Assembly (NCBI GenBank): GCA_002700095.1
Contig: PACL01000061.1
Coordinates: 18,032-82,031 of the forward strand
From: Fulvimarina sp.
GTDB lineage: Bacteria; Pseudomonadota; Alphaproteobacteria; Rhizobiales; Rhizobiaceae
Length of the DNA: 64,000 nucleotides
Direction of reading: 5' to 3'
The translations under genes and the position numbers were made by a program. Below, piece after piece: positions 1-64,000 of the stretch (within the stretch, counting starts at the first letter, position 1; each line of letters starts with the position of its first letter). The notes under the pieces were generated by a model. It did no database searches. It saw nothing but the letters and a program-made list of their open reading frames with translations, and had not been told where the DNA came from.

Positions 1-635
1 GCCCGCTTGAACTGCTTGGCATGGGCGTAACGCTGCTGCTTGATCAGGGCGACCTTGCCGACCCGCTCATAGGACTGGCGCAGATCGATCCCCAGCGTCT
101 TGGCCAAGCGCACCAGGCGCTCGCGCGAGCGCTGCATCAGCTTGGCATCGGTCGGATGGGCGACGGCCTTGGGCTGCACGGTGGTGTCGACGATGGCCTT
201 GGTAAAGTCGGCGGGCTTGGCCGCGCCGGTGCGCGTCGCCGTGGCGAGGCTCTCCTGCAGAAGGGCGTTCAGCCGTTCCTCGCCCATCCGCTGGCGCCAG
301 CGGGTCATCGACGAACGGTCGAAGGGCAGTTGGTGGCAGAAGAATTCCTCGCCGCAGAACAGTTGATAATAGGGGTTCTCCAGCCAGCGATCGCACAGCG
401 CCTCGTCGGACAAATCGTGCATCGCCTTCAGGATCGCCAGTCCTGCCATCAGCCGGGTCGCCAGCGGCGGATGGCCTGGCGCGTCAGTGTAAACCGCGCC
501 GAGCCGCTCTTCCAGGAACGGCCAGTCGATAGCCCGGCCGAGCCTGGCGAGAGCGTGGTTCGTGTCGACGATCTGGTCGAGCCGGGCACGGAAGAGATCC
601 GCCTGCCCGCTGTCCCGCCGCTCCTTCGGACGCAT
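1..635 (-). CDS. IS5-family transposase, N-terminal part (cut by window edge)
   Basis: The minus strand reads open from an ATG at 635 to the window edge, starting MRPKERRDSGQADLFRARLD and continuing with a helical N-terminal domain (LARLGRAIDWPFLEERLG). This is the N-terminal dimerisation/DNA-binding region typical of IS5-type DDE transposases of the IS1478-like group. Further on, IVDTTVQPKAVAHPTDAKLM has the position and form of the first catalytic Asp motif. About 211 codons are visible; the C-terminal half, with the remaining acidic residues, lies outside the window. No frameshift is visible in this part, so it may belong to an intact element. The overlapping plus-strand and other minus-strand frames are shadows. 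Confidence 0.85.
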   Translation of the reverse strand, partial: MRPKERRDSGQADLFRARLDQIVDTNHALARLGRAIDWPFLEERLGAVYTDAPGHPPLATRLMAGLAILKAMHDLSDEALCDRWLENPYYQLFCGEEFFCHQLPFDRSSMTRWRQRMGEERLNALLQESLATATRTGAAKPADFTKAIVDTTVQPKAVAHPTDAKLMQRSRERLVRLAKTLGIDLRQSYERVGKVALIKQQRYAHAKQFKR

Positions 636-760
636 CCCGCAGCTCCCGATTCATGGACCCGAAAGCCATGGAATCACGCCCGCCGCCGCAACGCAATATG
701 CAAGTTTCTCAGCCCACAGACGGCTGAAACTGGCAGAAATCAATTCTTCCCTGAAGCCGA
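1..760. mobile_element. Insertion sequence end (IS5 family), right boundary uncertain
   Basis: The transposase start at 635 lies about 100 bp from a non-coding stretch (roughly 690-760). An IS5-type element would normally have its terminal inverted repeat within 50-130 bp of the transposase start. The other end is outside the window, so the inverted repeat cannot be matched, and no target duplication can be checked. Confidence 0.4.
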
Positions 761-975
761 TCGGCCCGCCATTTCAATGGCTTCGACATACTTCACAGAA
801 GACGATGCAGTGCGGCAGCGTGACGTCGACGGCAATGTCATACCGTCCGTGAAGCCTCGAAGAGTTCATCGGACATCGCATGAGACGCACGACGCTTCAG
901 GGCGATCGACGCGCCGATGCGAACCTGCCACCGGCAGGTCCGCCTCGGCCATTTCCCCGCAAGGTGCGCCGTTCG
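636..975. other. Gap between the IS transposase and the RTX gene
   Basis: About 340 bp. It holds the outer end of the IS and the 3' flank of the minus-strand RTX gene. A 7-bp inverted repeat, ACCTGCC/GGCAGGT (923-939), lies about 37 bp past the RTX stop. No gene is visible. Confidence 0.5.
923..939 (-). terminator. Short hairpin downstream of the RTX gene
   Basis: A perfect 7-bp inverted repeat ACCTGCC-ACC-GGCAGGT lies 37 bp after the RTX stop codon (minus strand). There is no U-tract, so it could be a weak terminator or an mRNA 3' stabiliser rather than a classical intrinsic terminator. Confidence 0.35.
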
Positions 976-2853
976 TCAGAAGATAAAGTCGTTGACGTCG
1001 AGATCGGCAAGATTGACGTTGAGAAGCGTGATGGTGTTGGCCCCGTCGGTGATCACCGCATTGGCGCCCACCTGGGTCAGGTGGTTGAGCTGCAGGTCGG
1101 TGAAATTGACGATGGCGGTGACGCCGGCGAGGTTGATCCGCTCGGAGTTGTTGAATTCGTCGAAGTCGGTGATCGTGTCGTTGCCGAAACCGTCGACGAA
1201 GACGAAGGTGTCCGCGTTGAAGTCGCCGGTCAGCGTGTCGTTGCCCGAACCGCCGTCGATCGTGTCGAAACCGGAAAATCCACGAATCGTGTCATCGCCG
1301 GAGCCGCCGAAGAGAGTGTTGTTGCCGGAAGCGCCGTTCACGATGTCGTTGCCGCCATTCCCGCTCAGAGTCAAGGTTGTCGCCGAGGCAGTCATAATGT
1401 CGTCGCCGCCTCCACCGGCTGCCGTCTCGAAGCTGATCAGTCGATCAAAGCCGATCTCTGCGCTCAATGCATATTCGAGACCGAGGTGGAGCCGTACCCC
1501 GATGGAGGCACCGACGTAGGTGATGGTGTCGTTGTTGGCGCCGCCGTTGTAGAAATCATTGGCGGCGTCGGCATCCCCGATGATGCGATCATTGCCATCT
1601 TCGCCGAAGACCAAGTCGGTCCCCAACCCGCCGGAAAGATCGTCGTTGTCGCTGCCGCCATAGAGCGTGTCGGAGTTGTCGCCGCCTAAGAGATCGTCGT
1701 TACCCGCGTCACCATAGACGGCGCCACCGACCTGGCTGTCGGCGAAGCCGTCATAGAGGTCGTCGCCGGCGCCGAGTTCGACGTCGCCGCCGATGGTTCC
1801 GCCGTTCTCGATGATGTCGCCGACGTCGGACAAGCGAACGCCACCGGTGATCAGGCCGAGATTGTTGATCTCGACGGCCGTATCGCCGACAACGTCGATC
1901 GACCGGCTGGTGACATGGGAGGAGATCGTCCCGCTATTGTTGATATAGCTCGTGTTGAGGATGCTGCCGGTCGAGTCCTCCAGGAGGAGGCCGATCCCGT
2001 CCGTGGACGCGATCACGCCGGTGTTATTGATCTCCACCGCCGTGTTGGATGCGTCGATGCCATTGCCGTTGCTGCCGGAGAGATGCCCGGTGTTTGTGAT
2101 TGTAGCTGTTCCGAGGCCGTCCGTGAGTTGGATACCCTCATTTTCGCCCGCTATGAGACCGTTGTTCGAGATCGTCGTGTTGTTCCCCGTCGAAACGAAG
2201 ATCGCATCTGCGTTGGACGAGTGGATCGAGCCATCGTTGAAGATGTAGACAGGAACGGCGCTGCTTGCGGCCGTGTTCGGCGTGACAGAGATCGCTGTGA
2301 AGCGCCCCTGGATCGCCCCGGCATTGGTCAACTCGAACCGCGTTGCCTGGATCTCGAAGGCCGACTCATTGGAGCTGACGATCGACGCACCATAACCATT
2401 CGTTGCGTAGACGGTCCCACCGGAATTGACGTCGAGTCCGTCACCCGATGCAGCGATCGTGCCCGTATTGACGAATTCGGTCGAAGCGGAGGCGTCGACT
2501 GCACTGGTGACTGAGACGGCATCCGTATCGCCCTGCACCGATCCTGCATTGCTGAACTCGAAGGCCGACGTCAGGCCGTCGATGTCGAGGGCCGTGCTGT
2601 TGGTGCTGATCACATTGCCGAGGCTGCCGATGTTGAACTGCAGGAACGAGTTGCCGACGGAAGAGAGCGCATCCTGCCCGCTCAGCCCGACGAGGCCGCC
2701 GAGGATGGCGATCTGGTTGGCGCCGCCGGTCGTCGTGATCGGCGCTGACGCTCCGAAAGTCGTGAGCGTCGAATCCTGCGTCACGACGAGGTCGTCGCCC
2801 GCAGACAGGGTCTGTGCGGTCGAGGAATCGGTGGAAATGAGAACGTCTGCCAT
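976..2853 (-). CDS. RTX calcium-binding protein with beta-solenoid-like body, probable type I secretion substrate
   Basis: 625 aa with no N-terminal signal peptide. Residues about 100-340 hold repeated N-x-G-x-I coils spaced about 25 residues apart (N102, N129, N177, N206, N230, N254, N277, N306, N331), as in beta-helical passenger or adhesin domains. Residues about 355-445 and 478-550 carry two blocks of glycine/aspartate RTX nonapeptides (GGxGxDxLx type, for example GGSGNDTLTG), which fold into Ca-binding beta-rolls outside the cell. The extreme C-terminus, DLDVNDFIF, is the acidic/hydrophobic ending typical of ABC (type I) exporter substrates. AAAGG lies 8 nt before the ATG. No T1SS ABC, MFP or OMP gene is in the window, so the exporter must be elsewhere. 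Likely a secreted or surface adhesin-like protein; the exact role is unknown. Confidence 0.85.
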   Translation of the reverse strand: MADVLISTDSSTAQTLSAGDDLVVTQDSTLTTFGASAPITTTGGANQIAILGGLVGLSGQDALSSVGNSFLQFNIGSLGNVISTNSTALDIDGLTSAFEFSNAGSVQGDTDAVSVTSAVDASASTEFVNTGTIAASGDGLDVNSGGTVYATNGYGASIVSSNESAFEIQATRFELTNAGAIQGRFTAISVTPNTAASSAVPVYIFNDGSIHSSNADAIFVSTGNNTTISNNGLIAGENEGIQLTDGLGTATITNTGHLSGSNGNGIDASNTAVEINNTGVIASTDGIGLLLEDSTGSILNTSYINNSGTISSHVTSRSIDVVGDTAVEINNLGLITGGVRLSDVGDIIENGGTIGGDVELGAGDDLYDGFADSQVGGAVYGDAGNDDLLGGDNSDTLYGGSDNDDLSGGLGTDLVFGEDGNDRIIGDADAANDFYNGGANNDTITYVGASIGVRLHLGLEYALSAEIGFDRLISFETAAGGGGDDIMTASATTLTLSGNGGNDIVNGASGNNTLFGGSGDDTIRGFSGFDTIDGGSGNDTLTGDFNADTFVFVDGFGNDTITDFDEFNNSERINLAGVTAIVNFTDLQLNHLTQVGANAVITDGANTITLLNVNLADLDVNDFIF

Positions 2854-3521
2854 TGGTCTAGCCTTTCGTTGGCTGGATCAGGCGCCGGACGATCGAGGCG
2901 GTTCTCGAAGCTGCGGAGGCATTCTCACCGGTTCCGTCTGCCGTGAGACGGAACGGCCTGATTCGCTGGGATGCACATCCGAAAACGCGGACAGAGCCGC
3001 GATGGCAGCCCACGCATGTGCGTCGGGATGCCTTCGAAGACTGCTACGATATCTGGCAAATCCCTGAGTACAGCGCCGCCTGCGCACCGCTGCGCCGGCC
3101 ATCACTAAGCCCCGGCCATGAATTACGCAAAGTCAGCATAGGCGTCAATCCGACCTTCCATCAAATCAGCTTCCCTATTGACTGAAATCATTCAGCAAAA
3201 CGGGCCATCACCAAATTTGCACAAAAATTTTACCATAATATGCAAATATAGATGATTTTTGGGGGAATGTGCGTCTACGAAGCGTGGCTCAATTCGGCCG
3301 CGCTCTTGTCGTCATGAATCCGCGGGGCGCCGATTCCGTCGCAGACGCACTGGCATCGGACGTCACGGAGATATCCCGGCCCCTGCCGCGATCTCCGTGG
3401 CAGTCAGGTCTGGCCCAGATCCAGCCGTCCGCCCTCGGACGAAGACGGATCGGCGGCAAAGATATCCCCGGGCGCCGGTGATCGGCGATCCTCGTCGCAA
3501 CCGCGATGAGGAGCCGACACC
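2854..3521. other. Divergent intergenic region upstream of RTX and tail-fibre-like genes
   Basis: About 670 bp between divergent genes. Positions about 3130-3270 are strikingly A+T-rich for this window, with runs such as ACAAAAATTTTACC, and probably hold promoters for one or both genes. No convincing -35/-10 pair with correct spacing was found. A 9-bp perfect inverted repeat sits at 3364-3399. No gene is visible. Confidence 0.5.
3364..3399. repeat. 9-bp perfect inverted repeat upstream of the tail-fibre-like gene
   Basis: CACGGAGAT (3364-3372) and ATCTCCGTG (3391-3399) are perfect inverted copies separated by 18 nt, about 120 bp before the start at 3522. It could be an operator or an mRNA leader hairpin. 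Confidence 0.5.
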
Positions 3522-5369
3522 ATGCCAGATACGACCGACCGCCTCGCTTTGCCCTACATTCTCGCCGAGCAGGCGCAGAAGCATGTCAGTCACAACGAGG
3601 CGCTTGTCCGGCTGGACGCCCTTGTCCATCTCGCCGTCGCGGACCGCGACCGCAGCGAACCGCCCCCCGAGCCCGCGGGCGGCGACAGACATCTCGTCGC
3701 AGCAGAGGCGTCCGGCGCATGGGCCGGGCATGCGGGCTCCGTAGCGGTCTGGCAGGATGGCACCTGGATGTTTCTGGAGCCGCGGGTCGGCTGGCGCGCC
3801 TGGTGCGCCGCGGAGGCCGCCCTTCTGGTCCACGATGGGACCGGCTGGAGTCTCATGGGCCCCAGCGCCGAAGACCTTGTCGACGGTTCGCTCACGCGCC
3901 TCGGCATCAACACGCCGGCCAACGAGGTTAATCGCCTGGCAGTCAAATCCTCAGCCGTTCTCATCAGCCACGACGACGTCTCGGGCAGCGGCAACGGCAG
4001 CGTGCTCGCAAGCTTCAACAAAACCTCCGGCGAGACGGACGCCGGCTTGAGGTTTGAGGTCGACTGGAGCACGCGGGCGCTTCTCGGGCTCTTCGGCGAT
4101 GAGGATTTCCGCATCAAGGTCTCCCCCGATGGTGCCACATTCAACGATGCCCTGGTCGTCGACGGTGACACAGGACGAATCGGCATCGGCACGGGCAGTC
4201 CCATGACGTCCCTGTCGATCTCGGGAACGGGTGGCGCCAACGGGCTTTCGATCGAAGATAAGGCCGCAGCCTCGGCCAGCGGCCGCTGGAATGCCACATC
4301 CTTCTTCGACGCCGTCTCCGGCGCCAACAACCTGCGCCTCGTCAATGCCGGCGCGGGGTTCGGCACCGCCGGTACCATCGCCGAATTTCGCAAGACCTCT
4401 ACCGGGGCGCCGCGCATCGGCTTCTGCGGCCTTGCCGACGACGGGGCGCTGGCTGCCGTCACCAACAATCTGAACGCTGCCGCAGCCAACGGCATCAAGA
4501 GCGTCAACTCGGCTCTGACAGCGGGAAGCTACGCCACCTTCCTCTCCAGCGTCGCCTCGACCACCGGCCAGCGGATGTTTTCCGGCCGCGGCAACGGCGT
4601 GGAAACCTTCCATGTCATGGGAGACGGCTCGGCCTATTTCGCCGGCAAGCTCGGCATCGGGACCGCTCCCGCCGGCGAGGCGATCCGCGCGAATGGCGCG
4701 ATCGTCCATGCTGCCGACAACCTCCACGCCTTCGGCTCGGCTTCGCTCCGGGCCGCGGCGGTCTATGCCGCGACCGGGACCATCAACACCTCCGACGCCG
4801 CTGAAAAGCGTCTCCGCGGGGAGCCCGGCGAGGCCGAACTGCGGGCCTGGTCACGGGTCAGGCCGAAGCTCTTCCAGTGGAACGCCGCCATCGCGGCGAA
4901 AGGCGAGGACGGCGCACGGCTGCATGCCGGCTACGTCGCCCAGGAGGTCGCCGAGGCCTTTGCTGCCGAAGGGCTCGACCCGGCGCGCTACGGGCTCTTC
5001 TGCGTCGATGAGATCACCGAATTGCGCGCCGTCGCGAAGAGCCGCCGCATCACCCGGCCACTGACCCGCAAGGTCGTGCGGCGGCGCCAGGACATCGAGA
5101 TCCGCGACGGCGCGCCCGTTCTGGTCGTCGTCGAGGAGACCGTGGACGAGCCCATGATGCGCCAAGCGGTGGTCCACGACGAGAGCGGCGAGCCGGTGCG
5201 CGACGAGGCCGGCGCGCCGCTTACCCATCCCGTGCCGGAGATGGAGACGGTCGAAGTGACTGAAACCGTCCATGAGGAGGTGACGACCGGGAAGACGCGC
5301 TACGGGCTCCGCTACGACCAGTGCTTCGTCCTGGAACTCGCCCTGCTGCGCCGGCAGTTGATGGGCTGA
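3522..5369 (+). CDS. DUF2793 protein with C-terminal S74 intramolecular chaperone (tail-fibre-like)
   Basis: 615 aa. Residues about 8-95 (LPYILAEQAQKHVSHNEALV, then GSVAVWQDGTWMFLEP and a WRAW motif) match DUF2793, common in alphaproteobacterial prophage and gene-transfer-agent tail regions. The middle is a long beta-rich, Gly/Ala/Ser-rich stalk. From about residue 420, NTSDAAEKRLRG, then FQWNAAIAAKG and HAGYVAQEVAEAF, match the peptidase S74/endosialidase chaperone domain; S424-D425 fits the self-cleavage site. Such domains trimerise fibres and are then released. GAGGAG lies upstream of the ATG. No capsid, portal, integrase or other tail gene is next to it, so it is either a prophage remnant or a host-adapted fibre. 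Confidence 0.8.
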   Translation: MPDTTDRLALPYILAEQAQKHVSHNEALVRLDALVHLAVADRDRSEPPPEPAGGDRHLVAAEASGAWAGHAGSVAVWQDGTWMFLEPRVGWRAWCAAEAALLVHDGTGWSLMGPSAEDLVDGSLTRLGINTPANEVNRLAVKSSAVLISHDDVSGSGNGSVLASFNKTSGETDAGLRFEVDWSTRALLGLFGDEDFRIKVSPDGATFNDALVVDGDTGRIGIGTGSPMTSLSISGTGGANGLSIEDKAAASASGRWNATSFFDAVSGANNLRLVNAGAGFGTAGTIAEFRKTSTGAPRIGFCGLADDGALAAVTNNLNAAAANGIKSVNSALTAGSYATFLSSVASTTGQRMFSGRGNGVETFHVMGDGSAYFAGKLGIGTAPAGEAIRANGAIVHAADNLHAFGSASLRAAAVYAATGTINTSDAAEKRLRGEPGEAELRAWSRVRPKLFQWNAAIAAKGEDGARLHAGYVAQEVAEAFAAEGLDPARYGLFCVDEITELRAVAKSRRITRPLTRKVVRRRQDIEIRDGAPVLVVVEETVDEPMMRQAVVHDESGEPVRDEAGAPLTHPVPEMETVEVTETVHEEVTTGKTRYGLRYDQCFVLELALLRRQLMG

Positions 5370-5527
5370 GCTGCGGCAACTGAGAGGTGTGCGACGCGGT
5401 CCGGGCGAGATGCCCGGCCGTCGGGCAGAGCGGGACGAGATCAGCTTCCATCGTCATCCCGCTTCAGACTTTCGTTGCCGCATCACCCTTTTCCGAAAGC
5501 CGCTTCGAGCTTTCCGGGATCATGGCT

Positions 5528-6982
5528 TTATCGCTCGATCCGGTCGATGAACCAGCGCGTCAGCCGCGTCCACACCTCGTCCTTCTCGATGGAATCCTCG
5601 ACCCCGTGCTCGAGATTGGGATTGTCGTTGACCTCGATGACGAAGACGCCGTCGTCGGTTTCCTTCAGATCGACGCCATAGAGGCCGTCGCCGATGCAGC
5701 GGGCGGCCCTGAGACCGGCGTCGAGAACGTGGGGCGGCGCCTCACCGAGGGAAAAGGCGCGAAAGCCTCCCTCCATCGGCCGCCCGCCAGTGTCGTGGTT
5801 GATGATCTGCCAATGGCTCTTGGCCATCAGATACTGGACCGCAAAGAGCGGTTCGCCGCCGAGAACGCCGATCCGCCAGTCGAAATTGGTCGGCATGAAC
5901 TTCTGGGCGATCAAAAGGTCGCTGTCCTCCAGCCAAGCGCCCGCAAGCTTCTCCAGCCCGGCGAAGTCCTCGACCTTCTTGACGCCGCGCGAGAACGAGC
6001 CGTCGGGGATCTTCAGGACCATCGGGAAGCCGAGTTCGTCGGCGGCGCGCTTCAGGTCTTCGCGGCCGGCGATCATCAGGCCCTTCGGGCAGGCGACGCC
6101 GTTCGCCGCCATCAATTCGTTCAGATAGACCTTGTTGGTGCAGCGGATCATCGAGATCGGATCGTCGATGACCGGCATGCCCTCCTGCATGGCCCGGCGC
6201 GCGAAGCGATAGGTGTGGTTGGAGATCGACGTCGTCTCGCGGATGAACAGCGCGTCGAAATTGGCCAGCCGCGGCAGGTCCTTGCGGGTGATCGGCTCGA
6301 CGTCGACGCCGAGCCTCGCCGCGACGCGCGCCCAATGCTTCAGCGTATCGACAGAAGACGGCGGCAGGTCCTCGCGCGGATCGTAGAGGGTGGCGAAGGC
6401 GTATTTCGCCGGGGTCTTGGTCTTGGCCGCCCGCCATTCGCGCCCCGTATAGCGCTCCATCGCGGCGTAGAGCCGCATCATCTCGCCGTCGTCGAGCTTG
6501 CCGAGCGGGGAAAAGCCGATCCGCCGGATCGTCGGCACCGCCGCATTCGGTTCGAGATGAATGTCGAGGGCAGGCGCACGAAACCAGTCGAAGACGAGCT
6601 TGCCGAAGCGTTCGAGTCGGTGGTCCTGAGCATAGCCGAAATAGATCCGGATCGGCGAGACGGCCGCGTCGCCCTTCTCGCAGGCCTTCCGCAAAACCGC
6701 GTCGAGCTCCGGCAGGGCGTTTTCGTAGAGCTTCTTTTCCGACAGGTCGATCATCGTCTCGACCGAAGGGATGATGCGGTGCCCGCGCGCCTCGGCGAGC
6801 AGCGAGGCATAATAGCCCCGGCTCTGATACGCGTAGGTCCGCGACAGGTTGATGATTTTCGGGCGTTGGCCGCGAAACAGGCCGGGACGGGCAAGATAGT
6901 CCCGGCTGGTCATCACTTTGTGAGGGGTGGCGCTGTTGTCGAGCTCGGACAGCCGGCCCGCGAGGACGACCCATTGGGACAT
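5528..6982 (-). CDS. RimK-family ATP-grasp ligase with RimK-like N-terminal domain
   Basis: 484 aa. The N-terminal half (MSQWVVLAGRL, PKIINLSRTYAYQSRGYYAS) is the domain that precedes ATP-grasp in long RimK-like proteins. The C-terminal half is ATP-grasp: a phosphate-binding region around FPMVLKIPDGSFSRGVKKVE and a Mg-binding motif FVIEVNDNPNLEHGVED near the end. RimK-type enzymes form amide bonds, typically adding glutamate or other amino acids to a carboxylate with ATP hydrolysis. The gene starts 9 bp after the stop of the GNAT/C39 gene, so the two are almost certainly co-transcribed. The length (about 480 rather than about 300 aa) and partner distinguish it from the S6-modifying RimK. Substrate unknown. 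Confidence 0.85.
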   Translation of the reverse strand: MSQWVVLAGRLSELDNSATPHKVMTSRDYLARPGLFRGQRPKIINLSRTYAYQSRGYYASLLAEARGHRIIPSVETMIDLSEKKLYENALPELDAVLRKACEKGDAAVSPIRIYFGYAQDHRLERFGKLVFDWFRAPALDIHLEPNAAVPTIRRIGFSPLGKLDDGEMMRLYAAMERYTGREWRAAKTKTPAKYAFATLYDPREDLPPSSVDTLKHWARVAARLGVDVEPITRKDLPRLANFDALFIRETTSISNHTYRFARRAMQEGMPVIDDPISMIRCTNKVYLNELMAANGVACPKGLMIAGREDLKRAADELGFPMVLKIPDGSFSRGVKKVEDFAGLEKLAGAWLEDSDLLIAQKFMPTNFDWRIGVLGGEPLFAVQYLMAKSHWQIINHDTGGRPMEGGFRAFSLGEAPPHVLDAGLRAARCIGDGLYGVDLKETDDGVFVIEVNDNPNLEHGVEDSIEKDEVWTRLTRWFIDRIER

Positions 6983-6991
6983 GGAGGAAAG

Positions 6992-8176
6992 TCAGCTCCG
7001 TCGGGGTGAGAGGAACACGGCAGCCCGAAGGACAGCCTTCCCAAACCGCGCCATCTTGTCGAAGGTTGCATAGGGCAGCGGCAAATGTGCCGCATCGGCG
7101 ATGGATTCGCCGCGTTCGTCGGCCACCCAGGGATCGTGGACGATGATGTGACGCCCGTCGTCGCCATGGGCGAGAACCCAGTGCGGCACCTTCTTGGCGA
7201 ACATATGGTAGCCCGAGACGAGGACGATAGCCGTCCCGCCCTTGCAAAGATGCGCGCGCAGCAGGTCGAGGGTGAATGGCTCGACGACGGTCGGGATCGC
7301 ATAGGCGAGCGCCCGGCGGCGGAAATCCTCCTGGGCGAGCGCCATCACCTTCTGCTTTTCAAGGCTCCTGACGCCTTCCAGGAACAGATCGCCGGCCTGG
7401 GAGACGTGGATTTCCGCGTCGAGACCGAATTCGTGGGCCGTCACCGCGAGCCCATAGGGATCGCAGCCGCCGGGCCCCGACATCATGAAGATCGTCGTCG
7501 CCTCGCGCCACAGCCGGATCTCCATCACCGGATCGAGCTCGAAACCGGAAACGTCCCTCGCCAGTGCCATCATCAGGCAGCAGGAGCCGCAGGTGAAGTC
7601 GGTGGTCTGCTCGTAATAGGGAACGCCGCTGTCGAACAGCTTCTCGCCGCGCAGGATCTTCTCGAAGCGCAGCGCCGGCATGTGGTCGGCATAGTAGTCG
7701 AGGTAGCGGCCGATCGGCCGGTAGCCCTCCGAGCGGTAGAGTCGGATGGCGCGCTCGTTGTCTTCGCGCACCTCGAGGCGCAGGAGGATGCGATCGCGGT
7801 CGAAGGCCGCAGTCTCGGCTGCCTTCAGGAGCGTCCGGCCGATCCCCCTGCCCGCCGCATCGGCAGCCACGGCGATCGAATAAAGCCGGGCCAGTGCCGT
7901 CCCGCGCCGGAACAGGAGCGCCGTATATCCGAGAAGGTGCGGCGTGCCCTCGGTTTCGGCGACGAGTATCAGGGCACTCGCGGAGCCGATGAGATTGCGG
8001 AACGAGCGCCGGGTGATGCGATCCGCGACGAAGGTCGCATCCTCGAGCGTCACCAGCGCATCGACATCCTCGATGACGGCCGCGCGAAGAACGACCCGGG
8101 CTTCGGTCTCTGCCGCCGGTGCGCGCGATTCGTGAACGGATCGGATCTGTGGGGCGGGAGCGCCGGATGAGCGCAT
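6992..8176 (-). CDS. GNAT acetyltransferase fused to C39-like papain-fold peptidase
   Basis: 394 aa from the ATG chosen at 8176; the reading frame is open back to 8413 and an ATG at 8194 is equally possible, as neither has a clear ribosome site. Residues about 28-170 are a GNAT fold with the acetyl-CoA loop GRGIGRTLL (about 109-117). Residues about 183-394 are a C39-type cysteine peptidase-like domain: VPYYEQTTDFTCGSCC with the presumed catalytic Cys196, His332 in the segment VPHWVLAHGDDG, and Asp348 in VHDPW. It is followed after 9 bp by the RimK-type ligase. Family knowledge: this fusion recurs beside long RimK-like ligases and has been suggested to act in peptide or amide modification. Substrate unknown; no exporter domain is present. 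Confidence 0.85.
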   Translation of the reverse strand: MRSSGAPAPQIRSVHESRAPAAETEARVVLRAAVIEDVDALVTLEDATFVADRITRRSFRNLIGSASALILVAETEGTPHLLGYTALLFRRGTALARLYSIAVAADAAGRGIGRTLLKAAETAAFDRDRILLRLEVREDNERAIRLYRSEGYRPIGRYLDYYADHMPALRFEKILRGEKLFDSGVPYYEQTTDFTCGSCCLMMALARDVSGFELDPVMEIRLWREATTIFMMSGPGGCDPYGLAVTAHEFGLDAEIHVSQAGDLFLEGVRSLEKQKVMALAQEDFRRRALAYAIPTVVEPFTLDLLRAHLCKGGTAIVLVSGYHMFAKKVPHWVLAHGDDGRHIIVHDPWVADERGESIADAAHLPLPYATFDKMARFGKAVLRAAVFLSPRRS

Positions 8177-8528
8177 GACTGCGAATGTCCGCATGAAGCG
8201 ACGGAAGGTGTCGATCGCCCTTATGCACCCGCCGCCTCGCAAAAGCGACGGGTATTTCGTCGCTGCATGCAAGGACCGAGGACGGCGCATTACCGGCGAC
8301 CGGCACCGGGGGAGAGACCGCGAGAGCATCGCCGAGACGACGCGATGGCATGTGGCTTGTACGCGCGGCAACGACTCGGCAGCGGCAGGTCGCACTGCTT
8401 TCCAGCCAAGCAACAGGCAGCGGCGCTACGGTGGCGCCGGCTCGCACCATGATTTGCGACGTTGCCGAAGCCTTCGGATCCACTGGAGCGCCGCCGGCGG
8501 CGCAACCATCACGTTGGAAAGAATTCTG
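8177..8528. other. Divergent gap upstream of the GNAT/C39 gene and the lone cheW
   Basis: About 350 bp between divergent genes. It presumably holds both promoters, but no clear sigma-70 pair, repeat or small gene was seen. The upstream extensions of both flanking reading frames look like non-coding arginine-rich translations. Confidence 0.5.
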
Positions 8529-9014
8529 ATGACGACAGCACAGAGCAGCGCCTTGATGAGCCACGCGGCAGATGACCCGATCGAGATCATCGCCTTCTAT
8601 CTCGGCGAGCAGCAGTTCTGCGTTCGCACCACCTCGATCCGGGAGATCCGGGGCTGGGCGAAGTCGACGCCGCTTCCCCATGCTCCACCGGAGGTGATGG
8701 GCATGATGAACCTGCGCGGGGCGGTGATCCCCGTGATCAATACCGCCAGCAAGCTCGGCCTCGGCCGGTCCGAGCCGACGGAGCGCAGCGCCATCGTCGT
8801 CGCCGAACTCGGCGGCGCGGTGTTCGGCCTGATGGTCGACCGGGTCTCCGACATCCTCTCCATCGGTCCGGATATCATCCAGCCGGTGCCGGAGATGAGC
8901 GCCGGCTTCGACCGCAGCTTCGTCGAAGGCATCATCCCGCAGCACGGCGACATGATCTGCTTCCTGAACCTCGAGCGGATGTTCTCCGAGACCAGCAAGG
9001 CCGAGTTCTTCTGA
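8529..9014 (+). CDS. cheW: CheW-like chemotaxis adaptor (lone copy)
   Basis: 161 aa from the ATG at 8529, preceded by GGAAAG at about 8 nt; the longer open frame upstream has no CheW homology. The whole length is a CheW domain: IEIIAFYLGEQQFCVRTTSI, then VMGMMNLRGAVIPVINTASK (the MGxxNLRG signature) and VFGLMVDRVSDIL. CheW couples methyl-accepting receptors to CheA in cytoplasmic arrays. This copy is on the plus strand, about 4.6 kb from the end of the main Che operon, so it may serve that pathway or one encoded elsewhere. Confidence 0.9.
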   Translation: MTTAQSSALMSHAADDPIEIIAFYLGEQQFCVRTTSIREIRGWAKSTPLPHAPPEVMGMMNLRGAVIPVINTASKLGLGRSEPTERSAIVVAELGGAVFGLMVDRVSDILSIGPDIIQPVPEMSAGFDRSFVEGIIPQHGDMICFLNLERMFSETSKAEFF

Positions 9015-9094
9015 GCACCGGCCTTGCGAAACCCAAGCGTCGCGCCGGCCCCGCCGGGAGAGCACCTCCGGGCAGAGCCGCGTGCAGGCTGGCC

Positions 9095-9841
9095 TCAGCC
9101 CCTGCCGACGAAGGGCATCTGATTGGCCATCACCGTCATGGTGAGGACGTTGGCGTCTAGGGGCAGGCTCGCCATGTAGGCGACGGCCCTGGCGATATGG
9201 ACCGCATCGATGGTCGGCTCCGGTCGCATCTCGCCATCCGCCTGCATCACGCCGCCGGACATCTTCGCGGTCATGTCGCTCGCCGCATTGCCGATGTCGA
9301 TTTGGCCGACGGCGATGTCGAAGCGGCGACCGTCGAGGGAGGCCGCCTTGGTGAGGCCGGTGATGGCGTGCTTGGTTGCGGTGTATGGCGCCGAGTTCGG
9401 CCGCGGCGTCGTCGCCGACACCGAGCCGTTATTGATGATCCGGCCGCCACGCGGATCCTGCGCCTTCATCATCCGGAACGCCTCCTGAAGGCAGAAGAAC
9501 GACCCGGAGAGATTGGCGCCGACGGCCTTGTTCCAGTCCTCGGCGGACAATTCCTCGAGGGGCACCGATGGCGAAAAAACGCCGGCATTGTTGACGAGAA
9601 GATCGAGACGGCCGAACTGTTTCTCGACGGCGGCGAAGAGCTCCGCAACTGCTGCGCGGTCGGCGACGTCGCAGGCGATCGGATGGACGTGAGCGGGATC
9701 GATCGCGTCTGCCGCGTCGCGAAGCACCGCCTCGCGGCGGCCGGTGACCACCACCTCGTAGCCGTCCGCGACGAGTGCCTTGGTGATGGCCTTGCCGACT
9801 CCGGTTCCCCCGCCCGTGACCACGGCGATCTTCTGCGACAT
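9095..9841 (-). CDS. SDR-family oxidoreductase
   Basis: 248 aa, the usual length for classical short-chain dehydrogenases. The N-terminal Rossmann motif [11 protein letters not shown] binds NAD(P), NNAGV follows at about residue 86, and the catalytic YTATK (Tyr-x-x-x-Lys) lies near residue 153. [12 protein letters not shown] starts at 9841. Immediately upstream on the minus strand is an A/G-rich stretch suitable for ribosome binding. It stands alone between convergent or divergent genes, so context does not reveal the substrate. Confidence 0.88.
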
Positions 9842-10085
9842 GTCGTTTCCTCCCTCGGAGCGCCCTGCATCTCGTTCGACGCTGGCCGACGCTCTCTCAT
9901 TGATCTGCGCATCGTTCGCGCCGAAGCTTCGTCGTGGCGCTCGCCCGATGCTCGCGGCGCACCTTTCAAGGAGCGCCGCACCCGCCGGGTTTAGACGATC
10001 GCGTTTCGCCTGCCAACGCGTCGGCGCCCGGGCGATCCGGGGGACATGCCGCGGCCGCAGCCTCCTTCGGCGGTCTTGAAGGTCT

Positions 10086-10955
10086 TCAGCCGGCGCGAAG
10101 CCGGCGGATGCTGGTGACGGGCGCGCCCCTGGCGGCCAGCCTCTCCACCGCCGCCTGCAGGGGCTCGATCGCGGTCATCATGTGATGGGCGTTGGCGTGC
10201 AGCAGCAGCTGGCCGTCGAGCATGATCCCGACATGCCCCTTCCAGAACACCAGATCCCCCCGCTGCAGGCCCTCGATCCCGGCCAGCCGCGTGCCGAGCT
10301 CGCGCTCCTGCATGTCGGTGTCGCGCGGCGCGGCGACGCCGCTCATCTGCAGGGCGAGCTGGACGAGGCCGGAACAGTCGATGCCGAGGGCGCTCTTGCC
10401 CCCCCACAGATAGGGCACTCCCAGGAACCGCTCGGCCACCGCGACGAAATCGGACTGAAACACATCGAGGGCCGCCAGATGCTGGCGCACGACATGGCCG
10501 CCCGAGGCAAGTTCCGCATAGTCGGCATTGTGGTCGCTGGCCGCCCCCGTCACCGTAACCAGTGCCGCCATCGGCAGCGCGCCGAGCGGCGGACGCTTGA
10601 TGTCGGGGCCGGGAAAGACCAGCGTGCGCGGCACCGCGACCCGGGCCGTCGGCGGCGGGGCGTCGTCCGCGCCGAGAGACGATGCCGGCAGGTAGCCGAC
10701 ATAGAAGTCGGCCTCGGCCTGCACCCAGCACCAGCCGTCGCCGGCCTCCTCGAAGACGCGGACGCGCTCGCCCATCAGAAGTTCGGTCTCGAGCGGGGCG
10801 TCCGCGGCGGGCCGCCGCCGCAGCGGCGCGATCGGCGTGACGACCCGCCGAAGGTCGCCCGCGACGAAACGCTCGGCCTCGACCCGGCCCCTCAGCCGCA
10901 CGTCGGCGAGATCCGGGCGAAAGGCATTGCGGCGGGCATCGGGATCGGCGGGCAT
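10086..10955 (-). CDS. C40 (NlpC/P60) peptidase with N-terminal SH3 domains
   Basis: 289 aa from the ATG at 10955, chosen because GAGGGAG lies just upstream; an in-frame ATG at 10988 lacks this. Residues about 30-150 contain bacterial SH3-like segments ([38 protein letters not shown]). Residues about 165-280 are NlpC/P60: [20 protein letters not shown] holds the catalytic Cys, GHVGIMLDG and LLHANAHH carry the His residues. These enzymes cleave peptidoglycan stem peptides, usually gamma-D-Glu-diamino-acid bonds. No signal peptide is seen, so it may be cytoplasmic and act in muropeptide recycling. Its neighbour is an M17 aminopeptidase, transcribed in the same direction about 120 bp upstream, which fits peptide recycling. 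Confidence 0.9.
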
Positions 10956-11075
10956 CTGTGGCTCCCTCGTCGGATTGGGGCAGCGCATCGCCGCCGGTCA
11001 TGCCGCGTTGCGGGTCGGCGTCGGCACGGTGCCAAGGCCTCGAGGCAGTCGGCGCAAGGCTTTTCGGCGCTGACT

Positions 11076-12497
11076 TCAGCCTCCGAAACGCTGCTTCAGG
11101 ACGGCGTAGAGTGCCCGGATCGCTTGGGCCTCGCCGCCGACGGGGCCGATGGGCGAGGCCTTCGGGCGCCAGCCATAGACGTCGAAATGCGCCCATGTCC
11201 GCGCCCGTTCCACGAAGCCCTCGAGGAACAGCGCCGCGGTGATCGAGCCGGCGAAGCCGTCGCTGGTGACGTTGTTGATGTCGGCGATCTTCGAGGCGAG
11301 GTTATCCGCATAGGGCTGCCAGAGGGGCAGCTGCCAGACCGGGTCGGCTACCGCGACCGACGCCTCGGCAAGGCTCGCCGCGAAGCCGGCGTCGGCCGTG
11401 TAGAACGGCGGCACGTCGGGCCCGAGGGCGACCCGCGCCGCCCCGGTCAGCGTCGCCATGTCGATCAGGATCTCCGGCGCCTCCTCGTCGGCGAGGGACA
11501 GGGCGTCGGCCAGAACCAGCCTCCCCTCGGCGTCGGTGTTGCCGATCTCGACGGTCTTGCCCTTGCGGCTCGTCAGAACGTCGCCGGGACGGAAGGCGGA
11601 CGCGGAGATCGAGTTCTCCACCGCCGGGATCAGCACCCGCAGCCGCACGGCAAGGCCGCTCGCCATGACGAGGCGGGCGAGGCCGAGGACGTTGGCGGCA
11701 CCGCCCATGTCCTTCTTCATCAAGAGCATCGAGGAGGATGGCTTGATGTCTAGGCCGCCGGTGTCGAAACAGACGCCCTTGCCGACCAGCGTGACCTTCG
11801 GCGCGTCGGCGGCCCCCCAGGAAAAGTCGATCAGCCGCGGCGCATCGGCGCTCGCCCGTCCGACCGCGTGGATCATCGGAAAGTTGGCGCCGAGGAGATC
11901 GTCGCCCGTGGTCACGCGGATTTCGGCGGAGAACTCCTCCGCCAGCTGGCGGGCGGCGGCCTCCAGCTCGGCCGGGCCGAGGTCGTTGGTCGGCGTGTTG
12001 ATCAGGTCCCGGGTCAGGAAGACCGCATCGGCGAGGCGGCCGGCTTCGGCGATGTCGGCACCCTCGCCGGCGAAGACCTCGGCCGGCTCGTCCTCCTTGC
12101 CGCCGGCGCCAGCCTTGTAGCGCGAGAAGCGGTAGCCGCCGAGACGCATGGCCAGCGCCCGCAGCGTCGGATCGCCGGCGGCCGCGCCGGTCTCCCCGGC
12201 ATCACCGCTCTCGATGTGCCAGCTGCCGGCGGGCAGCTTGCCGGCCAGCGCCCCGAAGATGAGCGGCAGGGCCGCTTCGCCGACGGCATCCCTTGCCGGC
12301 TTGCCGAGGCCGAGAAGTGCCGCCGAGGGCGCGCCGCCCTCGCCGGGCGCCACCAGCACCTGGCCCGCCTCGCCGGAAAACCGCATCGCCGCGGCCCATG
12401 TCTTCAGGGGTTCCGGAAGGCTCTCGGTCGCGCCGGATCGGACGACGCGGACCGGACGCGAGTTTGCGGCCCGTCGGGACGACAGCTGGATCAGCAT
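11076..12497 (-). CDS. M17 leucyl aminopeptidase family protein
   Basis: 473 aa from the ATG at 12497, with GGAG upstream; the longer frame to 12701 has no family similarity. The C-terminal catalytic domain is typical of M17: VGKGVCFDTGGLDIKPSSSM (metal-binding Lys and Asp), MKKDMGGAA, and NTDAEGRLVLADAL, the diagnostic M17 motif with the Asp and Glu metal ligands. The N-terminal about 150 residues are the variable regulatory domain. These are cytosolic hexameric di-metal exopeptidases that release N-terminal residues from peptides. It lies upstream of the NlpC/P60 gene on the same strand with a 120-bp gap and may be co-transcribed with it. Confidence 0.92.
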   Translation of the reverse strand: MLIQLSSRRAANSRPVRVVRSGATESLPEPLKTWAAAMRFSGEAGQVLVAPGEGGAPSAALLGLGKPARDAVGEAALPLIFGALAGKLPAGSWHIESGDAGETGAAAGDPTLRALAMRLGGYRFSRYKAGAGGKEDEPAEVFAGEGADIAEAGRLADAVFLTRDLINTPTNDLGPAELEAAARQLAEEFSAEIRVTTGDDLLGANFPMIHAVGRASADAPRLIDFSWGAADAPKVTLVGKGVCFDTGGLDIKPSSSMLLMKKDMGGAANVLGLARLVMASGLAVRLRVLIPAVENSISASAFRPGDVLTSRKGKTVEIGNTDAEGRLVLADALSLADEEAPEILIDMATLTGAARVALGPDVPPFYTADAGFAASLAEASVAVADPVWQLPLWQPYADNLASKIADINNVTSDGFAGSITAALFLEGFVERARTWAHFDVYGWRPKASPIGPVGGEAQAIRALYAVLKQRFGG

Positions 12498-12691
12498 GAT
12501 GAGGAACTCCGTGATTCGCGTGGCGTCGCCCGTCTCGGGCATTCTCCCCTTTTTATACCGCGAGAGGCGGATGGCCACTCCTTGCGCCGTCCGGCCGATA
12601 GGGATTGCGGTGCCGATGTCGATGCCGATTGCGGTGTCCAGCCGACGCTCGGCCCCGCCGCCATGGCCATGGGCGGACCCCGGAGGGCGCC

Positions 12692-12715
12692 GGTTAACCA
12701 AGCGTTAGGGTTAAC
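12692..12715 (+). promoter_or_regulatory. CtrA-like box / GTTAAC inverted repeat upstream of the TPR lipoprotein gene
   Basis: GGTTAACC (12692-12699) and GGTTAAC (12709-12715) form inverted copies about 80-100 bp before the start at 12797. Within them TTAA-N7-TTAG (12694-12708) is one base from the alphaproteobacterial CtrA consensus TTAA-N7-TTAA. A CtrA site would suggest cell-cycle control of the downstream gene. The match is by eye only. Confidence 0.45.
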
Positions 12716-12796
12716 GAAATACTGTCAAAGGCGAGAACGGCCCTCGGCTCTGCGAGGCCCCGCCCCCTTCTTTCTCTGCCTGATGGAGACCGTCCG

Positions 12797-13615
12797 ATGT
12801 CACTCCGTAGCCTCCCCGCGACGCTGCCGCTCAAGCGCGGAGCAGCCTGCGTCGCCGCGCTGGCGCTTCTGGCGATCCAGGGCTGCGCGTCGGTGTCCGG
12901 CGAGACGACGGGCTCGATCAGCCGCGCCGATCGCACCGGCGGCACCGTCGCGGCGATGTCGAACACCCAGCTGCACGGCGCCGTGGAATCCTACGGCTCG
13001 GCCTATCAGCAGAACCCCAGGGACAAGGGCACCGGCCTCTCCTACGCCGCGGTATTGCAGATGGCCGGGCGCAACGACCAGTCGCTGGCGGTGATGCAGC
13101 AGGTGGCGATCGCCCATCCGAAGGACCGCGACGTCCTGTCGGCCTACGGCAAGGCGCTGGCCGCCGCTGGCAACCTGCCGAAAGCGCTGGAGACGGTGCG
13201 CCGGGCCCAGACGCCCGACCAGCCGGACTGGCGGCTGTTCTCGGCCGAGGCAGCGATCCTCGACCAGATGGGCGATTCCGCGCAGGCACGGACGCTCTAC
13301 CGCAAGGCCCTCGACATCCAGCCGAACGAGCCGACGGTCCTGTCCAATCTCGGCATGTCCTACGTCCTGACCAACGACCTCGCCTCGGCGGAGCAGTATC
13401 TGCGGGAAGCGGCGAGGCAGCCGGGCGTCGACAGCCGGGTCAAGCAGAACCTCGCCCTCGTCGTCGGCCTGCAGGGACGCTTCGACGAAGCCAAACAGAT
13501 CGCCAGCGCCGAGCTGGCACCGGACCAGGCCAAAGCCAACGTCGCCTATCTGCAGCAGATGCTGTCCCAGCAGAACACCTGGTCGATGCTGAAGGACAAG
13601 GACAAGCGCAGCTGA
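12797..13615 (+). CDS. TPR-repeat lipoprotein, TadD-like
   Basis: 272 aa. The N-terminus has a lipoprotein signal peptide with lipobox LAIQGC, so Cys30 would be lipidated. Residues about 60-260 are tetratricopeptide-like repeats, for example AEAAILDQMGDSAQARTLYR followed by IQPNEPTVLSNLGMSYVLTN. Length and layout match TadD-type proteins, which support assembly of Flp/Tad pili, but no other tad gene is in the window, so the Tad assignment is tentative. A GTTAAC-rich CtrA-like element lies upstream. The MCP-like gene converges on it with a perfect 8-bp inverted repeat between. Confidence 0.8.
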   Translation: MSLRSLPATLPLKRGAACVAALALLAIQGCASVSGETTGSISRADRTGGTVAAMSNTQLHGAVESYGSAYQQNPRDKGTGLSYAAVLQMAGRNDQSLAVMQQVAIAHPKDRDVLSAYGKALAAAGNLPKALETVRRAQTPDQPDWRLFSAEAAILDQMGDSAQARTLYRKALDIQPNEPTVLSNLGMSYVLTNDLASAEQYLREAARQPGVDSRVKQNLALVVGLQGRFDEAKQIASAELAPDQAKANVAYLQQMLSQQNTWSMLKDKDKRS

Positions 13616-13627
13616 GGGCCTTTGTTC

Positions 13628-13645
13628 GAGGGCGAAGTCGCCCTC
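13628..13645. terminator. Bidirectional hairpin between convergent genes
   Basis: GAGGGCGA-AG-TCGCCCTC is a perfect 8-bp inverted repeat in the 33-bp gap between the convergent TPR lipoprotein gene and the last gene of the Che operon. Its position suits shared termination; there is no strong T-tract on either side. Confidence 0.5.
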
Positions 13646-13648
13646 AGG

Positions 13649-15415
13649 TCAAAACAGCATGTCGTCGATGTCGGCGGTTTCGGCGGCGTCAGCGCCCTCA
13701 TCCGTCGGGGCCGTGCCGCCTCCGATGACAGCGTCGTGGATCTGGCGCTCCACCTCCATCGTGTAGGCTGAGCGAAGCGCGGCGAAGAGAGCTGCGTGAT
13801 CATGCGGCTCGGTCGCAGGGTCGGATGACCCGGCCTCCTCCTGCACCGCCAGCTCGGCCTCCACCGCGTCCAGCTCGCGGACGAGACGATCCAGGCGTTC
13901 GAGCGCGGCGCCGGCATCCGAGGCGAGAGCCGCGGCGCGGGTGCCGACCTCGCCCAGAACCGACCCGACCGTCTGCATTCGTCCATCCACCGTCTGCAGG
14001 AGAACGAGGCTCCGCTCGGCCTCGGCGACCAGCATCGCCATGCTCCGCTCTTCCCCGTTGCGGCGCGCTTCGGCCAGTTCGGCGGCGATGATGCCGAGTT
14101 CGGACAAGGCCCCGGCGACGGTTTCGGAGCGGGTGACCATCTCGCCGACCAGCTCGCGCATCTGCAGGGAGACGACGCCCAGCGCCTTGCCCTCCTGGCC
14201 GAGATTGGAACAGCTGATGGCCGTGTTCAGGCTGACCAGGCGCATCTCAAATTCGAGTGTCCGCATTTCCCGGGAACAGGCGCCGAACATCTCGACGTCG
14301 CCGCCGATGGTGCGGGCCAGCGCCTCGACATGGCGGTGCTCCGCCTCGGAAAGCGACAGCTCCGCCGCCGCCCGGGCGATGTCCGCGGCGAGACGCCTGG
14401 TGCCGGGCAGGTCGGATCCGCCGCCCTGCTCGAGCTTGCTTATCAGCGCGTTGAAGGAGCGATCGATCCTGCGCGACAGGGCAAGGATCGCATCGCGAAT
14501 GTAGCTGGTCTCCGTGACGAGGCTGTCGCGGGTATCGGCGATCTGCGCCAGTTGCAGCCGCAGGATCGCCGGCTCCGCCGTCGGCGTTTCGCAGGCGACG
14601 GCGAGCGCCGCGGCGGTATGTTCCAGGCGTTGCCGGGTGTTGTCGCCGATCTGCATCGAGGCGACGATCGTCGAGGCCTCCTGGGCGATCTCCTGCGAGG
14701 CCGCCGTTGCAGAGGACCCGACGCTGCCGGCCCGGCCGCGTTCGGCAAGGGCACCGCTGAGATCGGCCTCGATCCGCTCCTTCAGGTTGGCAGTGGCGAC
14801 GCGCATGTTCCGCTCGAAGACAGCGCTGCGCGACGCGGCGTCCGACAGGAGCCTGCGCAGCCGCACCTGACCCTGCTGCAACTCGTCCACCACGATGGCG
14901 GCGCGCTTCGACAATTCGAGCACGTCGTCGGTGAAGACGGTCAGATCGGAATTGCCGTGGTTGCGCATCGAGGCGGCGGTCACCCGCGCATTGATGGCGA
15001 TCGCGGCGATCATGGCGACCGTCTGCCGCAAATCGTCGATCCTCGGCGTCGCCGCCGCGAGCGAGCGTGACAGCTGCTGGATCAGCGAGCGCTCATGCTG
15101 CGATCGCTCGACGAGATCGAGGCATTCGCCGACGAGCGCTCTGATGGCGGTTTCGGCCGAGGCGAGTTCCGGGCTCGCATGGGCCGTGGTGACGGCGCCG
15201 AAGGCCGACTGCATGTCGCCGAGAATGCCGACGCAGGTGACGAGGCGTTCCCCGATGCCGAGAAAGATCTGTTCGATCGCCGCGATCGCGCCGTTCAGCC
15301 GGTCGCGATGCCGAAGCAGCGCGGAAGCCGAGCCGCGATCGCCTTGCGTTTCGGCGTCTTCGTCGATCGAGTGGCAGGGGGGCGAATGGTAGGGGAAGGC
15401 CGCGAGTGCGCTCAT
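13649..15415 (-). CDS. Soluble MCP-like coiled-coil chemotaxis protein, last gene of the Che operon
   Basis: 588 aa from the ATG at 15415, which overlaps the cheB stop (ATGA); an upstream in-frame start at 15451 would lie inside cheB. No transmembrane segment or periplasmic domain is visible; the protein is almost all amphipathic helix. Two stretches resemble the MCP signalling tip in weakened form: [20 protein letters not shown] (about residue 130-150) and [20 protein letters not shown] (about 395-415), each followed by a helix like the one after the tip in true MCPs. It ends in TADIDDMLF, like CheY-binding peptides of FliM (EIDALL) and CheZ (VDDLL). A scaffold, sink or phosphatase-like partner of CheY is a possibility, but its role is unknown. 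Confidence 0.75.
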
Positions 15416-16557
15416 GATGCGGCCCTCGCCGCCTGTGCGGCCCCGGCGCAATGGCGGAGGATCTCCTCGGCGACCTTCTGCAGCGGCAGGACCTTCTCCG
15501 CGGCCCCGAGCTCGATCGCCTCGCGCGGCATGCCGAAGACGATGCTGGTCTCCTCGTCCTGGGCGACCGTGTGGGAACCCATCACCCGCATTTCCAGAAG
15601 ACCCCGTGCGCCGTCGTCGCCCATGCCGGTCAAAAGCACGCCCATCGCGTTGGCGCCGGCGTTCTGCGCCGCCGTGCGGAACATCACGTCCACCGACGGA
15701 CGATGGCGGCAGACATAGGGGCCCTCCTCGATCGCGACCGTATATCGGCTGCCGGCCCGGCGCAGCAGCATGTGCCGGTTGCCGGGGGCGATCAGGACAC
15801 GGCCGGCGATCACCTGATCGCCGTCGGTCGCCTCCTTCACCGCGACCGCGCAGATGCCGTCAAGCCGGCGGGCGAAGGCGGCCGTGAAGTTCTCCGGCAT
15901 GTGCTGGACGATCAGGATGGCGGGGCTTGCCGCCGGCAACCGCGTCAGGACCGCCGCGAGCGCCTCGGTGCCGCCGGTCGAGGCGCCGATGCAGACAATC
16001 GGTTCGGTCTTCGGGATAGAGCGGCGCAGCGAGGCGGCGCGGGTTTCGGAGATCGGCGGGACGACGACGTCCGCCAGATGCTTCGCCTCGACCACCATCT
16101 TCGGCTGGCGGCGTGCGCCGGCGCGGACCCTCGCATGGGCCGCGGCCTTGGCGACGTCGCAGATCAGCATGCGGGAATCGTTGAGGAACTGCGCCGTGCT
16201 CACCCGCGGCTTGGTGATGACGTCGACGGCGCCGGCGGCGAGTGCCTCCATCATCACGTCGGAATTCTCGGCGGCAAGGCTCGAACAGATGACCACCGGG
16301 ATCGGGCGCTGGGCCATGATCTTCCGCAGGAAGGTCAGGCCGTCCATGCGCGGCATCTCGATGTCGAGAAACAGGACGTCCGGCACCTGCTGGCGGATCT
16401 TCTCGGCCGCGAGATAGGGATCGGCGGCGGCCCCCATCACCTCGATCTGCGGATCGTCGGCAAGAATGGCGCTGAGGGTGGCGCGCACCGAAGCCGAATC
16501 GTCGACGATCAGGACCCGGATCTTCCCGCCGCCATCCGTCGAGGCTGTGGTTGGCAT
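15412..16557 (-). CDS. cheB: CheB protein-glutamate methylesterase/deamidase
   Basis: 381 aa. The N-terminal receiver domain ([14 protein letters not shown]; phospho-acceptor Asp65 in [11 protein letters not shown]; Lys in ITKPRV) is joined by a linker of about 40 residues to the methylesterase domain. The catalytic residues are in place: Ser193 in [11 protein letters not shown], His219 in [10 protein letters not shown] and Asp315 in [11 protein letters not shown]. CheB removes methyl groups from receptor glutamates, activated by CheA phosphorylation, giving adaptation. It starts 10 bp after cheR and overlaps the start of the MCP-like gene by ATGA. Confidence 0.96.
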
Positions 16558-16567
16558 CGATCCCTCC

Positions 16568-17455
16568 TCAAGACTTCTGGAAGACGGTCGGCCCGACCTG
16601 CCGAACGCTCGATTCGACGACGACCATGGATTCGGAGTGGCCGACGACGAGATAGCCGCCCCGCCGCAGATGGCCGACGAGGCGGGCGACGACCGCTTCC
16701 TGATCCGCCTTCTCGAAATAGATCAGAACGTTGCGCAGGAAGATGATGTCCACGTCGCGATCATAGGGATACTGCGTATCCATCAGGTTCATGCGATTGA
16801 ATTGCGCGCGCTGGCGCAGCTCCGGGACGATCCGGACCTCGCCGCGAAGCTCCGGGTCACGGCTCTCCATGACGTAGCGCTGGCGCTTGTCGGTCGGCAC
16901 CGGCTCCATCGCCTCGGCCGGGTAGACCGCCCGGCGGGCCTGTTCCAGAACGACCGTCGAGATGTCCGTGCCGAGAATGGCGTAGCTGAAGTTTCGGCGT
17001 TTGCGGGCCATGTCCTCGAGCACCATGGCGATCGACCAGGCTTCGGCACCATTGGAACTCGCCGCGCTCCACACCTTGAGCAACGGTCGCGGCCGGGTTT
17101 GCGACAGCAGCGCGTCGACCATGCGGGTTTCCATGAAGTCGAGATGGTCGGGCTCTCGGAAGAAATCGGTCTTGTTGGTGGTCACGACGTCGATCAGGTG
17201 GGTGATCTCGGATTCGAGCCCGCCCTGGTCGAACAGGAAACGACAATAGGCATTGAGATTCGGTTGATTGCGGGCGCGCATGCGCTTGCGCAAGCGTCCC
17301 TCGATCATCAGCTGCTTTGCCGGCGGCAGCTTGATCCCCGTTTGGCTTGTGACGAGCCCGGCGAGCCGCTCGAAATCGGCCGGGGAGATCTGGTCGTTCA
17401 CGACTGCCGGGCGGTAAGATCGGCCACCCTCATCGACCGCTGAAGAAAGAGCCAT
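16568..17455 (-). CDS. cheR: CheR receptor glutamate O-methyltransferase
   Basis: 295 aa from the ATG at 17455, chosen because AAAGG lies 9 nt upstream; ATGs at 17461 and 17464 are too close to it. The N-terminal helical domain ([20 protein letters not shown], then [10 protein letters not shown], the basic receptor-contact helix) precedes the SAM-binding domain: [17 protein letters not shown] corresponds to the CheR GCSTGEEPYS motif with Ser-Asn-Ala replacing Thr-Gly-Glu-Pro, and [13 protein letters not shown] is the typical NVLIYF motif. It methylates MCP glutamates for adaptation. The 298-bp gap upstream holds no gene. Confidence 0.93.
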
Positions 17456-17753
17456 TCCCATCATCCTTTGGCGACGTGCCGGAGAGGCAGTCGAGCACCC
17501 GTCGATGCCGGTCCGGAACCGCACGGTGGCGGTGGCGCACGTCGATGCATTCTCCGGCAAGGTCACGTCGCTGTATCCGCGGGGCAAAACGCCGGACATC
17601 CTGTCAACGGCCGCGAACGAACTGCTAATCCAACAAGCTTGAGCGAGATCGGTCCGGCGGGCAGTCGAGTTTGGCCGATCGGCTCCCCACCCGCTCTTTC
17701 GTTTCGCCCGATCCTCGGGTCGAAGAGTGGTTCTCAAGCTTCGCGACCAAGCC

Positions 17754-18215
17754 CTAGGCGGCGGCTTCGTTCGCCACGTCGATGGCGAACAGACGATCGA
17801 GATCGAAGACCGTGACAAACGCGCCGTTGCGCCTGCCGACGCCCGCGACGCAGTCGGCCTGCCAGCGCGTTCCCATCCGGGCGGGCGGTTCCAGCGATCC
17901 GGCATCGAGTTCCGCCACCTCGAAGACCCGGTCGGCTCTCAGCGCGACCTTGCGCTGCTCCCCGTCGATCTCGACCTCGAGCACGATAATGCGCGTGTCG
18001 AGCGTGTCCTCGGCCGCCGGCATCGCCAGGCGCAGGCGCAGATCGGTCACCGGCACGCTCTGGCCGCGCACGTCGATGACGCCGAGGAAATCGGCCGGCG
18101 CCCGCGGCATCTTCGCAAGGGGCTGCGGCTCCAGGATTTCCTGCACCCGGGCCACCGGGACCGCGAAGAGGCTGTCGGCAACGCCGAGGGTGACATATTG
18201 CGTGTGGTCGGCCAT
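17754..18215 (-). CDS. cheW: CheW chemotaxis coupling protein (second copy of the operon)
   Basis: 153 aa from the ATG at 18215 with GAGGAA at good spacing; ATGs further upstream run into the mcp gene and lack a site. A single CheW domain: QYVTLGVADSLFAVPVARVQ, FLGVIDVRGQSVPVTDLRLR and ALRADRVFEVAEL. It bridges CheA and receptors. It lies 70 bp after the second mcp. It resembles the other operon CheW (22652-23152) in its central motif, including a DTRIIVLEVEIDGE segment, so the two are probably an old duplication that accompanied the duplication of the mcp genes. Confidence 0.92.
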   Translation of the reverse strand: MADHTQYVTLGVADSLFAVPVARVQEILEPQPLAKMPRAPADFLGVIDVRGQSVPVTDLRLRLAMPAAEDTLDTRIIVLEVEIDGEQRKVALRADRVFEVAELDAGSLEPPARMGTRWQADCVAGVGRRNGAFVTVFDLDRLFAIDVANEAAA

Positions 18216-18285
18216 CTCGATTCCTCGCATCAGGTTGGACGTCGCCCCCGGCCGGGAGCCGGAGGCAGGTTTGAGATGCGCAGGA

Positions 18286-20247
18286 CTATGCGGCATGGCC
18301 GTTGCGGGTGAAGCGGCTGTCCAGTTCGTCGCCGCCGTCGTTCAGGTCGAGGTCAAAGCCGCCGCCCGTGGCCTTTGAGGGGCGCTTGAACGCCATGGAC
18401 GGTGCCGCCGCGCGAATGATCTCCTGCATGTCTGCGACGGCGTGGCCCGGTGTCTTCTTCCCGGCGTTCGCCTTGCGGGGCGCCGAGGCTATCGCCATTC
18501 CGCCCGCTCCGGTCTGCTCGATCCGGAAATAGGAGATCGCCTGCTGGAGCTGCTCGGCCTGGCTCGCCAGCTCTTCCGACGTCGAGGCCATTTCCTCGGC
18601 GGCGGAGGTGTTCTGCTGGGTCCCCTTGTCGAGCCGCTGGATCGCCGTGTTGATCTGCGCGGCGCCGGCATTCTGCTCGCGGCTGGCATTGGAGATCTCC
18701 GCGACGAGTTCCGCCGTGCGCTGGATGTCCGGCACCAGCCGGGTCAGCATGTCACCCGCCTGCTGCGCCGCCTTCACCGTATCGCCGGACAGGCCGGAGA
18801 TCTGCTGGGCCGCCGCCTGGCTGCGCTCGGCGAGCTTGCGCACCTCGGAAGCCACCACCGCAAAACCACGGCCGTGTTCGCCGGCCCGGGCCGCCTCGAC
18901 AGCCGCGTTCAGGGCGAGGAGATCGGTCTGGCGAGCGATTTCCTGGACGATCAGGATCTTCTCGGCGATCGTCTCCATCGCCTTGACGGCCCTGCCGACG
19001 GCCTCGCCGCTGGCCTGGGCATCGCCGGCGGATTGCCGCGCGATTGTCTCGGTCTGCTGGGCGTTCTCGGCATTCTGCTTGATGTTCGAGGCCATCTCTT
19101 CCATCGACGAGGAGGCTTCCTCGGTCGACGAGGCCTGTTCCGTCGCACCCTGCGACAGTTCTTCAGAGCTTGCGGAAAGCTGCTGGCTGCCAGACGAGAC
19201 GTTGTGAGCGGCCGACAGCGCGTCGCCGATGATCCCACGCAGGCGGTGGACCATGCTCTGCAGGGCGAGACCGAGCGTGTCCTTGTCCGACAGCGGCTTC
19301 GGCTCGACCGTCAGATCGCCCGCCGCGATCTGATCCGCCACCCCTGCCGACTGCCGGAGGTTCTTGACCATCTGCTCGAGAGAGAGGCCGAGCGTGTCCT
19401 TCTCCGACAGGGGCTTGGGCTGCACCGACAGATCGCCGGCGGCGATCTGGTCGGCGACGCCGGCGGCGCCCTTCAGATTGGCGATCATGTCCTTGGCGTT
19501 GGCGAGGAGGCTTGTCGTGTCGCCCTTGGCGGTCGCGACCTCGACGCCGAGATTGCCGACGGCGATCTCGCGGATGATGGCGACGGTGTAGTCGGGCTCG
19601 CCACCGAGCTGCTTCAGGATGCTGCGGCTGACGAGGACGGCGACGACGATGCCGACGACGAGGGCGAAGCCGATCATCGACAGGACGATCATCCGCGCAT
19701 TTTCATAGTCGACGGACGCGGCGTCACTTGCCGCCTTGGCGCCGTCCTTGTTCATGTTGACGAGATGCAACATGTCCGCCGAGAAGTCGTCGAACAGGTT
19801 GCGGCTTCCATCCAGGGTCGCGACGGCCTGATCGTTCAGGTTCTGCCGCGACTGGGTCAGCATCCGCTCATGCTGGGTCATGTACTGCGAGAATTTGGCA
19901 GCGAACTGCTCGTAAAGCGCCCGCTCTTCAGGCGAAGAGATGAGCGCCTCGAAGTCCGCCCTGTGCTCCTTCAATCGCGACAGCAGCTCCGCCACATCGG
20001 TTTCCACGGCCCGCATCGCCGACGAGTCGAGGGTGGCGACGTGGCGATATTCGAGGATGCGCAGGTCCGACGTATCCGTGTTGATGCGATTGACCGCGTC
20101 GACGCTCGGCAGCCAGTTCTCCGCGATCACCGTAGAGGCGTCGTTGATGTCGCTCATCTTGACGATCGCCAGGCCTCCCAGCGCCATCATCAAAATGAGC
20201 AGCGAGCCGAATGCGGCGGCAAATTTCGCCTTGAGTGAAAGTCTCAT
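18286..20247 (-). CDS. Methyl-accepting chemotaxis protein with 4-helix sensor and tandem HAMP-like repeats
   Basis: 653 aa from the ATG at 20247. TM1 is about residues 7-30, followed by a periplasmic four-helix-bundle sensor (about 31-185, typical 4HB_MCP opening with [20 protein letters not shown]) and TM2 at about 187-210. Then comes a HAMP and two near-identical 39-residue HAMP-like units, [20 protein letters not shown] and [20 protein letters not shown]. The cytoplasmic domain carries the canonical tip [20 protein letters not shown]. The C-terminus has a Gly/Asp-rich tail ending [15 protein letters not shown], shared with the neighbouring MCP, with no NWETF-type CheR pentapeptide. Inner-membrane receptor; ligand unknown. 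Confidence 0.93.
18524..19155 (-). repeat. Near-identical duplicated signalling-domain DNA (copy 1 of 2)
   Basis: About 630 bp of the mcp signalling domain matches 20773-21404 in the next mcp gene with only scattered substitutions, at a constant offset of about 2249 bp. The genes' sensor halves are unrelated in sequence, so the similarity stops sharply. This suggests duplication plus gene conversion or strong selection on the tip domain. Confidence 0.85.
19235..19468 (-). repeat. Two tandem 117-bp units encoding HAMP-like segments
   Basis: Each unit encodes 39 residues beginning [12 protein letters not shown] and continuing with a PKPLS-(E/D)KDTLGL segment. They are adjacent, in frame, and probably arose by internal duplication within the mcp, extending the poly-HAMP stalk. 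Confidence 0.8.
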
Positions 20248-20340
20248 TTTCCCTTGTCCTCTGACGCTCGACGGAAGCAGCCCCGTCGCAGCCGCGATAC
20301 CCACCCGTTGCCGGGGATGATCATGCTGCCACCGCGCGCC

Positions 20341-20395
20341 GGCTCCCCCCGGGAGCCTCGATCGGCGGTGGTTCGGTGGCTCCCGCGTGGGAGCC
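20341..20395. repeat. Two tandem GGCTCCC...GGGAGCC inverted repeats in the inter-mcp gap
   Basis: GGCTCCC-CCC-GGGAGCC (20341-20357) and GGCTCCC-GCGT-GGGAGCC (20378-20395) are 7-bp-stem hairpins with the same arms, in the 293-bp gap between the two mcp genes. They probably form mRNA hairpins affecting stability or read-through in the operon; no T-tract follows on the minus strand. Confidence 0.6.
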
Positions 20396-20502
20396 CGCCT
20401 GAAAAATCTCTTGCTCGGTCCGTCCCTCTCGGGCGGGTTTTTCTGCGGGCTGAAGCGGCACGCACCGAGCCCTTCACGCTCGTTCCGTCGAGCGACGTGC
20501 TG

Positions 20503-20520
20503 CGCCCCGCTTCCGGGGCG
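20503..20520 (-). terminator. Hairpin 20 bp after the upstream mcp stop
   Basis: CGCCCCG-CTTC-CGGGGCG, a 7-bp stem with a 4-nt loop, lies just past the stop of the mcp gene at 20541 on the minus strand. Without a U-tract, it could cause partial attenuation or protect the upstream message, so that the second mcp is expressed at a different level. Confidence 0.4.
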
Positions 20521-20540
20521 CAGGTACCTCGTTCAGTCCA

Positions 20541-22655
20541 TCAGGCGGCGCGGCCGCTGCGCGAGAAGCGATTGTCGAGCTCGTCGCCGAAGTCGTCCAT
20601 GTCGAGGTCGAAGCCGCCGCCGCCCTTCCTGGCGGCGCTGCGGCTGGCCGACATCGCCGGTGCCGCGACGCGGATGGCGTTCTGCATGTCGGCGACGGGG
20701 CGGCCCGGATTCTTGGCAAAGCCACCCGCACGCTTGACCGGCATCTCGGCGAGGCCGCCCGACTGCTGAAGCCGGAAGTAGGAGATCGCCTGCTGGAGCT
20801 GATCGGCCTGGCTCGCCAGCTCTTCCGACGTCGAGGCCATTTCCTCGGCGGCGGAGGTGTTCTGCTGGGTCACCTTGTCGAGCTGCTGGATCGCCGTGTT
20901 GATCTGCGCGGCGCCGGCATTCTGCTCGCGGCTGGCATTGGATATCTCCGCCACCAGCTCGGCCGTGCGCTGGATGTCCGGCACCAGCCGGGTCAGCATC
21001 TGGCCGGCCTCCTGCGCCGCCTTCACCGTATCGCCGGACAGGCCGGCGATCTGCTGGGCTGCCGCCTGGCTGCGCTCGGCGAGCTTGCGCACCTCCGAGG
21101 CCACCACCGCGAAGCCGCGACCATGCTCGCCGGCCCGTGCGGCTTCGACCGCCGCGTTGAGGGCCAGAAGATCGGTCTGGCGGGCGATCTCCTGAACGAT
21201 CAGGATCTTCTCGGCGATCGTCTCCATCGCGCTGACGGCCTTGCCGACGGCCTCGCCGCTGGCCTGGGCATCGCGGGCCGACTGGCGGGCGATGATCTCG
21301 GTCTGCTGGGCGTTGTCGGCGTTCTGCTTGATGTTCGAGGCCATCTCCTCCATCGACGAGGAGGCTTCCTCGGTCGACGAGGCCTGCTCCGTCGCGCCCT
21401 GGCTCAGCTGTTCGGCCGCGGCCGACATTTCCTGGCTGCCGGAAGAGACGTTGCGCGCCGCGCCCGTCACCTCGCCGACGACGTTCCTCAGCTTCGACAC
21501 CATCATGTTGAGGGCGTCGATGAGATCCTTGATCTCGTCGTCGGTCTTGACCGAGGCGCTGGCGTCGAGATCGCCGTCGGCGACCGAACGTGCGAGGCCA
21601 AGAGCGCTGGCGATGGCCCGGCTGATATTCAGGACGATCCAGGTCGCGGCAGCCGCTGCGAGCAGGGTCGAGCCGATCAGAAGCCCGAGCAGAAGGTTGC
21701 GGGAGAACACGTAGAGATCCTCGGCCGCAGCGCTCGCTTCGTCCATCTGATGGGTGTTCAGATCGATGATGGCGTTGAGGGCATCGACCGACTTCTGCCG
21801 GGCCACGGCCGCACCGCCATTGGCGAGCTGGAAGGCGAAGTAGTCACCGTTCTCGAGGGCGATCGCCTGCGCTTCCTTGACGACCGGGAGCCATGCGGCG
21901 ATGCCGTCCCTGAAGGTGGCGAAGGTTCGGCTCTCACTGGCCGGCAGAAGCGCGCCGACGCTGTCGAGTTCGCCGCCGAGTTGGGCGATGTCCTTGTCGA
22001 GAGCCTCCGAATACGGCGTCTGCGCGTTCGGATCGCTCATCGTCAGCAGAACGTCGCGCAGATTGAGAGACGCCTGCGTGACGGTCCCCTCCAGGTCGTT
22101 CGCGGCCTCGTAGACGCGGAAGATCGCTGCATTGCCGCCACCGGCGGTCGCTGCGATACCGAGCCGCTGGACCATGGCGCGATACGGATCGAGCGCCGCT
22201 CCGGCGAGCCGGCCGGCCTCCTCGACCTTTTCCAACGCCCGCGTGGCCGAGTTCAGGTCGGAGAGGTCCTCGACCTTCTTGTGCTCCGCCATGAAGCCGT
22301 TCCAGGTCTCGGTGAAGGTGTCGACGAGTGGCTTGCCCGCCTCGCTCGACATCTCTCGCAACTTCGCCACCTCCTCGCGGAGTGCCGCCTCTTCCCGTCC
22401 GATCTGCGTACGGAACCGGTCGAAGTCCGCCGGCGTATTTGCGAGGATGTAGTTCTTTTCATCGCGGGCGATGCGCAGGGTGCGGGCGTTGATCGTTGCG
22501 GCGAGTTCGGTGCGGGCGGCGTTGCCCTTGACGATGCCCTCGATCGAAGCGTTCAGATCGCCGAGATTCTGGATCGCCACGAACATGCTGATGCCGGACA
22601 GTGCGACGATGACCGCGAAGGTCGTTCCCAGCTTGGCCTTCAGGGTCAGTCTCAT
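20541..22655 (-). CDS. Methyl-accepting chemotaxis protein with large helical sensor
   Basis: 704 aa from the ATG at 22655, which overlaps the stop of cheW (ATGA); the open frame upstream is a cheW shadow. TM1 is about residues 8-30; a periplasmic helical sensor of about 290 residues follows ([18 protein letters not shown] is typical of the HBM/CHASE3-like helical bimodular class); TM2 is about 325-348 ([20 protein letters not shown]). Then a single HAMP and the signalling domain with the canonical tip [20 protein letters not shown]. The C-terminal tail [15 protein letters not shown] is shared with the next MCP. Two-module helical sensors of this type bind small organic acids in known cases; the ligand here is not known. 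Confidence 0.93.
20773..21404 (-). repeat. Near-identical duplicated signalling-domain DNA (copy 2 of 2)
   Basis: The partner of 18524-19155; see that entry. The identity covers the tip and flanking methylation helices and falls off before the HAMP region. Confidence 0.85.
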
Positions 22656-23152
22656 CGATCGGTCCTTTCGTGCGCGGCCAGGGACGAGTTCCTGTCTCCC
22701 TCTGCCCTGATGATTCGGTTCATGTCTGGGATGATGACGAAGTCGTCGTCGCGCCGGCCGATGCCCCGCACGAATTCGGCCGGCCAACGCATGCCGACCC
22801 TTGGTGCTTCCTCGATCGAGGCGGCGGTGATGTCGGTGACGTCGTAGACCTTGTCGGCGAGGATGCCGGCGACCAGCGGCTCGCCGTCGAGATCGATTTC
22901 CATGACCACGATGCGCGTATCGGCGTCCGGCGGCGGCCGGTCCATGCCGAAGCTGACCCTGAGATCGGCGAGCGGCACGACGCTGCCGCGCACGTTGATG
23001 AGGCCGCCGACGAAGTCGCCGGCATTCGGCACGCGGGTGATCGGGACCGGGTCGAGGATCTCGCGGACATGCGTCGCTTCGAGAGCGAACATCTCGTCCT
23101 GGAGCCGGATGGTGAGGGCATGCATGCCTTTGGTCTCCTGCCGGTCGCTCAT
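22652..23152 (-). CDS. cheW: CheW chemotaxis coupling protein (first copy of the operon)
   Basis: 166 aa from the ATG at 23152, which overlaps the cheA stop (ATGA). One CheW domain: [40 protein letters not shown] and [20 protein letters not shown]. Its stop in turn overlaps the mcp start at 22655, so cheA, cheW and mcp are translationally coupled. It also has a C-terminal extension of about 12 residues ([13 protein letters not shown]) not usual for short CheW proteins. An alternative ATG at 23125 (MHALTIRL) would remove nine residues before the domain. Confidence 0.93.
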
Positions 23153-25218
23153 GCTGCCCGTCCGAGGGTTTCGGCGCGGCGGCGCTCCTCCAGCTTCTGG
23201 CCGAAGGCAACGAGATGGATGACGTCGAGAATGAGGGCGACGGTCCCGTCGCCGAGGATCGTCGCGCCCGAGAAGGTCTTCAGGCCGGAATGCAGCCGGG
23301 AGAGCTGCTTGATGACGGTCTGGTTGTTGCCGATGATCTGGTCGACCACGAGCCCGACGCGGGTGGTGTCGGAAGCCACCACCACGACCTTCTGGAAGGG
23401 ATCCGGCCGGCCCTCGGTGTTGAAGACCTGCCTGAGCTTGAGGAAGGGCACGAGCTCGCCGCGCACATTGAGGAAGCTGCGCCCACGCGCATCGCCGTCG
23501 ACGCCGGTCGGCAGTTCGAGACATTCCTCGACGGCGGCGAGCGGGATCGTGTAGCGATCCTCGCCGACGCGCACGAGCAGGCCGTCGATGATCGCCAGCG
23601 TCAAGGGCAGGCGCAGGGTCATGGTCGTGCCCTTGCCCGGCCGCGTCTCGACGTCGATCGAGCCGCGCAGGCCGTCGATCGTGCGCTTGACGACGTCCAT
23701 GCCGACGCCGCGGCCGGACAGCGCGGTGACCTGCGACGCCGTCGAAAAGCCCGGCTGGAAGATCATCCGGTTGAGTTCGGCCTCGGAGACCGGCTGGCCG
23801 GGCGCGATCAACCCGGCCTCCTCGGCCCGCCGGCGAATGCGCTCGCCATTCAGTCCCGCGCCGTCGTCGGAGACGGTGATCGCCACCTCGGCGCCGCGAT
23901 GGCTCGCCGAGAGGCGCAGCGTCCCCGCCGCCGGCTTGCCGCTCTCAGCGCGCCGCGCGGCATCCTCGAGGCCGTGATCGATCGAGTTGCGGATCAGATG
24001 GACGAGGGGATCGGCCAGTTGCTCGATCACCGTCTTGTCGAGTTCGGTGTCTTCACCCTCGGTGACGAAGTTGATCGACTTGCCGAGCTCTTCGGACAGA
24101 TCATGGACGAGCCGGCGGAACCGTCCGAACAGCGAGCCGATCGGCACCATGCGGGTGCCCATGGTGGTGTCGCGCAGGCTGGATGTCAGGCGCTCGATCT
24201 CTTCCGCGACATTCACCAGGGCGGGATCGTGGATGGTTTCGGCAAGCTGGCTGAGCCTTGCCTGGGCGATGACGAGTTCGCCCACCCGGTCCATCAGCTC
24301 GTCGAGCCGCTCGGCCGGAACCCTGAGCGTCGCGTTGCGCTCGACCTTGCCGGCCGACGAGCGCGCCGCCGGCTCGGCGGGCAGACGCCCGGCAGGCGCG
24401 GAACTCGCCGCGGTGAGCGAGGAGGCCGCTGCGACTTCCTCCGGGCGGACTGCCGCGGCTCTCGGCATAGCCGACGCTTCGGTCGGGGTGGCGGGTTCCG
24501 CCTGCGTCCCCTCCTCCGACAGCGGCTCGATCAGAAGCTCCATGTCGTCGCGCACGAACAGGAAGACGTCGTCGACGGCTTCCTGCGGCACGTCGCCCCG
24601 GAGCGTGACGTCCCAGGTAAGGTAGCACTGCTGCGGCTCGATCCGGTCGAGCGGCGGCACGTCGGCAATTTCGGCCGAAACCTCGCAGGGCCCGAGGCCC
24701 CGCAACTCGTCGAGAAGAAGCAGCGGGTTGGTGCCCAGCGTCAAAGCGTCGGCGGGCAGGCGAAAGCGCACGTGCCAGCCGGTCACGGCGGCAGGAGCCG
24801 CGACGCCGGCCACCGGCTCAAGCTGCGCGACAAGGACCACCGGTGCATCGCCGCTGACGGCGACCTTCAGCGCGGCGAGGATCGCCTCGCCGCGGGCCGG
24901 ATCAACGTCCGGATCGTCGATCAACCGGGCGACATGATCCCGCGCTTCGAGAGCGGCGGCGATCAGCCGGCGGTCGGCTGCGGCCTCGCCCTTGCGAACA
25001 CGGTCGAAGGCCGTCTCGAACTCGTGGATGAATTCGGACACGGCGACGAAGCCGAACATCGCTCCAGAGCCCTTGAGCGTATGCAGGGCCCGGAAGGCCA
25101 GCCCGACGAGCTCGCTGTCGTCAGGTCGTTTTTCCAGATCGAGAAGCGCCTGTTCCAGCGTTTCGATCAGATCGGCGGCTTCCTGGCGGAAGACTTCGGC
25201 GGGATCGAGGTTGCTCAT
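23149..25218 (-). CDS. cheA: CheA chemotaxis histidine kinase
   Basis: 689 aa with the full domain order. P1 Hpt has the phosphorylated His46 in [16 protein letters not shown]. The middle P2-like region (about 140-235) is followed by a Pro/Ala-rich linker. P3 dimerisation begins about residue 300 ([20 protein letters not shown]). P4 ATPase has the N box [18 protein letters not shown]1 [11 protein letters not shown] and G2 [13 protein letters not shown]5 is CheW-like (about 555-680). It autophosphorylates in response to receptor state and passes phosphate to CheY and CheB. Its start codon overlaps the cheY stop and its stop overlaps the cheW start, both by ATGA. Confidence 0.96.
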
Positions 25219-25586
25219 CAGGCGCCGACAATCTTGCGCATGATCGCCAGAAGCTGGTCCGGCTTGAAGGGCTTCACCATCCAGCCGGTGGCGCCCGCCT
25301 GCTTGGCCTGCGCCTTCAGAGCGTCGTCCGACTCGGTGGTGAGGAAGACGATCGGCACGCCGCTGCTCGCGGGCGTGGTGCGGTACTGGCGAATGAAGGA
25401 AAGCCCGTCCATGCCGGGCATGTTAAGATCGGTGATGACGGCATCGACGCGGTTTGCCGCCGCCTTCTGCAATGCCTCGCGGCCATCGCAGGCCTCGACG
25501 ACGTTGTAGCCGGCCTGCTTGAGCGTCATGCCGACCATCTGCCGAACCGAGGCCGAATCGTCGACCATCAAGATCGTCTTGCTCAT
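25218..25586 (-). CDS. cheY: CheY single-domain response regulator
   Basis: 122 aa from the ATG at 25586 ([16 protein letters not shown]); a near start at 25598 would add four residues. Standard CheY features are in place: acidic pocket Asp9-Asp10, phospho-acceptor Asp53 in ITDLNMPGMDG, Thr83/Thr84 in FLTTES and Lys105 in MVKPFKP. It carries the signal from CheA to its output target. No flagellar gene is present here, so the output may not be motility. It precedes cheA with a 4-bp overlap. Confidence 0.95.
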   Translation of the reverse strand: MSKTILMVDDSASVRQMVGMTLKQAGYNVVEACDGREALQKAAANRVDAVITDLNMPGMDGLSFIRQYRTTPASSGVPIVFLTTESDDALKAQAKQAGATGWMVKPFKPDQLLAIMRKIVGA

Positions 25587-25720
25587 GAGAAGCTCCAATG
25601 AAGGAATGCTGGGAGGATCGCCGCATGCGACGGCCCCTGCCTTGCGGAGACACCCCCATGCGACCGCGCGCCGGCATCGGCCGGCCCGCGATGGAATGGA
25701 AGGCTATGAAAAACTGCAGC

Positions 25721-26050
25721 TTAGGTCGGGCTGGGCTTCAAGCTGTCCCGGAACGCGTCAGCCAGACCGGCCATGTCGATGGCGAGATCGAGCGCGCCCC
25801 CCGCCCCTGCGTCGATCGACAAAGTGTGGCCGGCTGCAGCGGCGGACTTGCTCGCCGACACCAGGAGCTGAAGCACGCAGACATCCACGCCGGTGAGGCC
25901 GCGGGCATCGATCCGCATGTCGGACCCGGCGCGTTCCCGAAGGGCCGCAGCGATTTCGTCGACGTTGCGGATTCCGCAGTCACCGGCCAACTCGAAGCCC
26001 TGCGAATCCTGGGTTCGGCCTGCAAGTTCAATATGCTCAGATCGGCTCAT
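25721..26050 (-). CDS. STAS-domain protein, first gene of the Che operon
   Basis: 109 aa, a single STAS fold like those found at the head of alphaproteobacterial Che operons and in MlaB/anti-sigma antagonists. Features: IELAGRTQDSQGFELAGDCG, then RIDARGLTGVDVCVLQLLVS. In SpoIIAA-like STAS proteins the segment DSSGL carries the phosphorylated Ser; here the corresponding residues read DVCVL, so it cannot be phosphorylated there. It starts the operon 134 bp before cheY. A scaffolding or docking role with CheA/CheW or receptor complexes is possible but unproven. Confidence 0.85.
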   Translation of the reverse strand: MSRSEHIELAGRTQDSQGFELAGDCGIRNVDEIAAALRERAGSDMRIDARGLTGVDVCVLQLLVSASKSAAAAGHTLSIDAGAGGALDLAIDMAGLADAFRDSLKPSPT

Positions 26051-26634
26051 GGCGCCCGCTCAACTTGTTCGTGTTGGAGCATCGGAAAATTCCTTCAAGA
26101 TTCTCCTAACGGTCTGAGAATTTGGCTGGCAAAATATCAGTCTAGGTTATTTTTATCGAGACGTCTGGCTGCATCGCCCGCCGCGGCCCACGAGACGCAA
26201 GTCTTCCAGGCTGCGCTGGAAAAATAAGCCGCAGAGAAACAACGACTTTTTCCGGCCGCAGCAGCAGCCGGTCCCTCCGGCCCTACCGGCAGGCGGAGTG
26301 GGTCTCGACGGGAGACGGGAACCGCAAAATCGAGCCGCCGCCGTCACCTTGCATCAGCCCATCTGTCCCACGATGGAGCGGATCTGCGGCCAGCAGGAAA
26401 CGAAGGCATCGACTCAGGCGGGAACAACGGCGTCCGCGGCAGAAGCTCAGTCAAGATTTTCTGAACGAACCGAGCCAGCTTGCAGAGCGCGCCGCGCAGA
26501 GCGCCTCGAAATCGTCGGCGATTGCGATGACTCGTTCCTCGATCGCCCAGACGCGGTTTTGCGAACCGGCAAGTGCTTGCATCGAGGCTCAGCCGAGCGC
26601 CCCATTCCCGCAAAAGGCGAGTGGGTCGCTTCGA
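26051..26634. other. Intergenic region upstream of the Che operon
   Basis: About 580 bp between two same-strand genes: the Che operon head is on one side and the DUF1537 gene ends on the other. Positions about 26110-26160 are A+T-rich (AAAATATCAGTC, TTATTTTTATCG) and probably hold the Che operon promoter. No gene with convincing features was found; a 43-codon minus-strand frame at 26451-26582 has no ribosome site. Confidence 0.45.
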
Positions 26635-27663
26635 TCAACGATACGACCAGTGCGGCGACAGCTGCATGAAGAGATCGGCCGCGCCGAAGCCACCGGACTT
26701 GGTCACGAGCTCAACACCGGCGATCCGACCACCGACGATCCGAGACAGGGGCAGTCCGGGCGCGATCTCGCCCAGACAGGCCAGTGCGTCGGCTTCCGCT
26801 GCCGCCAGAACCGTCGCCAGTGTGTTGCCGCCGACGACGATCAGCGCTCGGCTGCCTGGATGCTCCAGGCTCCGGATCGCCTGGCGCAGCTGATCGGCCG
26901 TTTCTTCCGCGTCGCGCGAAGCCGGCACCGGGTCAATCAGCGACAGATCGGCGAGGCCCGCCTGCAGGAGACTTTGCACCTGCCGGCGGGAGACGGGATG
27001 ACTGGTTCCGACGACGATGGTGCCGATCCTCGGACAGGGAATCGGCCTCCGCGGCGGGCAGAGCGCTTCTGCCAGTCCCCTGCTGCCGGCCCACAACACG
27101 CCGTCCTTCGGCACTTGGCCGACCAAGGCCCGCAAATCGGCCGCTTCTTCCGCGTCGCCAATGAGAATGCCAGCCGCAGCGACATCTCTACCGAGCAGCC
27201 TTGCCCTCGCGCCGGCGGACTGGAACGCACCCAGAAGATCATGGATCGCCGCCGGCTCCCAAAGGCCGGGCCGCTCTTGATCCGCCGTCTGGTGAAATCC
27301 GCCGATGGTGCGTCGGCCCATCTCCGGAAAGGCCGGCGCAAAGAGGCAGAGGGGCAGGCCCAACAGCCGCATCAATTCCAGCGTCTCCTCCACCGGCCAG
27401 CCCCGCAGGACACTGTCGACCTTCTTGAACCACAGCGTCCGCTCGTCCGTCCCCGTCAGGAGCCGGGCGAAGCTGTCGCGCACCGCGTCGAGGGCGATCG
27501 GCAAAGGGCTGTCGCGGCTTTCGCTGCTGGCCGTCCGTTTGGCCCCGCCCAACGTCCGCGAAGGGTCGACGCTCAAATGCACCGGTTCTTCGGGCGTCGC
27601 GAAGGGGGCTGCGGCATCGAGCGCCCCGGTCAGGTCGTCGGCCAGGATCCGGATGCCGGTCAA
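26635..27663 (-). CDS. DUF1537 four-carbon acid sugar kinase
   Basis: 342 aa from a TTG at 27663 that overlaps the stop of the DeoR gene (TTGA), so translation is coupled. GIRILADDLTGALDAAAPFA is the diagnostic N-terminal motif of DUF1537 kinases (OtnK, DtnK class), which phosphorylate tetronates such as threonate or erythronate using ATP. Further features: TLWFKKVDSVLRG, LFAPAFPEMGRRT and the C-terminal VGGNTLATVL and KSGGFGA, typical of the ATP-binding half. It is shorter than the 400-plus residues of many relatives. With pdxA2 divergently encoded next to it, it fits the kinase step of D-threonate/tetronate catabolism: kinase, then oxidation and decarboxylation by PdxA2 to dihydroxyacetone phosphate. 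Substrate stereochemistry cannot be told from sequence. Confidence 0.87.
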   Translation of the reverse strand: MTGIRILADDLTGALDAAAPFATPEEPVHLSVDPSRTLGGAKRTASSESRDSPLPIALDAVRDSFARLLTGTDERTLWFKKVDSVLRGWPVEETLELMRLLGLPLCLFAPAFPEMGRRTIGGFHQTADQERPGLWEPAAIHDLLGAFQSAGARARLLGRDVAAAGILIGDAEEAADLRALVGQVPKDGVLWAGSRGLAEALCPPRRPIPCPRIGTIVVGTSHPVSRRQVQSLLQAGLADLSLIDPVPASRDAEETADQLRQAIRSLEHPGSRALIVVGGNTLATVLAAAEADALACLGEIAPGLPLSRIVGGRIAGVELVTKSGGFGAADLFMQLSPHWSYR

Positions 27664-28478
27664 GACGGCACCCTCGGCGCGAGTTCCACCCCCGGATGGC
27701 GAGCCGCCAGCTCCGCATGCAGTTCTGCATCCAGACGGTCGTCGATGACGATCCGGTCGAGTTCCGACAGGGCGGCGAACTGGCACAGGGAGCGCTTGGG
27801 AAACTTCGTGCGATCGGCGACAAGGATCGTCTCCCGTGCCGCCGAGAGAAACGCGCGCTTGATCTCGGCAAGCTCCGTCGAGGTGTCCGACACGCCCTCG
27901 AGGGACCCCGCATGGGTGCCGATGAACAGGAGATCGGCACAGATCCGGTGGATGTCGGCGACGGTCTCCGCCCCCATCACGGTGGAGGAGCCCGATCGCA
28001 TCCGGCCGTGGAAAAGATTGACGACGATCTTGTCCGAGACGGAAAGGGTGGCGGCGATGGCGATGTCGTTGGTGAAAGCATGGAAGGCGATCCCACGCGA
28101 CAAGGCGGCGCGGGCGACCTCCCCCGTTGTCGTGCCGCTGTCGAACAGGACGCTGCTGCCCGGCACGATCATGGCGGCGGCATGACGGCCGATGGACGCC
28201 TTGGCTTCCGGCTCGATCTCGGAGGCGATGCGGCTTCCCGGTTCGAATGAGAGCGTCTCCGCGGCACTGAGGACCGCGCCGCCATGGGTGCGCGTCACCG
28301 GGCCGATGCGGCTCAGCTGATCGACGTCGCGGCGGACCGTGGAGACGGACGTCTCCAGCCGCTCGGCGATGGCACCCAGCGAGGCAAAGCCGTCCTCCTC
28401 CCGGAGAATCTCGATGATGCGGGCCATTCGTCTGGCTTTGAGCACGTCGCTCACCGTTGGTAGATTTCTTTCAGTCAC
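27660..28478 (-). CDS. DeoR/GlpR-family transcriptional regulator
   Basis: 272 aa. An N-terminal winged helix (RMARIIEILREEDGFASLGA, VSTVRRDVDQLSRIGPVTRT with GGA turn) is followed by the DeoR sensor domain with DSGTTTGEVARAA, the phospho-sugar binding loop, LFIGTHAGSLEG and ILVADRTKF. Regulators of this family usually repress and sense a phosphorylated sugar intermediate. It lies between the kinase and the divergent pdxA2 and probably controls both. Its sensor would fit a tetronate phosphate or dihydroxyacetone phosphate. Confidence 0.92.
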   Translation of the reverse strand: MTERNLPTVSDVLKARRMARIIEILREEDGFASLGAIAERLETSVSTVRRDVDQLSRIGPVTRTHGGAVLSAAETLSFEPGSRIASEIEPEAKASIGRHAAAMIVPGSSVLFDSGTTTGEVARAALSRGIAFHAFTNDIAIAATLSVSDKIVVNLFHGRMRSGSSTVMGAETVADIHRICADLLFIGTHAGSLEGVSDTSTELAEIKRAFLSAARETILVADRTKFPKRSLCQFAALSELDRIVIDDRLDAELHAELAARHPGVELAPRVPS

Positions 28479-28635
28479 CTGCGAAGAGCGAGCGTATGCG
28501 CACTATTTCTCGCTGATCTCCACTGATTTCTGTTACCATCATTCCATTTTCCATCATAACATGCCAATCCATTTACGGAGCTGACAAAAGATTGCCCGTG
28601 GTCGCGATGGCTGCGTGGAAGCCCTGGAGCGCGAG
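28479..28635. promoter_or_regulatory. Divergent promoter region between DeoR regulator and pdxA2
   Basis: A 157-bp, A+T-rich gap between divergent genes. It contains a direct repeat CCATCAT (within ACCATCATTCC and TTCCATCATAA), about 15 bp apart, which could be the DeoR operator since this family often binds direct repeats. No clear -35/-10 pair was found. Confidence 0.35.
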
Positions 28636-29643
28636 ATGAAACCCACAATCGGCATCACTATGGGCGACGTCTGCGGCGTCGGCCCGGAGATTACGGCGCG
28701 GGCGCTGGTCGATCCGAATGTCCTGTCCATCGCCCGCCTCTGCGTGATCGGCGACGCCGAAGCCCTCGCCCGGGCCCGCGACATCGTCGGCGCCGGGTTC
28801 GAGATCGCGCCGTTCAGGCCCGGCGAGCCGATCCCGGAGACCTCCGACGGCGCCGTGACCTGTGCGGATCCCGGCCTTGACGTCGGGACGCTCCCCTTCG
28901 GCAGGGTCGACGGCCGGGCCGGGGCGGCGGCCTATCATTTCATCGCAGCCGCGGTCGACATGGCCAAGGCCGGGCAGATCGACGCCATCGTCACTGCGCC
29001 GTTGAACAAGGAAGCGCTGCACGCCGGCGGCTTCATTTTTCCCGGGCACACGGAGATCCTGGCGGAACTGACCGGGACGCAAAATTATTCGATGATGCTG
29101 GCGACGCCGAAGATGAAGGTCATCCACCTGACCACCCATGTCGGCCTGATCGAGGCCATCCGCCGGATCGATCCGGAGCGGACCTATCAGGTCATTCGCC
29201 TCGCCCACGACACGCTGGAGCGCGCCGGCCAGAAGCGCCCGCGGATCGCCGTCTGCGGCATCAATCCCCATGCCGGCGAGAACGGGCTTTTCGGCGAGGG
29301 CGAAGAGGAGGAAAAGCTCGCCCCGGGCATTGCGCGGGCGCGCCAAGAGGGGATCGACGCCAGCGGCCCGTTCCCGGCCGACACGCTGTTCTATCGCGCC
29401 TCGCGCGGGGATTTCGACGTCGTCGTCGCCTGCTATCACGATCAGGGCCACGCGCCGGTGAAGGCGATGTTCTTCGACGAGGGGGTCAATGTCACGGTCG
29501 GGCTGAACGGCGGGATCATCAGAACCTCGGTCGATCACGGCACCGCCTTCGACATTGCCGGTCAGGGGATCGCTCGCGCCGACAGCCTCGTGGCCGCGAT
29601 CCGCTATGCCGTGGAACTCGCGCCGGAGCGAACGGTCGGCTGA
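28636..29643 (+). CDS. pdxA2: PdxA2-type 4-phospho-tetronate dehydrogenase
   Basis: 335 aa from the ATG at 28636, with GGAG 6 nt upstream; an ATG at 28615 would add seven residues. Family features: IGITMGDVCGVGPEITARAL, TAPLNKEAL, FPGHTEILAELTG, HLTTHVGL and CYHDQGHAPVK; the His residues bind the catalytic metal. PdxA proper oxidises 4-hydroxythreonine 4-phosphate for vitamin B6 synthesis; the paralogous PdxA2 acts on tetronate 4-phosphates in catabolism, giving dihydroxyacetone phosphate. The neighbouring DUF1537 kinase and DeoR regulator support the catabolic role. Confidence 0.88.
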   Translation: MKPTIGITMGDVCGVGPEITARALVDPNVLSIARLCVIGDAEALARARDIVGAGFEIAPFRPGEPIPETSDGAVTCADPGLDVGTLPFGRVDGRAGAAAYHFIAAAVDMAKAGQIDAIVTAPLNKEALHAGGFIFPGHTEILAELTGTQNYSMMLATPKMKVIHLTTHVGLIEAIRRIDPERTYQVIRLAHDTLERAGQKRPRIAVCGINPHAGENGLFGEGEEEEKLAPGIARARQEGIDASGPFPADTLFYRASRGDFDVVVACYHDQGHAPVKAMFFDEGVNVTVGLNGGIIRTSVDHGTAFDIAGQGIARADSLVAAIRYAVELAPERTVG

Positions 29644-29684
29644 AGCCGCGCCGCGCGATCGCCGCGAGGCGGCACCGGATCGGG

Positions 29685-30755
29685 TCAGCGGGTGGCGACG
29701 AGACGATCGCCGGATTGCGTGTCGAAAAAGTGCAGCGTCTGGTGGGGCAAGGCGATCTTGATCGCCTCCCCTTCCCTGATATCGGGTCGGCCGTGCAAGA
29801 CGGCGGTCAGCGTCTCGCCGTGAAAATCCAGGATCACGTGGAGTTCGGCACCGGTCGGCTCGACGATCCGCACCTTGGCGTCGAGGCCGCTCTCGGCGAT
29901 CGCGATGTCCTCCGGCCTCAGCCCGAGGACGACGTCACGGCCCGTGCCGACGCCGACCGGAGCCGGAAAATCGATCCTTGCGCCCTTCTGGGAGACGAAG
30001 GCGGTTCCCGCAGCATCGATGCTTCCCGTGAGGAGATTCATCGCCGGCGAGCCGATGAACCCCGCCACGAAGACGTTGGCCGGCCTGTCGTAGAGGTCGA
30101 GCGGCGTGCCCATCTGCTCGACGTGGCCGCCGCGCATGACGACGATCTTGTCGGCCATGGTCATCGCCTCGATCTGGTCGTGCGTCACATAGACGATCGT
30201 CGCGCCGAGCTTCTTGTGCAGTTCGCGGATCTCGGCGCGCATCTGGACGCGCAGCTTGGCGTCGAGATTCGACAAAGGCTCGTCGAAGAGGAAGACCTGC
30301 GGATCGCGAACGATCGCCCGCCCCATCGCGACGCGCTGGCGCTGACCGCCCGAGAGCTGCCGCGGATAGCGATCGAGCAGTTGCGACAGGTCGAGGATCT
30401 GCGCCGCCATCTGCACCTTCCGGTCCTGTTCGGCCTTCGGCACGTCCCGCATGCGCAGCGAGAAGCCCATATTCTCGGCGACAGTCATGTGCGGATAGAG
30501 CGCGTAGGACTGGAACACCAAAGCGATGTCGCGGTCCTTGGGATGCAGGTCGGTGACGTCCCGGTCGCCGATCCTGATCTTGCCGCCGCTCATGTCCTCG
30601 AGCCCCGCAATGAGACGAAGGAGGGTCGACTTTCCGCAGCCGGACGGCCCGACCAGAACGACGAACTCGCCATCGGCGATCTCGACGTCGATGCCATGAA
30701 GGACGGTCAAGCCGCCGAACGACTTGGTGGCGTTCTGGATCGTCACGGGAGCCAT
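29685..30755 (-). CDS. CUT1-type sugar ABC transporter ATP-binding protein (UgpC/MsmX-like)
   Basis: 356 aa, the usual length for ABC ATPases with a C-terminal MalK-like TOBE/OB domain. Walker A GPSGCGKSTL, ABC signature LSGGQRQRVAMGRAIVRDP, Walker B VFLFDEPLSNLDAKL and H-loop YVTHDQ are intact. The C-terminus (LGLRPEDIAIAESG) is the regulatory domain of the MalK class. It is the last gene of the arabinoside operon, 37 bp after the second permease, and energises import. Confidence 0.95.
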   Translation of the reverse strand: MAPVTIQNATKSFGGLTVLHGIDVEIADGEFVVLVGPSGCGKSTLLRLIAGLEDMSGGKIRIGDRDVTDLHPKDRDIALVFQSYALYPHMTVAENMGFSLRMRDVPKAEQDRKVQMAAQILDLSQLLDRYPRQLSGGQRQRVAMGRAIVRDPQVFLFDEPLSNLDAKLRVQMRAEIRELHKKLGATIVYVTHDQIEAMTMADKIVVMRGGHVEQMGTPLDLYDRPANVFVAGFIGSPAMNLLTGSIDAAGTAFVSQKGARIDFPAPVGVGTGRDVVLGLRPEDIAIAESGLDAKVRIVEPTGAELHVILDFHGETLTAVLHGRPDIREGEAIKIALPHQTLHFFDTQSGDRLVATR

Positions 30756-30792
30756 GGTGTCTCACTCCGTTTGTTGGGTCGGGGCGGCATGC

Positions 30793-31626
30793 TCATCCCT
30801 TGACCGCGCCAGCCGTCAGGCCGCTCACGAGGTTGCGCTGCAGGAACAGCATGATGACCACGATCGGAAGCATGATGCCGACGGCGCCCGCGGCCGAAAT
30901 CGACCACAAAGAGATGTCCTCGCCGCCGAACGAGGCGATGGCCACCGGGAGCGTCTTGGTTTCGACGCCGGTCAGGACGAGCGCGAACAGGAATTCGTTG
31001 TAGGACATCAGCAGGCTGAACAGCGCGGCGACGGTCATGCCGGGCCGCGCCAGCGGCAGGATGACGATCCTGAACGCCTGCCAGGAGTTGCAGCCGTCGA
31101 TCGCCGCCGCCTCGTCGAGATCGCGCGGGATATCCAGGAAGAAGCCGTGCAGCAGCCAGATCGTGAAGGGCTGGTTGATCGCCACCAAGGCCAGGATCAG
31201 CAGCGGATAGCTGTCGATCATGTTGAGGAAGGTGCCCATCACGAAGAACGGGATGGCCAGCAACATGTGCGGAAACATGCGGATGGTGAACAGGACGTTG
31301 AGGATCGGCCCGGAATTGCGCCGGGGGATGCGCGACAGCGCGTAGGCCGCAAGCGTCCCACACGGAACCGAAATCAGGACCGTGCCCGCGGAGACGATCA
31401 GGCTGTTGATCAGATAGCGGAAGAAGTCATTCTCGAACCAGACTTCCCGGTGGTATTCCAGCGTCGGCTCGAAAATGAGCGTCGGCGGGATGGTGAAGGC
31501 ATCCGCCGGATACTTGAACGAGGGGAGCACCGCCCACAGCAACGGGATGAGGTTGACGAATGTGAAGATGCACAGCGCGGCGAAGAGGAGATAGCCGCGC
31601 CTGCGCCCCTGGCTGCGCATGCTCAT
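30793..31626 (-). CDS. Carbohydrate ABC transporter permease (MalG-like)
   Basis: 277 aa from the ATG at 31626, which overlaps the stop of the upstream permease (ATGA); the longer frame to 32016 is not plausible. Hydrophobic segments begin at about residue 12 (GYLLFAALCIFTFVNLIPLL) and the cytoplasmic EAA loop is DLDEAAAIDGCNSWQAFRIV, which contacts the ATPase. Six transmembrane segments are expected. It pairs with the MalF-like protein. Confidence 0.93.
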   Translation of the reverse strand: MSMRSQGRRRGYLLFAALCIFTFVNLIPLLWAVLPSFKYPADAFTIPPTLIFEPTLEYHREVWFENDFFRYLINSLIVSAGTVLISVPCGTLAAYALSRIPRRNSGPILNVLFTIRMFPHMLLAIPFFVMGTFLNMIDSYPLLILALVAINQPFTIWLLHGFFLDIPRDLDEAAAIDGCNSWQAFRIVILPLARPGMTVAALFSLLMSYNEFLFALVLTGVETKTLPVAIASFGGEDISLWSISAAGAVGIMLPIVVIMLFLQRNLVSGLTAGAVKG

Positions 31627-32498
31627 TGGTCGCCCTTCCTGTAGATCCGCGTCAGCATCCGGTTGATCGTCAGAAGCAGCACCGCCACGATGACGAGGGT
31701 GATGACGCCGAGCGCCGATGCCTTGCCGACCTGCAGCATCCGGAAGCCGAGCTGATAGGTGTACATCGTCACCGTTTCGGTCGCCGTGCCGGGCCCGCCG
31801 CCGGTGAGGACGTAGATCGTGTCGAAGAAGCGGAAGACGTCCATCAGCCGCACCGAAATGGTGAAGATGATCGCCGGGATCAGCGCCGGGATGACGACGT
31901 GCCTGAGGATCCGCCAGTTGCTTGCGCCGTCGATCCTGGCCGCTTCGAGCAGCGAGTTGTTGAGGCCCTGGAGCGCGGCATACAGGACGATCATGATCAG
32001 CGGCGTGAAGATCCACGCATCTGCGAGGATGACGCTGATCTTGGCCCAGAGGGGGTTACCCAGCCAGTCGGGCGGCTCGATGCCGATGGTCAGAAGCGTG
32101 GCGTCGACAAGCCCCCAGTTGGAGGCGAGCATCCATTTGAGGAACAGCGTGGCGACGACCGGAGTGATGATGTGCGGCAGGAACAACAGTGTCGAAAACG
32201 CTTTCGTGCCGATGCGGTTGCCGTAGAGCGCCAGCGCCAGGGCGAAGCCGACGACGAACTCAAGAGCCACCGAACCGAAGGCGATGACGATCGTCGTCCA
32301 CATCGAGTTCCACAGCCGCGTCTCGGACAGAAGATCGATGTAGTTGCCGAGGCCGACAAACGTGCGGACATCGGATCCCAGATAGTAATCGAAGAAGCTC
32401 AGATAGATGGCGTAGGCCAGCGGCCACAGAAGCACGATCGTCAACAAGCCGAAGCTGGGCAGACAGAACAGCCAGAGGCCGCGTTGCCAACGGACCAT
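31623..32498 (-). CDS. Carbohydrate ABC transporter permease (MalF-like)
   Basis: 291 aa. Six hydrophobic segments are visible, the first being LWLFCLPSFGLLTIVLLWPL. The EAA loop LLEAARIDGASNWRILRHVV lies in the last third and is the ATPase contact. It is coupled to the next permease by an ATGA overlap and lies 71 bp after the substrate-binding protein gene. Confidence 0.93.
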   Translation of the reverse strand: MVRWQRGLWLFCLPSFGLLTIVLLWPLAYAIYLSFFDYYLGSDVRTFVGLGNYIDLLSETRLWNSMWTTIVIAFGSVALEFVVGFALALALYGNRIGTKAFSTLLFLPHIITPVVATLFLKWMLASNWGLVDATLLTIGIEPPDWLGNPLWAKISVILADAWIFTPLIMIVLYAALQGLNNSLLEAARIDGASNWRILRHVVIPALIPAIIFTISVRLMDVFRFFDTIYVLTGGGPGTATETVTMYTYQLGFRMLQVGKASALGVITLVIVAVLLLTINRMLTRIYRKGDQ

Positions 32499-32569
32499 TT
32501 TCGGATACTCCAGCGTCCGAGTTCAGATCGAGGCCTGCCAACGTCGTCGCGTGGCAGGCCTCGCCTCAA

Positions 32570-33811
32570 TCAGTTCTTGTAGTAGCCGCGGGACGCCAGG
32601 AGCTCCTCGGTCTCCTTGGCAGCCTGGTCGAGCGCCGCCTTGACCTCGACCTCGCCGGTCACGGCGCGCAGGACGTGTCGCGTCACGATATCGCCGACGT
32701 CATTGAAATCAGGCAGGGCCGGGAAGGGCTTGCCGTCTTCGAGCGCGGCCCGGGCAGCCGGGTACCAGCGGTATTTCTCCGACAACTCCTCGTTCTGGAG
32801 CACCGAGAGGCGCGGCGGCATGGAGAACTCGGCGCCCTTGATCATGCTGTCGACCGAGCTTGCCTCGGCCAGCATCCGGAACATCTCTTCCTTGTCGCCG
32901 GACGAGAACGCCGAAATCGCAAAGCCGTCATTGGCAACGCGCGCGCCGCCGCCTGGAGGCGCAACCCAGTCGATCTTGCCGACCACCCGCGACTTCTGCG
33001 GATCGTCCATGGAGGCGGCGCGGGTGAACCACTGCAGGCCCATGGCCGCGAGCCCCTGCTGCAGGTTGATCGTCGACTCGTCGTTGGCATGGGAGGTGAA
33101 GCCCCGGGGCGCGAATTCCGACATCTCCTTCATGCGGGTGATCGCCTTGACGCCGGCTTCCTGGTTGAAGATCGGCCGCCAGTTCTCGTCGAACCAGCCA
33201 TCGCCGACGGCGTTGAGATACCAATGAGTCTCGTTCAGCGCGGCGTCGACCGGCTTGAGCGACATGATGGTGCCGGACATGCGGCCGGAGTCGAGCTTGG
33301 CAGCCGCATTCTGGTAGTCGTCCATCGTCTTCGGCGCTGCGATACCGGCCTCGTCGAAGAGGTCCTTGCGATAGAAGAACAGCTCGGTGTTGGTCAGCAC
33401 CGGCATGGAATAGATGTGGCCGTCATAGCTGACCGCCTCCATGATCGCCGGCGGGAAATCGTCGAGCTTGTACTCCTCCTTGTACTTCGCCCAGAGATCG
33501 TCGAGCGGCTCGAGCCAGCCATTGGCGGCGAAGCGCTTGAGCGAGCTGTCGGTCAGGTAGAGCACGTCGATCGCGTCCGACTTCGAGGACATGGTGATCG
33601 AGGCGAGCTCCATCTCCTTGTCGATCGGCATGAGTTCGACGCTGACCCGGCCCTCGGGCAACGCCTTCTGCATGGCGCCGGTGTAGTATTCGTTCGGCGG
33701 CGAGCGATGGCCGATGATGCGGATCGTTTCCTGCGACAGGGCCGGCGTTGCCAGCGTCGCGGCCAGAAGGGCTGCGGATGCTCCCAGCGTCCAGATGCGT
33801 GATGTCTTCAT
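32570..33811 (-). CDS. Extracellular sugar-binding protein of the ABC importer (family 1)
   Basis: 413 aa. The N-terminal signal peptide (IWTLGASAALLAATLATPAL) is cleaved after SQ, giving a mature periplasmic protein. The body has the type II solute-binding fold for oligosaccharides: VLYLTDSSLKRFAANGWLEP, GHIYSMPVLTNTELFFYRKD and GLAAMGLQWFTRAAS. Neighbours (GH51 enzyme upstream, two permeases and an ATPase downstream) point to uptake of arabinose-containing oligosaccharides. Confidence 0.92.
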   Translation of the reverse strand: MKTSRIWTLGASAALLAATLATPALSQETIRIIGHRSPPNEYYTGAMQKALPEGRVSVELMPIDKEMELASITMSSKSDAIDVLYLTDSSLKRFAANGWLEPLDDLWAKYKEEYKLDDFPPAIMEAVSYDGHIYSMPVLTNTELFFYRKDLFDEAGIAAPKTMDDYQNAAAKLDSGRMSGTIMSLKPVDAALNETHWYLNAVGDGWFDENWRPIFNQEAGVKAITRMKEMSEFAPRGFTSHANDESTINLQQGLAAMGLQWFTRAASMDDPQKSRVVGKIDWVAPPGGGARVANDGFAISAFSSGDKEEMFRMLAEASSVDSMIKGAEFSMPPRLSVLQNEELSEKYRWYPAARAALEDGKPFPALPDFNDVGDIVTRHVLRAVTGEVEVKAALDQAAKETEELLASRGYYKN

Positions 33812-33884
33812 TCTTACCTCCCGTTGTAATGAATGTCGGACCTGTTGCGCCAGGCCACTCGTATCGACCGTCGCCGAAGCGGCG

Positions 33885-35396
33885 TCAGCGAACCTCCAGC
33901 CTGATGACGTGATAGGAAAGCGGGCCGAGCTTGGCCTTCAGCTTGCCCTCCTCGATGACGGCGCCCTCCCCGCGGACCGGGGCGATCCGGTCCGGGTCTT
34001 CCGCCGAGTTGGTGGCGCGCAGGTCGTGCCCCTCCATGACCTGGTGCATGACGATGCGCGCGGCATCGAGGCCGCAGACATCCACGGCGAACTCCGCCGT
34101 GTCGCTCATGTGCCGGTTGACGATGAAGGCCGTCAGCATGCCGGCTTCCCGGTCCCGCGTCACCGCCATGTCGATGTAAGCGACGTCGTCGGCGACACGG
34201 GCGTCATAGGTCGGCGTATCGACATGGACGGCGAGCGCCTCGCCCCGGCCATAGAGGCTCGCCAGCTGATAAGGCCAGTAGATCGACTGTCGCCAGGCAG
34301 GGCCGCCGCGCTCGGCGCGGATCGGCGCGATGACGTTGACCAACTGCGCGATGCAGGCGATCTTCACGCGGTCGGAATTGCGGATGAACTCGTTGATCAG
34401 CGCGGCCACAAGCAGCGCATCCTCGAAATTGTAGTCTTCCTCCAGCAGCGCCGGCGCCTCGGGCCAGTCCCAGGTCTTCAGCGCGTCCTTTTCCTGATAG
34501 CGCTTGTGGTACCAGACGTTCCACTCGTCGAAGCAGATGTGGACGTCGTTCCTGGCCTTCTTCTTGGCCTTGACGAAATCGATGATGCCGCCGACGGTCT
34601 TGATGTAGCGGCCCATCACGTCGACCTTGGCGAAGAAATTCAGCGTGTCGCCGCTGCGATTGCCGAAATACTTGTGCAGCGAGACGTAGTCGACGTTCTC
34701 GTAGCACTCTTCGAGAACGATGCGCTCCCAATCGGGATAGGTCGCCATGTCGTCGTTGCTGGAGCCGCAGGCGATGGTCTCGATCGTCGGATCGAAGCCC
34801 TTCAGCGCCTTGGCGGTCTCGTCGGCGATGCGGCCATAGTCGTGGGCGGTGCGGTGGCCGATCTGCCAGGGCCCGTCCATCTCGTTGCCGAGACACCACA
34901 TCTTGACGCCATGCGGCTTCTCGAACCCGTGCGAACGCCGCAGGTCCGACCAGGCGGTGCCGCCGGGATGGTTCGCATATTCGATGTATTCGCGGGCGTC
35001 CTGCAGCGTCCCGGTACCGAGATTGACGGCCAGCATGAGATCGATGCCGGCCCGCTCGCACCACTGCGCGAATTCGTTGACGCCGATCTGGTTGCTCTCG
35101 CGCGACCGCCAGGCAAGGTCGAGGCGCATCGGCCGGTCCTCGCGCGGACCGATGCCGTCCTTCCAGTCATAGGCGGAGACGAAATTGCCGCCCGGATAGC
35201 GGATGGCGGGGACCTTGAGATCGCGGACGAGGGCGAGAACGTCCCTGCGGAAGCCAAGATCATCGGCCTCGGGATGATCCGGCTCCCAGATGCCGGAATA
35301 GATGGCGCGACCGAGATGCTCGATAAAAGCCGAATAGATCCTGTCGTCGATATCGGCGATCTTGAAGTCGCGATGGACGGTGGCCGAGACCCGCAT
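33885..35396 (-). CDS. GH51 alpha-L-arabinofuranosidase
   Basis: 503 aa with a family-typical TIM barrel plus C-terminal beta-sandwich. Catalytic acid/base Glu172 is in CLGNEMDGPWQIGH and the nucleophile Glu291 in HICFDEWNVWYHK; AIRYPGGNFVSAYDW is the GH51 substrate loop. No signal peptide, so it acts in the cytoplasm on imported arabinosides, cleaving terminal alpha-L-arabinofuranosyl residues. A purine-rich run just before the ATG (GGGGGGGAAGG) is a strong ribosome site. The 96 bp upstream contain the candidate operator of the next regulator. Confidence 0.93.
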   Translation of the reverse strand: MRVSATVHRDFKIADIDDRIYSAFIEHLGRAIYSGIWEPDHPEADDLGFRRDVLALVRDLKVPAIRYPGGNFVSAYDWKDGIGPREDRPMRLDLAWRSRESNQIGVNEFAQWCERAGIDLMLAVNLGTGTLQDAREYIEYANHPGGTAWSDLRRSHGFEKPHGVKMWCLGNEMDGPWQIGHRTAHDYGRIADETAKALKGFDPTIETIACGSSNDDMATYPDWERIVLEECYENVDYVSLHKYFGNRSGDTLNFFAKVDVMGRYIKTVGGIIDFVKAKKKARNDVHICFDEWNVWYHKRYQEKDALKTWDWPEAPALLEEDYNFEDALLVAALINEFIRNSDRVKIACIAQLVNVIAPIRAERGGPAWRQSIYWPYQLASLYGRGEALAVHVDTPTYDARVADDVAYIDMAVTRDREAGMLTAFIVNRHMSDTAEFAVDVCGLDAARIVMHQVMEGHDLRATNSAEDPDRIAPVRGEGAVIEEGKLKAKLGPLSYHVIRLEVR

Positions 35397-35410
35397 CCTT
35401 CCCCCCCATT

Positions 35411-35462
35411 GAACTCTGTTTTTTGATATAAATCTATCTTTTCGATATGTATCTCAGAGTTC
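35411..35462. promoter_or_regulatory. Candidate operator upstream of the GH51 operon (two GATATnnATC boxes inside an inverted repeat)
   Basis: GAACTCTG (35411-35418) and CAGAGTTC (35455-35462) are perfect inverted copies. Between them are GATATAAATC (35425-35434) and GATATGTATC (35444-35453), 19 bp apart start to start. The first box also occurs upstream of the regulator gene at 36440-36449. This looks like the binding site of the ArsR-like regulator. Confidence 0.6.
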
Positions 35463-35492
35463 GATTTGATCGTCAAGCGCGACGGGAGGCGG

Positions 35493-36425
35493 TCACGGAT
35501 CGCTGTGCAGGCGAAGCACGATGTCCTGGTCGTAATTGCCGAAACCGCGGCCGAAGATGTTGATGCCGCCCGGATGCTTGGCCTCCGCCTTGACTTCGAT
35601 CCTCAGCCGGATCGAGCGGTGGACCTCGAGCTTCAGGTCCGCAAGGCGCACGTTGGAAATCTTGACGCCGTCGACATAGGTGCCCTTCCCGTTGACGCTC
35701 CAGCTCTTCAGCATCCCGTATTGGGAGCCGGCGAGCTTCCACCAGCTCGGCGTGAACAGTCCCCGCTTGTCGCCGAAGTCACCGGGCGAGGTCCATGCGC
35801 CGAGTTCCACCCCGTTGATCGACAGACTGATGTCCGACGGCCAGTCGGGGTCGGTTCCCGGCACTTCGGAACTGACCTCGAACAGCACTTCCAGCGCCCG
35901 GCACTGAGCCTTGATGAGATTGATGTTGTTCGGGAACTGATACTCGACGAAGCCGCTGGTGAACCACAGGAGTGCGGTCTTCATCCGGTCCGGTTCGAGA
36001 AACGAGGACGGCACGTCCAACAGGCCGATCACCCCCTCCTTCGAGCAGATTCCACAAGGCGCGGTCACCTCGCAATTGGAATAGAGGCCGAGCGGCATCG
36101 CCACTTCGATGAACTCGTCGCGATCGGCCCTCACGTCGCTCTTGAAGGTGACGATCACCTCGTCATAGGCGGCGCGGCAGATCTTCTGCATGCCTTTGCG
36201 GGCCTTCCGGGTCTCGGCGAGAATCAACCCGGTTTCTTCAAGGATCTTGATGTTGGCCGAGACCGACGATTGCGGCAAGGCGAGCGTTTCTGCGATCTCG
36301 TTGACGTTGGTCGGACCGTTGCCGATCAGCAGGCGCAGAATGTCGACCCGCGTCTGCGACGCCAACGCCCTCAAAACGGGGGCATCCTTTACCGGATCGA
36401 CCAACAGAAAATTGCCCGGCATCAA
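35493..36425 (-). CDS. ArsR-like winged-helix regulator with large C-terminal ligand domain
   Basis: 310 aa, more than double a normal ArsR protein. The winged helix is at about residues 15-80: ALASQTRVDILRLLIGNGPT and IAETLALPQSSVSANIKILE. The rest is a beta-rich domain with a Cys pair (CEVTAPCGIC), WFTSGFVEYQFPNN and SWWKLAGSQYGMLKSWSVNG, which resembles sensor domains of regulators paired with GH51 or other glycoside hydrolase operons. It probably senses an arabinose-derived sugar and controls the operon that starts 97 bp downstream. Whether it activates or represses is unknown. Confidence 0.82.
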   Translation of the reverse strand: MMPGNFLLVDPVKDAPVLRALASQTRVDILRLLIGNGPTNVNEIAETLALPQSSVSANIKILEETGLILAETRKARKGMQKICRAAYDEVIVTFKSDVRADRDEFIEVAMPLGLYSNCEVTAPCGICSKEGVIGLLDVPSSFLEPDRMKTALLWFTSGFVEYQFPNNINLIKAQCRALEVLFEVSSEVPGTDPDWPSDISLSINGVELGAWTSPGDFGDKRGLFTPSWWKLAGSQYGMLKSWSVNGKGTYVDGVKISNVRLADLKLEVHRSIRLRIEVKAEAKHPGGINIFGRGFGNYDQDIVLRLHSDP

Positions 36426-36439
36426 ATCCCTCAGTGGCA

Positions 36440-36449
36440 GATATAAATC
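36440..36449. promoter_or_regulatory. GATATAAATC box upstream of the ArsR-like gene
   Basis: An exact copy of the 10-bp box found in the GH51 upstream element (35425-35434), placed 15 bp before the regulator start. It would fit autoregulation. Confidence 0.5.
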
Positions 36450-36591
36450 ACAATTCCGGATCTAGTGGGGACTGGCTCCGAATGTCAAATCAGTGACATT
36501 CGCTTCTTCAGGTGACGCCTTCACCGCAGCGCCCGCCTGCCGATAGCGGTGGCTGGTGCCGCGCCTGACCGTGACGTTCTCGATTGCCCAG

Positions 36592-36621
36592 TTGACAGGC
36601 CGGAGGCCGTTCTCTTACAAC
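36592..36621 (+). promoter_or_regulatory. Sigma-70-type promoter of the LacI-controlled operon
   Basis: TTGACA (36592-36597), an 18-bp spacer, then TACAAC (36616-36621). A perfect palindrome follows from 36631, i.e. at about the transcription start, so a bound repressor would block initiation. Confidence 0.6.
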
Positions 36622-36630
36622 AACATTCGA

Positions 36631-36665
36631 TGGAAACGTTTCCAACGCGATTGGAAACGTTTGCG
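36631..36665. promoter_or_regulatory. LacI-type operator pair upstream of the ABC operon
   Basis: TGGAAACGTTTCCA (36631-36644) is a perfect 14-bp palindrome with the central CG characteristic of LacI/GalR-family operators. A second, imperfect copy TGGAAACGTTTGCG is at 36652-36665, 21 bp downstream (two helical turns), allowing cooperative binding. The operon encodes a LacI-family regulator at 43097-44161. Confidence 0.85.
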
Positions 36666-36711
36666 ATTGGCCTTGCTTTGCAGGGATGGTCGTCTGAGGT
36701 GGGAGGCTCGG

Positions 36712-38238
36712 GTGGCGGATGTGTTGAGTGTTCAGGCGCTGTCGAAGCAATACGGTGCGACGATCGCCTTGCGCGGCGTCGACCTCGGCATCCGCCGCGG
36801 CGAGGTACACGCCATTCTCGGCGAGAACGGAGCCGGCAAATCCACGCTGGTGAAGCTGCTTTCCGGCGTCGTCGAGCCGGATGGCGGCAGCCTCTCCCTC
36901 GACGGCGCGCCCTATCGCCCCGCGTCCATCCGTGACGCGCGCAGGATGGGCGTCTCGACCGCCTTCCAGGAACTCAGCCTCGTTCCCGACCTTACCGTCG
37001 CCGAGAACATGCTGCTGCCGAAGGTCTCGACGGGCCGCTTCTGGCCCGAGTCGCTGGCCTCGATCATCCGCCGTGGGCGTGACCTGCTCGAGCGGTTCGA
37101 CGTCCATGACATTCCGGCGGACGCAGTCGTCTCCGATCTCTCCCTGGCGCAGCGGCAACGCATCGAGATCACGCGGGCACTCAGCCATGCGAGGCGACTG
37201 CTCGTGCTCGACGAGCCGACCGCCGCCCTTCCCGACACGGGCTGGCTCTTCTCGCAGATCAGGCGGGCGACCGGCGACGGCGTCGGCGTTCTCTACATTT
37301 CACATCGGCTGAGCGAGGTGCGCGAGATCTGCGGGCGCGCGACGGTTCTGCGCAACGGCTCCAGCATCGGGACCGTCGCGCTCGAAGGTGTGGACGACGC
37401 CGGCATCTTCTCGATGATGGTTGGTCATCGGCCGGAAGCGGAGAAGCGCACGGCGCTGCGGCCCAACAAGGGGGCGGAAGTGCTGCTCGAGACGCGCAAT
37501 CTGCGCGGCGGTCTTCTCAAGGGCGTCGATCTCAGTCTCCATGCCGGGGAGATCGTCGGCGTCGCTGGCCTGGAGGGCCAGGGCCAGCAGGCCCTGCTGC
37601 GCCTGGTGGGCGGTGCGATGCGACCCGGCGGCGGCGAGATCATCGTCGGCGGAGCCAAGGCCATGCTCACATCTCCGCAGAAGGCGCAGCGCACGCCGCC
37701 CGGCATCGTCTTCGTTCCGGAGGAGCGCAAGACCGAGGGGATCTTCGACACACTGACGGCAGCTGCGAACATCGCGCTCGCAGAATTCGCCACGGGAGGC
37801 CGGGAGCGCCTTGTCAACGGCAGGGCCGAGCGTCTTCTCGCGCGCCAATCCGCCGAGCGCGTCTCGCTTTCGCCCCGATATCTCGACTTCGAGGTCGGCA
37901 ACCTGTCCGGCGGCAACCAGCAGAAGGTGCTGCTCGCCCGGGCACTGATGACCGGGGCGAGGATCCTCGTCCTGTTCGACCCCGCCCGTGGTGTCGATGT
38001 CGGAACCAAGCAGTCGATCTATCAGATGATGCGCCACTTCGCCGAGCTCGGCGGGGCCATCCTGTTCTACTCTTCCGAACTGCCCGAACTCGTGCAGCTG
38101 AGCTCGCGATGCCTCGTCCTCTATGACGGCCGCCTCGCGGCGGAGGTGCCGCAGGAAGCATTGTCGGAGGCACGGCTGCTCGCCGCCGCCCACGGCCATG
38201 GCGAGCGCCCGACGAACGATCTGCGGATGGCGGTCTGA
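36712..38238 (+). CDS. Ribose-type (CUT2) sugar ABC transporter ATP-binding protein, duplicated ATPase
   Basis: 508 aa from a GTG at 36712 preceded by GGGAGG at 5 nt; the upstream extension to 36556 runs through the operators and is not coding. Two ABC domains: the first has Walker A LGENGAGKSTLVKL and LSLAQRQRIEI; the second has VAGLEGQGQQALLRLVGG in place of Walker A (non-canonical, as usual for RbsA/MglA second domains) and the signature LSGGNQQKVLLARALM with FDPARGVDVG. It energises uptake with the two permeases that follow. Stop and start overlap (TGATG). Confidence 0.93.
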   Translation: MADVLSVQALSKQYGATIALRGVDLGIRRGEVHAILGENGAGKSTLVKLLSGVVEPDGGSLSLDGAPYRPASIRDARRMGVSTAFQELSLVPDLTVAENMLLPKVSTGRFWPESLASIIRRGRDLLERFDVHDIPADAVVSDLSLAQRQRIEITRALSHARRLLVLDEPTAALPDTGWLFSQIRRATGDGVGVLYISHRLSEVREICGRATVLRNGSSIGTVALEGVDDAGIFSMMVGHRPEAEKRTALRPNKGAEVLLETRNLRGGLLKGVDLSLHAGEIVGVAGLEGQGQQALLRLVGGAMRPGGGEIIVGGAKAMLTSPQKAQRTPPGIVFVPEERKTEGIFDTLTAAANIALAEFATGGRERLVNGRAERLLARQSAERVSLSPRYLDFEVGNLSGGNQQKVLLARALMTGARILVLFDPARGVDVGTKQSIYQMMRHFAELGGAILFYSSELPELVQLSSRCLVLYDGRLAAEVPQEALSEARLLAAAHGHGERPTNDLRMAV

Positions 38239-39236
38239 TGACGAACCAACTCGCCATGTCCACGGCGCCGCATTCCCGCCGCCTTCCCAACCTGAAGGTG
38301 CTGGCGGAAAGTGCGCTCCTGATCGTCCTGATCTACGCCGTCATGGCCGTGGTCTATGTGTCGGTGCAGCCGTCGGCGCTCTCACCCTACGCGATCGAGG
38401 CGCTGCTCAACAATTCTCTGCCCCTCATGCTCGCGGCGGCCGGGGCGACCTTCGTCATCCTGCAAGGTGGTTTCGACCTTTCGGTCGCCGGCATCATTTC
38501 GCTCGTCAACGTCGTCATCGCCGTCATGCCGGTCGACGGCCCTCTCGGCGCGCTGGCCAATCTCGGCGTAGCCCTGTCGATCGGCATCGCGGTCGGAGCG
38601 GTGAACGGGTTCCTGGTGGCGGGACTGCGCATCCAGGCCATCGCCGCGACCCTTGCCACGATGATCGTCTGCCAGGGCGCAGCGCTGCTGATCCTCGGGG
38701 CGCCAGGCGGCTACGTCCCCGACTTCATGGTCTACGATCTGACCGGCTCCGTGTTCGGCGTACCGGTGGCGCTCGTCATCATTCTGGCCGTCATCGCCCT
38801 CTGGAGCCTCTACCGCCGGACCGACGCAGGCCGCAATCTCCTTGCCGTCGGCCAGGACCGCAAGGCGGCAGGCCTTTCCGGCATCAACGTGGAGCGGACC
38901 GAGTTCTTCTCCTTCGTCTGGGCCGGCGCCTTCTATGCGCTTGCCGCCTACATGCTCGCGGCACAGACCTCGACGGGCAGTCCGTCGGCCGGCGAGCCCT
39001 TCCTGCTCCTGAGCTTCGCCGCCGTCGCCCTCGGCGGCACCGCATTCGGTGGCGGCCGCGGCGGCGTGACGGCTTCGCTCTTCGGGGCCGCGACCCTGAC
39101 GCTCATGCAGAAGGTTCTGTTCGCACTCGGCGTGTCATCCTTCTACACCGGCGTCATTCAGGGCCTCATCATGATCCTCGCCGTGCTGTTCGCCGCCGCA
39201 GTCCGGTACGCCGTCCGCTCAAGGAGGGTTGCATGA
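38238..39236 (+). CDS. CUT2 sugar ABC transporter permease (RbsC-like), first
   Basis: 332 aa with 8-10 hydrophobic segments and the family signature LAAAGATFVILQGGFDLSVA (the GxDLSVG-like motif of RbsC proteins) near residue 70, plus LGGTAFGGGRGGV near the end. It overlaps the ATPase stop and the second permease start (ATGA), indicating coupled translation. Two different permeases per importer is common in this family. Confidence 0.92.
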   Translation: MTNQLAMSTAPHSRRLPNLKVLAESALLIVLIYAVMAVVYVSVQPSALSPYAIEALLNNSLPLMLAAAGATFVILQGGFDLSVAGIISLVNVVIAVMPVDGPLGALANLGVALSIGIAVGAVNGFLVAGLRIQAIAATLATMIVCQGAALLILGAPGGYVPDFMVYDLTGSVFGVPVALVIILAVIALWSLYRRTDAGRNLLAVGQDRKAAGLSGINVERTEFFSFVWAGAFYALAAYMLAAQTSTGSPSAGEPFLLLSFAAVALGGTAFGGGRGGVTASLFGAATLTLMQKVLFALGVSSFYTGVIQGLIMILAVLFAAAVRYAVRSRRVA

Positions 39237-40261
39237 CCGGCCCCCATCCCGCCGCCGAGCTTTCCGACACTGCGGCCAAGGACACGCGCACGGCCCAGAA
39301 GGTGAGCAGCACCACGGTCGCGGTACTGGCGATCTACGGCCTCGTCGCCGTGCTCATTCTCGCCTCACGCGCCGTCAGCCCCTCCCTCGGCGGCCTCTCG
39401 CAGATCGAGACGGTCTTCTACCTCTCGGCCTTCCTCGTCTTCTGCGCCTTCGGCCAGGGGCTGGTGATCCTGGTGCGCGGTCTCGACCTGTCGATCGCCT
39501 CGATGATCACGCTCGGCGCCATCCTGTCGACGACGCTGATGGGGGGCTCCAATGACGGGCTGCTCTATCTCGTGCCGGCGATCCTTCTCGTCTGCGCGAT
39601 GGTGGGGGTCGTCAGCGGCATCGGCATCACGTTCTTCGCGATCCCACCCTTCATCATGACCATGGCAGTCGGGATCATCGTCTACAGCCTCTGCCTAGGC
39701 GTCACCGGCGGCACCCCGCGCGGCTTTCCCTCGCCGATGCTTCGCGAATTCATGCAGGATCGCTTCGTCGGGATCCCCTCTCCCGTATGGCTGCTCGGCC
39801 TCTTCGTCATCCTCGGCACGGTGCTGCAGGGCTATTCGAGCCTTGGGCGCAAGCTGACCGCCGTCGGGAACAATCCTGCCGCTGCCCATGTCGCGGGACT
39901 GTCTGCCCGACGCCTGACGATCCTGGCCTACGCGATATCGGCCGCCTGTGCCGGCTTCACCGGCATCCTTCTCGCCGCCTATTCGAACGGCGCGACGTTG
40001 AGGATGGGCGACGCCTATCTGCTGCCGTCGATCGCGGCCGTCGTCGTCGGCGGATCCTCCATCCTCGGCGGGCGCGGAAGCTTCCTCGGCACTGTCGGCG
40101 GAGCGCTGCTCCTGACGACGCTCTCCACCATTCTCAGCGCCCTCGGCATCGGCCAGGGGTGGAAAACGATCACCGAGGGTCTGGTGATCCTCGCCGCACT
40201 CATTCTGCTCAGGGACGAGGTCTTCACGGCCCTCCAGACCCGCTTTCGCCGCACGGCGTAA
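39233..40261 (+). CDS. CUT2 sugar ABC transporter permease (RbsC-like), second
   Basis: 342 aa from the ATG at 39233 with AAGGAGG immediately upstream and a 4-bp overlap with the first permease. The RbsC-type signature is QGLVILVRGLDLSIASMITL near residue 80 and VGGSSILGGRGSF near residue 270. About 30 N-terminal residues precede the first transmembrane segment. Partner of the first permease in a heterodimeric channel. Confidence 0.92.
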   Translation: MTGPHPAAELSDTAAKDTRTAQKVSSTTVAVLAIYGLVAVLILASRAVSPSLGGLSQIETVFYLSAFLVFCAFGQGLVILVRGLDLSIASMITLGAILSTTLMGGSNDGLLYLVPAILLVCAMVGVVSGIGITFFAIPPFIMTMAVGIIVYSLCLGVTGGTPRGFPSPMLREFMQDRFVGIPSPVWLLGLFVILGTVLQGYSSLGRKLTAVGNNPAAAHVAGLSARRLTILAYAISAACAGFTGILLAAYSNGATLRMGDAYLLPSIAAVVVGGSSILGGRGSFLGTVGGALLLTTLSTILSALGIGQGWKTITEGLVILAALILLRDEVFTALQTRFRRTA

Positions 40262-40300
40262 CCCCATGCTCGGACCGGGAGGCATCGTCGGCCGAGCATA

Positions 40301-40318
40301 TTTGGAAACGTTTCCAAA
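40301..40318. promoter_or_regulatory. LacI-type operator upstream of the substrate-binding protein gene
   Basis: TTTGGAAACGTTTCCAAA is a perfect 18-bp palindrome with the same core as the operators at 36631 and 36652. It lies in the 116-bp gap between the second permease and the binding-protein gene, suggesting an internal promoter or repression loop within the operon. Confidence 0.88.
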
Positions 40319-40377
40319 CGGCTCTCGGCCAGAACGGCACGAAAGACCGCCATCAAAGAAGAAAGGGAGGAAATATC

Positions 40378-41619
40378 ATGACATCCAAGAGCAAGACGGG
40401 CAGTGCGATCCTGGCAGCATTCGTAGGTACGACCATGCTCGCCGGCGCGATGACGCCGGCCGACGCCAAGACGGCGGACGGCAAGTGGCTGATCTATCTG
40501 TCGCTCAGCTATTCCGGCAATTCCTGGCAGAGCGAAGCCGCGAACATCGTCAAGGCGCTCGCCAAGACCGCTCCCTACAACGAGACGGTCGAACTGGTGG
40601 AGGTCATCTCCGGCACCGACCCGCAGGCACAGATCTCCGACTATGAGAGCATGATCGCCGCCGGCGCCGACGGTGTTGTCAGCTTCCCGATCTCCTCGAC
40701 CGCGCTGAACCGTGTCGTGCGTCGCGGCTGCCAGGAAGGCACGCTGTTCTTCATGTACGACGCCACCGTCACCGAACAGTGCGCCTACAATGTCAGCTAC
40801 ATCACGTCCGGCTTCGGCGAGAACAGCGCGCAGGCTCTGGTCAACGAACTCGGCGGCAAGGGCAAGATCTTCCTGTCACGCGGCGTGCCGGGCAATTCGG
40901 TCGACGAGCGCCACACCAACGGCGCCATGCACATCTTCAACCAGTATCCGGGCATCGAGATCGCGGCGGAATATTACAGCTACTGGGACGACCGCACGAC
41001 ACAGCAGGAAACGGCCAAGGCCCTCGCCGCGCATCCCGACGTCGACGGGATCTGGGCGCAGGCAGGCGAATACGGCGCGATCCAGGCGCTGCTGCAGGCC
41101 AATCCGGATCGGCTGGTGCCGATGACCGGCGAGAATTCCAACGGCTTTCGCCTGGCGCTGGCCAATCCGGACTATCAGGCCAAGGGTCTCGCCGGCGTAT
41201 CGGCCGGCTCGCCGCCGGCCCAGTCGGGCTTTGCCTTCAAGCTGATGATGGAGATCCTGGAGGGCAAGCGCGAGCCGCTGGCCGAGGGCGAGCGGAACAT
41301 CCAGTACCCGCTGCCCTGGGTTCCGGCCGATGCGGTGAAGCTCTGCGAGGGCGACGCCTTCGAGAACGGCTGCAACGCCTTCCCCGAAGACAAGGTGCCG
41401 AGTTCCTTCGTCACCGAGGTGTTCAACCCGGAGCTCCTGCCGGAGTTGTCGCTGGCGTCCGCGCTCGACGGACAGCCGACCGAAGGCGCCACCATCCAGG
41501 CGCTCCCCGCCGATGCGGTTCAAAAGGCGCCCGATGCACCCGGGATCAACTGCCGCCAGTGCGAGGCCCCGGAAGACATCTATGCGTTGACGAAGATCGA
41601 GCCGACCGTACAGCCTTGA
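40378..41619 (+). CDS. Periplasmic sugar-binding protein of the CUT2 importer
   Basis: 413 aa with a signal peptide ending around [15 protein letters not shown] lies upstream of the ATG. The fold is that of RbsB/type I periplasmic binding proteins: [40 protein letters not shown] and [20 protein letters not shown]. The length exceeds RbsB (about 300 aa) by a C-terminal extension of over 100 residues with three or four cysteines ([19 protein letters not shown]), suggesting disulphides in the periplasm. A strong hairpin follows, so this message may be more abundant than the rest of the operon. The ligand is unknown. Confidence 0.9.
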
Positions 41620-41651
41620 GCCAAGGGCCGCTCGGCCCGATCCTCAACCAA

Positions 41652-41679
41652 GGACCGCCGCCAGCATGGGCGGCGGTCC
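41652..41679 (+). terminator. Intercistronic hairpin after the binding-protein gene
   Basis: GGACCGCCGCC (41652-41662) and GGCGGCGGTCC (41669-41679) are perfect 11-bp complementary arms around a 6-nt loop. There is no T-tract, so it looks like a stability or attenuation hairpin that sets high binding-protein levels over downstream genes, like the intercistronic stabilising hairpins known from other importer operons. Confidence 0.7.
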
Positions 41680-41744
41680 ACCGGTTGCCGCCACAGCCGC
41701 CAGACCGTCCGCGATCGGTTGAGCTCCAGGAAAGGAACAGAACA

Positions 41745-43073
41745 ATGGCGATCGAATATCTGAAGCGCGGAAGATCCGCATCCGAACGCGACGACGACGA
41801 TCAGAAGGTGCGGCAGAGCGTCGAAGCGACGCTGAAGGACATCGAGGCGCGTGGCGACGCCGCCGTGCGGGAACTGTCGGAGAAGTTCGATTCCTACTCC
41901 CCCGCCGCCTTCAGGCTCAGTGCCGACGAGATCGACGCCCTGATCGCCGAGCTCTCCGAGCAGGAGATCGCCGACATCAAGTTCGCCCAGGAGCAGGTGC
42001 GGACCTTTGCCAAGGCGCAGCGCGGAACCATGCTCGATCTCGAGATCGAGACGATGCCTGGCGTCATCCTCGGCCACAAGAACATCCCCGTCCAGTCGGT
42101 CGGCTGCTACGTTCCGGGCGGCAAGTTCCCCATGGTGGCAAGCGCCCACATGTCGGTGGTGACCGCCTCGGTGGCCGGTGTCCCCCGCATTCTCGCGTGT
42201 ACGCCGCCCTTCAAGGGCCGGCCCAATCCCGGCGTCATCGCCGCCATGCATTTCGGCGGCGCCCACGAGATCTACGTCCTCGGCGGCATCCAGGCAATCG
42301 GCGCCATGGCACTCGGCACCGAGACGATGCAACCGGTCGACATGCTCGTCGGACCGGGCAACGCCTTCGTCGCCGAAGCCAAGCGCCAGCTGTTCGGCCG
42401 CGTCGGGATCGATCTCTTCGCCGGTCCGACCGAGACCATGGTCATCGCCGACGAGACGGTCGATGCCGAGCTCTGCGCCACCGATCTCCTCGGCCAGGCC
42501 GAGCACGGCTACAACAGCCCCGCCGTCCTCGTGACCAACTCCCGCCGCCTCGCGGAAGGCACGGTGGCGGAAATCGCCCGCATCCTTGAGATCCTGCCGA
42601 CGGCGGACACGGCGGCGCGGAGCTGGGAGGACTACGGCGAGGTCGTCCTGTGCGACACCTACGAGGAGATGCTCGCCGTCGCGGAGGACATCGCCAGCGA
42701 GCACGTCCAGGTGATGACCGACCGCGACGACTGGTTCCTCGACAAGATGACCGCCTATGGCGCGCTCTTCCTCGGGCCCCGGACGAACGTTGCCAATGGC
42801 GACAAGGTGATCGGCACGAACCATACCCTGCCGACCCGCAAGGCGGGCCGTTACACGGGCGGGCTGTGGGTGGGCAAGTTCCTTAAGACGCACAGCTACC
42901 AGAAGATCACCACCGACGAGGCGGCGGCGCTCGTCGGCGCCTACGGCTCGCGCCTCTGCATTCTGGAGGGTTTTGTCGGACACGCCGAACAGTGCAACAT
43001 CCGCGTCCGACGCTACGGCGGAATCAACGTGCCTTACGGCGAGGGAGCCCGATCACCGGACGCCGTCGAATAG
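41745..43073 (+). CDS. HisD-like zinc alcohol dehydrogenase (HpsN/sulfopropanediol dehydrogenase type)
   Basis: 442 aa, histidinol dehydrogenase family. Features: [53 protein letters not shown], and zinc-binding residues in [30 protein letters not shown] and [11 protein letters not shown]. HisD homologues in this subgroup oxidise an alcohol to a carboxylate in two NAD-dependent steps, HpsN being the known case with sulfopropanediol. It sits in a sugar operon, not a histidine operon, so a catabolic polyol or hydroxyacid substrate is likely. Substrate specificity cannot be read from sequence. Confidence 0.88.
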
Positions 43074-43096
43074 GCGAAATACGAGGAGACGGAACG

Positions 43097-44161
43097 GTGG
43101 AAACGGCCGAGGGAAGCATCGCCGGAAAAGGGCCGGTCAAGCCCCGGCGCAGACGAGTCACCGTCAAGGACGTGGCGCGGGAAGCGGGCGTCTCGATCGC
43201 CACCGTCTCGCGCGCGCTCAGCGACGATCCGACCATCGCGCGCGACACGCGCGAGCGGGTTCTCGGCAAGGCGAAGGAGATGGGCTACGCGCCCAATCTC
43301 TTCGCCCGCGGCCTGATCACCAAGAAGAGCGGCATCGTCGCGCTCCTCGCCAACAACATCACCAATCCGTTCTATCCGGAAGTGACGGTGAAGCTGACGC
43401 GCCGACTGCAGGAGCTCGATCTCCACACCATGCTGATCTCGTGGGACGCGACAACCGGCCCTGCGTTGCCGGCGATGCGCCAGATCGACCCCGACGTCGT
43501 CGTGGTGCTTGCCGCGACGATGACCCCGGACTTCATGGCCGAGCTGCGCGAGACGCAGACGCCGATCATCCTGTTCAACCGCTACATCCCCGGCACCGAA
43601 GCGAGCGTCGTGTGCTGCGACAACGAGGCGGGCGGGCGGCTCGTGGCCGAGCGCCTCGCCGCGGCAGGACATCGCCGGCTGGCTTTCATCGCCGGCCTCG
43701 AAACGGCCAGCACCAACAGCGACCGGATGGCCGGCTTCCTCGGCGGCTGCGCCGACTGCGGCCTGCCGGAGCCGATCGTCCAGGCGGGCGGCGACTTCAG
43801 CTACGAGGCCGGGTATCGCGGCATGGCCGATCTGATGGCGAGAGGGCCGCAAAAGCCCGAGGCCGTCTTCTGCGGCAACGACATCATCGCCATCGGCGCG
43901 ATGGACGCTGCCCGGCGCGAGTTCGGCCTTGAAATCCCGAAAGACGTCTCGGTGATCGGCTTCGACGACATCGCCCTCGCCGCCTGGCCCTCGCACGACC
44001 TCACCACCGTGCGCCAGCCGATGAACGCGATGATCGATCAGGTGATAGACGAGATCACACGCCTGCAGGCGGGCATCGTGGCGACACCCAAGCGGCGCTT
44101 CCTTCCCGGCCGGCTGATGGTCCGCGGCTCCGCCCGCCTGCTCGAAGCGAGGACACAATGA
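43097..44161 (+). CDS. LacI-family transcriptional regulator
   Basis: 354 aa from a GTG at 43097 with GAGGAG at 8 nt; an upstream ATG at 42992 lies inside the hisD-like gene. The DNA-binding head is VTVKDVAREAGVSIATVSRA with the hinge helix near GYAPNLFARGL; the effector domain has IVALLANNITNPFYPEVTVK and VIGFDDIALAAWPSHDLTTV. LacI proteins bind palindromes with a central CG, matching the sites at 36631, 36652 and 40301. It is the likely repressor of this operon. The stop overlaps the next gene by ATGA. Confidence 0.93.
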   Translation: METAEGSIAGKGPVKPRRRRVTVKDVAREAGVSIATVSRALSDDPTIARDTRERVLGKAKEMGYAPNLFARGLITKKSGIVALLANNITNPFYPEVTVKLTRRLQELDLHTMLISWDATTGPALPAMRQIDPDVVVVLAATMTPDFMAELRETQTPIILFNRYIPGTEASVVCCDNEAGGRLVAERLAAAGHRRLAFIAGLETASTNSDRMAGFLGGCADCGLPEPIVQAGGDFSYEAGYRGMADLMARGPQKPEAVFCGNDIIAIGAMDAARREFGLEIPKDVSVIGFDDIALAAWPSHDLTTVRQPMNAMIDQVIDEITRLQAGIVATPKRRFLPGRLMVRGSARLLEARTQ

Positions 44162-44703
44162 GCAAAACCCATTTGCACGCCGCCCGATGCGATGTCTGGG
44201 ATCTCCTGCCCGAAGGCGAAGGCACGCCCGTCTCCTATGATCGCTCGAGCGCGGACGGCGGCCGGTACGGCGCTGCGATCCGGCCGATCTACGACGACCT
44301 CGGCCGCGCCATGGCGCAGCTTTCCGGCCTCTTCCTCCTGAGGCTGACCGGCAACGGCTCGGGTCTCCATCTCGACCACGACATGTACAAGGTGGCCTGC
44401 GAGAAGCTCGCCGAAGCCCGGGCGCGGCTTGCCGACATCACCCCGCCTTCGCTGGCGGCGCGCCATCACGGAGCGCTGGCGGAGCTTGCCGGCCACCTGT
44501 CTGAAGCCGCTTTCGCGATGGACCGGCTTGCCGCGCGCCAGAGCGCCGACGAGGCCGGCCGCAAGGCGGTGCTCAGACACCTCCACTGCGCGCAGCAACT
44601 CCTCGTCGCCGCGGCCGAGCCGGATGCCGGCGTGACACCGATCGACTTTTCCAACGCATGCTGCAGTTGCGGCGCGCCAACCGGGCGCCTGAACGCCCGC
44701 TGA
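44158..44703 (+). CDS. Unknown 181-aa protein in the LacI operon
   Basis: No known domain is recognised. The start overlaps the LacI stop (ATGA), so it is co-translated. The protein is helical (DLGRAMAQLSGLFLLRLTGN, YKVACEKLAEARARLADITP, ELAGHLSEAAFAMDRLAA) with a C-terminal CCSCG motif in NACCSCGAPTGRLNAR that could bind metal or an Fe-S cluster. N-terminal HLHAARCDVWDLLPEGEGTP contains His/Cys residues that could join it. It is likely an accessory of the oxidoreductases, but this is not supported by anything beyond context. Confidence 0.75.
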   Translation: MSKTHLHAARCDVWDLLPEGEGTPVSYDRSSADGGRYGAAIRPIYDDLGRAMAQLSGLFLLRLTGNGSGLHLDHDMYKVACEKLAEARARLADITPPSLAARHHGALAELAGHLSEAAFAMDRLAARQSADEAGRKAVLRHLHCAQQLLVAAAEPDAGVTPIDFSNACCSCGAPTGRLNAR

Positions 44704-44732
44704 CCAATCATCATCAAGGGGAGGAGACAAAA

Positions 44733-45620
44733 ATGGCCGATTATTCGATTCACGTTCTGGAATACAGCTATGTTCCGAAGTACCACAAGAGTGGCGTCCT
44801 CTACGGGGCGCACAATCAGGGCTACGTGAAGCTGCCCTATTGCTACGTTCTCCTGCGCAGCAAGGACCATGTCGCGCTGGTCGACGTCGGGTACAATCAC
44901 AAGGACTATGGCCAGCACCTGGCGGAGAAATTCGGCGTCGAGAACTGGCGTTCTCCGAAAGTGGTTCTGGCGGAGATGGGGCTCACGCCGGAGGACGTCG
45001 ACACGGTCTTCATCACCCACGCGCATTTCGACCATTTCGGCAGCGTCGAGGACTTCCCGAACGCCACCTTCTACATCCAGCGCGAGGAGATCGAGAAGTG
45101 GGTCTGGGCGCTCTCCCTGCCAGAGCGGCTGCGCTGGATGATGATCGCGGTCGATCCGAGCGACGTCCTGCGCGGCGTGAACCTTGCCGTGCAGGGACGT
45201 CTTCGCACGGTCGAGGGCTCGATGGAGAACGTCCTGCCGGGGATCGATCTCCACCTCGCCAAGGACAGCCACACCTTCGGCTCGATGTGGGTGACGGTGC
45301 GCAACGACGGCGCCGCGGCCTCCGCTGACACCTGGGTGTTGGCAGGAGACCTCGTCTATCAGTTCGCCAATCTGAAGAGCGATGGCTCGATCGTCGGCGT
45401 CGAGAGCATGTACACGCCGGTCGGACTTGCCCTCGGCAGCCAGATGAACCTGCTCCTCGCCACCGAGGAGATGATGAAGCAGGTGGCCTACGAGGATCGC
45501 CGCGTGATCCCGATCCACGAAGAGGGCCTCGCCGATCGCTTCCCCTCGCGCATCACCAAGGAAAATCTGCGGATCAGCGAAATCTGCCTCGCCGACGGTG
45601 CGGACTCGGTGATCGCATGA
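44733..45620 (+). CDS. Metallo-beta-lactamase-fold hydrolase (lactonase-like)
   Basis: 295 aa with a strong ribosome site (AGGGGAGGAG) before the ATG. The metal-binding motif HAHFDHFG (HxHxDH) is intact, with further His in DSHTFGSMWV, an Asp in VLAGDLVYQF and a C-terminal His in IHEEGLA. The length and motifs match the family usually labelled N-acyl-homoserine lactonase, but many members hydrolyse other lactones. In this operon a role opening a sugar lactone, before oxidation by the following dehydrogenases, is more natural than quorum quenching. Its stop overlaps the next start (ATGA). Confidence 0.85.
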   Translation: MADYSIHVLEYSYVPKYHKSGVLYGAHNQGYVKLPYCYVLLRSKDHVALVDVGYNHKDYGQHLAEKFGVENWRSPKVVLAEMGLTPEDVDTVFITHAHFDHFGSVEDFPNATFYIQREEIEKWVWALSLPERLRWMMIAVDPSDVLRGVNLAVQGRLRTVEGSMENVLPGIDLHLAKDSHTFGSMWVTVRNDGAAASADTWVLAGDLVYQFANLKSDGSIVGVESMYTPVGLALGSQMNLLLATEEMMKQVAYEDRRVIPIHEEGLADRFPSRITKENLRISEICLADGADSVIA

Positions 45621-46579
45621 CGGCGCGGGCAGATTTCGGTGAGGCGGGCGTCGCTGTCGTCGGCGCCGGCCTCGTCGGTCTCGGCTGGGCGATCGTCTTC
45701 GCCCGTGCGGGACTGGCCGTGCGGCTGCATGACACAGATCCGGCGCGGCTTGCCGATGCGCCCGCGCGGCTTCGTCGCTCGCTTGCAGATCTCGCCGCCG
45801 CAGGCCTGATCGCGGAGGCACCGGATGTCGTGGCGGCGCGCTGCACGCCGGTCGCCGACCTCGCCGCTGCGGTGGGAAACGTCGACTACGTTCAGGAATC
45901 GGTGCTCGAACGCACCGACGTGAAGCGCAACCTCTATACCGCGCTCTCGGCCTGCCTGGCGCCCGAGGCGATCGTCGGGTCTTCCTCCTCCGGGATCCCC
46001 TCCTCGGCCTTCACGCAAGGGCTGGCGATCGCACCGCGCTGCCTCGTCGCCCATCCGGTCAACCCGCCCTACCTCGCGCCGATCGTCGAGCTGGTTCCGG
46101 CCGAATGGACGCTGCCGGAGGCGGTCGATGCGGTTCACGGCCTGATGTCGCGGGTCGGCCAGCATCCGATCCGCGTCGCGCGGGAGCTGACGGGTTTCGT
46201 CCTCAACCGCCTGCAGGGTGCGCTGCTGCGCGAGGCCTTCGCGCTCTACGAGGAGGGCTACTGCTCGCTCGCCGACATCGACGCCACGGTGTCGAAGGGC
46301 CTCGGCCTGCGCTGGGCCTTCATGGGCCCCTTCGAGACGATCGACCTCAACGCGCCCGGCGGTATCGGCGACTATGCGGCGCGCCTCGGCGGCCTTTACC
46401 ATTCGATTGCGCTCGAACGACAGGATCCGCAGCCCTGGAGCCCGGACCTCGTAGCACGTGCGGAGGCCGAGCGCCGTCAGGCGCTGCCCCTTGAGGACCT
46501 GCCGAGCCGCTCCGAATGGCGTGACCGGCGGCTGATGGCGCTCGCCGTCCACAAGCGTGCCTCGGAGGGCCAGCAATGA
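45617..46579 (+). CDS. 3-hydroxyacyl-CoA dehydrogenase-fold enzyme close to lambda-crystallin / L-gulonate 3-dehydrogenase
   Basis: 320 aa, same length as human CRYL1. The Rossmann motif VAVVGAGLVGLGWAIVFARA binds NAD; the catalytic region VAHPVNPPYLAPIVELVP and the C-terminal GFVLNRLQGALLREAFALYE and GLGLRWAFMGPFETIDLNAP closely follow the CRYL1 pattern. CRYL1 oxidises L-gulonate to 3-dehydro-L-gulonate. Other members act on L-carnitine or hydroxyacyl-CoA, but none of the surrounding genes supports those. It overlaps both neighbours by ATGA. Confidence 0.85.
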   Translation: MTARADFGEAGVAVVGAGLVGLGWAIVFARAGLAVRLHDTDPARLADAPARLRRSLADLAAAGLIAEAPDVVAARCTPVADLAAAVGNVDYVQESVLERTDVKRNLYTALSACLAPEAIVGSSSSGIPSSAFTQGLAIAPRCLVAHPVNPPYLAPIVELVPAEWTLPEAVDAVHGLMSRVGQHPIRVARELTGFVLNRLQGALLREAFALYEEGYCSLADIDATVSKGLGLRWAFMGPFETIDLNAPGGIGDYAARLGGLYHSIALERQDPQPWSPDLVARAEAERRQALPLEDLPSRSEWRDRRLMALAVHKRASEGQQ

Positions 46580-47352
46580 CCGCAGGGCCAGCGCCGATGT
46601 TCGCCCCGAACTTCCGCCTCGATGGCCGCCGCGCGCTCGTCACGGGTGCCGGCCGGGGCATCGGCCGGGCGGTGGCCGAAGCCTATGCGGCGGCCGGCGC
46701 CTCCGTGATCCTTTGCGCCCGATCGGCACAGGAGATCGAGCAGGCAGCCGAGGCCATCCGGTCTGCAGGCTGCGATGCCGAGCCCCTGGTAGCGGACGTC
46801 ACCGACGTCACCGCCTTCGCCGCCGCGATCGCCGCACTCCCGGCCCTCGACATTCTCGTCAACAACGCGGGGATGAACCGGCCGAAACCGCTGCGGGAGG
46901 TCACTCAGGAGGACTACGACGCGGTCATGAGCCTCAACCTGCGGGCCGTCTACTTCGCGACGCAGGCGGTCACGCGGCGGATGATCGACACCGGACGTCG
47001 CGGCGTCGTGATCAACATGTCCTCCCAGATGGGGCATGTCGGTGCCGCCGACCGCACGCTCTACTGCGCGTCGAAATGGGCGCTCGAAGGGTTCACGAAG
47101 GCGCTCGCAGTGGAACTGGGCCCCGTCGGCATTCGCGTCAACACGATCTGCCCGACCTTCGTCGAGACGCCGATGACGGAGCCGATGCTGGCCGATCCCG
47201 GCTTCCGCGCAGCGGTGCTGTCCAAGATCAAGCTCGGTCGGCTCGCGTCGATCGAGGACATCGTCGGTGCCGCGGTCTTCCTCGCCTCGGACGCCGCCGC
47301 AATGATGACCGGAGCGAGCCTCCTGATTGATGGCGGCTGGACCGCAGACTAG
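46576..47352 (+). CDS. SDR-family oxidoreductase, last gene of the LacI operon
   Basis: 258 aa. Motifs: TGAGRGIGRAV for NAD(P), ILVNNAGMNRPK, NMSSQMGHVG (Ser), YCASK (catalytic Tyr-x-x-x-Lys) and the C-terminal ASLLIDGGW typical of sugar and polyol dehydrogenases such as gluconate 5-dehydrogenase-like proteins. It starts within the last codons of the preceding gene. It probably reduces or oxidises a keto sugar acid made by the other enzymes of the operon. Confidence 0.9.
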   Translation: MTAGPAPMFAPNFRLDGRRALVTGAGRGIGRAVAEAYAAAGASVILCARSAQEIEQAAEAIRSAGCDAEPLVADVTDVTAFAAAIAALPALDILVNNAGMNRPKPLREVTQEDYDAVMSLNLRAVYFATQAVTRRMIDTGRRGVVINMSSQMGHVGAADRTLYCASKWALEGFTKALAVELGPVGIRVNTICPTFVETPMTEPMLADPGFRAAVLSKIKLGRLASIEDIVGAAVFLASDAAAMMTGASLLIDGGWTAD

Positions 47353-47400
47353 TGTGTGGGATCGGTGACTCCAACAAGTTACCGCCGCGCTTGACGGCCT

Positions 47401-48744
47401 CTACCGCCCTGCGGTGTCGAGAAGCTGGTACCAAGAGGCGACCAGTCGCACTGCCGGTCCTCGCAAGGAATAGAATGGGATGCTTTTCAGCTGCTTCGGC
47501 CGGAGCAGCGCGAGATCCGGCCTGTCGCCGAGAGTGACGTCGGCGGCGTATCGGCCCATCAGCGAGGCCATGGCGATGCCGGCGCCGTTGTATCCCAGCG
47601 CGAACGAGATCCTGTCGTCCAGCCGGCCAAGCTGAGGAACCGCATCGAGGGTCATGGCGACGAGGCCGGACCAGCGATGGGTGATCGGAACGCCGCGCAA
47701 GTCCGGAAAGACGCGCAGCATCGCCCGCTCCAGCGCGTCGAACGCTGCCTGGCTGTCGGTCTTGCCGAAGGCGCCGCGACCGCCGAAGATCAGGCGGTCC
47801 CGATAAGGCCGGAACCAGCGCATCATCCGCCGCGTCTCCGAGTAGCTCCGGCCATGGCGCAGCAGCCTGGCGCGGAGCTCTTCGGAAAGCGGCCCGGTGG
47901 CGACCATGGCGCTGCGAAAGGGAATGACGGCGCGGCGGATCGCGGCGGTTCCGGGGGCAAGGTCGGAATAGCCGTTTGTCGCCAGGAGGGCGTATCTGGC
48001 GCGGATCGCCCCCAACGGTGTCTCGACCACCACCCCGGCGCCATCCTGACGGACGGACGTCGCCGGGGCGCCTTCCCAGATGCCGACGCCCCTGCCCCGC
48101 AGACCCTCGGCGAGGCCGAGGGCGTAGTTCAGGGGATGGATGAGGCCGGCATGGGAGACCAGCACGCCGCCGACGAAATCGGCCGAGCCGGTCTCGTCGG
48201 CCACTTCGTCGCGATCGAGGATGCGGCTCGTCTCGTCGCCGAAATCCTCCCGCATGGTCCGCGCCTCGGCCTTCAGGGCGTCGAAGGCGCTCCGCGTGTG
48301 GGCGCAGCGAAGGTTGCCCGTCATTGTGAGGTCGGCATCGTCGATCTCGTCGCGCCGCACCGCCTCCTTGACGGCATCGACGGCCTCGTGGCCAAGTCCG
48401 GCCATGCGCCGTGCCACGTCCTGACCGTGCCGGCGGGCCATGTCGGGAATGGCGAGGCGGAACTTAGGAGACACGACTCCGCCGTTTCTTCCGCTCGCAC
48501 CCCAACCGATCCCATTCGCCTCGACGATCAGCGGCCGGAGCCCCCGTTCAACAAACCGTTGGGCGGCAGATAACCCCGTGTAGCCGCCGCCGACGATCAC
48601 GACGTCGGCGCTGTCCTGCCCGCTTGGCCCGGCCTGCCGGGCAACGGCCGGGCGCGGGCGCGCCGTTTCCATCCAGAGTGAGGCAGGCCACATTGTCGCG
48701 GCCGACGCCTTCGTTCCGTCCTTTCCGGGCACTTCGGCTGTCAC
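47401..48744 (-). CDS. FAD-dependent amine oxidoreductase (DAO/OrdL-like)
   Basis: 447 aa. The FAD-binding motif DVVIVGGGYTGLSAAQRFVE begins about residue 47, following an N-terminal segment with MWPASLWMETA, which is typical of gamma-glutamylputrescine oxidase/OrdL proteins. GWGASGRNGGVV and the C-terminal HRWSGLVAMTLDAVPQLGRL and GYNGAGIAMASLMGR are DAO-family signatures. It oxidises C-N bonds of amines or imino acids with O2 or quinone. It overlaps the upstream HAD gene by ATGA and closes the amine operon. Confidence 0.9.
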   Translation of the reverse strand: MTAEVPGKDGTKASAATMWPASLWMETARPRPAVARQAGPSGQDSADVVIVGGGYTGLSAAQRFVERGLRPLIVEANGIGWGASGRNGGVVSPKFRLAIPDMARRHGQDVARRMAGLGHEAVDAVKEAVRRDEIDDADLTMTGNLRCAHTRSAFDALKAEARTMREDFGDETSRILDRDEVADETGSADFVGGVLVSHAGLIHPLNYALGLAEGLRGRGVGIWEGAPATSVRQDGAGVVVETPLGAIRARYALLATNGYSDLAPGTAAIRRAVIPFRSAMVATGPLSEELRARLLRHGRSYSETRRMMRWFRPYRDRLIFGGRGAFGKTDSQAAFDALERAMLRVFPDLRGVPITHRWSGLVAMTLDAVPQLGRLDDRISFALGYNGAGIAMASLMGRYAADVTLGDRPDLALLRPKQLKSIPFYSLRGPAVRLVASWYQLLDTAGR

Positions 48745-49454
48745 CGTCCGCCTGCCATGTCGGCGTCGATCGCGTCGGCCAGTTGGGCGAGCGTCGCGAA
48801 ATGGAAGTCCGGCTTCGTCACTTCCTTCGGTACCGGCGTACCGCCGAAGCCCTTCTGCCCCTGCCGCCGCTCGATCCAGCAGACCGAATACCCGAGTTCC
48901 CGCGCCACGCCGATGTCGTGATACTGGCTCTGCGCGACGTGCAGGATCTCGTCCTGCCTGTAGCCGAAGGCCGACTGGCGACCCCGGTTGTAGTCGAAGA
49001 ACCGCGGGCTCGGCTTCGGAATGCCGACGTCGTCCAGGGTGACGCCCTCATGGAAGGGGTTGTCGAGGGTGTGGGAATAGCTGGAGAAGATCACCCGGTC
49101 GGCATTCGTCATCGCCACGAGGCGGAAGCGCTTGCGCAGGCGCTTCAGCGCAGCGACCGAGTCGTCGAAGGCCGGCCACTTCAGGACGTGTGCCTGGAAC
49201 GCGACGGCCGCGGCCTCGCTGCGGTCCAGCCCGAGCTTGCCGGCGACATGCTGGTAGACCTCCCCCATGACCTGGCTGGCGCGGCCCGGATGAATGTGGC
49301 GCGCCTCGACATAAGGGCCGAAGATGTCGTCGTCGCTGAGGTCGCGAGCCGCCGGTCCGCCGAAGGCGCGAAAACCGTCGAGCAGGCCCTTCTCGAAATC
49401 GATGAGGGTTCCCACGACGTCGAAGGTGAGAACCTTGAAGCGGTCGAATTGCAT
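48741..49454 (-). CDS. HAD-superfamily hydrolase, haloacid dehalogenase type II-like
   Basis: 237 aa from the ATG at 49454. Motif I LTFDVVGTLIDFEKG has the nucleophile Asp12 and lacks the second Asp of phosphatases (it reads V), as in haloacid dehalogenases; motif II AMTNADRVIFSS, Lys in GIPKPSPRFFDYN, and HVAQSQYHDIGVARE with the acidic residues. The usual reaction is hydrolysis of 2-haloacids, but this clade often sits in amine catabolism operons with unknown roles. Confidence 0.85.
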   Translation of the reverse strand: MQFDRFKVLTFDVVGTLIDFEKGLLDGFRAFGGPAARDLSDDDIFGPYVEARHIHPGRASQVMGEVYQHVAGKLGLDRSEAAAVAFQAHVLKWPAFDDSVAALKRLRKRFRLVAMTNADRVIFSSYSHTLDNPFHEGVTLDDVGIPKPSPRFFDYNRGRQSAFGYRQDEILHVAQSQYHDIGVARELGYSVCWIERRQGQKGFGGTPVPKEVTKPDFHFATLAQLADAIDADMAGGR

Positions 49455-49527
49455 GAGGCAGGTGTCCTTTTCGTAGTCTCGAGTTGATGTTCGGGTTGGT
49501 GTGGCCGACCTGTCGGCGCGCCGATCG

Positions 49528-51594
49528 TCAGAGCGGGCTGCAGATCCGGACGGCGTCGAGCATGGCGGCGTGGATGTTGCGGCTGGAAACCGCGTCACCA
49601 ATGCGATGGAGTTCGAAACCGTCTCGTGTCGCTGCGGGCTGCGGCGCGGCGCGGACGAAGGTCTCGATGTCGGTGACGCCTTCGTTCGAGGAGGCGGTGC
49701 GAAGCTCATCGAAGAGCTCGTTCATCGGGATGCTGCCCTGCTCGACGATCACCTGATCGACGGCCACCAAGCGTTCCTCCCGCGAGATCTCGTTCAGGAG
49801 CGCGGCTTCGAGGCGGTTGTCGCGGCGGCGGACGGCGAGGAGCCGGGTGTCCGAGATCGGCTGAAGCCCGAGCGAGAGGAACCGCTTCTTCCAGCGCAGC
49901 CTCTCGGCATAGGTCAGCTCCTCGGCGAGATTGGCGTCGATCGTCGCATAGGTGACGTTGGCGCCCGCTTCCTTCGCCCGCTCGGCCGCGAGCGGTGCCG
50001 GATGGCGGCCGGTGCCGTCATAGACGAGAACATCGCGGCCGACCGGCGTCTGGCCGGAAACGATGTCCCAGGTACTGACGCAGAGCGCGCTGCCCTCCAT
50101 CAAATCGACCTGCGGCAGGCCGCCGGTGGCGAGGATCACCACGTCGGGCCCGAGCGCGGGGATGTCGCCGGCCTCCATGTAGCTGTTGGTGTGGATCGGA
50201 ACGCCGCGGCGCTCCAGCTCGGCGACGCGCCACTCGACGATGCCGATGAGGTCGCGGCGCCAAGAGCCCGTCGCGCCGAGGAGGATCTGCCCCCCGAGAT
50301 CGGCCGCCGCCTCGTAGAGCGTCACGTCGTGGCCGCGCTCGGCGCTGATGCGGGCAGCCTCGAGCCCCGCCGGGCCGCCACCGACCACGACGACCTTGCG
50401 CTTCGGGCCCGTCGCCCGCGCGGTGACGTGGCTGAGCACCGTCTCCCGGCCGGTCACCGGGTTGTGCAGGCAGGAGGGGCGGTAGGGCGACTGGCAGTGG
50501 GTGGCGCCGATGCAAGGGCGCACCTGATCCTCGCGGCCGGCGGCGAGCTTTTCCACCATGTGCGGATCGGCGATCTGGGCCCGGGTCATGCCGGCCATGT
50601 CGACCTTGCCCTCGGCAACGGCAAAGCGCGCCGAGGCGAGATCGGAAATCCGCGCGGCATGGAAGACCGGCAGTCCGACCTCGCGCCGGAAAGCGCCGAC
50701 GGGCTCGACCCAGGGCGCCAATGGCGAGCCCATGCCGGGCATGTTCTCCTCGGCGAGCGCCCGGGTGGTGTCCATCGTGCCGTAGATGGCGTTGAAGAAG
50801 TCGACCGCCCCTGCCCGCGTCAGGATCTGCGCGGCCTTCACGCATTCGTCGAAATTCATGCCGCCGGCGATCGCCTCGTCAACGACGAAGCGGATGCCGA
50901 CAAGGAAGTCGTCGCCGGTCGCCTCGCGGATCGCCTCATGGACCATCAACGCGAAGCGGCAGCGGTTTTCCAGGGAGCCGCCGAAGCGATCGGTGCGCCG
51001 GTTGGTGACGGGCGACAGGAACTGGCCGATGAGATGGCCGGCCGAGAGCGTCTCGATGCCGTCGAGCCCGCCTTCCTTGCAGCGCCGGGCGGCGGCGCCA
51101 TAGGCCTTCACCACCCGGTCGATGTCGTGCTCGTCCATCTCCTTGGGGATGCTGCGGTGGAGGGTTTCGCGCAAGGGCGACGGCGCGATGGTGGTCAGCC
51201 AGTCGCCGGCATAAGGATCGCCGCGCCGGCCGAGATGACTGATCTGGCACATCAGCGCCGCGCCCTCGCCATGCATGCGCTCGGAGAACTGCTGGAGATG
51301 CGGAATGATCGCGTCCGAGCCGACGTTGAGCTGGCGGAAGATGTTCGGCGAGTCGCGATCGACATTGGACGAGCCGCCGAACATCGACAGGGCGAGCCCG
51401 CCCTTGGCCTTTTCCAGGTGATAGCGCTGATAGGCTTCCTGCGGCATGCCGCCAACCTCCAGCCCGCAGGCGTGGCTGGTGCTCATGATGCGGTTGCGCA
51501 GCGTCAGATGCTTGATCGTCAGCGGTTGCAGCAGGGGATCCGTCGGCGGCGGAACGGCGCGGGACGCGACGTTCGGTTCGGGTAAATCCAGCAT
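49528..51594 (-). CDS. NADH:flavin oxidoreductase of the N-methylproline/dimethylamine demethylase type
   Basis: 688 aa from the ATG at 51594 with AGGAGA upstream. N-terminal half is a flavin TIM barrel of the Old Yellow Enzyme group (LTLRNRIMSTSHACGLEVGG, ISHLGRRGDPYAGDW, FGGSLENRCRF). Four cysteines for a 4Fe-4S cluster appear in CIGATHC and CLHN. The C-terminal half is a pyridine nucleotide binding domain (VVVVGGGPAGLEAARISAER, VVILATGGLPQVDLMEG). The layout matches 2,4-dienoyl-CoA reductase and trimethylamine dehydrogenase; the N-terminal HACG and DWLTTIAPSP segments resemble StcD-type stachydrine/N-methylproline demethylases. It would demethylate an N-methylated imino acid or amine. Confidence 0.88.
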   Translation of the reverse strand: MLDLPEPNVASRAVPPPTDPLLQPLTIKHLTLRNRIMSTSHACGLEVGGMPQEAYQRYHLEKAKGGLALSMFGGSSNVDRDSPNIFRQLNVGSDAIIPHLQQFSERMHGEGAALMCQISHLGRRGDPYAGDWLTTIAPSPLRETLHRSIPKEMDEHDIDRVVKAYGAAARRCKEGGLDGIETLSAGHLIGQFLSPVTNRRTDRFGGSLENRCRFALMVHEAIREATGDDFLVGIRFVVDEAIAGGMNFDECVKAAQILTRAGAVDFFNAIYGTMDTTRALAEENMPGMGSPLAPWVEPVGAFRREVGLPVFHAARISDLASARFAVAEGKVDMAGMTRAQIADPHMVEKLAAGREDQVRPCIGATHCQSPYRPSCLHNPVTGRETVLSHVTARATGPKRKVVVVGGGPAGLEAARISAERGHDVTLYEAAADLGGQILLGATGSWRRDLIGIVEWRVAELERRGVPIHTNSYMEAGDIPALGPDVVILATGGLPQVDLMEGSALCVSTWDIVSGQTPVGRDVLVYDGTGRHPAPLAAERAKEAGANVTYATIDANLAEELTYAERLRWKKRFLSLGLQPISDTRLLAVRRRDNRLEAALLNEISREERLVAVDQVIVEQGSIPMNELFDELRTASSNEGVTDIETFVRAAPQPAATRDGFELHRIGDAVSSRNIHAAMLDAVRICSPL

Positions 51595-51687
51595 GGATCG
51601 GTCTCTCCTGTTCAGGCAAAGTGGTGGCGTCGACTGGACGGGCACCCGTCCGACCGTTGCGTCCACCGGCCCGTTTCGGGCGAGCGG

Positions 51688-52476
51688 TTAGAAGATCTGG
51701 CTGAGGAAGCGCTGCGTGCGCTCGTCCTTCGCCTGGGTGAAGAGTTCCTCGGGCGGCCCGTGCTCGACGATCACGCCCCTGTCGGTGAAATACACGTGGT
51801 CGGCGACCTCCCGGGCAAAGCCCATTTCGTGGGTCACGAGAATGCAGGTCATGCCCTCGGCGGCGAGCTCCTTGATGGTCAGGAGCACCTCCTTGACCGT
51901 CTCCGGGTCGAGGGCCGCGGTGACCTCGTCGAACAGCATCACGTCGGGCCGCATGGCAAGGCTGCGGGCGATCGCCACGCGCTGCTGCTGACCGCCGGAA
52001 AGATGGCCGGGATAGACGTCCTCCTTGCCGGAAAGCCGCACCTTAGCGATCAGCGCCCTCGCCCGCTCCTCGACCTCGCGCTTGGGCTCCTTCAGCACCT
52101 TCACCGGCGCCATCATGACGTTTTCAAGCGCCGTTTTGTGGGGAAAGAGATTGTACTGCTGGAAGACGATGCCGACCTTCTTGCGCAGGGCCAGCTTGTC
52201 GAGCTTGGGATCGTTGACCTCCTGGCCCTCGACCGTGATCGAGCCCTTCTGGATGTCATTGAGGCCGTTGATGCAGCGGATCAACGTCGACTTGCCGGAA
52301 CCAGACGGGCCAATGATGCAGACCACCTCGCCCTTCTTTACGTCCAGGCTGACGCCGCGCAGCACCTCCAGCTTGCCGAAGGACTTGTGGACCTCCTTGA
52401 TCGAGACGAGGGGCATGTCCGGGGTCCAGGTCCCAGGCGCCGCCGCATGCGGGGAAAGCTCAGGAGTCGACGGCAT
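51688..52476 (-). CDS. Polar amino acid ABC transporter ATP-binding protein (HisP/GlnQ type)
   Basis: 262 aa. Walker A IGPSGSGKSTLIRCINGL, signature HLSGGQQQRVAIARSLAM, Walker B VMLFDEVTAALDP and H-loop VTHEMGFAREVADHV are intact and the GlnQ-like FQQYNLFPHKTALENV is present. The ATG at 52476 overlaps the permease stop by 17 bp; an in-frame ATG at 52416 (MPLVSIKEV) would begin just before the domain. It energises the importer with the two upstream permeases. Confidence 0.93.
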   Translation of the reverse strand: MPSTPELSPHAAAPGTWTPDMPLVSIKEVHKSFGKLEVLRGVSLDVKKGEVVCIIGPSGSGKSTLIRCINGLNDIQKGSITVEGQEVNDPKLDKLALRKKVGIVFQQYNLFPHKTALENVMMAPVKVLKEPKREVEERARALIAKVRLSGKEDVYPGHLSGGQQQRVAIARSLAMRPDVMLFDEVTAALDPETVKEVLLTIKELAAEGMTCILVTHEMGFAREVADHVYFTDRGVIVEHGPPEELFTQAKDERTQRFLSQIF

Positions 52477-53311
52477 ATTTGCGCTCGATCATTCGGGTCC
52501 AGATGGAAATCGGATAGATGTAGGCGAAGAACAGCAGCAGCAGGAACAGATAGAACGGCACGAGCAGTTCCGGCCGCGCACCGGCCGCTTCCATGGCCGC
52601 CTGGCCGTTTCCGACCGCCTCGCGCACGCCGAGGATCGAGGCCATCGGCGTCGCCATGGTGAGCAGCGCATACCAGTTCATCCAGGGCGGGATCGCCCGC
52701 TTGACGCATTGCGGCAGGATGATCCAGCGCAGCGTCTGGCCATGGGTGAAGGCAAGGCTTTCGGCCGATTCCCACTGGCCCTTCGGAATCGAGACGATGG
52801 CGCCGCGAACGATCTCGCTGACATTCGCCATGACCGGCAGCGAGAAGGCGAAGGTGGCCTTCAGCCAGTCGGACATGATGAAAGTTCCGCCGCCGGGAAG
52901 CTGCAGCTCGAAAGGCACCAGCAGCATCACCACGAACAGGATCACCAGCCAGGGCGAATTGCGGAAGAGATGCGTCACCAGCCAGGCCGGGAGGCTTAAG
53001 AAGCGGCTGCGGCTGAGCTGCAGGAGGCCAAGGCCGATGCCCAGCACGGTGGCAATGGCCATGGCAAGGAAGCTCATGCCGAGATTGAGCAGGAAGCCCC
53101 GCAGAATGAACGGTATCCACTCGACCAGCGTGGCCAACGGCGACGGCGGTCCCGCCGCTGCGCCGCTCTGGGCATGGGCCGTCGCGATGGCAAGGCTGGC
53201 GAGAAACAGAGCCAGAAGCAGGATGCCGTGCCAGCCGCGAAGCGCACGGCTCGGCAGGAAGGACGACACCGCCTCGACGTCGATGCGGAACGGTTTTGCC
53301 AGCGCCCTCAT
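52460..53311 (-). CDS. Amino acid ABC transporter permease (HisM/GlnP type), second
   Basis: 283 aa from the ATG at 53311, which overlaps the stop of the first permease (ATGA). An N-terminal about 75-residue extension precedes the membrane part, which includes LLLALFLASLAIATAHAQSG, a segment resembling a signal peptide. The transmembrane core begins at about residue 68 (FILRGFLLNLGMSFLAMAIA); the EAA-like loop ESAESLAFTHGQTLRWIILP and MNWYALLTMATPMASILGV fit the HisM family. Confidence 0.9.
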   Translation of the reverse strand: MRALAKPFRIDVEAVSSFLPSRALRGWHGILLLALFLASLAIATAHAQSGAAAGPPSPLATLVEWIPFILRGFLLNLGMSFLAMAIATVLGIGLGLLQLSRSRFLSLPAWLVTHLFRNSPWLVILFVVMLLVPFELQLPGGGTFIMSDWLKATFAFSLPVMANVSEIVRGAIVSIPKGQWESAESLAFTHGQTLRWIILPQCVKRAIPPWMNWYALLTMATPMASILGVREAVGNGQAAMEAAGARPELLVPFYLFLLLLFFAYIYPISIWTRMIERKYAVDS

Positions 53312-54054
53312 CGGCCGTATCCCGGGAGTGCGAGGCGCTTTTCGAGCACGTGCAGCCCCGCTGCGATCAAGCTGACGACGACGACGTAGAACAGGAAGAG
53401 GACGATCATCATCTCCGGCACGTTGATGTTGTCCGACCAGACCTGGTTCAGCGTGTAGGTCATTTCCGGAACCGAGATGACGTAGGCGAGCGAGGTCGTC
53501 TTCGCCAAGGAGACCAGATTGTTGGTCAGCGCCGGCAGGCTGATGCGGAAGGCCAGCGGCAGCGTGACATAGGCGTAGGTCTGCCAGGACGAGAAGCACA
53601 GGCTCTCGGCCGCCTCGGCGGTGGCCTTGGGCACGGCTTCGATGCCGGAGCGGAAGATCTCGACGTTGAAGGCACCCCCGAAGATCCCGAGCGCGAGGAT
53701 CGCCCAGGTGAAGGACGAAATCAGCGGCTCGTAATAGCCGCCCATGTCGACCTGCGGCGTAAAGGCGCCGAGGCCGAAATAGAAGAACAGGAGCTGGATC
53801 AGCGGCGGCGTGTTGCGAAACAGCTGGATGTAGCCGTCGACGACCCCGCGCAGCAGCCTCGAGCGCGCGGTTTGGACCCACGCGCCGAGAACACCGATGA
53901 CGAGAGAGAGAAGGATCGACCACAGGATGAGCTGCAGCGAGATCGAGATGCCCGTCAGGAACCGATCATATTCGTAGCGGTCGTAGAATATGATGAAGTT
54001 CCATCCCGTCTCGACGTTGAGACGCTGGAAGATAGGGGCAATCAGGTCGAACAA
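53308..54054 (-). CDS. Amino acid ABC transporter permease (HisM/GlnP type), first
   Basis: 248 aa with five or so hydrophobic segments. GISISLQLILWSILLSLVIG is the first core helix, FRNTPPLIQLLFFYFGLGAF the typical membrane motif of this family, and EAAESLCFSSWQTYAYVTLP the EAA loop contacting the ATPase. It pairs with the second permease (ATGA overlap). It follows the binding-protein gene after a 149-bp gap containing a palindromic repeat. Confidence 0.93.
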   Translation of the reverse strand: MFDLIAPIFQRLNVETGWNFIIFYDRYEYDRFLTGISISLQLILWSILLSLVIGVLGAWVQTARSRLLRGVVDGYIQLFRNTPPLIQLLFFYFGLGAFTPQVDMGGYYEPLISSFTWAILALGIFGGAFNVEIFRSGIEAVPKATAEAAESLCFSSWQTYAYVTLPLAFRISLPALTNNLVSLAKTTSLAYVISVPEMTYTLNQVWSDNINVPEMMIVLFLFYVVVVSLIAAGLHVLEKRLALPGYGR

Positions 54055-54080
54055 GCTGCGGTCCTGTGGCCGATGGGCTT

Positions 54081-54178
54081 AGAGCATAATCCCGAGAAGT
54101 GGGTACCGGTTTTCGGAAAGGATCATGCGAAGACAAGGGGCTAGAGCGGGATGATGAGCGCAGCTCATTTCATCGCGC
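54081..54178. repeat. Rhizobial-type intergenic palindromic mosaic repeat
   Basis: Two hairpin-forming parts: CCGAGAAGTGGGTACCGGTTTTCGG (25 bp, 54092-54116), an imperfect palindrome centred on GGTACC, and a second one at about 54145-54179 (arms around AGCGGGATGATGAGC and its complement). The string GAGCATAATCCCGAGAAGT and the following GGATCATGCG belong to a repeat widely seen between genes in Rhizobiales. It lies in the gap between the binding protein and the first permease, where it can act as an mRNA stabiliser. Confidence 0.7.
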
Positions 54179-54203
54179 TAACGTCGGATCGTTGCGGCCG
54201 GGG

Positions 54204-55061
54204 TCATTGGCCCTTGAGGTAGCTCTCGTCCCATTCGAGCCGCTTGTGCTGCTCGGCGATCCAGTCGGAAGGCTTGACCTCCCACTTCTTCTCCAGTTCG
54301 ACGAGCTTGCCGTCGGCCTGCCATTTGTAGGCCATGCCGGTCATGAAGACGCCCCAGGGCTTGTCGAGCTCCTCGATCGGCACGGCAGAGGCCCAGGGAT
54401 TGTTGAACAGCACGGAAACCGGCATCGTGTAGCCGTCCCACTCCCCGGAGGCGAGGTCGGCCATGATGCTGGCGTCGTCATAGAGCCAGGCGACGCACTT
54501 GCCGGCCCGCAGCGCGGCCTTGCCTTCGGTGTTGCCGGCAAAGGCGACGAGGCGCGGACCGTAGTCCTGCTGCACCTGCTTGTTGTAGTTGGCGCCCTGC
54601 TTGGCGCAGACCGGCTTGCCCTTAAGGTCGTCCCAGCTGGCGACCGCGCCCTCCTTGGCCATCAGGGTCGGGCCGGAAGTCCAGTAGGCCGGCTCGATGA
54701 TGCCGATGATCTGGCGGCGCTCGGCGGTGTCGTACATGCCGCCGATGATCGCGTCGATCTTGCCCTGCTGCAGGAACTGCATGCGGTTCGCCGAAGTCAC
54801 GACGACCGGCTCGAGCTTGACGCCGAGGGTGTCGGCGACGCTCTGGGCGAGATCGACCTCAATGCCCTGCTGAGACCCGTCGGGCGAGGGAAACGACCAG
54901 GGCTTGAAGGCTCCCAGCACGCCGACCCGCAGCGTGCCGCGCTCGAGTATCTCTTCCAGCCGGCCGCCCTCCGCCTGTGCCGGAGCCGCCGCAGCAAGAA
55001 GCGTCGCTCCCATGACGGCTACAAGGGCTGGAAAGCGCATGACTGTGGCGATCGAATTCAT
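54204..55061 (-). CDS. Polar amino acid ABC transporter substrate-binding protein (family 3)
   Basis: 285 aa. Signal peptide RFPALVAVMGATLLAAAAPA ends around AQAEG. The SBP_bac_3 fold is shown by ILERGTLRVGVLGAFKPWSF, GIEVDLAQSVADTLGVKLEP and LDKPWGVFMTGMAYKW near the C-terminus. The start overlaps the stop of the GlpD-like gene (ATGA). The size and partners suit a polar or amine-type amino acid substrate. Confidence 0.92.
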   Translation of the reverse strand: MNSIATVMRFPALVAVMGATLLAAAAPAQAEGGRLEEILERGTLRVGVLGAFKPWSFPSPDGSQQGIEVDLAQSVADTLGVKLEPVVVTSANRMQFLQQGKIDAIIGGMYDTAERRQIIGIIEPAYWTSGPTLMAKEGAVASWDDLKGKPVCAKQGANYNKQVQQDYGPRLVAFAGNTEGKAALRAGKCVAWLYDDASIMADLASGEWDGYTMPVSVLFNNPWASAVPIEELDKPWGVFMTGMAYKWQADGKLVELEKKWEVKPSDWIAEQHKRLEWDESYLKGQ

Positions 55062-56665
55062 GGCTGCATGTCTCCTGTTGGGGTTGGCATTGCATAGGGT
55101 CGATCGGGGGATCGAGCGGGGGTACCGGCTCGAAACACGGTTCGTTGGTAGGCGAGGAAATGGTCGACCTCTTCGGCAGATTGCTCTGGTGTCCAGCCGA
55201 GGAGGTCGGCGACGGAGGCGGCGGCGTCCTCGACCTCATGACGCGCCAGATGCCGGCGCCAGGCCAGCGCCGTGCGCGTGTAGAGGATGCCCTTCAAATC
55301 CCGGGCGTGCTCGTCGCTGACAGCCCGGCGCAGCGCCACCCGGCGGAGGTTTCCCGAAGGCTCGGGATCGGACAGGCGCGGCGCGTCCTTGGCGATCCGC
55401 CACGGCGCCGGCTCGTCCACTGGCTTGAAAGGCTTTCCAAGCACGGCCTCGGCCCGTTCGCGCATCGTCCGCGCGGCGCTGCGATGCGACATCACGGGGC
55501 CTGCCGTCATGGCCACGACGCCCGGCAGTCCGTCGGCGGCCAGATCGTGGATCTCCCGCGAACGCCGCCCCATCGGCTGATCCACGTCGAAGGTCAGCGG
55601 CCGTACCCCGGCCCAGGTGAACACAACGTCGTTGCGTGTCAGGCCAAGGCCCGGCAGAAGGAAATTCGCTTCGCCGAGAAGGAAGTCGATTTCCGCCTCG
55701 GTCGCGGCGACGTCTCCCGCATCCCCTTCGAACGGGGTTTCGGTCGGCCCGAAATAGAAGAAGTCGTCATGGGAGGGCAGGCAGTAGAACGGCATGCCCT
55801 TGCGGTGCATGGTGGCGATGCCGTAGCCGCGATAGGACTTTGGCAGCCGCACCATGATGTGGCTTCCCTTGGTGCCGCGGATGAGGCGCCGGGACGGGGT
55901 GGCCGTTGCGCACGCCCCCGCATTCACCGTGTCGATCCAGGTGCCGGCCATGTTGTAGACGAGACGCGCGGAGACATTGGCCGTCGAACCGTCCTGCCCC
56001 GCAAGCACGATCTGCCAGAGCCCCGCCGCGTTACGCCCGACTAGCTGCGCCTCGCAGAAGTTGAGCACCGTCGCGCCACCGGCCTCGGCCTCGAGCGCTG
56101 CATCGACGCAGAACCGGTCCGGCCAGTCGAAGAGGTACTCGCGATAGGTCGCGATCGACTGCAGACGATCATGATCCCGCAGATCCCTTGCAAAGGGAAG
56201 CTGCGCCTCGAAATTGGAGGTGATCTTGCGGTATTCGAGGGGCGGCTCGTTCGGACCGAGCGTCTTCAGCAGCGTCAGACCGGCATCGAGATGCCATGGC
56301 CTGACGGGGCTTTCGGGATAGACCGGAAAGCACATGGTGAAGGGTGTCACGGCCTCCGGCGCCGTCGTCGCGATCTCGTGGCGGGCCTTCATCCCCGCAC
56401 GCGCCATCGTCACGGCCTGGAGAAAGCGCCGCGGATGGAGACCGAAAGTCCGCACGGGTGCTTCCGCCTCGAAATAGCGCAGCCCGCAATGGAGCATGCG
56501 GGACGAGCGGCCCGTGGCTCCGGCGGCGAAATCGCCCTTCTCGCAGAGCAGCACCGAATATCCGGCCATGGTCAGTTCGCGGGCGGTGGCAGCGCCGTTG
56601 ATGCCCGCCCCGATGACGACGACATCCCATTTCGATCCAGCGATATCGGCCAGCTCGTGCTGCAT
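55058..56665 (-). CDS. GlpD-like FAD-dependent dehydrogenase, first gene of the amine operon
   Basis: 535 aa from the ATG at 56665; a TTG five codons upstream (56680) is an alternative. FAD motif VVVIGAGINGAATARELTMA is followed by GATGRSSRMLHCGLRYFEAE, which resembles the GlpD hallmark (SSKLIHGGLRYLE). C-terminal DEHARDLKGILYTRTALAW fits the cap/helical domain of glycerol-3-phosphate dehydrogenase. GlpD proper oxidises glycerol 3-phosphate to dihydroxyacetone phosphate with quinone reduction. In this operon, with amine uptake and demethylation genes, the substrate may differ; homologues are often misassigned. A candidate promoter lies just upstream. Confidence 0.85.
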   Translation of the reverse strand: MQHELADIAGSKWDVVVIGAGINGAATARELTMAGYSVLLCEKGDFAAGATGRSSRMLHCGLRYFEAEAPVRTFGLHPRRFLQAVTMARAGMKARHEIATTAPEAVTPFTMCFPVYPESPVRPWHLDAGLTLLKTLGPNEPPLEYRKITSNFEAQLPFARDLRDHDRLQSIATYREYLFDWPDRFCVDAALEAEAGGATVLNFCEAQLVGRNAAGLWQIVLAGQDGSTANVSARLVYNMAGTWIDTVNAGACATATPSRRLIRGTKGSHIMVRLPKSYRGYGIATMHRKGMPFYCLPSHDDFFYFGPTETPFEGDAGDVAATEAEIDFLLGEANFLLPGLGLTRNDVVFTWAGVRPLTFDVDQPMGRRSREIHDLAADGLPGVVAMTAGPVMSHRSAARTMRERAEAVLGKPFKPVDEPAPWRIAKDAPRLSDPEPSGNLRRVALRRAVSDEHARDLKGILYTRTALAWRRHLARHEVEDAAASVADLLGWTPEQSAEEVDHFLAYQRTVFRAGTPARSPDRPYAMPTPTGDMQP

Positions 56666-56695
56666 ACAATCCCCGATCAAGTGGCTCCGGGAACG

Positions 56696-56723
56696 ACTAT
56701 GCAGAGGGATTCGAAATGTTCAA
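56696..56723 (-). promoter_or_regulatory. Candidate promoter of the amine operon
   Basis: On the minus strand: TTGAAC (56723-56718), 16-bp spacer, CATAGT (56701-56696), giving a start about 24 nt before the ATG at 56665. Each hexamer matches the sigma-70 consensus at four of six positions. An A+T-rich stretch further upstream (about 56730-56770) could hold a regulator site. Confidence 0.35.
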
Positions 56724-56795
56724 AATTGAAAATACGGCGATGGTTATGCGTTAATGTTATAATGAGAATGCGGATTTCCTGGCGAGTCCCGCGGA

Positions 56796-57698
56796 TCAGC
56801 TCGGGACCTGCGCGAGGATGTCATCCCGCTCGGCTCGTGCCAAAGCGAGCATGTGCTCGACCGCCGGCGTCGCGCCGCGCGATTCCGGGCGCAGCAAAGC
56901 GAGGTTGAAGGGGATGGCCGGTCGGAACGGGATCAGCCGGATCCGCTCGTCGGCCTGAAGAACCGCCGTGTATGGATCGACGATGGCGATCCCGAGCCCC
57001 TGCTTGACCATCTCGTAGGCGGCGCCCGAGAGGCTCGTCTCGCAGAGCGCCTCGATCCGCACACCGGCGGTGACCATGACCTGATCGATCAGGTGGCGCG
57101 CCGAGACGAAGGGCGTCCAGTTGATCATCGGTCCCTTGCGAAGGTCCTCCGGCGTCAGGCAGGAGCGATCGGCGAGTTCGTGGCCGCTGGGAACGGCCGC
57201 GACATAGGGGGCAGTCGAGAAGATATCCGTCTCGAATCCGGAGCGGCGCACCGGCATCTCGGCGAAGCCGAAATCCACCTGCTGGCCCGCCGCCCATTCC
57301 TCTACGGTGGTCGACATGCGGATGTTGAGGCTGACCCGGGTCTCCGGCCAGTCCTGACGAAACCTGGCGATGACCCGCGGCATGAAGCCCATGCCGAGGG
57401 CCGGCAGGATGGCGAGGCTGACCTGATTGCCCTGCCCCTTGGCGAGGCGCGTGGCGAGATTCTGCAGGGAATCGAGCGAGACATAGGCGCGCTCGACCTC
57501 GTCCAGCAGCCGATGGGCCTGGGCCGTCGGCCGGATCAGGCCCTTTCGACGCTCGAACAGCGCCAGTCCGAGCTCGGCCTCCAGCCGGTCGAGCAGCCGG
57601 CTGACGGCCGGCTGGCTTCGCCCCAGGATCTCGGCGGCCCCGCTGACCGTGCCTGTCATCATGACCGCGCGAAAGGCGGCAAAATGCTGGATGTTCAC
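56796..57698 (-). CDS. LysR-family transcriptional regulator
   Basis: 300 aa from a GTG at 57698; ATGs further upstream would overlap the enolase-superfamily gene. Winged helix: NIQHFAAFRAVMMTGTVSGA, GRSQPAVSRLLDRLEAELGL. The effector domain has the usual two-lobed fold with SLAILPALGMGFMPRVIARF and GLGIAIVDPYTAVL. It lies 13 bp after the dehydratase gene on the same strand. It could regulate this gene or the amine operon next to it, whose A+T-rich upstream region is less than 130 bp from its end. Confidence 0.9.
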   Translation of the reverse strand: MNIQHFAAFRAVMMTGTVSGAAEILGRSQPAVSRLLDRLEAELGLALFERRKGLIRPTAQAHRLLDEVERAYVSLDSLQNLATRLAKGQGNQVSLAILPALGMGFMPRVIARFRQDWPETRVSLNIRMSTTVEEWAAGQQVDFGFAEMPVRRSGFETDIFSTAPYVAAVPSGHELADRSCLTPEDLRKGPMINWTPFVSARHLIDQVMVTAGVRIEALCETSLSGAAYEMVKQGLGIAIVDPYTAVLQADERIRLIPFRPAIPFNLALLRPESRGATPAVEHMLALARAERDDILAQVPS

Positions 57699-57711
57699 CG
57701 GTCGCGCCCCA

Positions 57712-58881
57712 TCAGCGAAGATCGATCTCGGCATAGACGAAGCCCGAAAGCCGCTTCTCGTCGAGGGCGACGCCGTAGCCCGGCGCATCGTCGATCGGGA
57801 TGCGCCCGTTCGCGACCCGCGTCTCCAGAGGATCCATCAGCACTTCGACATGGCCTGGAATGCGGTCCCAATAAGGAAAATGCTCCTGAATGTAGAAGTT
57901 CGGGATGGCAGCGCTGAAATGCGCCCCGATCGCGGTCGAGAGAGAACTCGCGCAGATATGCGGCTGCACCTTCAGCCCGTAGGCCTCGGCCATGGCGGCG
58001 ATCTTTCGGCCTTCCCAGATACCGCCGGTGTTGCCGAGATCGGGCTGGATGATGGCGACGCTGCGGCTTTCCAGGAGATCGCGGAAGCCCTGCCGACCAT
58101 AGAGGCGTTCGCCGACGGCGATCGGCTGCGAAATCGAGCGGGAGATCAGTTGCAAGGCGCCGAGATCGTCGGGCTCGGTGGGTTCCTCGATGAAGGCGAT
58201 CTCGTATGTCTCGATCGCGCGGCAGAACCGGATGGTGTCCGAAGGCGTGAGCCCGGCGGAAAGATCCAGCATCAGTTCGACATCCGGCCCGACCGCATCG
58301 CGGACGGCAGCGACGCGGGCAATCCCCTGCCGCACAAGTTCCCGGTCGCCGACGCCGCGCAGCGCCGGATGACGCAGGCGGCCATCGGGCAGAATGGTCG
58401 CGAAGGGGTAGAATTTCAGACTGCCATAGCCGTCCGCAACCGCCTTTTCGGCAGCGGCCGGCAGCTCGGCGTCAGAGGCACAGCCAAAGTACCAGCCATT
58501 GGCATAGGTCGGAAGATCCTCGCGCAGCCGGCCGCCGAGAAGGTCGTAGACGGGGACGTTCAGACTGCGGGCCTTGATATCGAAAAGCGCCTGTTCGATT
58601 GCGCTGAGTGCCGCGTTGAGGATCGGGCCGCCGCCCTTGGCCCAGAAGCTGAAATCTCGGATCGAAGCGGTGATCGCCTCACTTCGGAAGGGGTCGACAC
58701 GCCCGGAGAGGAAGCGGCCGGAAAGTTCCTCCAGCATCGCCGCGGCGGCACTCGAGCCGACACCGTAGGCGACGGCGGCTTCGCCAAGGCCGGCGACACC
58801 TTCCGATGCTTCGAGGTGCAGCAACACCGGTCGAACGCCGCCACCCTTGATGGCATAGATGCGAGCGGACTTCAGAAACAT
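57712..58881 (-). CDS. Enolase-superfamily mandelate racemase/muconate lactonising-type protein (probable sugar-acid dehydratase)
   Basis: 389 aa with the capping domain at about 1-125 and a TIM barrel after it. Metal ligands Asp206 in LMLDLSAGLTP, Glu232 in IEEPTEPDDL and Glu258 in AVGERLYGR; Lys156 in YGSLKFYPF; general acid His308 in VQPHICASSLS. The pattern resembles galactonate dehydratase-type members rather than racemases. The substrate is not determined by sequence. LysR follows it. Confidence 0.9.
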   Translation of the reverse strand: MFLKSARIYAIKGGGVRPVLLHLEASEGVAGLGEAAVAYGVGSSAAAAMLEELSGRFLSGRVDPFRSEAITASIRDFSFWAKGGGPILNAALSAIEQALFDIKARSLNVPVYDLLGGRLREDLPTYANGWYFGCASDAELPAAAEKAVADGYGSLKFYPFATILPDGRLRHPALRGVGDRELVRQGIARVAAVRDAVGPDVELMLDLSAGLTPSDTIRFCRAIETYEIAFIEEPTEPDDLGALQLISRSISQPIAVGERLYGRQGFRDLLESRSVAIIQPDLGNTGGIWEGRKIAAMAEAYGLKVQPHICASSLSTAIGAHFSAAIPNFYIQEHFPYWDRIPGHVEVLMDPLETRVANGRIPIDDAPGYGVALDEKRLSGFVYAEIDLR

Positions 58882-59076
58882 GTTTTGCTCGTCACTCGTC
58901 TGATCGTTGCAAGGTGACAGGAGTATCGCGGAAGAACGCCTAATGCTGAGTTCATGTCGGCCGGCTCAATTCCAATTGGGACATTGCCTCACCCGCGCTC
59001 GAATGGCTCGAAGCCTCTCGGTCTACGGCTCGACCGGCAAGGGGATCGGCGCCGATGGTTGCTTTTGACCGACGTC

Positions 59077-59271
59077 GACGACCATCGCGCCGGAGACCGC
59101 CCGGTGATCAGCATCAGGCAATCCCGCTTCGGCGCCGGCATCATGCTCGAGCGCCTCCCGCCGGCGTCGGCCCAGAACCTGCTCGAAGCGAACATCCATA
59201 TCGTCAACCCCGGCGGCTCCACTGATGGCCCCTGCAGTCATGTCGGCGAGGAAACGGGCTTCGTCTTGGGG
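59077..59271 (+). pseudogene. Remnant of a cupin-domain HTH-type regulator
   Basis: The frame encodes DDHRAGDRPVISIRQSRFGA and later NIHIVNPGGSTDGPCSHVGE then EETGFVL. The PGGST...SHVGEETGFVL order is the hallmark of the cupin domain of XRE/cupin regulators (GEEaGyVLeG). Both the DNA-binding domain and the rest of the cupin are missing. A single-base shift after position about 59265 would continue with GQVNVK, as in intact relatives, which suggests a frameshifted, truncated gene. There is no start with a ribosome site. Confidence 0.55.
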
Positions 59272-59286
59272 GCCAGGTCAATGTGA

Positions 59287-59361
59287 AGCCTGCCGATCGG
59301 CTTCCAGATCGCCGGAGCGGGCCTCGACGAAGCGAGCGTTGTGCGAACCGCTTCGCGGGTC
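59287..59361 (+). pseudogene. Amidase C-terminal-like remnant
   Basis: The frame right after a stop reads SLPIGFQIAGAGLDEASVVR and a few more residues before the stop. This follows the amidase signature C-terminal pattern (xLPxGxQxxGxxxDEAxxLR). Only about 25 codons remain, so it is debris of a lost amidase gene. The match is by eye. Confidence 0.4.
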
Positions 59362-59885
59362 GAGCGCCGCACGGCCGCATAGCTCGTCAGGAGACCGGCG
59401 GGCGTCCGCCGTGCCTTGCCCATCCCGATACGGTTCGTTCGGCGGACGTCGACCGACGCCTTGCTGCGCCCGAACGGGCGGCTGAAGCTAAAAACCTTTT
59501 CGCGTCCGCATTTCTCGCCGAAGGCGCCTGGACGGAACCGACGCGATCGACGCGGGCCAGACTGCCGGCCAGACCGGCGCCTCGTGGTCCGATTGGCAAA
59601 ATTGACAATCATGAGCCTTCATGCCGGAGGCGAAGGCAGATGGTCTCGATGCGCCACTTTCCTGGCATGTTCGCGTGCGTTGCCGCCTGCGATCCTTCGG
59701 TCCCGGAACTGTTGGAACTCTCCCGAATCCCCTGCGGTTCCTGGGCGCCTGCCCTATCCGCCTTCGCCTGCGATGATATGGCACGGCATTTGCTGAAGCT
59801 TGCAGAGCAAGGGGAAGCCAACCCGCCTTGGGCGGGCCGCCTCGTGCAACTGGTGTCCATCGGCGAAGCGAAACGGAGCAAGTCA

Positions 59886-60902
59886 ATGAAGATTGTCGGC
59901 ATCCTTAAGGCACGAATGGTGCGAGCGGCGCTTGCCGTGGGCGTGACGGTCGCCCCTGTGCTGGCTCATCCCGGATCGGCCGTCGCTGCGGACCTCAAGG
60001 AGGTCAACTTCAGCGAGGCGGTCCACAATCTCGGTTACATCAACCTCTACGTCGGCCTCCACGCCGGCATCTTTGAAAAGAACGGCCTGAAGATGAATGT
60101 CTCCGCCGCTGGGGGCGATACACAGACATTCGCGGCGGTGCTCGGCGGATCGGCGGACTTCGCGATCGGCGACGCCACGATGGCTGTCATGTCGCGGGAG
60201 GCCGGCGGCCCCGGCGTGGTCGTTGGCACGGTGGTGCAGAGGGCCCACTACTTCGGCGTCTCCAAGACGCTGGAGCCGATCACCGATCCCAAGCAGTTCA
60301 AGGGGCTGACGATCGTCACCTCGCCCGAGCCCAACACCAACTACAGCGTCGCCAAGCGCATGCTCGAAAATGCCGGGCTGAAGATCGGCACGGATACCAC
60401 GATCCTGCAGGTCAGCCCCGGGACCGAGATCGCCGCCATGCTCGCCGGACAGGCCGACATGGCGATCGCCTACCAGCCCGGCGTGGCATCCGCCGTCGAT
60501 CAGGGCGCCAAGGTGGTCTTCGACTTCTCCAACTACGTCGGCCCCTTCTGCAACACCGGCATCATGGTGCTGCCGTCGACGATCGAGACGGACCCCGAAA
60601 TGGTCCAGGCGCTTGTCACGTCGTTCGAGGAAGCGTCACGCAAGACCTATGCCGATCCGGACTTCGCCAAGCAGGTGGCTCGCGCCGAGTTCCCTGATCT
60701 TTCCGGCGAGGTCGTCGACGCTGCGATCGATGCCGAGCTGGAGTACAAGATCCCGGCCGAGACAGTCGTCGTCCAGAAGGACCAGTGGAAGAACCTCATG
60801 GATATGCAGGTCTACCTCGGCAACGTGAAGGGTACGGTGCCCTTCGACGATGTCATCGACAACAGCTTCGCCGACAAGGCGGTCGAGAAGGTCGGGGGCT
60901 GA
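59886..60902 (+). CDS. ABC transporter substrate-binding protein (NMT1/THI5-SsuA type)
   Basis: 338 aa from the ATG at 59886 with GGAG 9 nt upstream; the long frame upstream is not coding. A signal peptide (LAVGVTVAPVLAHPGSAVAA) ends near AADL. The fold is that of SsuA/TauA/THI5: YINLYVGLHAGIFEKNGLKM, DFAIGDATMAVMSREAGGPG and LAGQADMAIAYQPGVASAV. It is the first gene of an importer with a following ATPase and permease, and a formamidase at the end suggests an amide-type nitrogen source. Confidence 0.88.
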   Translation: MKIVGILKARMVRAALAVGVTVAPVLAHPGSAVAADLKEVNFSEAVHNLGYINLYVGLHAGIFEKNGLKMNVSAAGGDTQTFAAVLGGSADFAIGDATMAVMSREAGGPGVVVGTVVQRAHYFGVSKTLEPITDPKQFKGLTIVTSPEPNTNYSVAKRMLENAGLKIGTDTTILQVSPGTEIAAMLAGQADMAIAYQPGVASAVDQGAKVVFDFSNYVGPFCNTGIMVLPSTIETDPEMVQALVTSFEEASRKTYADPDFAKQVARAEFPDLSGEVVDAAIDAELEYKIPAETVVVQKDQWKNLMDMQVYLGNVKGTVPFDDVIDNSFADKAVEKVGG

Positions 60903-60905
60903 TCC

Positions 60906-61718
60906 TTGGCGAAGGCGCGGCGGACCATGCACCAATCCGGGCCCGGCGCCGCGCCGCCGCTCGTTGCCGAACGTCTCGCCAAGACGTTCGACGACGGTGA
61001 CGTGGAGGTCCCCGTCATCGCCGATCTCAGCTTCACGTTGAATGCCGGCGAGATCGTCAGCATCGTCGGCCCATCCGGCTGTGGCAAGACGACGCTTCTC
61101 AACGTCGTCTGCGGGCTGACGCCCGCGTCCTCAGGGTCGGTCCTGTGGCATGGCGCCGCGCCGCAGGGCATGCCTGGACGCGTCGGTTACATGCTGCAGA
61201 AGGACATGCTGCTGCCATGGCGGACCGCCCTTTCGAACGTCACGCTCGGGATGGAGATCAAGGGCAAGGTCGGGATGGAAGAGCGCGACAAGGCCCGCGT
61301 TCTTCTCGACAGGCTGGGCCTGCACGGGTTTACGGACCGCTACCCGGCCACCTTTTCCGGCGGAATGCGCCAGCGAGTGGCGCTTGCGCGGACCTTGGTC
61401 AACGACCCGGAGGTTCTCTTGTTCGACGAGCCCTTCGCGGCCCTCGATTTCCAGACCAAGCTGCTTCTGGAGGCGGACACGGTGCGGCTGGTGCGCGAGG
61501 AAGGCCGCAGCCTTCTCTGCATCACCCATGACATCGAGGAAGCGGTGTCGATTTCGGACCGCGTCATCGTTCTGACGAAACGCCCGACGCGCGCCAAGGC
61601 CGTCTACGAGATCGATCTCGGCGACCAACACGCTGATATGATGGAGGCGCGTCAGAGCCCGCGCTTCAACGACCATGTCCGCGCCATCTGGCGCGACCTC
61701 GAGGTCTCAGGCACATGA
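60906..61718 (+). CDS. ABC transporter ATP-binding protein (SsuB/TauB/NrtD type)
   Basis: 270 aa if the TTG at 60906 is used, 263 from the ATG at 60927; the first residues before the domain are not conserved, so either may be right. Walker A VGPSGCGKTTLLNVVCGL, signature TFSGGMRQRVALARTLVN, Walker B VLLFDEPFAALDF and H-loop CITHDIEEAVSISDRVIVLT are typical of the nitrate/sulfonate/taurine group. The stop overlaps the permease start by ATGA. Confidence 0.92.
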   Translation: MAKARRTMHQSGPGAAPPLVAERLAKTFDDGDVEVPVIADLSFTLNAGEIVSIVGPSGCGKTTLLNVVCGLTPASSGSVLWHGAAPQGMPGRVGYMLQKDMLLPWRTALSNVTLGMEIKGKVGMEERDKARVLLDRLGLHGFTDRYPATFSGGMRQRVALARTLVNDPEVLLFDEPFAALDFQTKLLLEADTVRLVREEGRSLLCITHDIEEAVSISDRVIVLTKRPTRAKAVYEIDLGDQHADMMEARQSPRFNDHVRAIWRDLEVSGT

Positions 61719-62566
61719 CAGACGCACGAGCATCGCCCGCTGTGGCGGCCGACCGAGCGGCAAGCGGCGCGGGTTCACGCGAGAAAGCCCGCCGCCGCGC
61801 CCGCTCGCGGACACGCGCCATGGTGGCCGGGTGCCAGCTCGCCCTTCTCGCGATCTTCCTCGGCGGCTGGGAATACATCACCTCGCTCGACCGGCAGACG
61901 GCCTTCCTGTTCGGATCGCCGAGCGCGATCTTCGGCTTCCTCAAGACGATGGCAACAGACGGAAGCCTTGCCCGCGACACCTATGTCACCGCGCTCGAGA
62001 CGCTTCTGGGCTTTCTCCTCGGCAATCTGATCGGGACCCTCGTCGGTCTCTCCTTGTGGTACTCGGCCTTCGTGTCGCGGGTCGTCCAGCCCTTCGTCGT
62101 CGCCCTTGGCTCGATCCCGATCATCGCTCTCGCCCCGATGGTGATCATCTGGTTCGGCACCGGCCTCGCCTCGAAGGTGGCCATGTCCACCCTGTCGGTC
62201 GTGGTCGTGGCGCTCGTCACCTCCTACAAGGGCGCGATGAGCGTCGACCCGGACCAGATCAACCTGTTCCGAACGCTCGGCGCCCGCAAGTCGCAGATCT
62301 TCCGCAAGCTGGTCGTCCCGTCCTCCCTCAACGACATATTCGCAGGGTTGAAACTCACGGTAGGCTTCGCGCTCATCGGAGCGATCATCGGTGAGTTCAT
62401 GTCCTCCTCCGAGGGCCTGGGCCACGCGATTTTCAAGGCCGGATCGCTCTATGTCATCCCGAAGGTGTTTGCCGCGCTGACGGCAACCATCGCCCTCGCC
62501 CTCGTTCTCACCTACCTCGTCGGCTGGCTGGAACGACTTCTCAAGCCTTGGCAGCCAGAGCGCTGA
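61715..62566 (+). CDS. ABC transporter permease (SsuC/TauC type)
   Basis: 283 aa with an Arg/Ala-rich cytoplasmic N-terminus (about 40 residues) and five or six hydrophobic segments, beginning with MVAGCQLALLAIFLGGWEYI. The coupling loop is LFRTLGARKSQIFRKLVVPS, like the EAA motif of SsuC. It completes the importer, coupled to the ATPase by ATGA. Confidence 0.92.
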   Translation: MTDARASPAVAADRAASGAGSREKARRRARSRTRAMVAGCQLALLAIFLGGWEYITSLDRQTAFLFGSPSAIFGFLKTMATDGSLARDTYVTALETLLGFLLGNLIGTLVGLSLWYSAFVSRVVQPFVVALGSIPIIALAPMVIIWFGTGLASKVAMSTLSVVVVALVTSYKGAMSVDPDQINLFRTLGARKSQIFRKLVVPSSLNDIFAGLKLTVGFALIGAIIGEFMSSSEGLGHAIFKAGSLYVIPKVFAALTATIALALVLTYLVGWLERLLKPWQPER

Positions 62567-62589
62567 TCAGCCCCGGAGTTTCTGGAAAC

Positions 62590-63507
62590 ATGACGACCCG
62601 CGTGATCAAATCCGGCAATATCAAGTACGCCCTCTCGGCCGGCGACCCGTTCGTGGCGGCGATCGACCCCGGCGAGACGGTGACGGTTGAGACCGCGATC
62701 AATATCAATGACGGGGTGATCAAGGCCGTCGGGCAACAGCTGACGCCCGAGGACGTCACCATGCCTTTCGTCAACGGTGCGACCGGGCCGATCGAGGTGC
62801 GCGGGGCCAAGCCCGGCGACATGCTGAGCGTCGAGATCCTCGACATGGAACTCGACACGCTGGGCTTCACTTCCCTGTGGCCCGGCATCGGCATGTTTCC
62901 TGATTGGGTCCGCCACAAGGAGTTCGGCATCCAGACCCGGGTGGTGGAGGTCAGCGACGGCGTCGTTCACTGGAACGACAAGGTCAAGCTTCCCGTCCGC
63001 CCGATGATCGGGGTCGTCGGCGTCGCCCCGGTCCATGGTTCGGTGCTGACCGTCGACAACGGCACCCATGGCGGCAATCTCGACGTCCAGGAGATCACCA
63101 CCGGCAACAGGGTGTCGATGCGCGTCCACCACGAAGGCGCACACCTGTTCCTCGGCGATTGCCATGCGATCCAGGGCGACGGCGAATGCAACGGTATGGG
63201 GGCGATCGAGATCGCCACCGTGCTGACGGTTCGGATTCACTTGGCGAAGGCGCCGGAGCGTCTGACCTGGCCGCGCTTCGAAACGCCGACCCACATCGGC
63301 ACCATCGCCTGCGCCCGCCCCCTCGAGGACGCCATGCGCATCGCCTTCGAGGAAATGATCTACTGGTTGGAGGACGACTACGGCATCCCGGCGCCCGAAG
63401 CCTACATGCTGCTCGGCCAGATCGCCGAGGCGCGCTGCACCCAGGTCGTCAACCCAAAATATACCTATGTCTGCACCGTGGCCAAGGAGATCCTGGCGGC
63501 GTTCTGA
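62590..63507 (+). CDS. Acetamidase/formamidase family hydrolase (FmdA/AmdA)
   Basis: 305 aa from the ATG at 62590, 23 bp after the permease. FmdA-type features: GATGPIEVRGAKPGDMLSVE, HGGNLDVQEITTGNRVSMRV, LFLGDCHAIQGDGECNGMGA (metal and catalytic region) and GIPAPEAYMLLGQIAEARCT. These enzymes hydrolyse formamide or acetamide to ammonia and the acid. With the upstream importer, it would provide nitrogen from an amide. Its C-terminal end matches the shorter FmdA variant. Confidence 0.9.
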   Translation: MTTRVIKSGNIKYALSAGDPFVAAIDPGETVTVETAININDGVIKAVGQQLTPEDVTMPFVNGATGPIEVRGAKPGDMLSVEILDMELDTLGFTSLWPGIGMFPDWVRHKEFGIQTRVVEVSDGVVHWNDKVKLPVRPMIGVVGVAPVHGSVLTVDNGTHGGNLDVQEITTGNRVSMRVHHEGAHLFLGDCHAIQGDGECNGMGAIEIATVLTVRIHLAKAPERLTWPRFETPTHIGTIACARPLEDAMRIAFEEMIYWLEDDYGIPAPEAYMLLGQIAEARCTQVVNPKYTYVCTVAKEILAAF

Positions 63508-64000
63508 CAGGAGATACGAGTGGCCCGGGCGGCGCTTGGGTCGCAACCCCTTGCGCCGGTTTAAGAGCGGGTTGACGGCATGAGCCGGGAGACCCGCCGC
63601 CCGCTACGCTTGGTCGCGCTTTCTGGACGATCCCGAATGCCCGCTTTCGAGGCAGGGCGCTCAGCGGTCGGGCAGCGAGGCTGCCGCGCGCCGGGGCATC
63701 CCAAGCACGACGTTCATCGCCTCAGGCCCGCGTGCGCGCCGACCGGGGCCTCGTCGCCCTCCGCGATCAGCAACGGCCGGCGCGCAGGCTGGCAAAGCGT
63801 CCGGACGAGTGGCCCGAACCACAGTGACGCCCCTGCCGCGGTATCGACCCGCTTGCAGCCTCTAGCGCAGGGCGACCATGCTGGGATCCGGGCGTTGCGG
63901 GCGCGGTGTCGCGCTCCAGCCAGCCGGACCACACTCCATCCGGGTTCTTCGGCTTCAACCGTCCGACGAGGATCCGCAGATTCTGGTTCTCGCGCTCGAG
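63508..64000. other. Right-hand end of the window, mostly without recognisable genes
   Basis: About 490 bp after the formamidase. A partial minus-strand frame enters from the window edge (see next entry). Otherwise nothing is recognised. Confidence 0.4.
63767..64000 (-). CDS. Partial unknown reading frame at the window edge
   Basis: The minus strand is open from the window edge to a stop at 63767 and begins LERENQNLRILVGRLKPKNP, a possible leucine-zipper-like helix followed by low-complexity sequence. The first half could be the end of a transposase or another coiled-coil protein beyond the edge. Codon use and content of the rest look non-coding, so a real gene is doubtful. Confidence 0.25.
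   Translation of the reverse strand, partial: LERENQNLRILVGRLKPKNPDGVWSGWLERDTAPATPGSQHGRPALEAASGSIPRQGRHCGSGHSSGRFASLRAGRC

Follow-up and report, generated by a model that had tools for sequence, protein, structure and literature searches.

A chemoreceptor-like protein with a CheZ-like motif at the end of an F8-type che operon of Fulvimarina, a candidate CheY~P phosphatase

The last gene of a chemotaxis operon of Fulvimarina sp., here termed gene X, represents a real, widespread and unnamed protein family. Because two receptor-type hairpins of its product bear a CheZ-like motif and a CheZ-like tail, X is probably the off-switch of its chemotaxis system. On the reading favoured here as probable, X would be a CheY~P phosphatase that resembles CheZ, is built on a scaffold derived from chemoreceptors and serves an F8 system; both catalysis and CheY binding are inferred from sequence.

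Gene X was found in a window of 64,000 nucleotides, the whole stretch of DNA analysed, on contig C28 (genome size 5.6 Mb). The genes on the minus strand are arranged in the order STAS, cheY, cheA, cheW, mcp, mcp, cheW, cheR, cheB and X, as follows.

25721..26050, minus strand: STAS-domain gene, first of the operon (PF13466)
25218..25586, minus strand: cheY, whose product is the proposed substrate of X (PF00072)
23149..25218, minus strand: F8-type cheA (Pfam match; CheA relatives)
22652..23100, minus strand, start approximate: cheW, first copy (homologues at the same place in related operons)
20541..22700, minus strand, start approximate, open frame to 23210: second MCP gene (PF00015 at C28:38899-39321)
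18286..20304, minus strand: MCP gene with PF12729 and PF00015 (Pfam domains)
17754..18296, minus strand: cheW, second copy (PF01584)
16568..17443, minus strand: cheR (PF01739, PF03705; open frame extends to 17905)
15412..16557, minus strand: cheB (PF01339, PF00072)
13649..15415, minus strand: gene X (588 aa), which closes the che operon (open reading frame; ATGA overlap with cheB)

Beyond X lies a convergent plus-strand ORF (12797-13615). The junction between cheB and X reads GCATCATGAGC, in which the cheB stop (TGA) and the X start (ATG) overlap in ATGA, an arrangement as in translationally coupled genes. This agrees with the coupling proposed in the initial annotation, and the helical 588-residue frame that was said to end the operon was likewise recovered. 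The operon resembles F8 operons such as Che2 of Rhizobium leguminosarum, both being ordered cheY-cheA-cheW-mcp-cheW-cheR-cheB with an extra cheW, and further F8 operons of comparable make-up are described in the same sources (PMC7617929, PMC8429497). In the available text of these two articles the described F8 operons contain no named gene like X. The F8 label given here to the CheA set of the window derives from gene order, not from published class models; its CheA belongs to the same subfamily as that of the relatives' F8-type operons, which share the gene order.

The protein itself (P0001) matched Pfam at sub-threshold level only (E 3.9 or worse), gave no match in NCBIfam and found a single PDB chain by sequence, at E 1.1 and thus nothing significant. 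These searches leave standing two earlier statements, that X has no ligand domain and that it fits no standard Che protein. Family-wide counts refer to an alignment of 51 rows, namely 26 full-length X sequences and 25 further loci from a survey of the order. Outside it are L040 (an ordinary MCP by sequence and BLAST match), L044 (a broken X-like stretch), L097 (a frame that ends early and still reads HDITRQRLEH), the full-length phylum-survey matches G958 and G1023, which are outside the sequence set, and L178, L182 and L183 (DITRQ, DITRQ and DIARQ), which are not included in the counts. Hydropathy over 19 residues peaks at 1.48 in X (residue 132), compared with 2.99 and 2.05 in the two MCPs of the operon, and so reveals no strong membrane segment, again as first described; values of 1.6 or more occur in 10 of the 51 homologues (maximum 1.89).

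Five stretches of the protein are central to its interpretation.

14921..15001, minus strand: first, weak MCP-tip-like stretch, residues 139-165 (N-half against MCPs; turn at 150-156 in the structure model)
14618..14653, minus strand: QxGDxTRQRxEH with a CheZ-like DxxxQ, residues 255-266 (most conserved 12-mer of the 51 homologues; aligns with the CheZ active site)
14144..14254, minus strand: second MCP-tip-like stretch, residues 388-424 (C-half against MCPs; turn at 403-405 in the model)
13736..13765, minus strand: YTMxxERxIH family signature, residues 551-560 (conservation and DNA-pattern search)
13652..13681, minus strand: acidic tail ending IDDMLF, residues 579-588 (acidic-LF ending in 50 of 51 homologues)

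Two weakened receptor tips, near residues 130-150 and 395-415, had been suggested for X, and profile comparisons substantiate both. With 10 MCPs of this genome, the C-half (residues 340-530) aligned in hhalign at a score of 86 (E 1.1e-12), far above the best of 60 column shuffles (22.1) and the reversed profile (24.1), and the N-half (residues 25-330) at 37.6 (E 1.9e-4; best shuffle 22.1, reversed 21.1). Judged by these alignments, the second tip is clearly homologous to MCP tips, and homology of the first has moderate support. The turns predicted by structure modelling fall near the ranges first proposed, in models of intermediate confidence (pLDDT 72.9 and pTM 0.49 for the full chain; 82.0 and 0.45 for the N-half alone). 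The two halves also align with each other at E 3.6e-5, a value without a shuffle control. The nearest family match of the X homologues is the MCP signalling domain: PF00015 was matched at E 1 or better in 17 of 26 (best 1.2e-8) and not at all in P0001, and the family profile retrieved the MCP structure 2ch7 from the PDB at E 4e-19. MCP cytoplasmic domains also rank first in Foldseek for the full-chain model and occupy ranks 1-6 and 8-10 for the N-half model; the fits are loose, and further coiled coils rank below the MCPs. X thus shares helical hairpins and tip sequence with the MCP signalling domain, and differs from MCPs in its two tandem hairpins, the lack of a sensor domain, a mostly basic residue at one tip position and the CheZ-like motif and tail.

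The most conserved 12-mer of the family is neither tip, but the segment of residues 255-266, which went unnoticed in the initial annotation; the YTMxxERxIH stretch, here residues 549-560, comes next, followed by the second tip. Q255, G257, D258, Q262, R263 and H266 are invariant in all 51 rows, R261 and E265 are each present in 50 and T260 in 44. The aspartate and the glutamine four residues on thus occur throughout the alignment, on one helix in the model (residues 255-276), as in the phosphatase motif DXXXQ of CheZ (PMC7750401) and CheT (PMC12654446). In CheZ, a water molecule is oriented onto the phospho-aspartate by the glutamine, and the acidic residue forms a pair with a lysine of CheY (PMC3035606). 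The CheZ proteins of the order mostly read ACxFQD[IL]TGQR and mostly end in or near QDDIDALF (18 proteins, from 20 loci after L075 and L086 were left out). In a local profile alignment with these 18, X lands on D, T, Q and R of the catalytic motif with a score of 33.4, compared with 25.4 for the best of 100 column shuffles that preserve the heptad phase and 18.5 for reversed X. The motif segment alone fits CheZ at E 1.7e-4 and MCPs at E 0.083. Given that these are single-pair E-values and that the hhalign probability of X versus CheZ is 12-49%, common descent of the motif is plausible, not proven; a convergent origin would serve the functional reading equally well.

X and CheZ have in common a DxTxQR catalytic-type motif on a helix, an all-helical make-up, a flexible linker and an acidic C-terminal tail. 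They differ in length (about 588 residues versus 224-304 for most CheZ frames), in the two MCP-like hairpins, in the IGD of X where CheZ has FQD, and in the CheZ profile PF04344, which did not match P0001 up to E 10. PF04344 was also absent from the most frequent 25 of the 74 families matching 26 X homologues, and no chain named CheZ occurred among the best 60 of 71 PDB matches of the X profile or the 50 Foldseek rows listed for either model. X was consequently rejected as a full homologue of CheZ, the likeness being confined to the 42 columns of the local alignment without any Pfam or PDB profile match. Homology between CheZ and MCP hairpins outside the motif was discarded as well: X deprived of its motif scored 26.1 against CheZ (best of 100 shuffles 25.4), a motif-less set of single-hairpin relatives 23.0 (best shuffle 21.8) and ordinary MCPs 22.4.

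These relatives are three partial matches from outside the class (L179-L181), 371-428 aa long, with hydrophobic N-termini and PF00015 over its cut-off. They combine a canonical LNAxIEAARAGE tip with FQDRVSQ, FQDRADQ or FQDIIRQ, where FQDxxxQ is the CheZ signature, with a YTM-like stretch (YTMQDERELH, FTTAEERQGR, YVMEDQRRIH) and with tails ending in ITFF, ITFF or IELF. All three lie near che-gene matches, and in two of them cheY and then cheA are the next matches downstream. At FQDxxxQ their profile aligns with CheZ at a score of 35.7 (best of 100 shuffles 21.8). The same profile aligns with the N-half of X through the motif at E 7e-13 and, within the full-length profile, with the C-half at E 5e-19. 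This match to both halves suggests that X is a tandem duplicate. The simplest account, drawn from three sequences only, would be duplication of a single-hairpin protein, after which one copy kept the active site and the other the signature and the tail. A longer history is conceivable, yet in our estimate doubtful: a membrane-anchored single-hairpin receptor with a canonical MCP tip would have gained a CheY-binding tail along with the active site of CheZ, then become duplicated in tandem and shed its anchor to yield X; CheZ might descend from the same hairpin by shortening; and X would dock on or in the F8 array and remove CheY~P at its place of formation. For the descent of CheZ from a receptor, support is limited to the motif, the motif-less alignments being near shuffle level.

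A CheY-binding-like C-terminus had been recognized early, and the ending IDDMLF now proves to be a family trait: an acidic-LF tail closes 50 of the 51 homologues and resembles QDDIDALF, as found in most CheZ proteins of the set of 18. As in CheZ, the peptide comes after a linker, and residues 554-588 of X, modelled with low confidence, are probably flexible. The one exception, L032, ends early, and no tail was seen in the frames past its stop. This is the X of Jiella sonneratiae (L032:7980-9665); the same species has a second, broken X-like stretch (L044:9421-9770) next to a match to a CheY-like receiver. Pentapeptides of the CheR/CheB type follow the pattern W-x-x-F; this pattern is missing from the tail, and such an identity was dismissed. 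Upstream of the tail lies the nearly invariant signature; a DNA pattern for YTMxxERx[IV]H had 12 matches in 41 genomes, every one in an X gene, and the reversed pattern used as control had none. A protein that binds CheY~P without catalysis, its tail capturing the regulator and its receptor-like body holding it near the array or off the motor, would account for a conserved tail behind a variable linker and for the hairpins. We regard such a scaffold or sink as improbable, since it leaves unexplained the most conserved part of the family, a DxxxQ helix far from the tail, as well as the FQDxxxQ of the single-hairpin relatives.

A glutamate at the MCP tip contacts CheA and CheW. It is present in all 10 aligned MCPs; the equivalent position of X is 401, occupied by serine in P0001, by arginine or lysine in 37 of the 51 rows and by glutamate in none of the 48 rows listed. 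This bears on the idea that X is a ligand-free pseudo-receptor which enters the F8 array by its second tip and modulates CheA without acting on CheY~P directly. The clearly MCP-like second tip speaks for such a role, as do the canonical tips of the single-hairpin relatives and their PF00015 matches over the cut-off; it nevertheless appears unlikely in view of the replaced glutamate and of a tip that is not the most conserved part of X. Least probable, and disfavoured by tip spacing and the motif-only comparison, is that DxxxQ survives from the MCP methylation helix (MDxVTQQN) in a degenerate receptor whose likeness to CheZ would be accidental. In that helix, 8 of the 10 aligned MCPs of this genome do have a Q four positions after a D, and the helix is reached when MCPs are aligned with the N-half, but the distance from the tip asparagine to the motif is about 115 residues in X (median 115, range 107-116) and in the single-hairpin relatives (115, 115 and 117), compared with 100 to the D/Q of the helix in 8 MCPs, and the segment alone fits CheZ and not MCPs.

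The family was traced in searches of increasing breadth. Among the 61 nearest relatives, 16 genomes matched X at E 1e-3, one of them (G046) with an ordinary MCP, and a search of the genome collection gave seven X loci from Jiella, Aurantimonas and Fulvimarina. Plasmid copies occur in Agrobacterium, Shinella, Rhizobium, Methylosinus, Novosphingobium, Sphingomonas and Azospirillum; plasmid searches with P0001 itself and with C-terminal parts of L181 and L179 had no matches. Four annotated plasmid records call the product a hypothetical protein (two), a chemotaxis protein and a type VII secretion target. The last name belongs to the Shinella copy (L102:11956-13680) and is probably a misannotation that stems from weak WXG100/EspC Pfam matches seen in a few homologues. 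In the wide surveys the best three or four candidates per genome were scored for the X profile and for CheA and up to 10 for CheZ, which makes every count of presence a minimum. With a threshold of E 1e-20, X was present in at least 28 of 297 genomes of the order and at least 19 of 398 of the phylum, four of the latter outside the class (one full-length and three partial). In the class survey at least 191 of 385 genomes matched at E 1e-3, the weaker matches among those listed covering mainly the C-half, as expected of MCPs; at E 1e-20 only the own genome and four others remained among the best few candidates per genome.

X tracks F8-type CheA. In the order survey the CheA relatives fall into two sets, of which the first comprises the CheA of the window together with 27 proteins of 55-64% identity, each from a different genome, and the second all the remainder, at 41% or less. 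Among the 297 genomes, by lower-bound counts, 25 have both X and F8-type CheA, three X only, three this CheA only and 266 neither (Fisher p 7e-30, with the relatedness of the genomes not corrected for). Of the three genomes with X only, G603 and G697 retain a cheB-like gene next to X. The gene adjoins several operon genes in 8 of 10 full-X loci of one set and 3 of 3 of another, in all seven plasmid loci, in 18 of 25 order-survey loci and in all three full-length copies fetched alongside L179-L181; in the other 7 of the 25 order-survey loci it is located away from the operon. Five genomes of one genus (g399; L149-L153) have X alone, with no che-gene match within the fetched 18-20 kb, and in four of the five F8-type CheA is present but apart from X. 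On plasmid p1 of Agrobacterium leguminum (L098:11971-15684) a ParA-family gene separates X from cheB, a hint that the array or X itself is actively positioned.

The genome of the window yielded no CheZ match. A genome-wide replacement of CheZ by X, suggested by the 61 nearest relatives, was abandoned after the survey of 297 genomes: CheZ was over its cut-off in at least 172 of them and in at least 13 of the 28 that bear X (p 0.23). Since CheZ is not significantly depleted there, X can be system-specific at most. A second che cluster on contig C2 encodes CheA, CheD and, adjoining cheD, a 113-aa ORF with DHTTQ and the tail DDDLELFG, which appears CheT-like by position, DHTTQ and tail. Both che systems of this genome would therefore have a protein that combines DxxxQ with a tail. 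The last residues of this cluster's CheD (P0003, L161:12321-12854), GDVDLF, form another short acidic-LF tail; X, the CheT-like ORF and CheZ have similar ones, and the docking signal is possibly the same. In Sinorhizobium meliloti the F7 cluster encodes CheT, a short CheZ-like binding partner of CheR (PMC12654446). According to the available text of that article, X resembles CheT as a CheZ-like product of a Hyphomicrobiales che-operon gene that has DXXXQ and no clear similarity to known Che proteins; unlike CheT, the CheR binder of the F7 cluster, X has 588 residues and belongs to the other che operon. With this length and a place outside the cluster of the CheT-like ORF, X does not qualify as CheT.

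Of the roles offered in the initial annotation, a scaffold, sink or phosphatase-like factor binding CheY or CheB, CheY as partner is strengthened by the tail and the operon, and the phosphatase option gains most because the most conserved segment, DxTRQR, aligns with the CheZ active site. For the phosphatase reading, the motif, the tail, the operon and the single-hairpin relatives concur, while the CheZ profile test fails. In the proposed mechanism the acidic C-terminal peptide would tether CheY~P through the flexible linker and helix 255-276 would present D258 and Q262 to the active site of CheY, where Q262 would orient the attacking water and D258 would pair with the CheY lysine. The scaffold would consist of tandem-duplicated chemoreceptor signalling hairpins in place of the CheZ scaffold, the first having kept the active site and the second the YTMxxERxIH signature and the tail. 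Docking of X on the receptor array is a possibility that we likewise infer.

If this is true, X would end signalling in F8 systems, and D258 and Q262 form a precise candidate active site. For the F8 operons of rhizobia and Bradyrhizobium, no signal-termination protein is named in the available text of PMC8429497 and PMC7617929. Present in at least 25 of the 28 order-survey genomes with F8-type CheA, X is a candidate for this function. It would be, to our knowledge of the open-access literature, the first case of a chemoreceptor-like scaffold carrying an active site of the CheZ type, although subscription journals could hold another. Such a site on a receptor-like scaffold would bear on the origin of CheZ.
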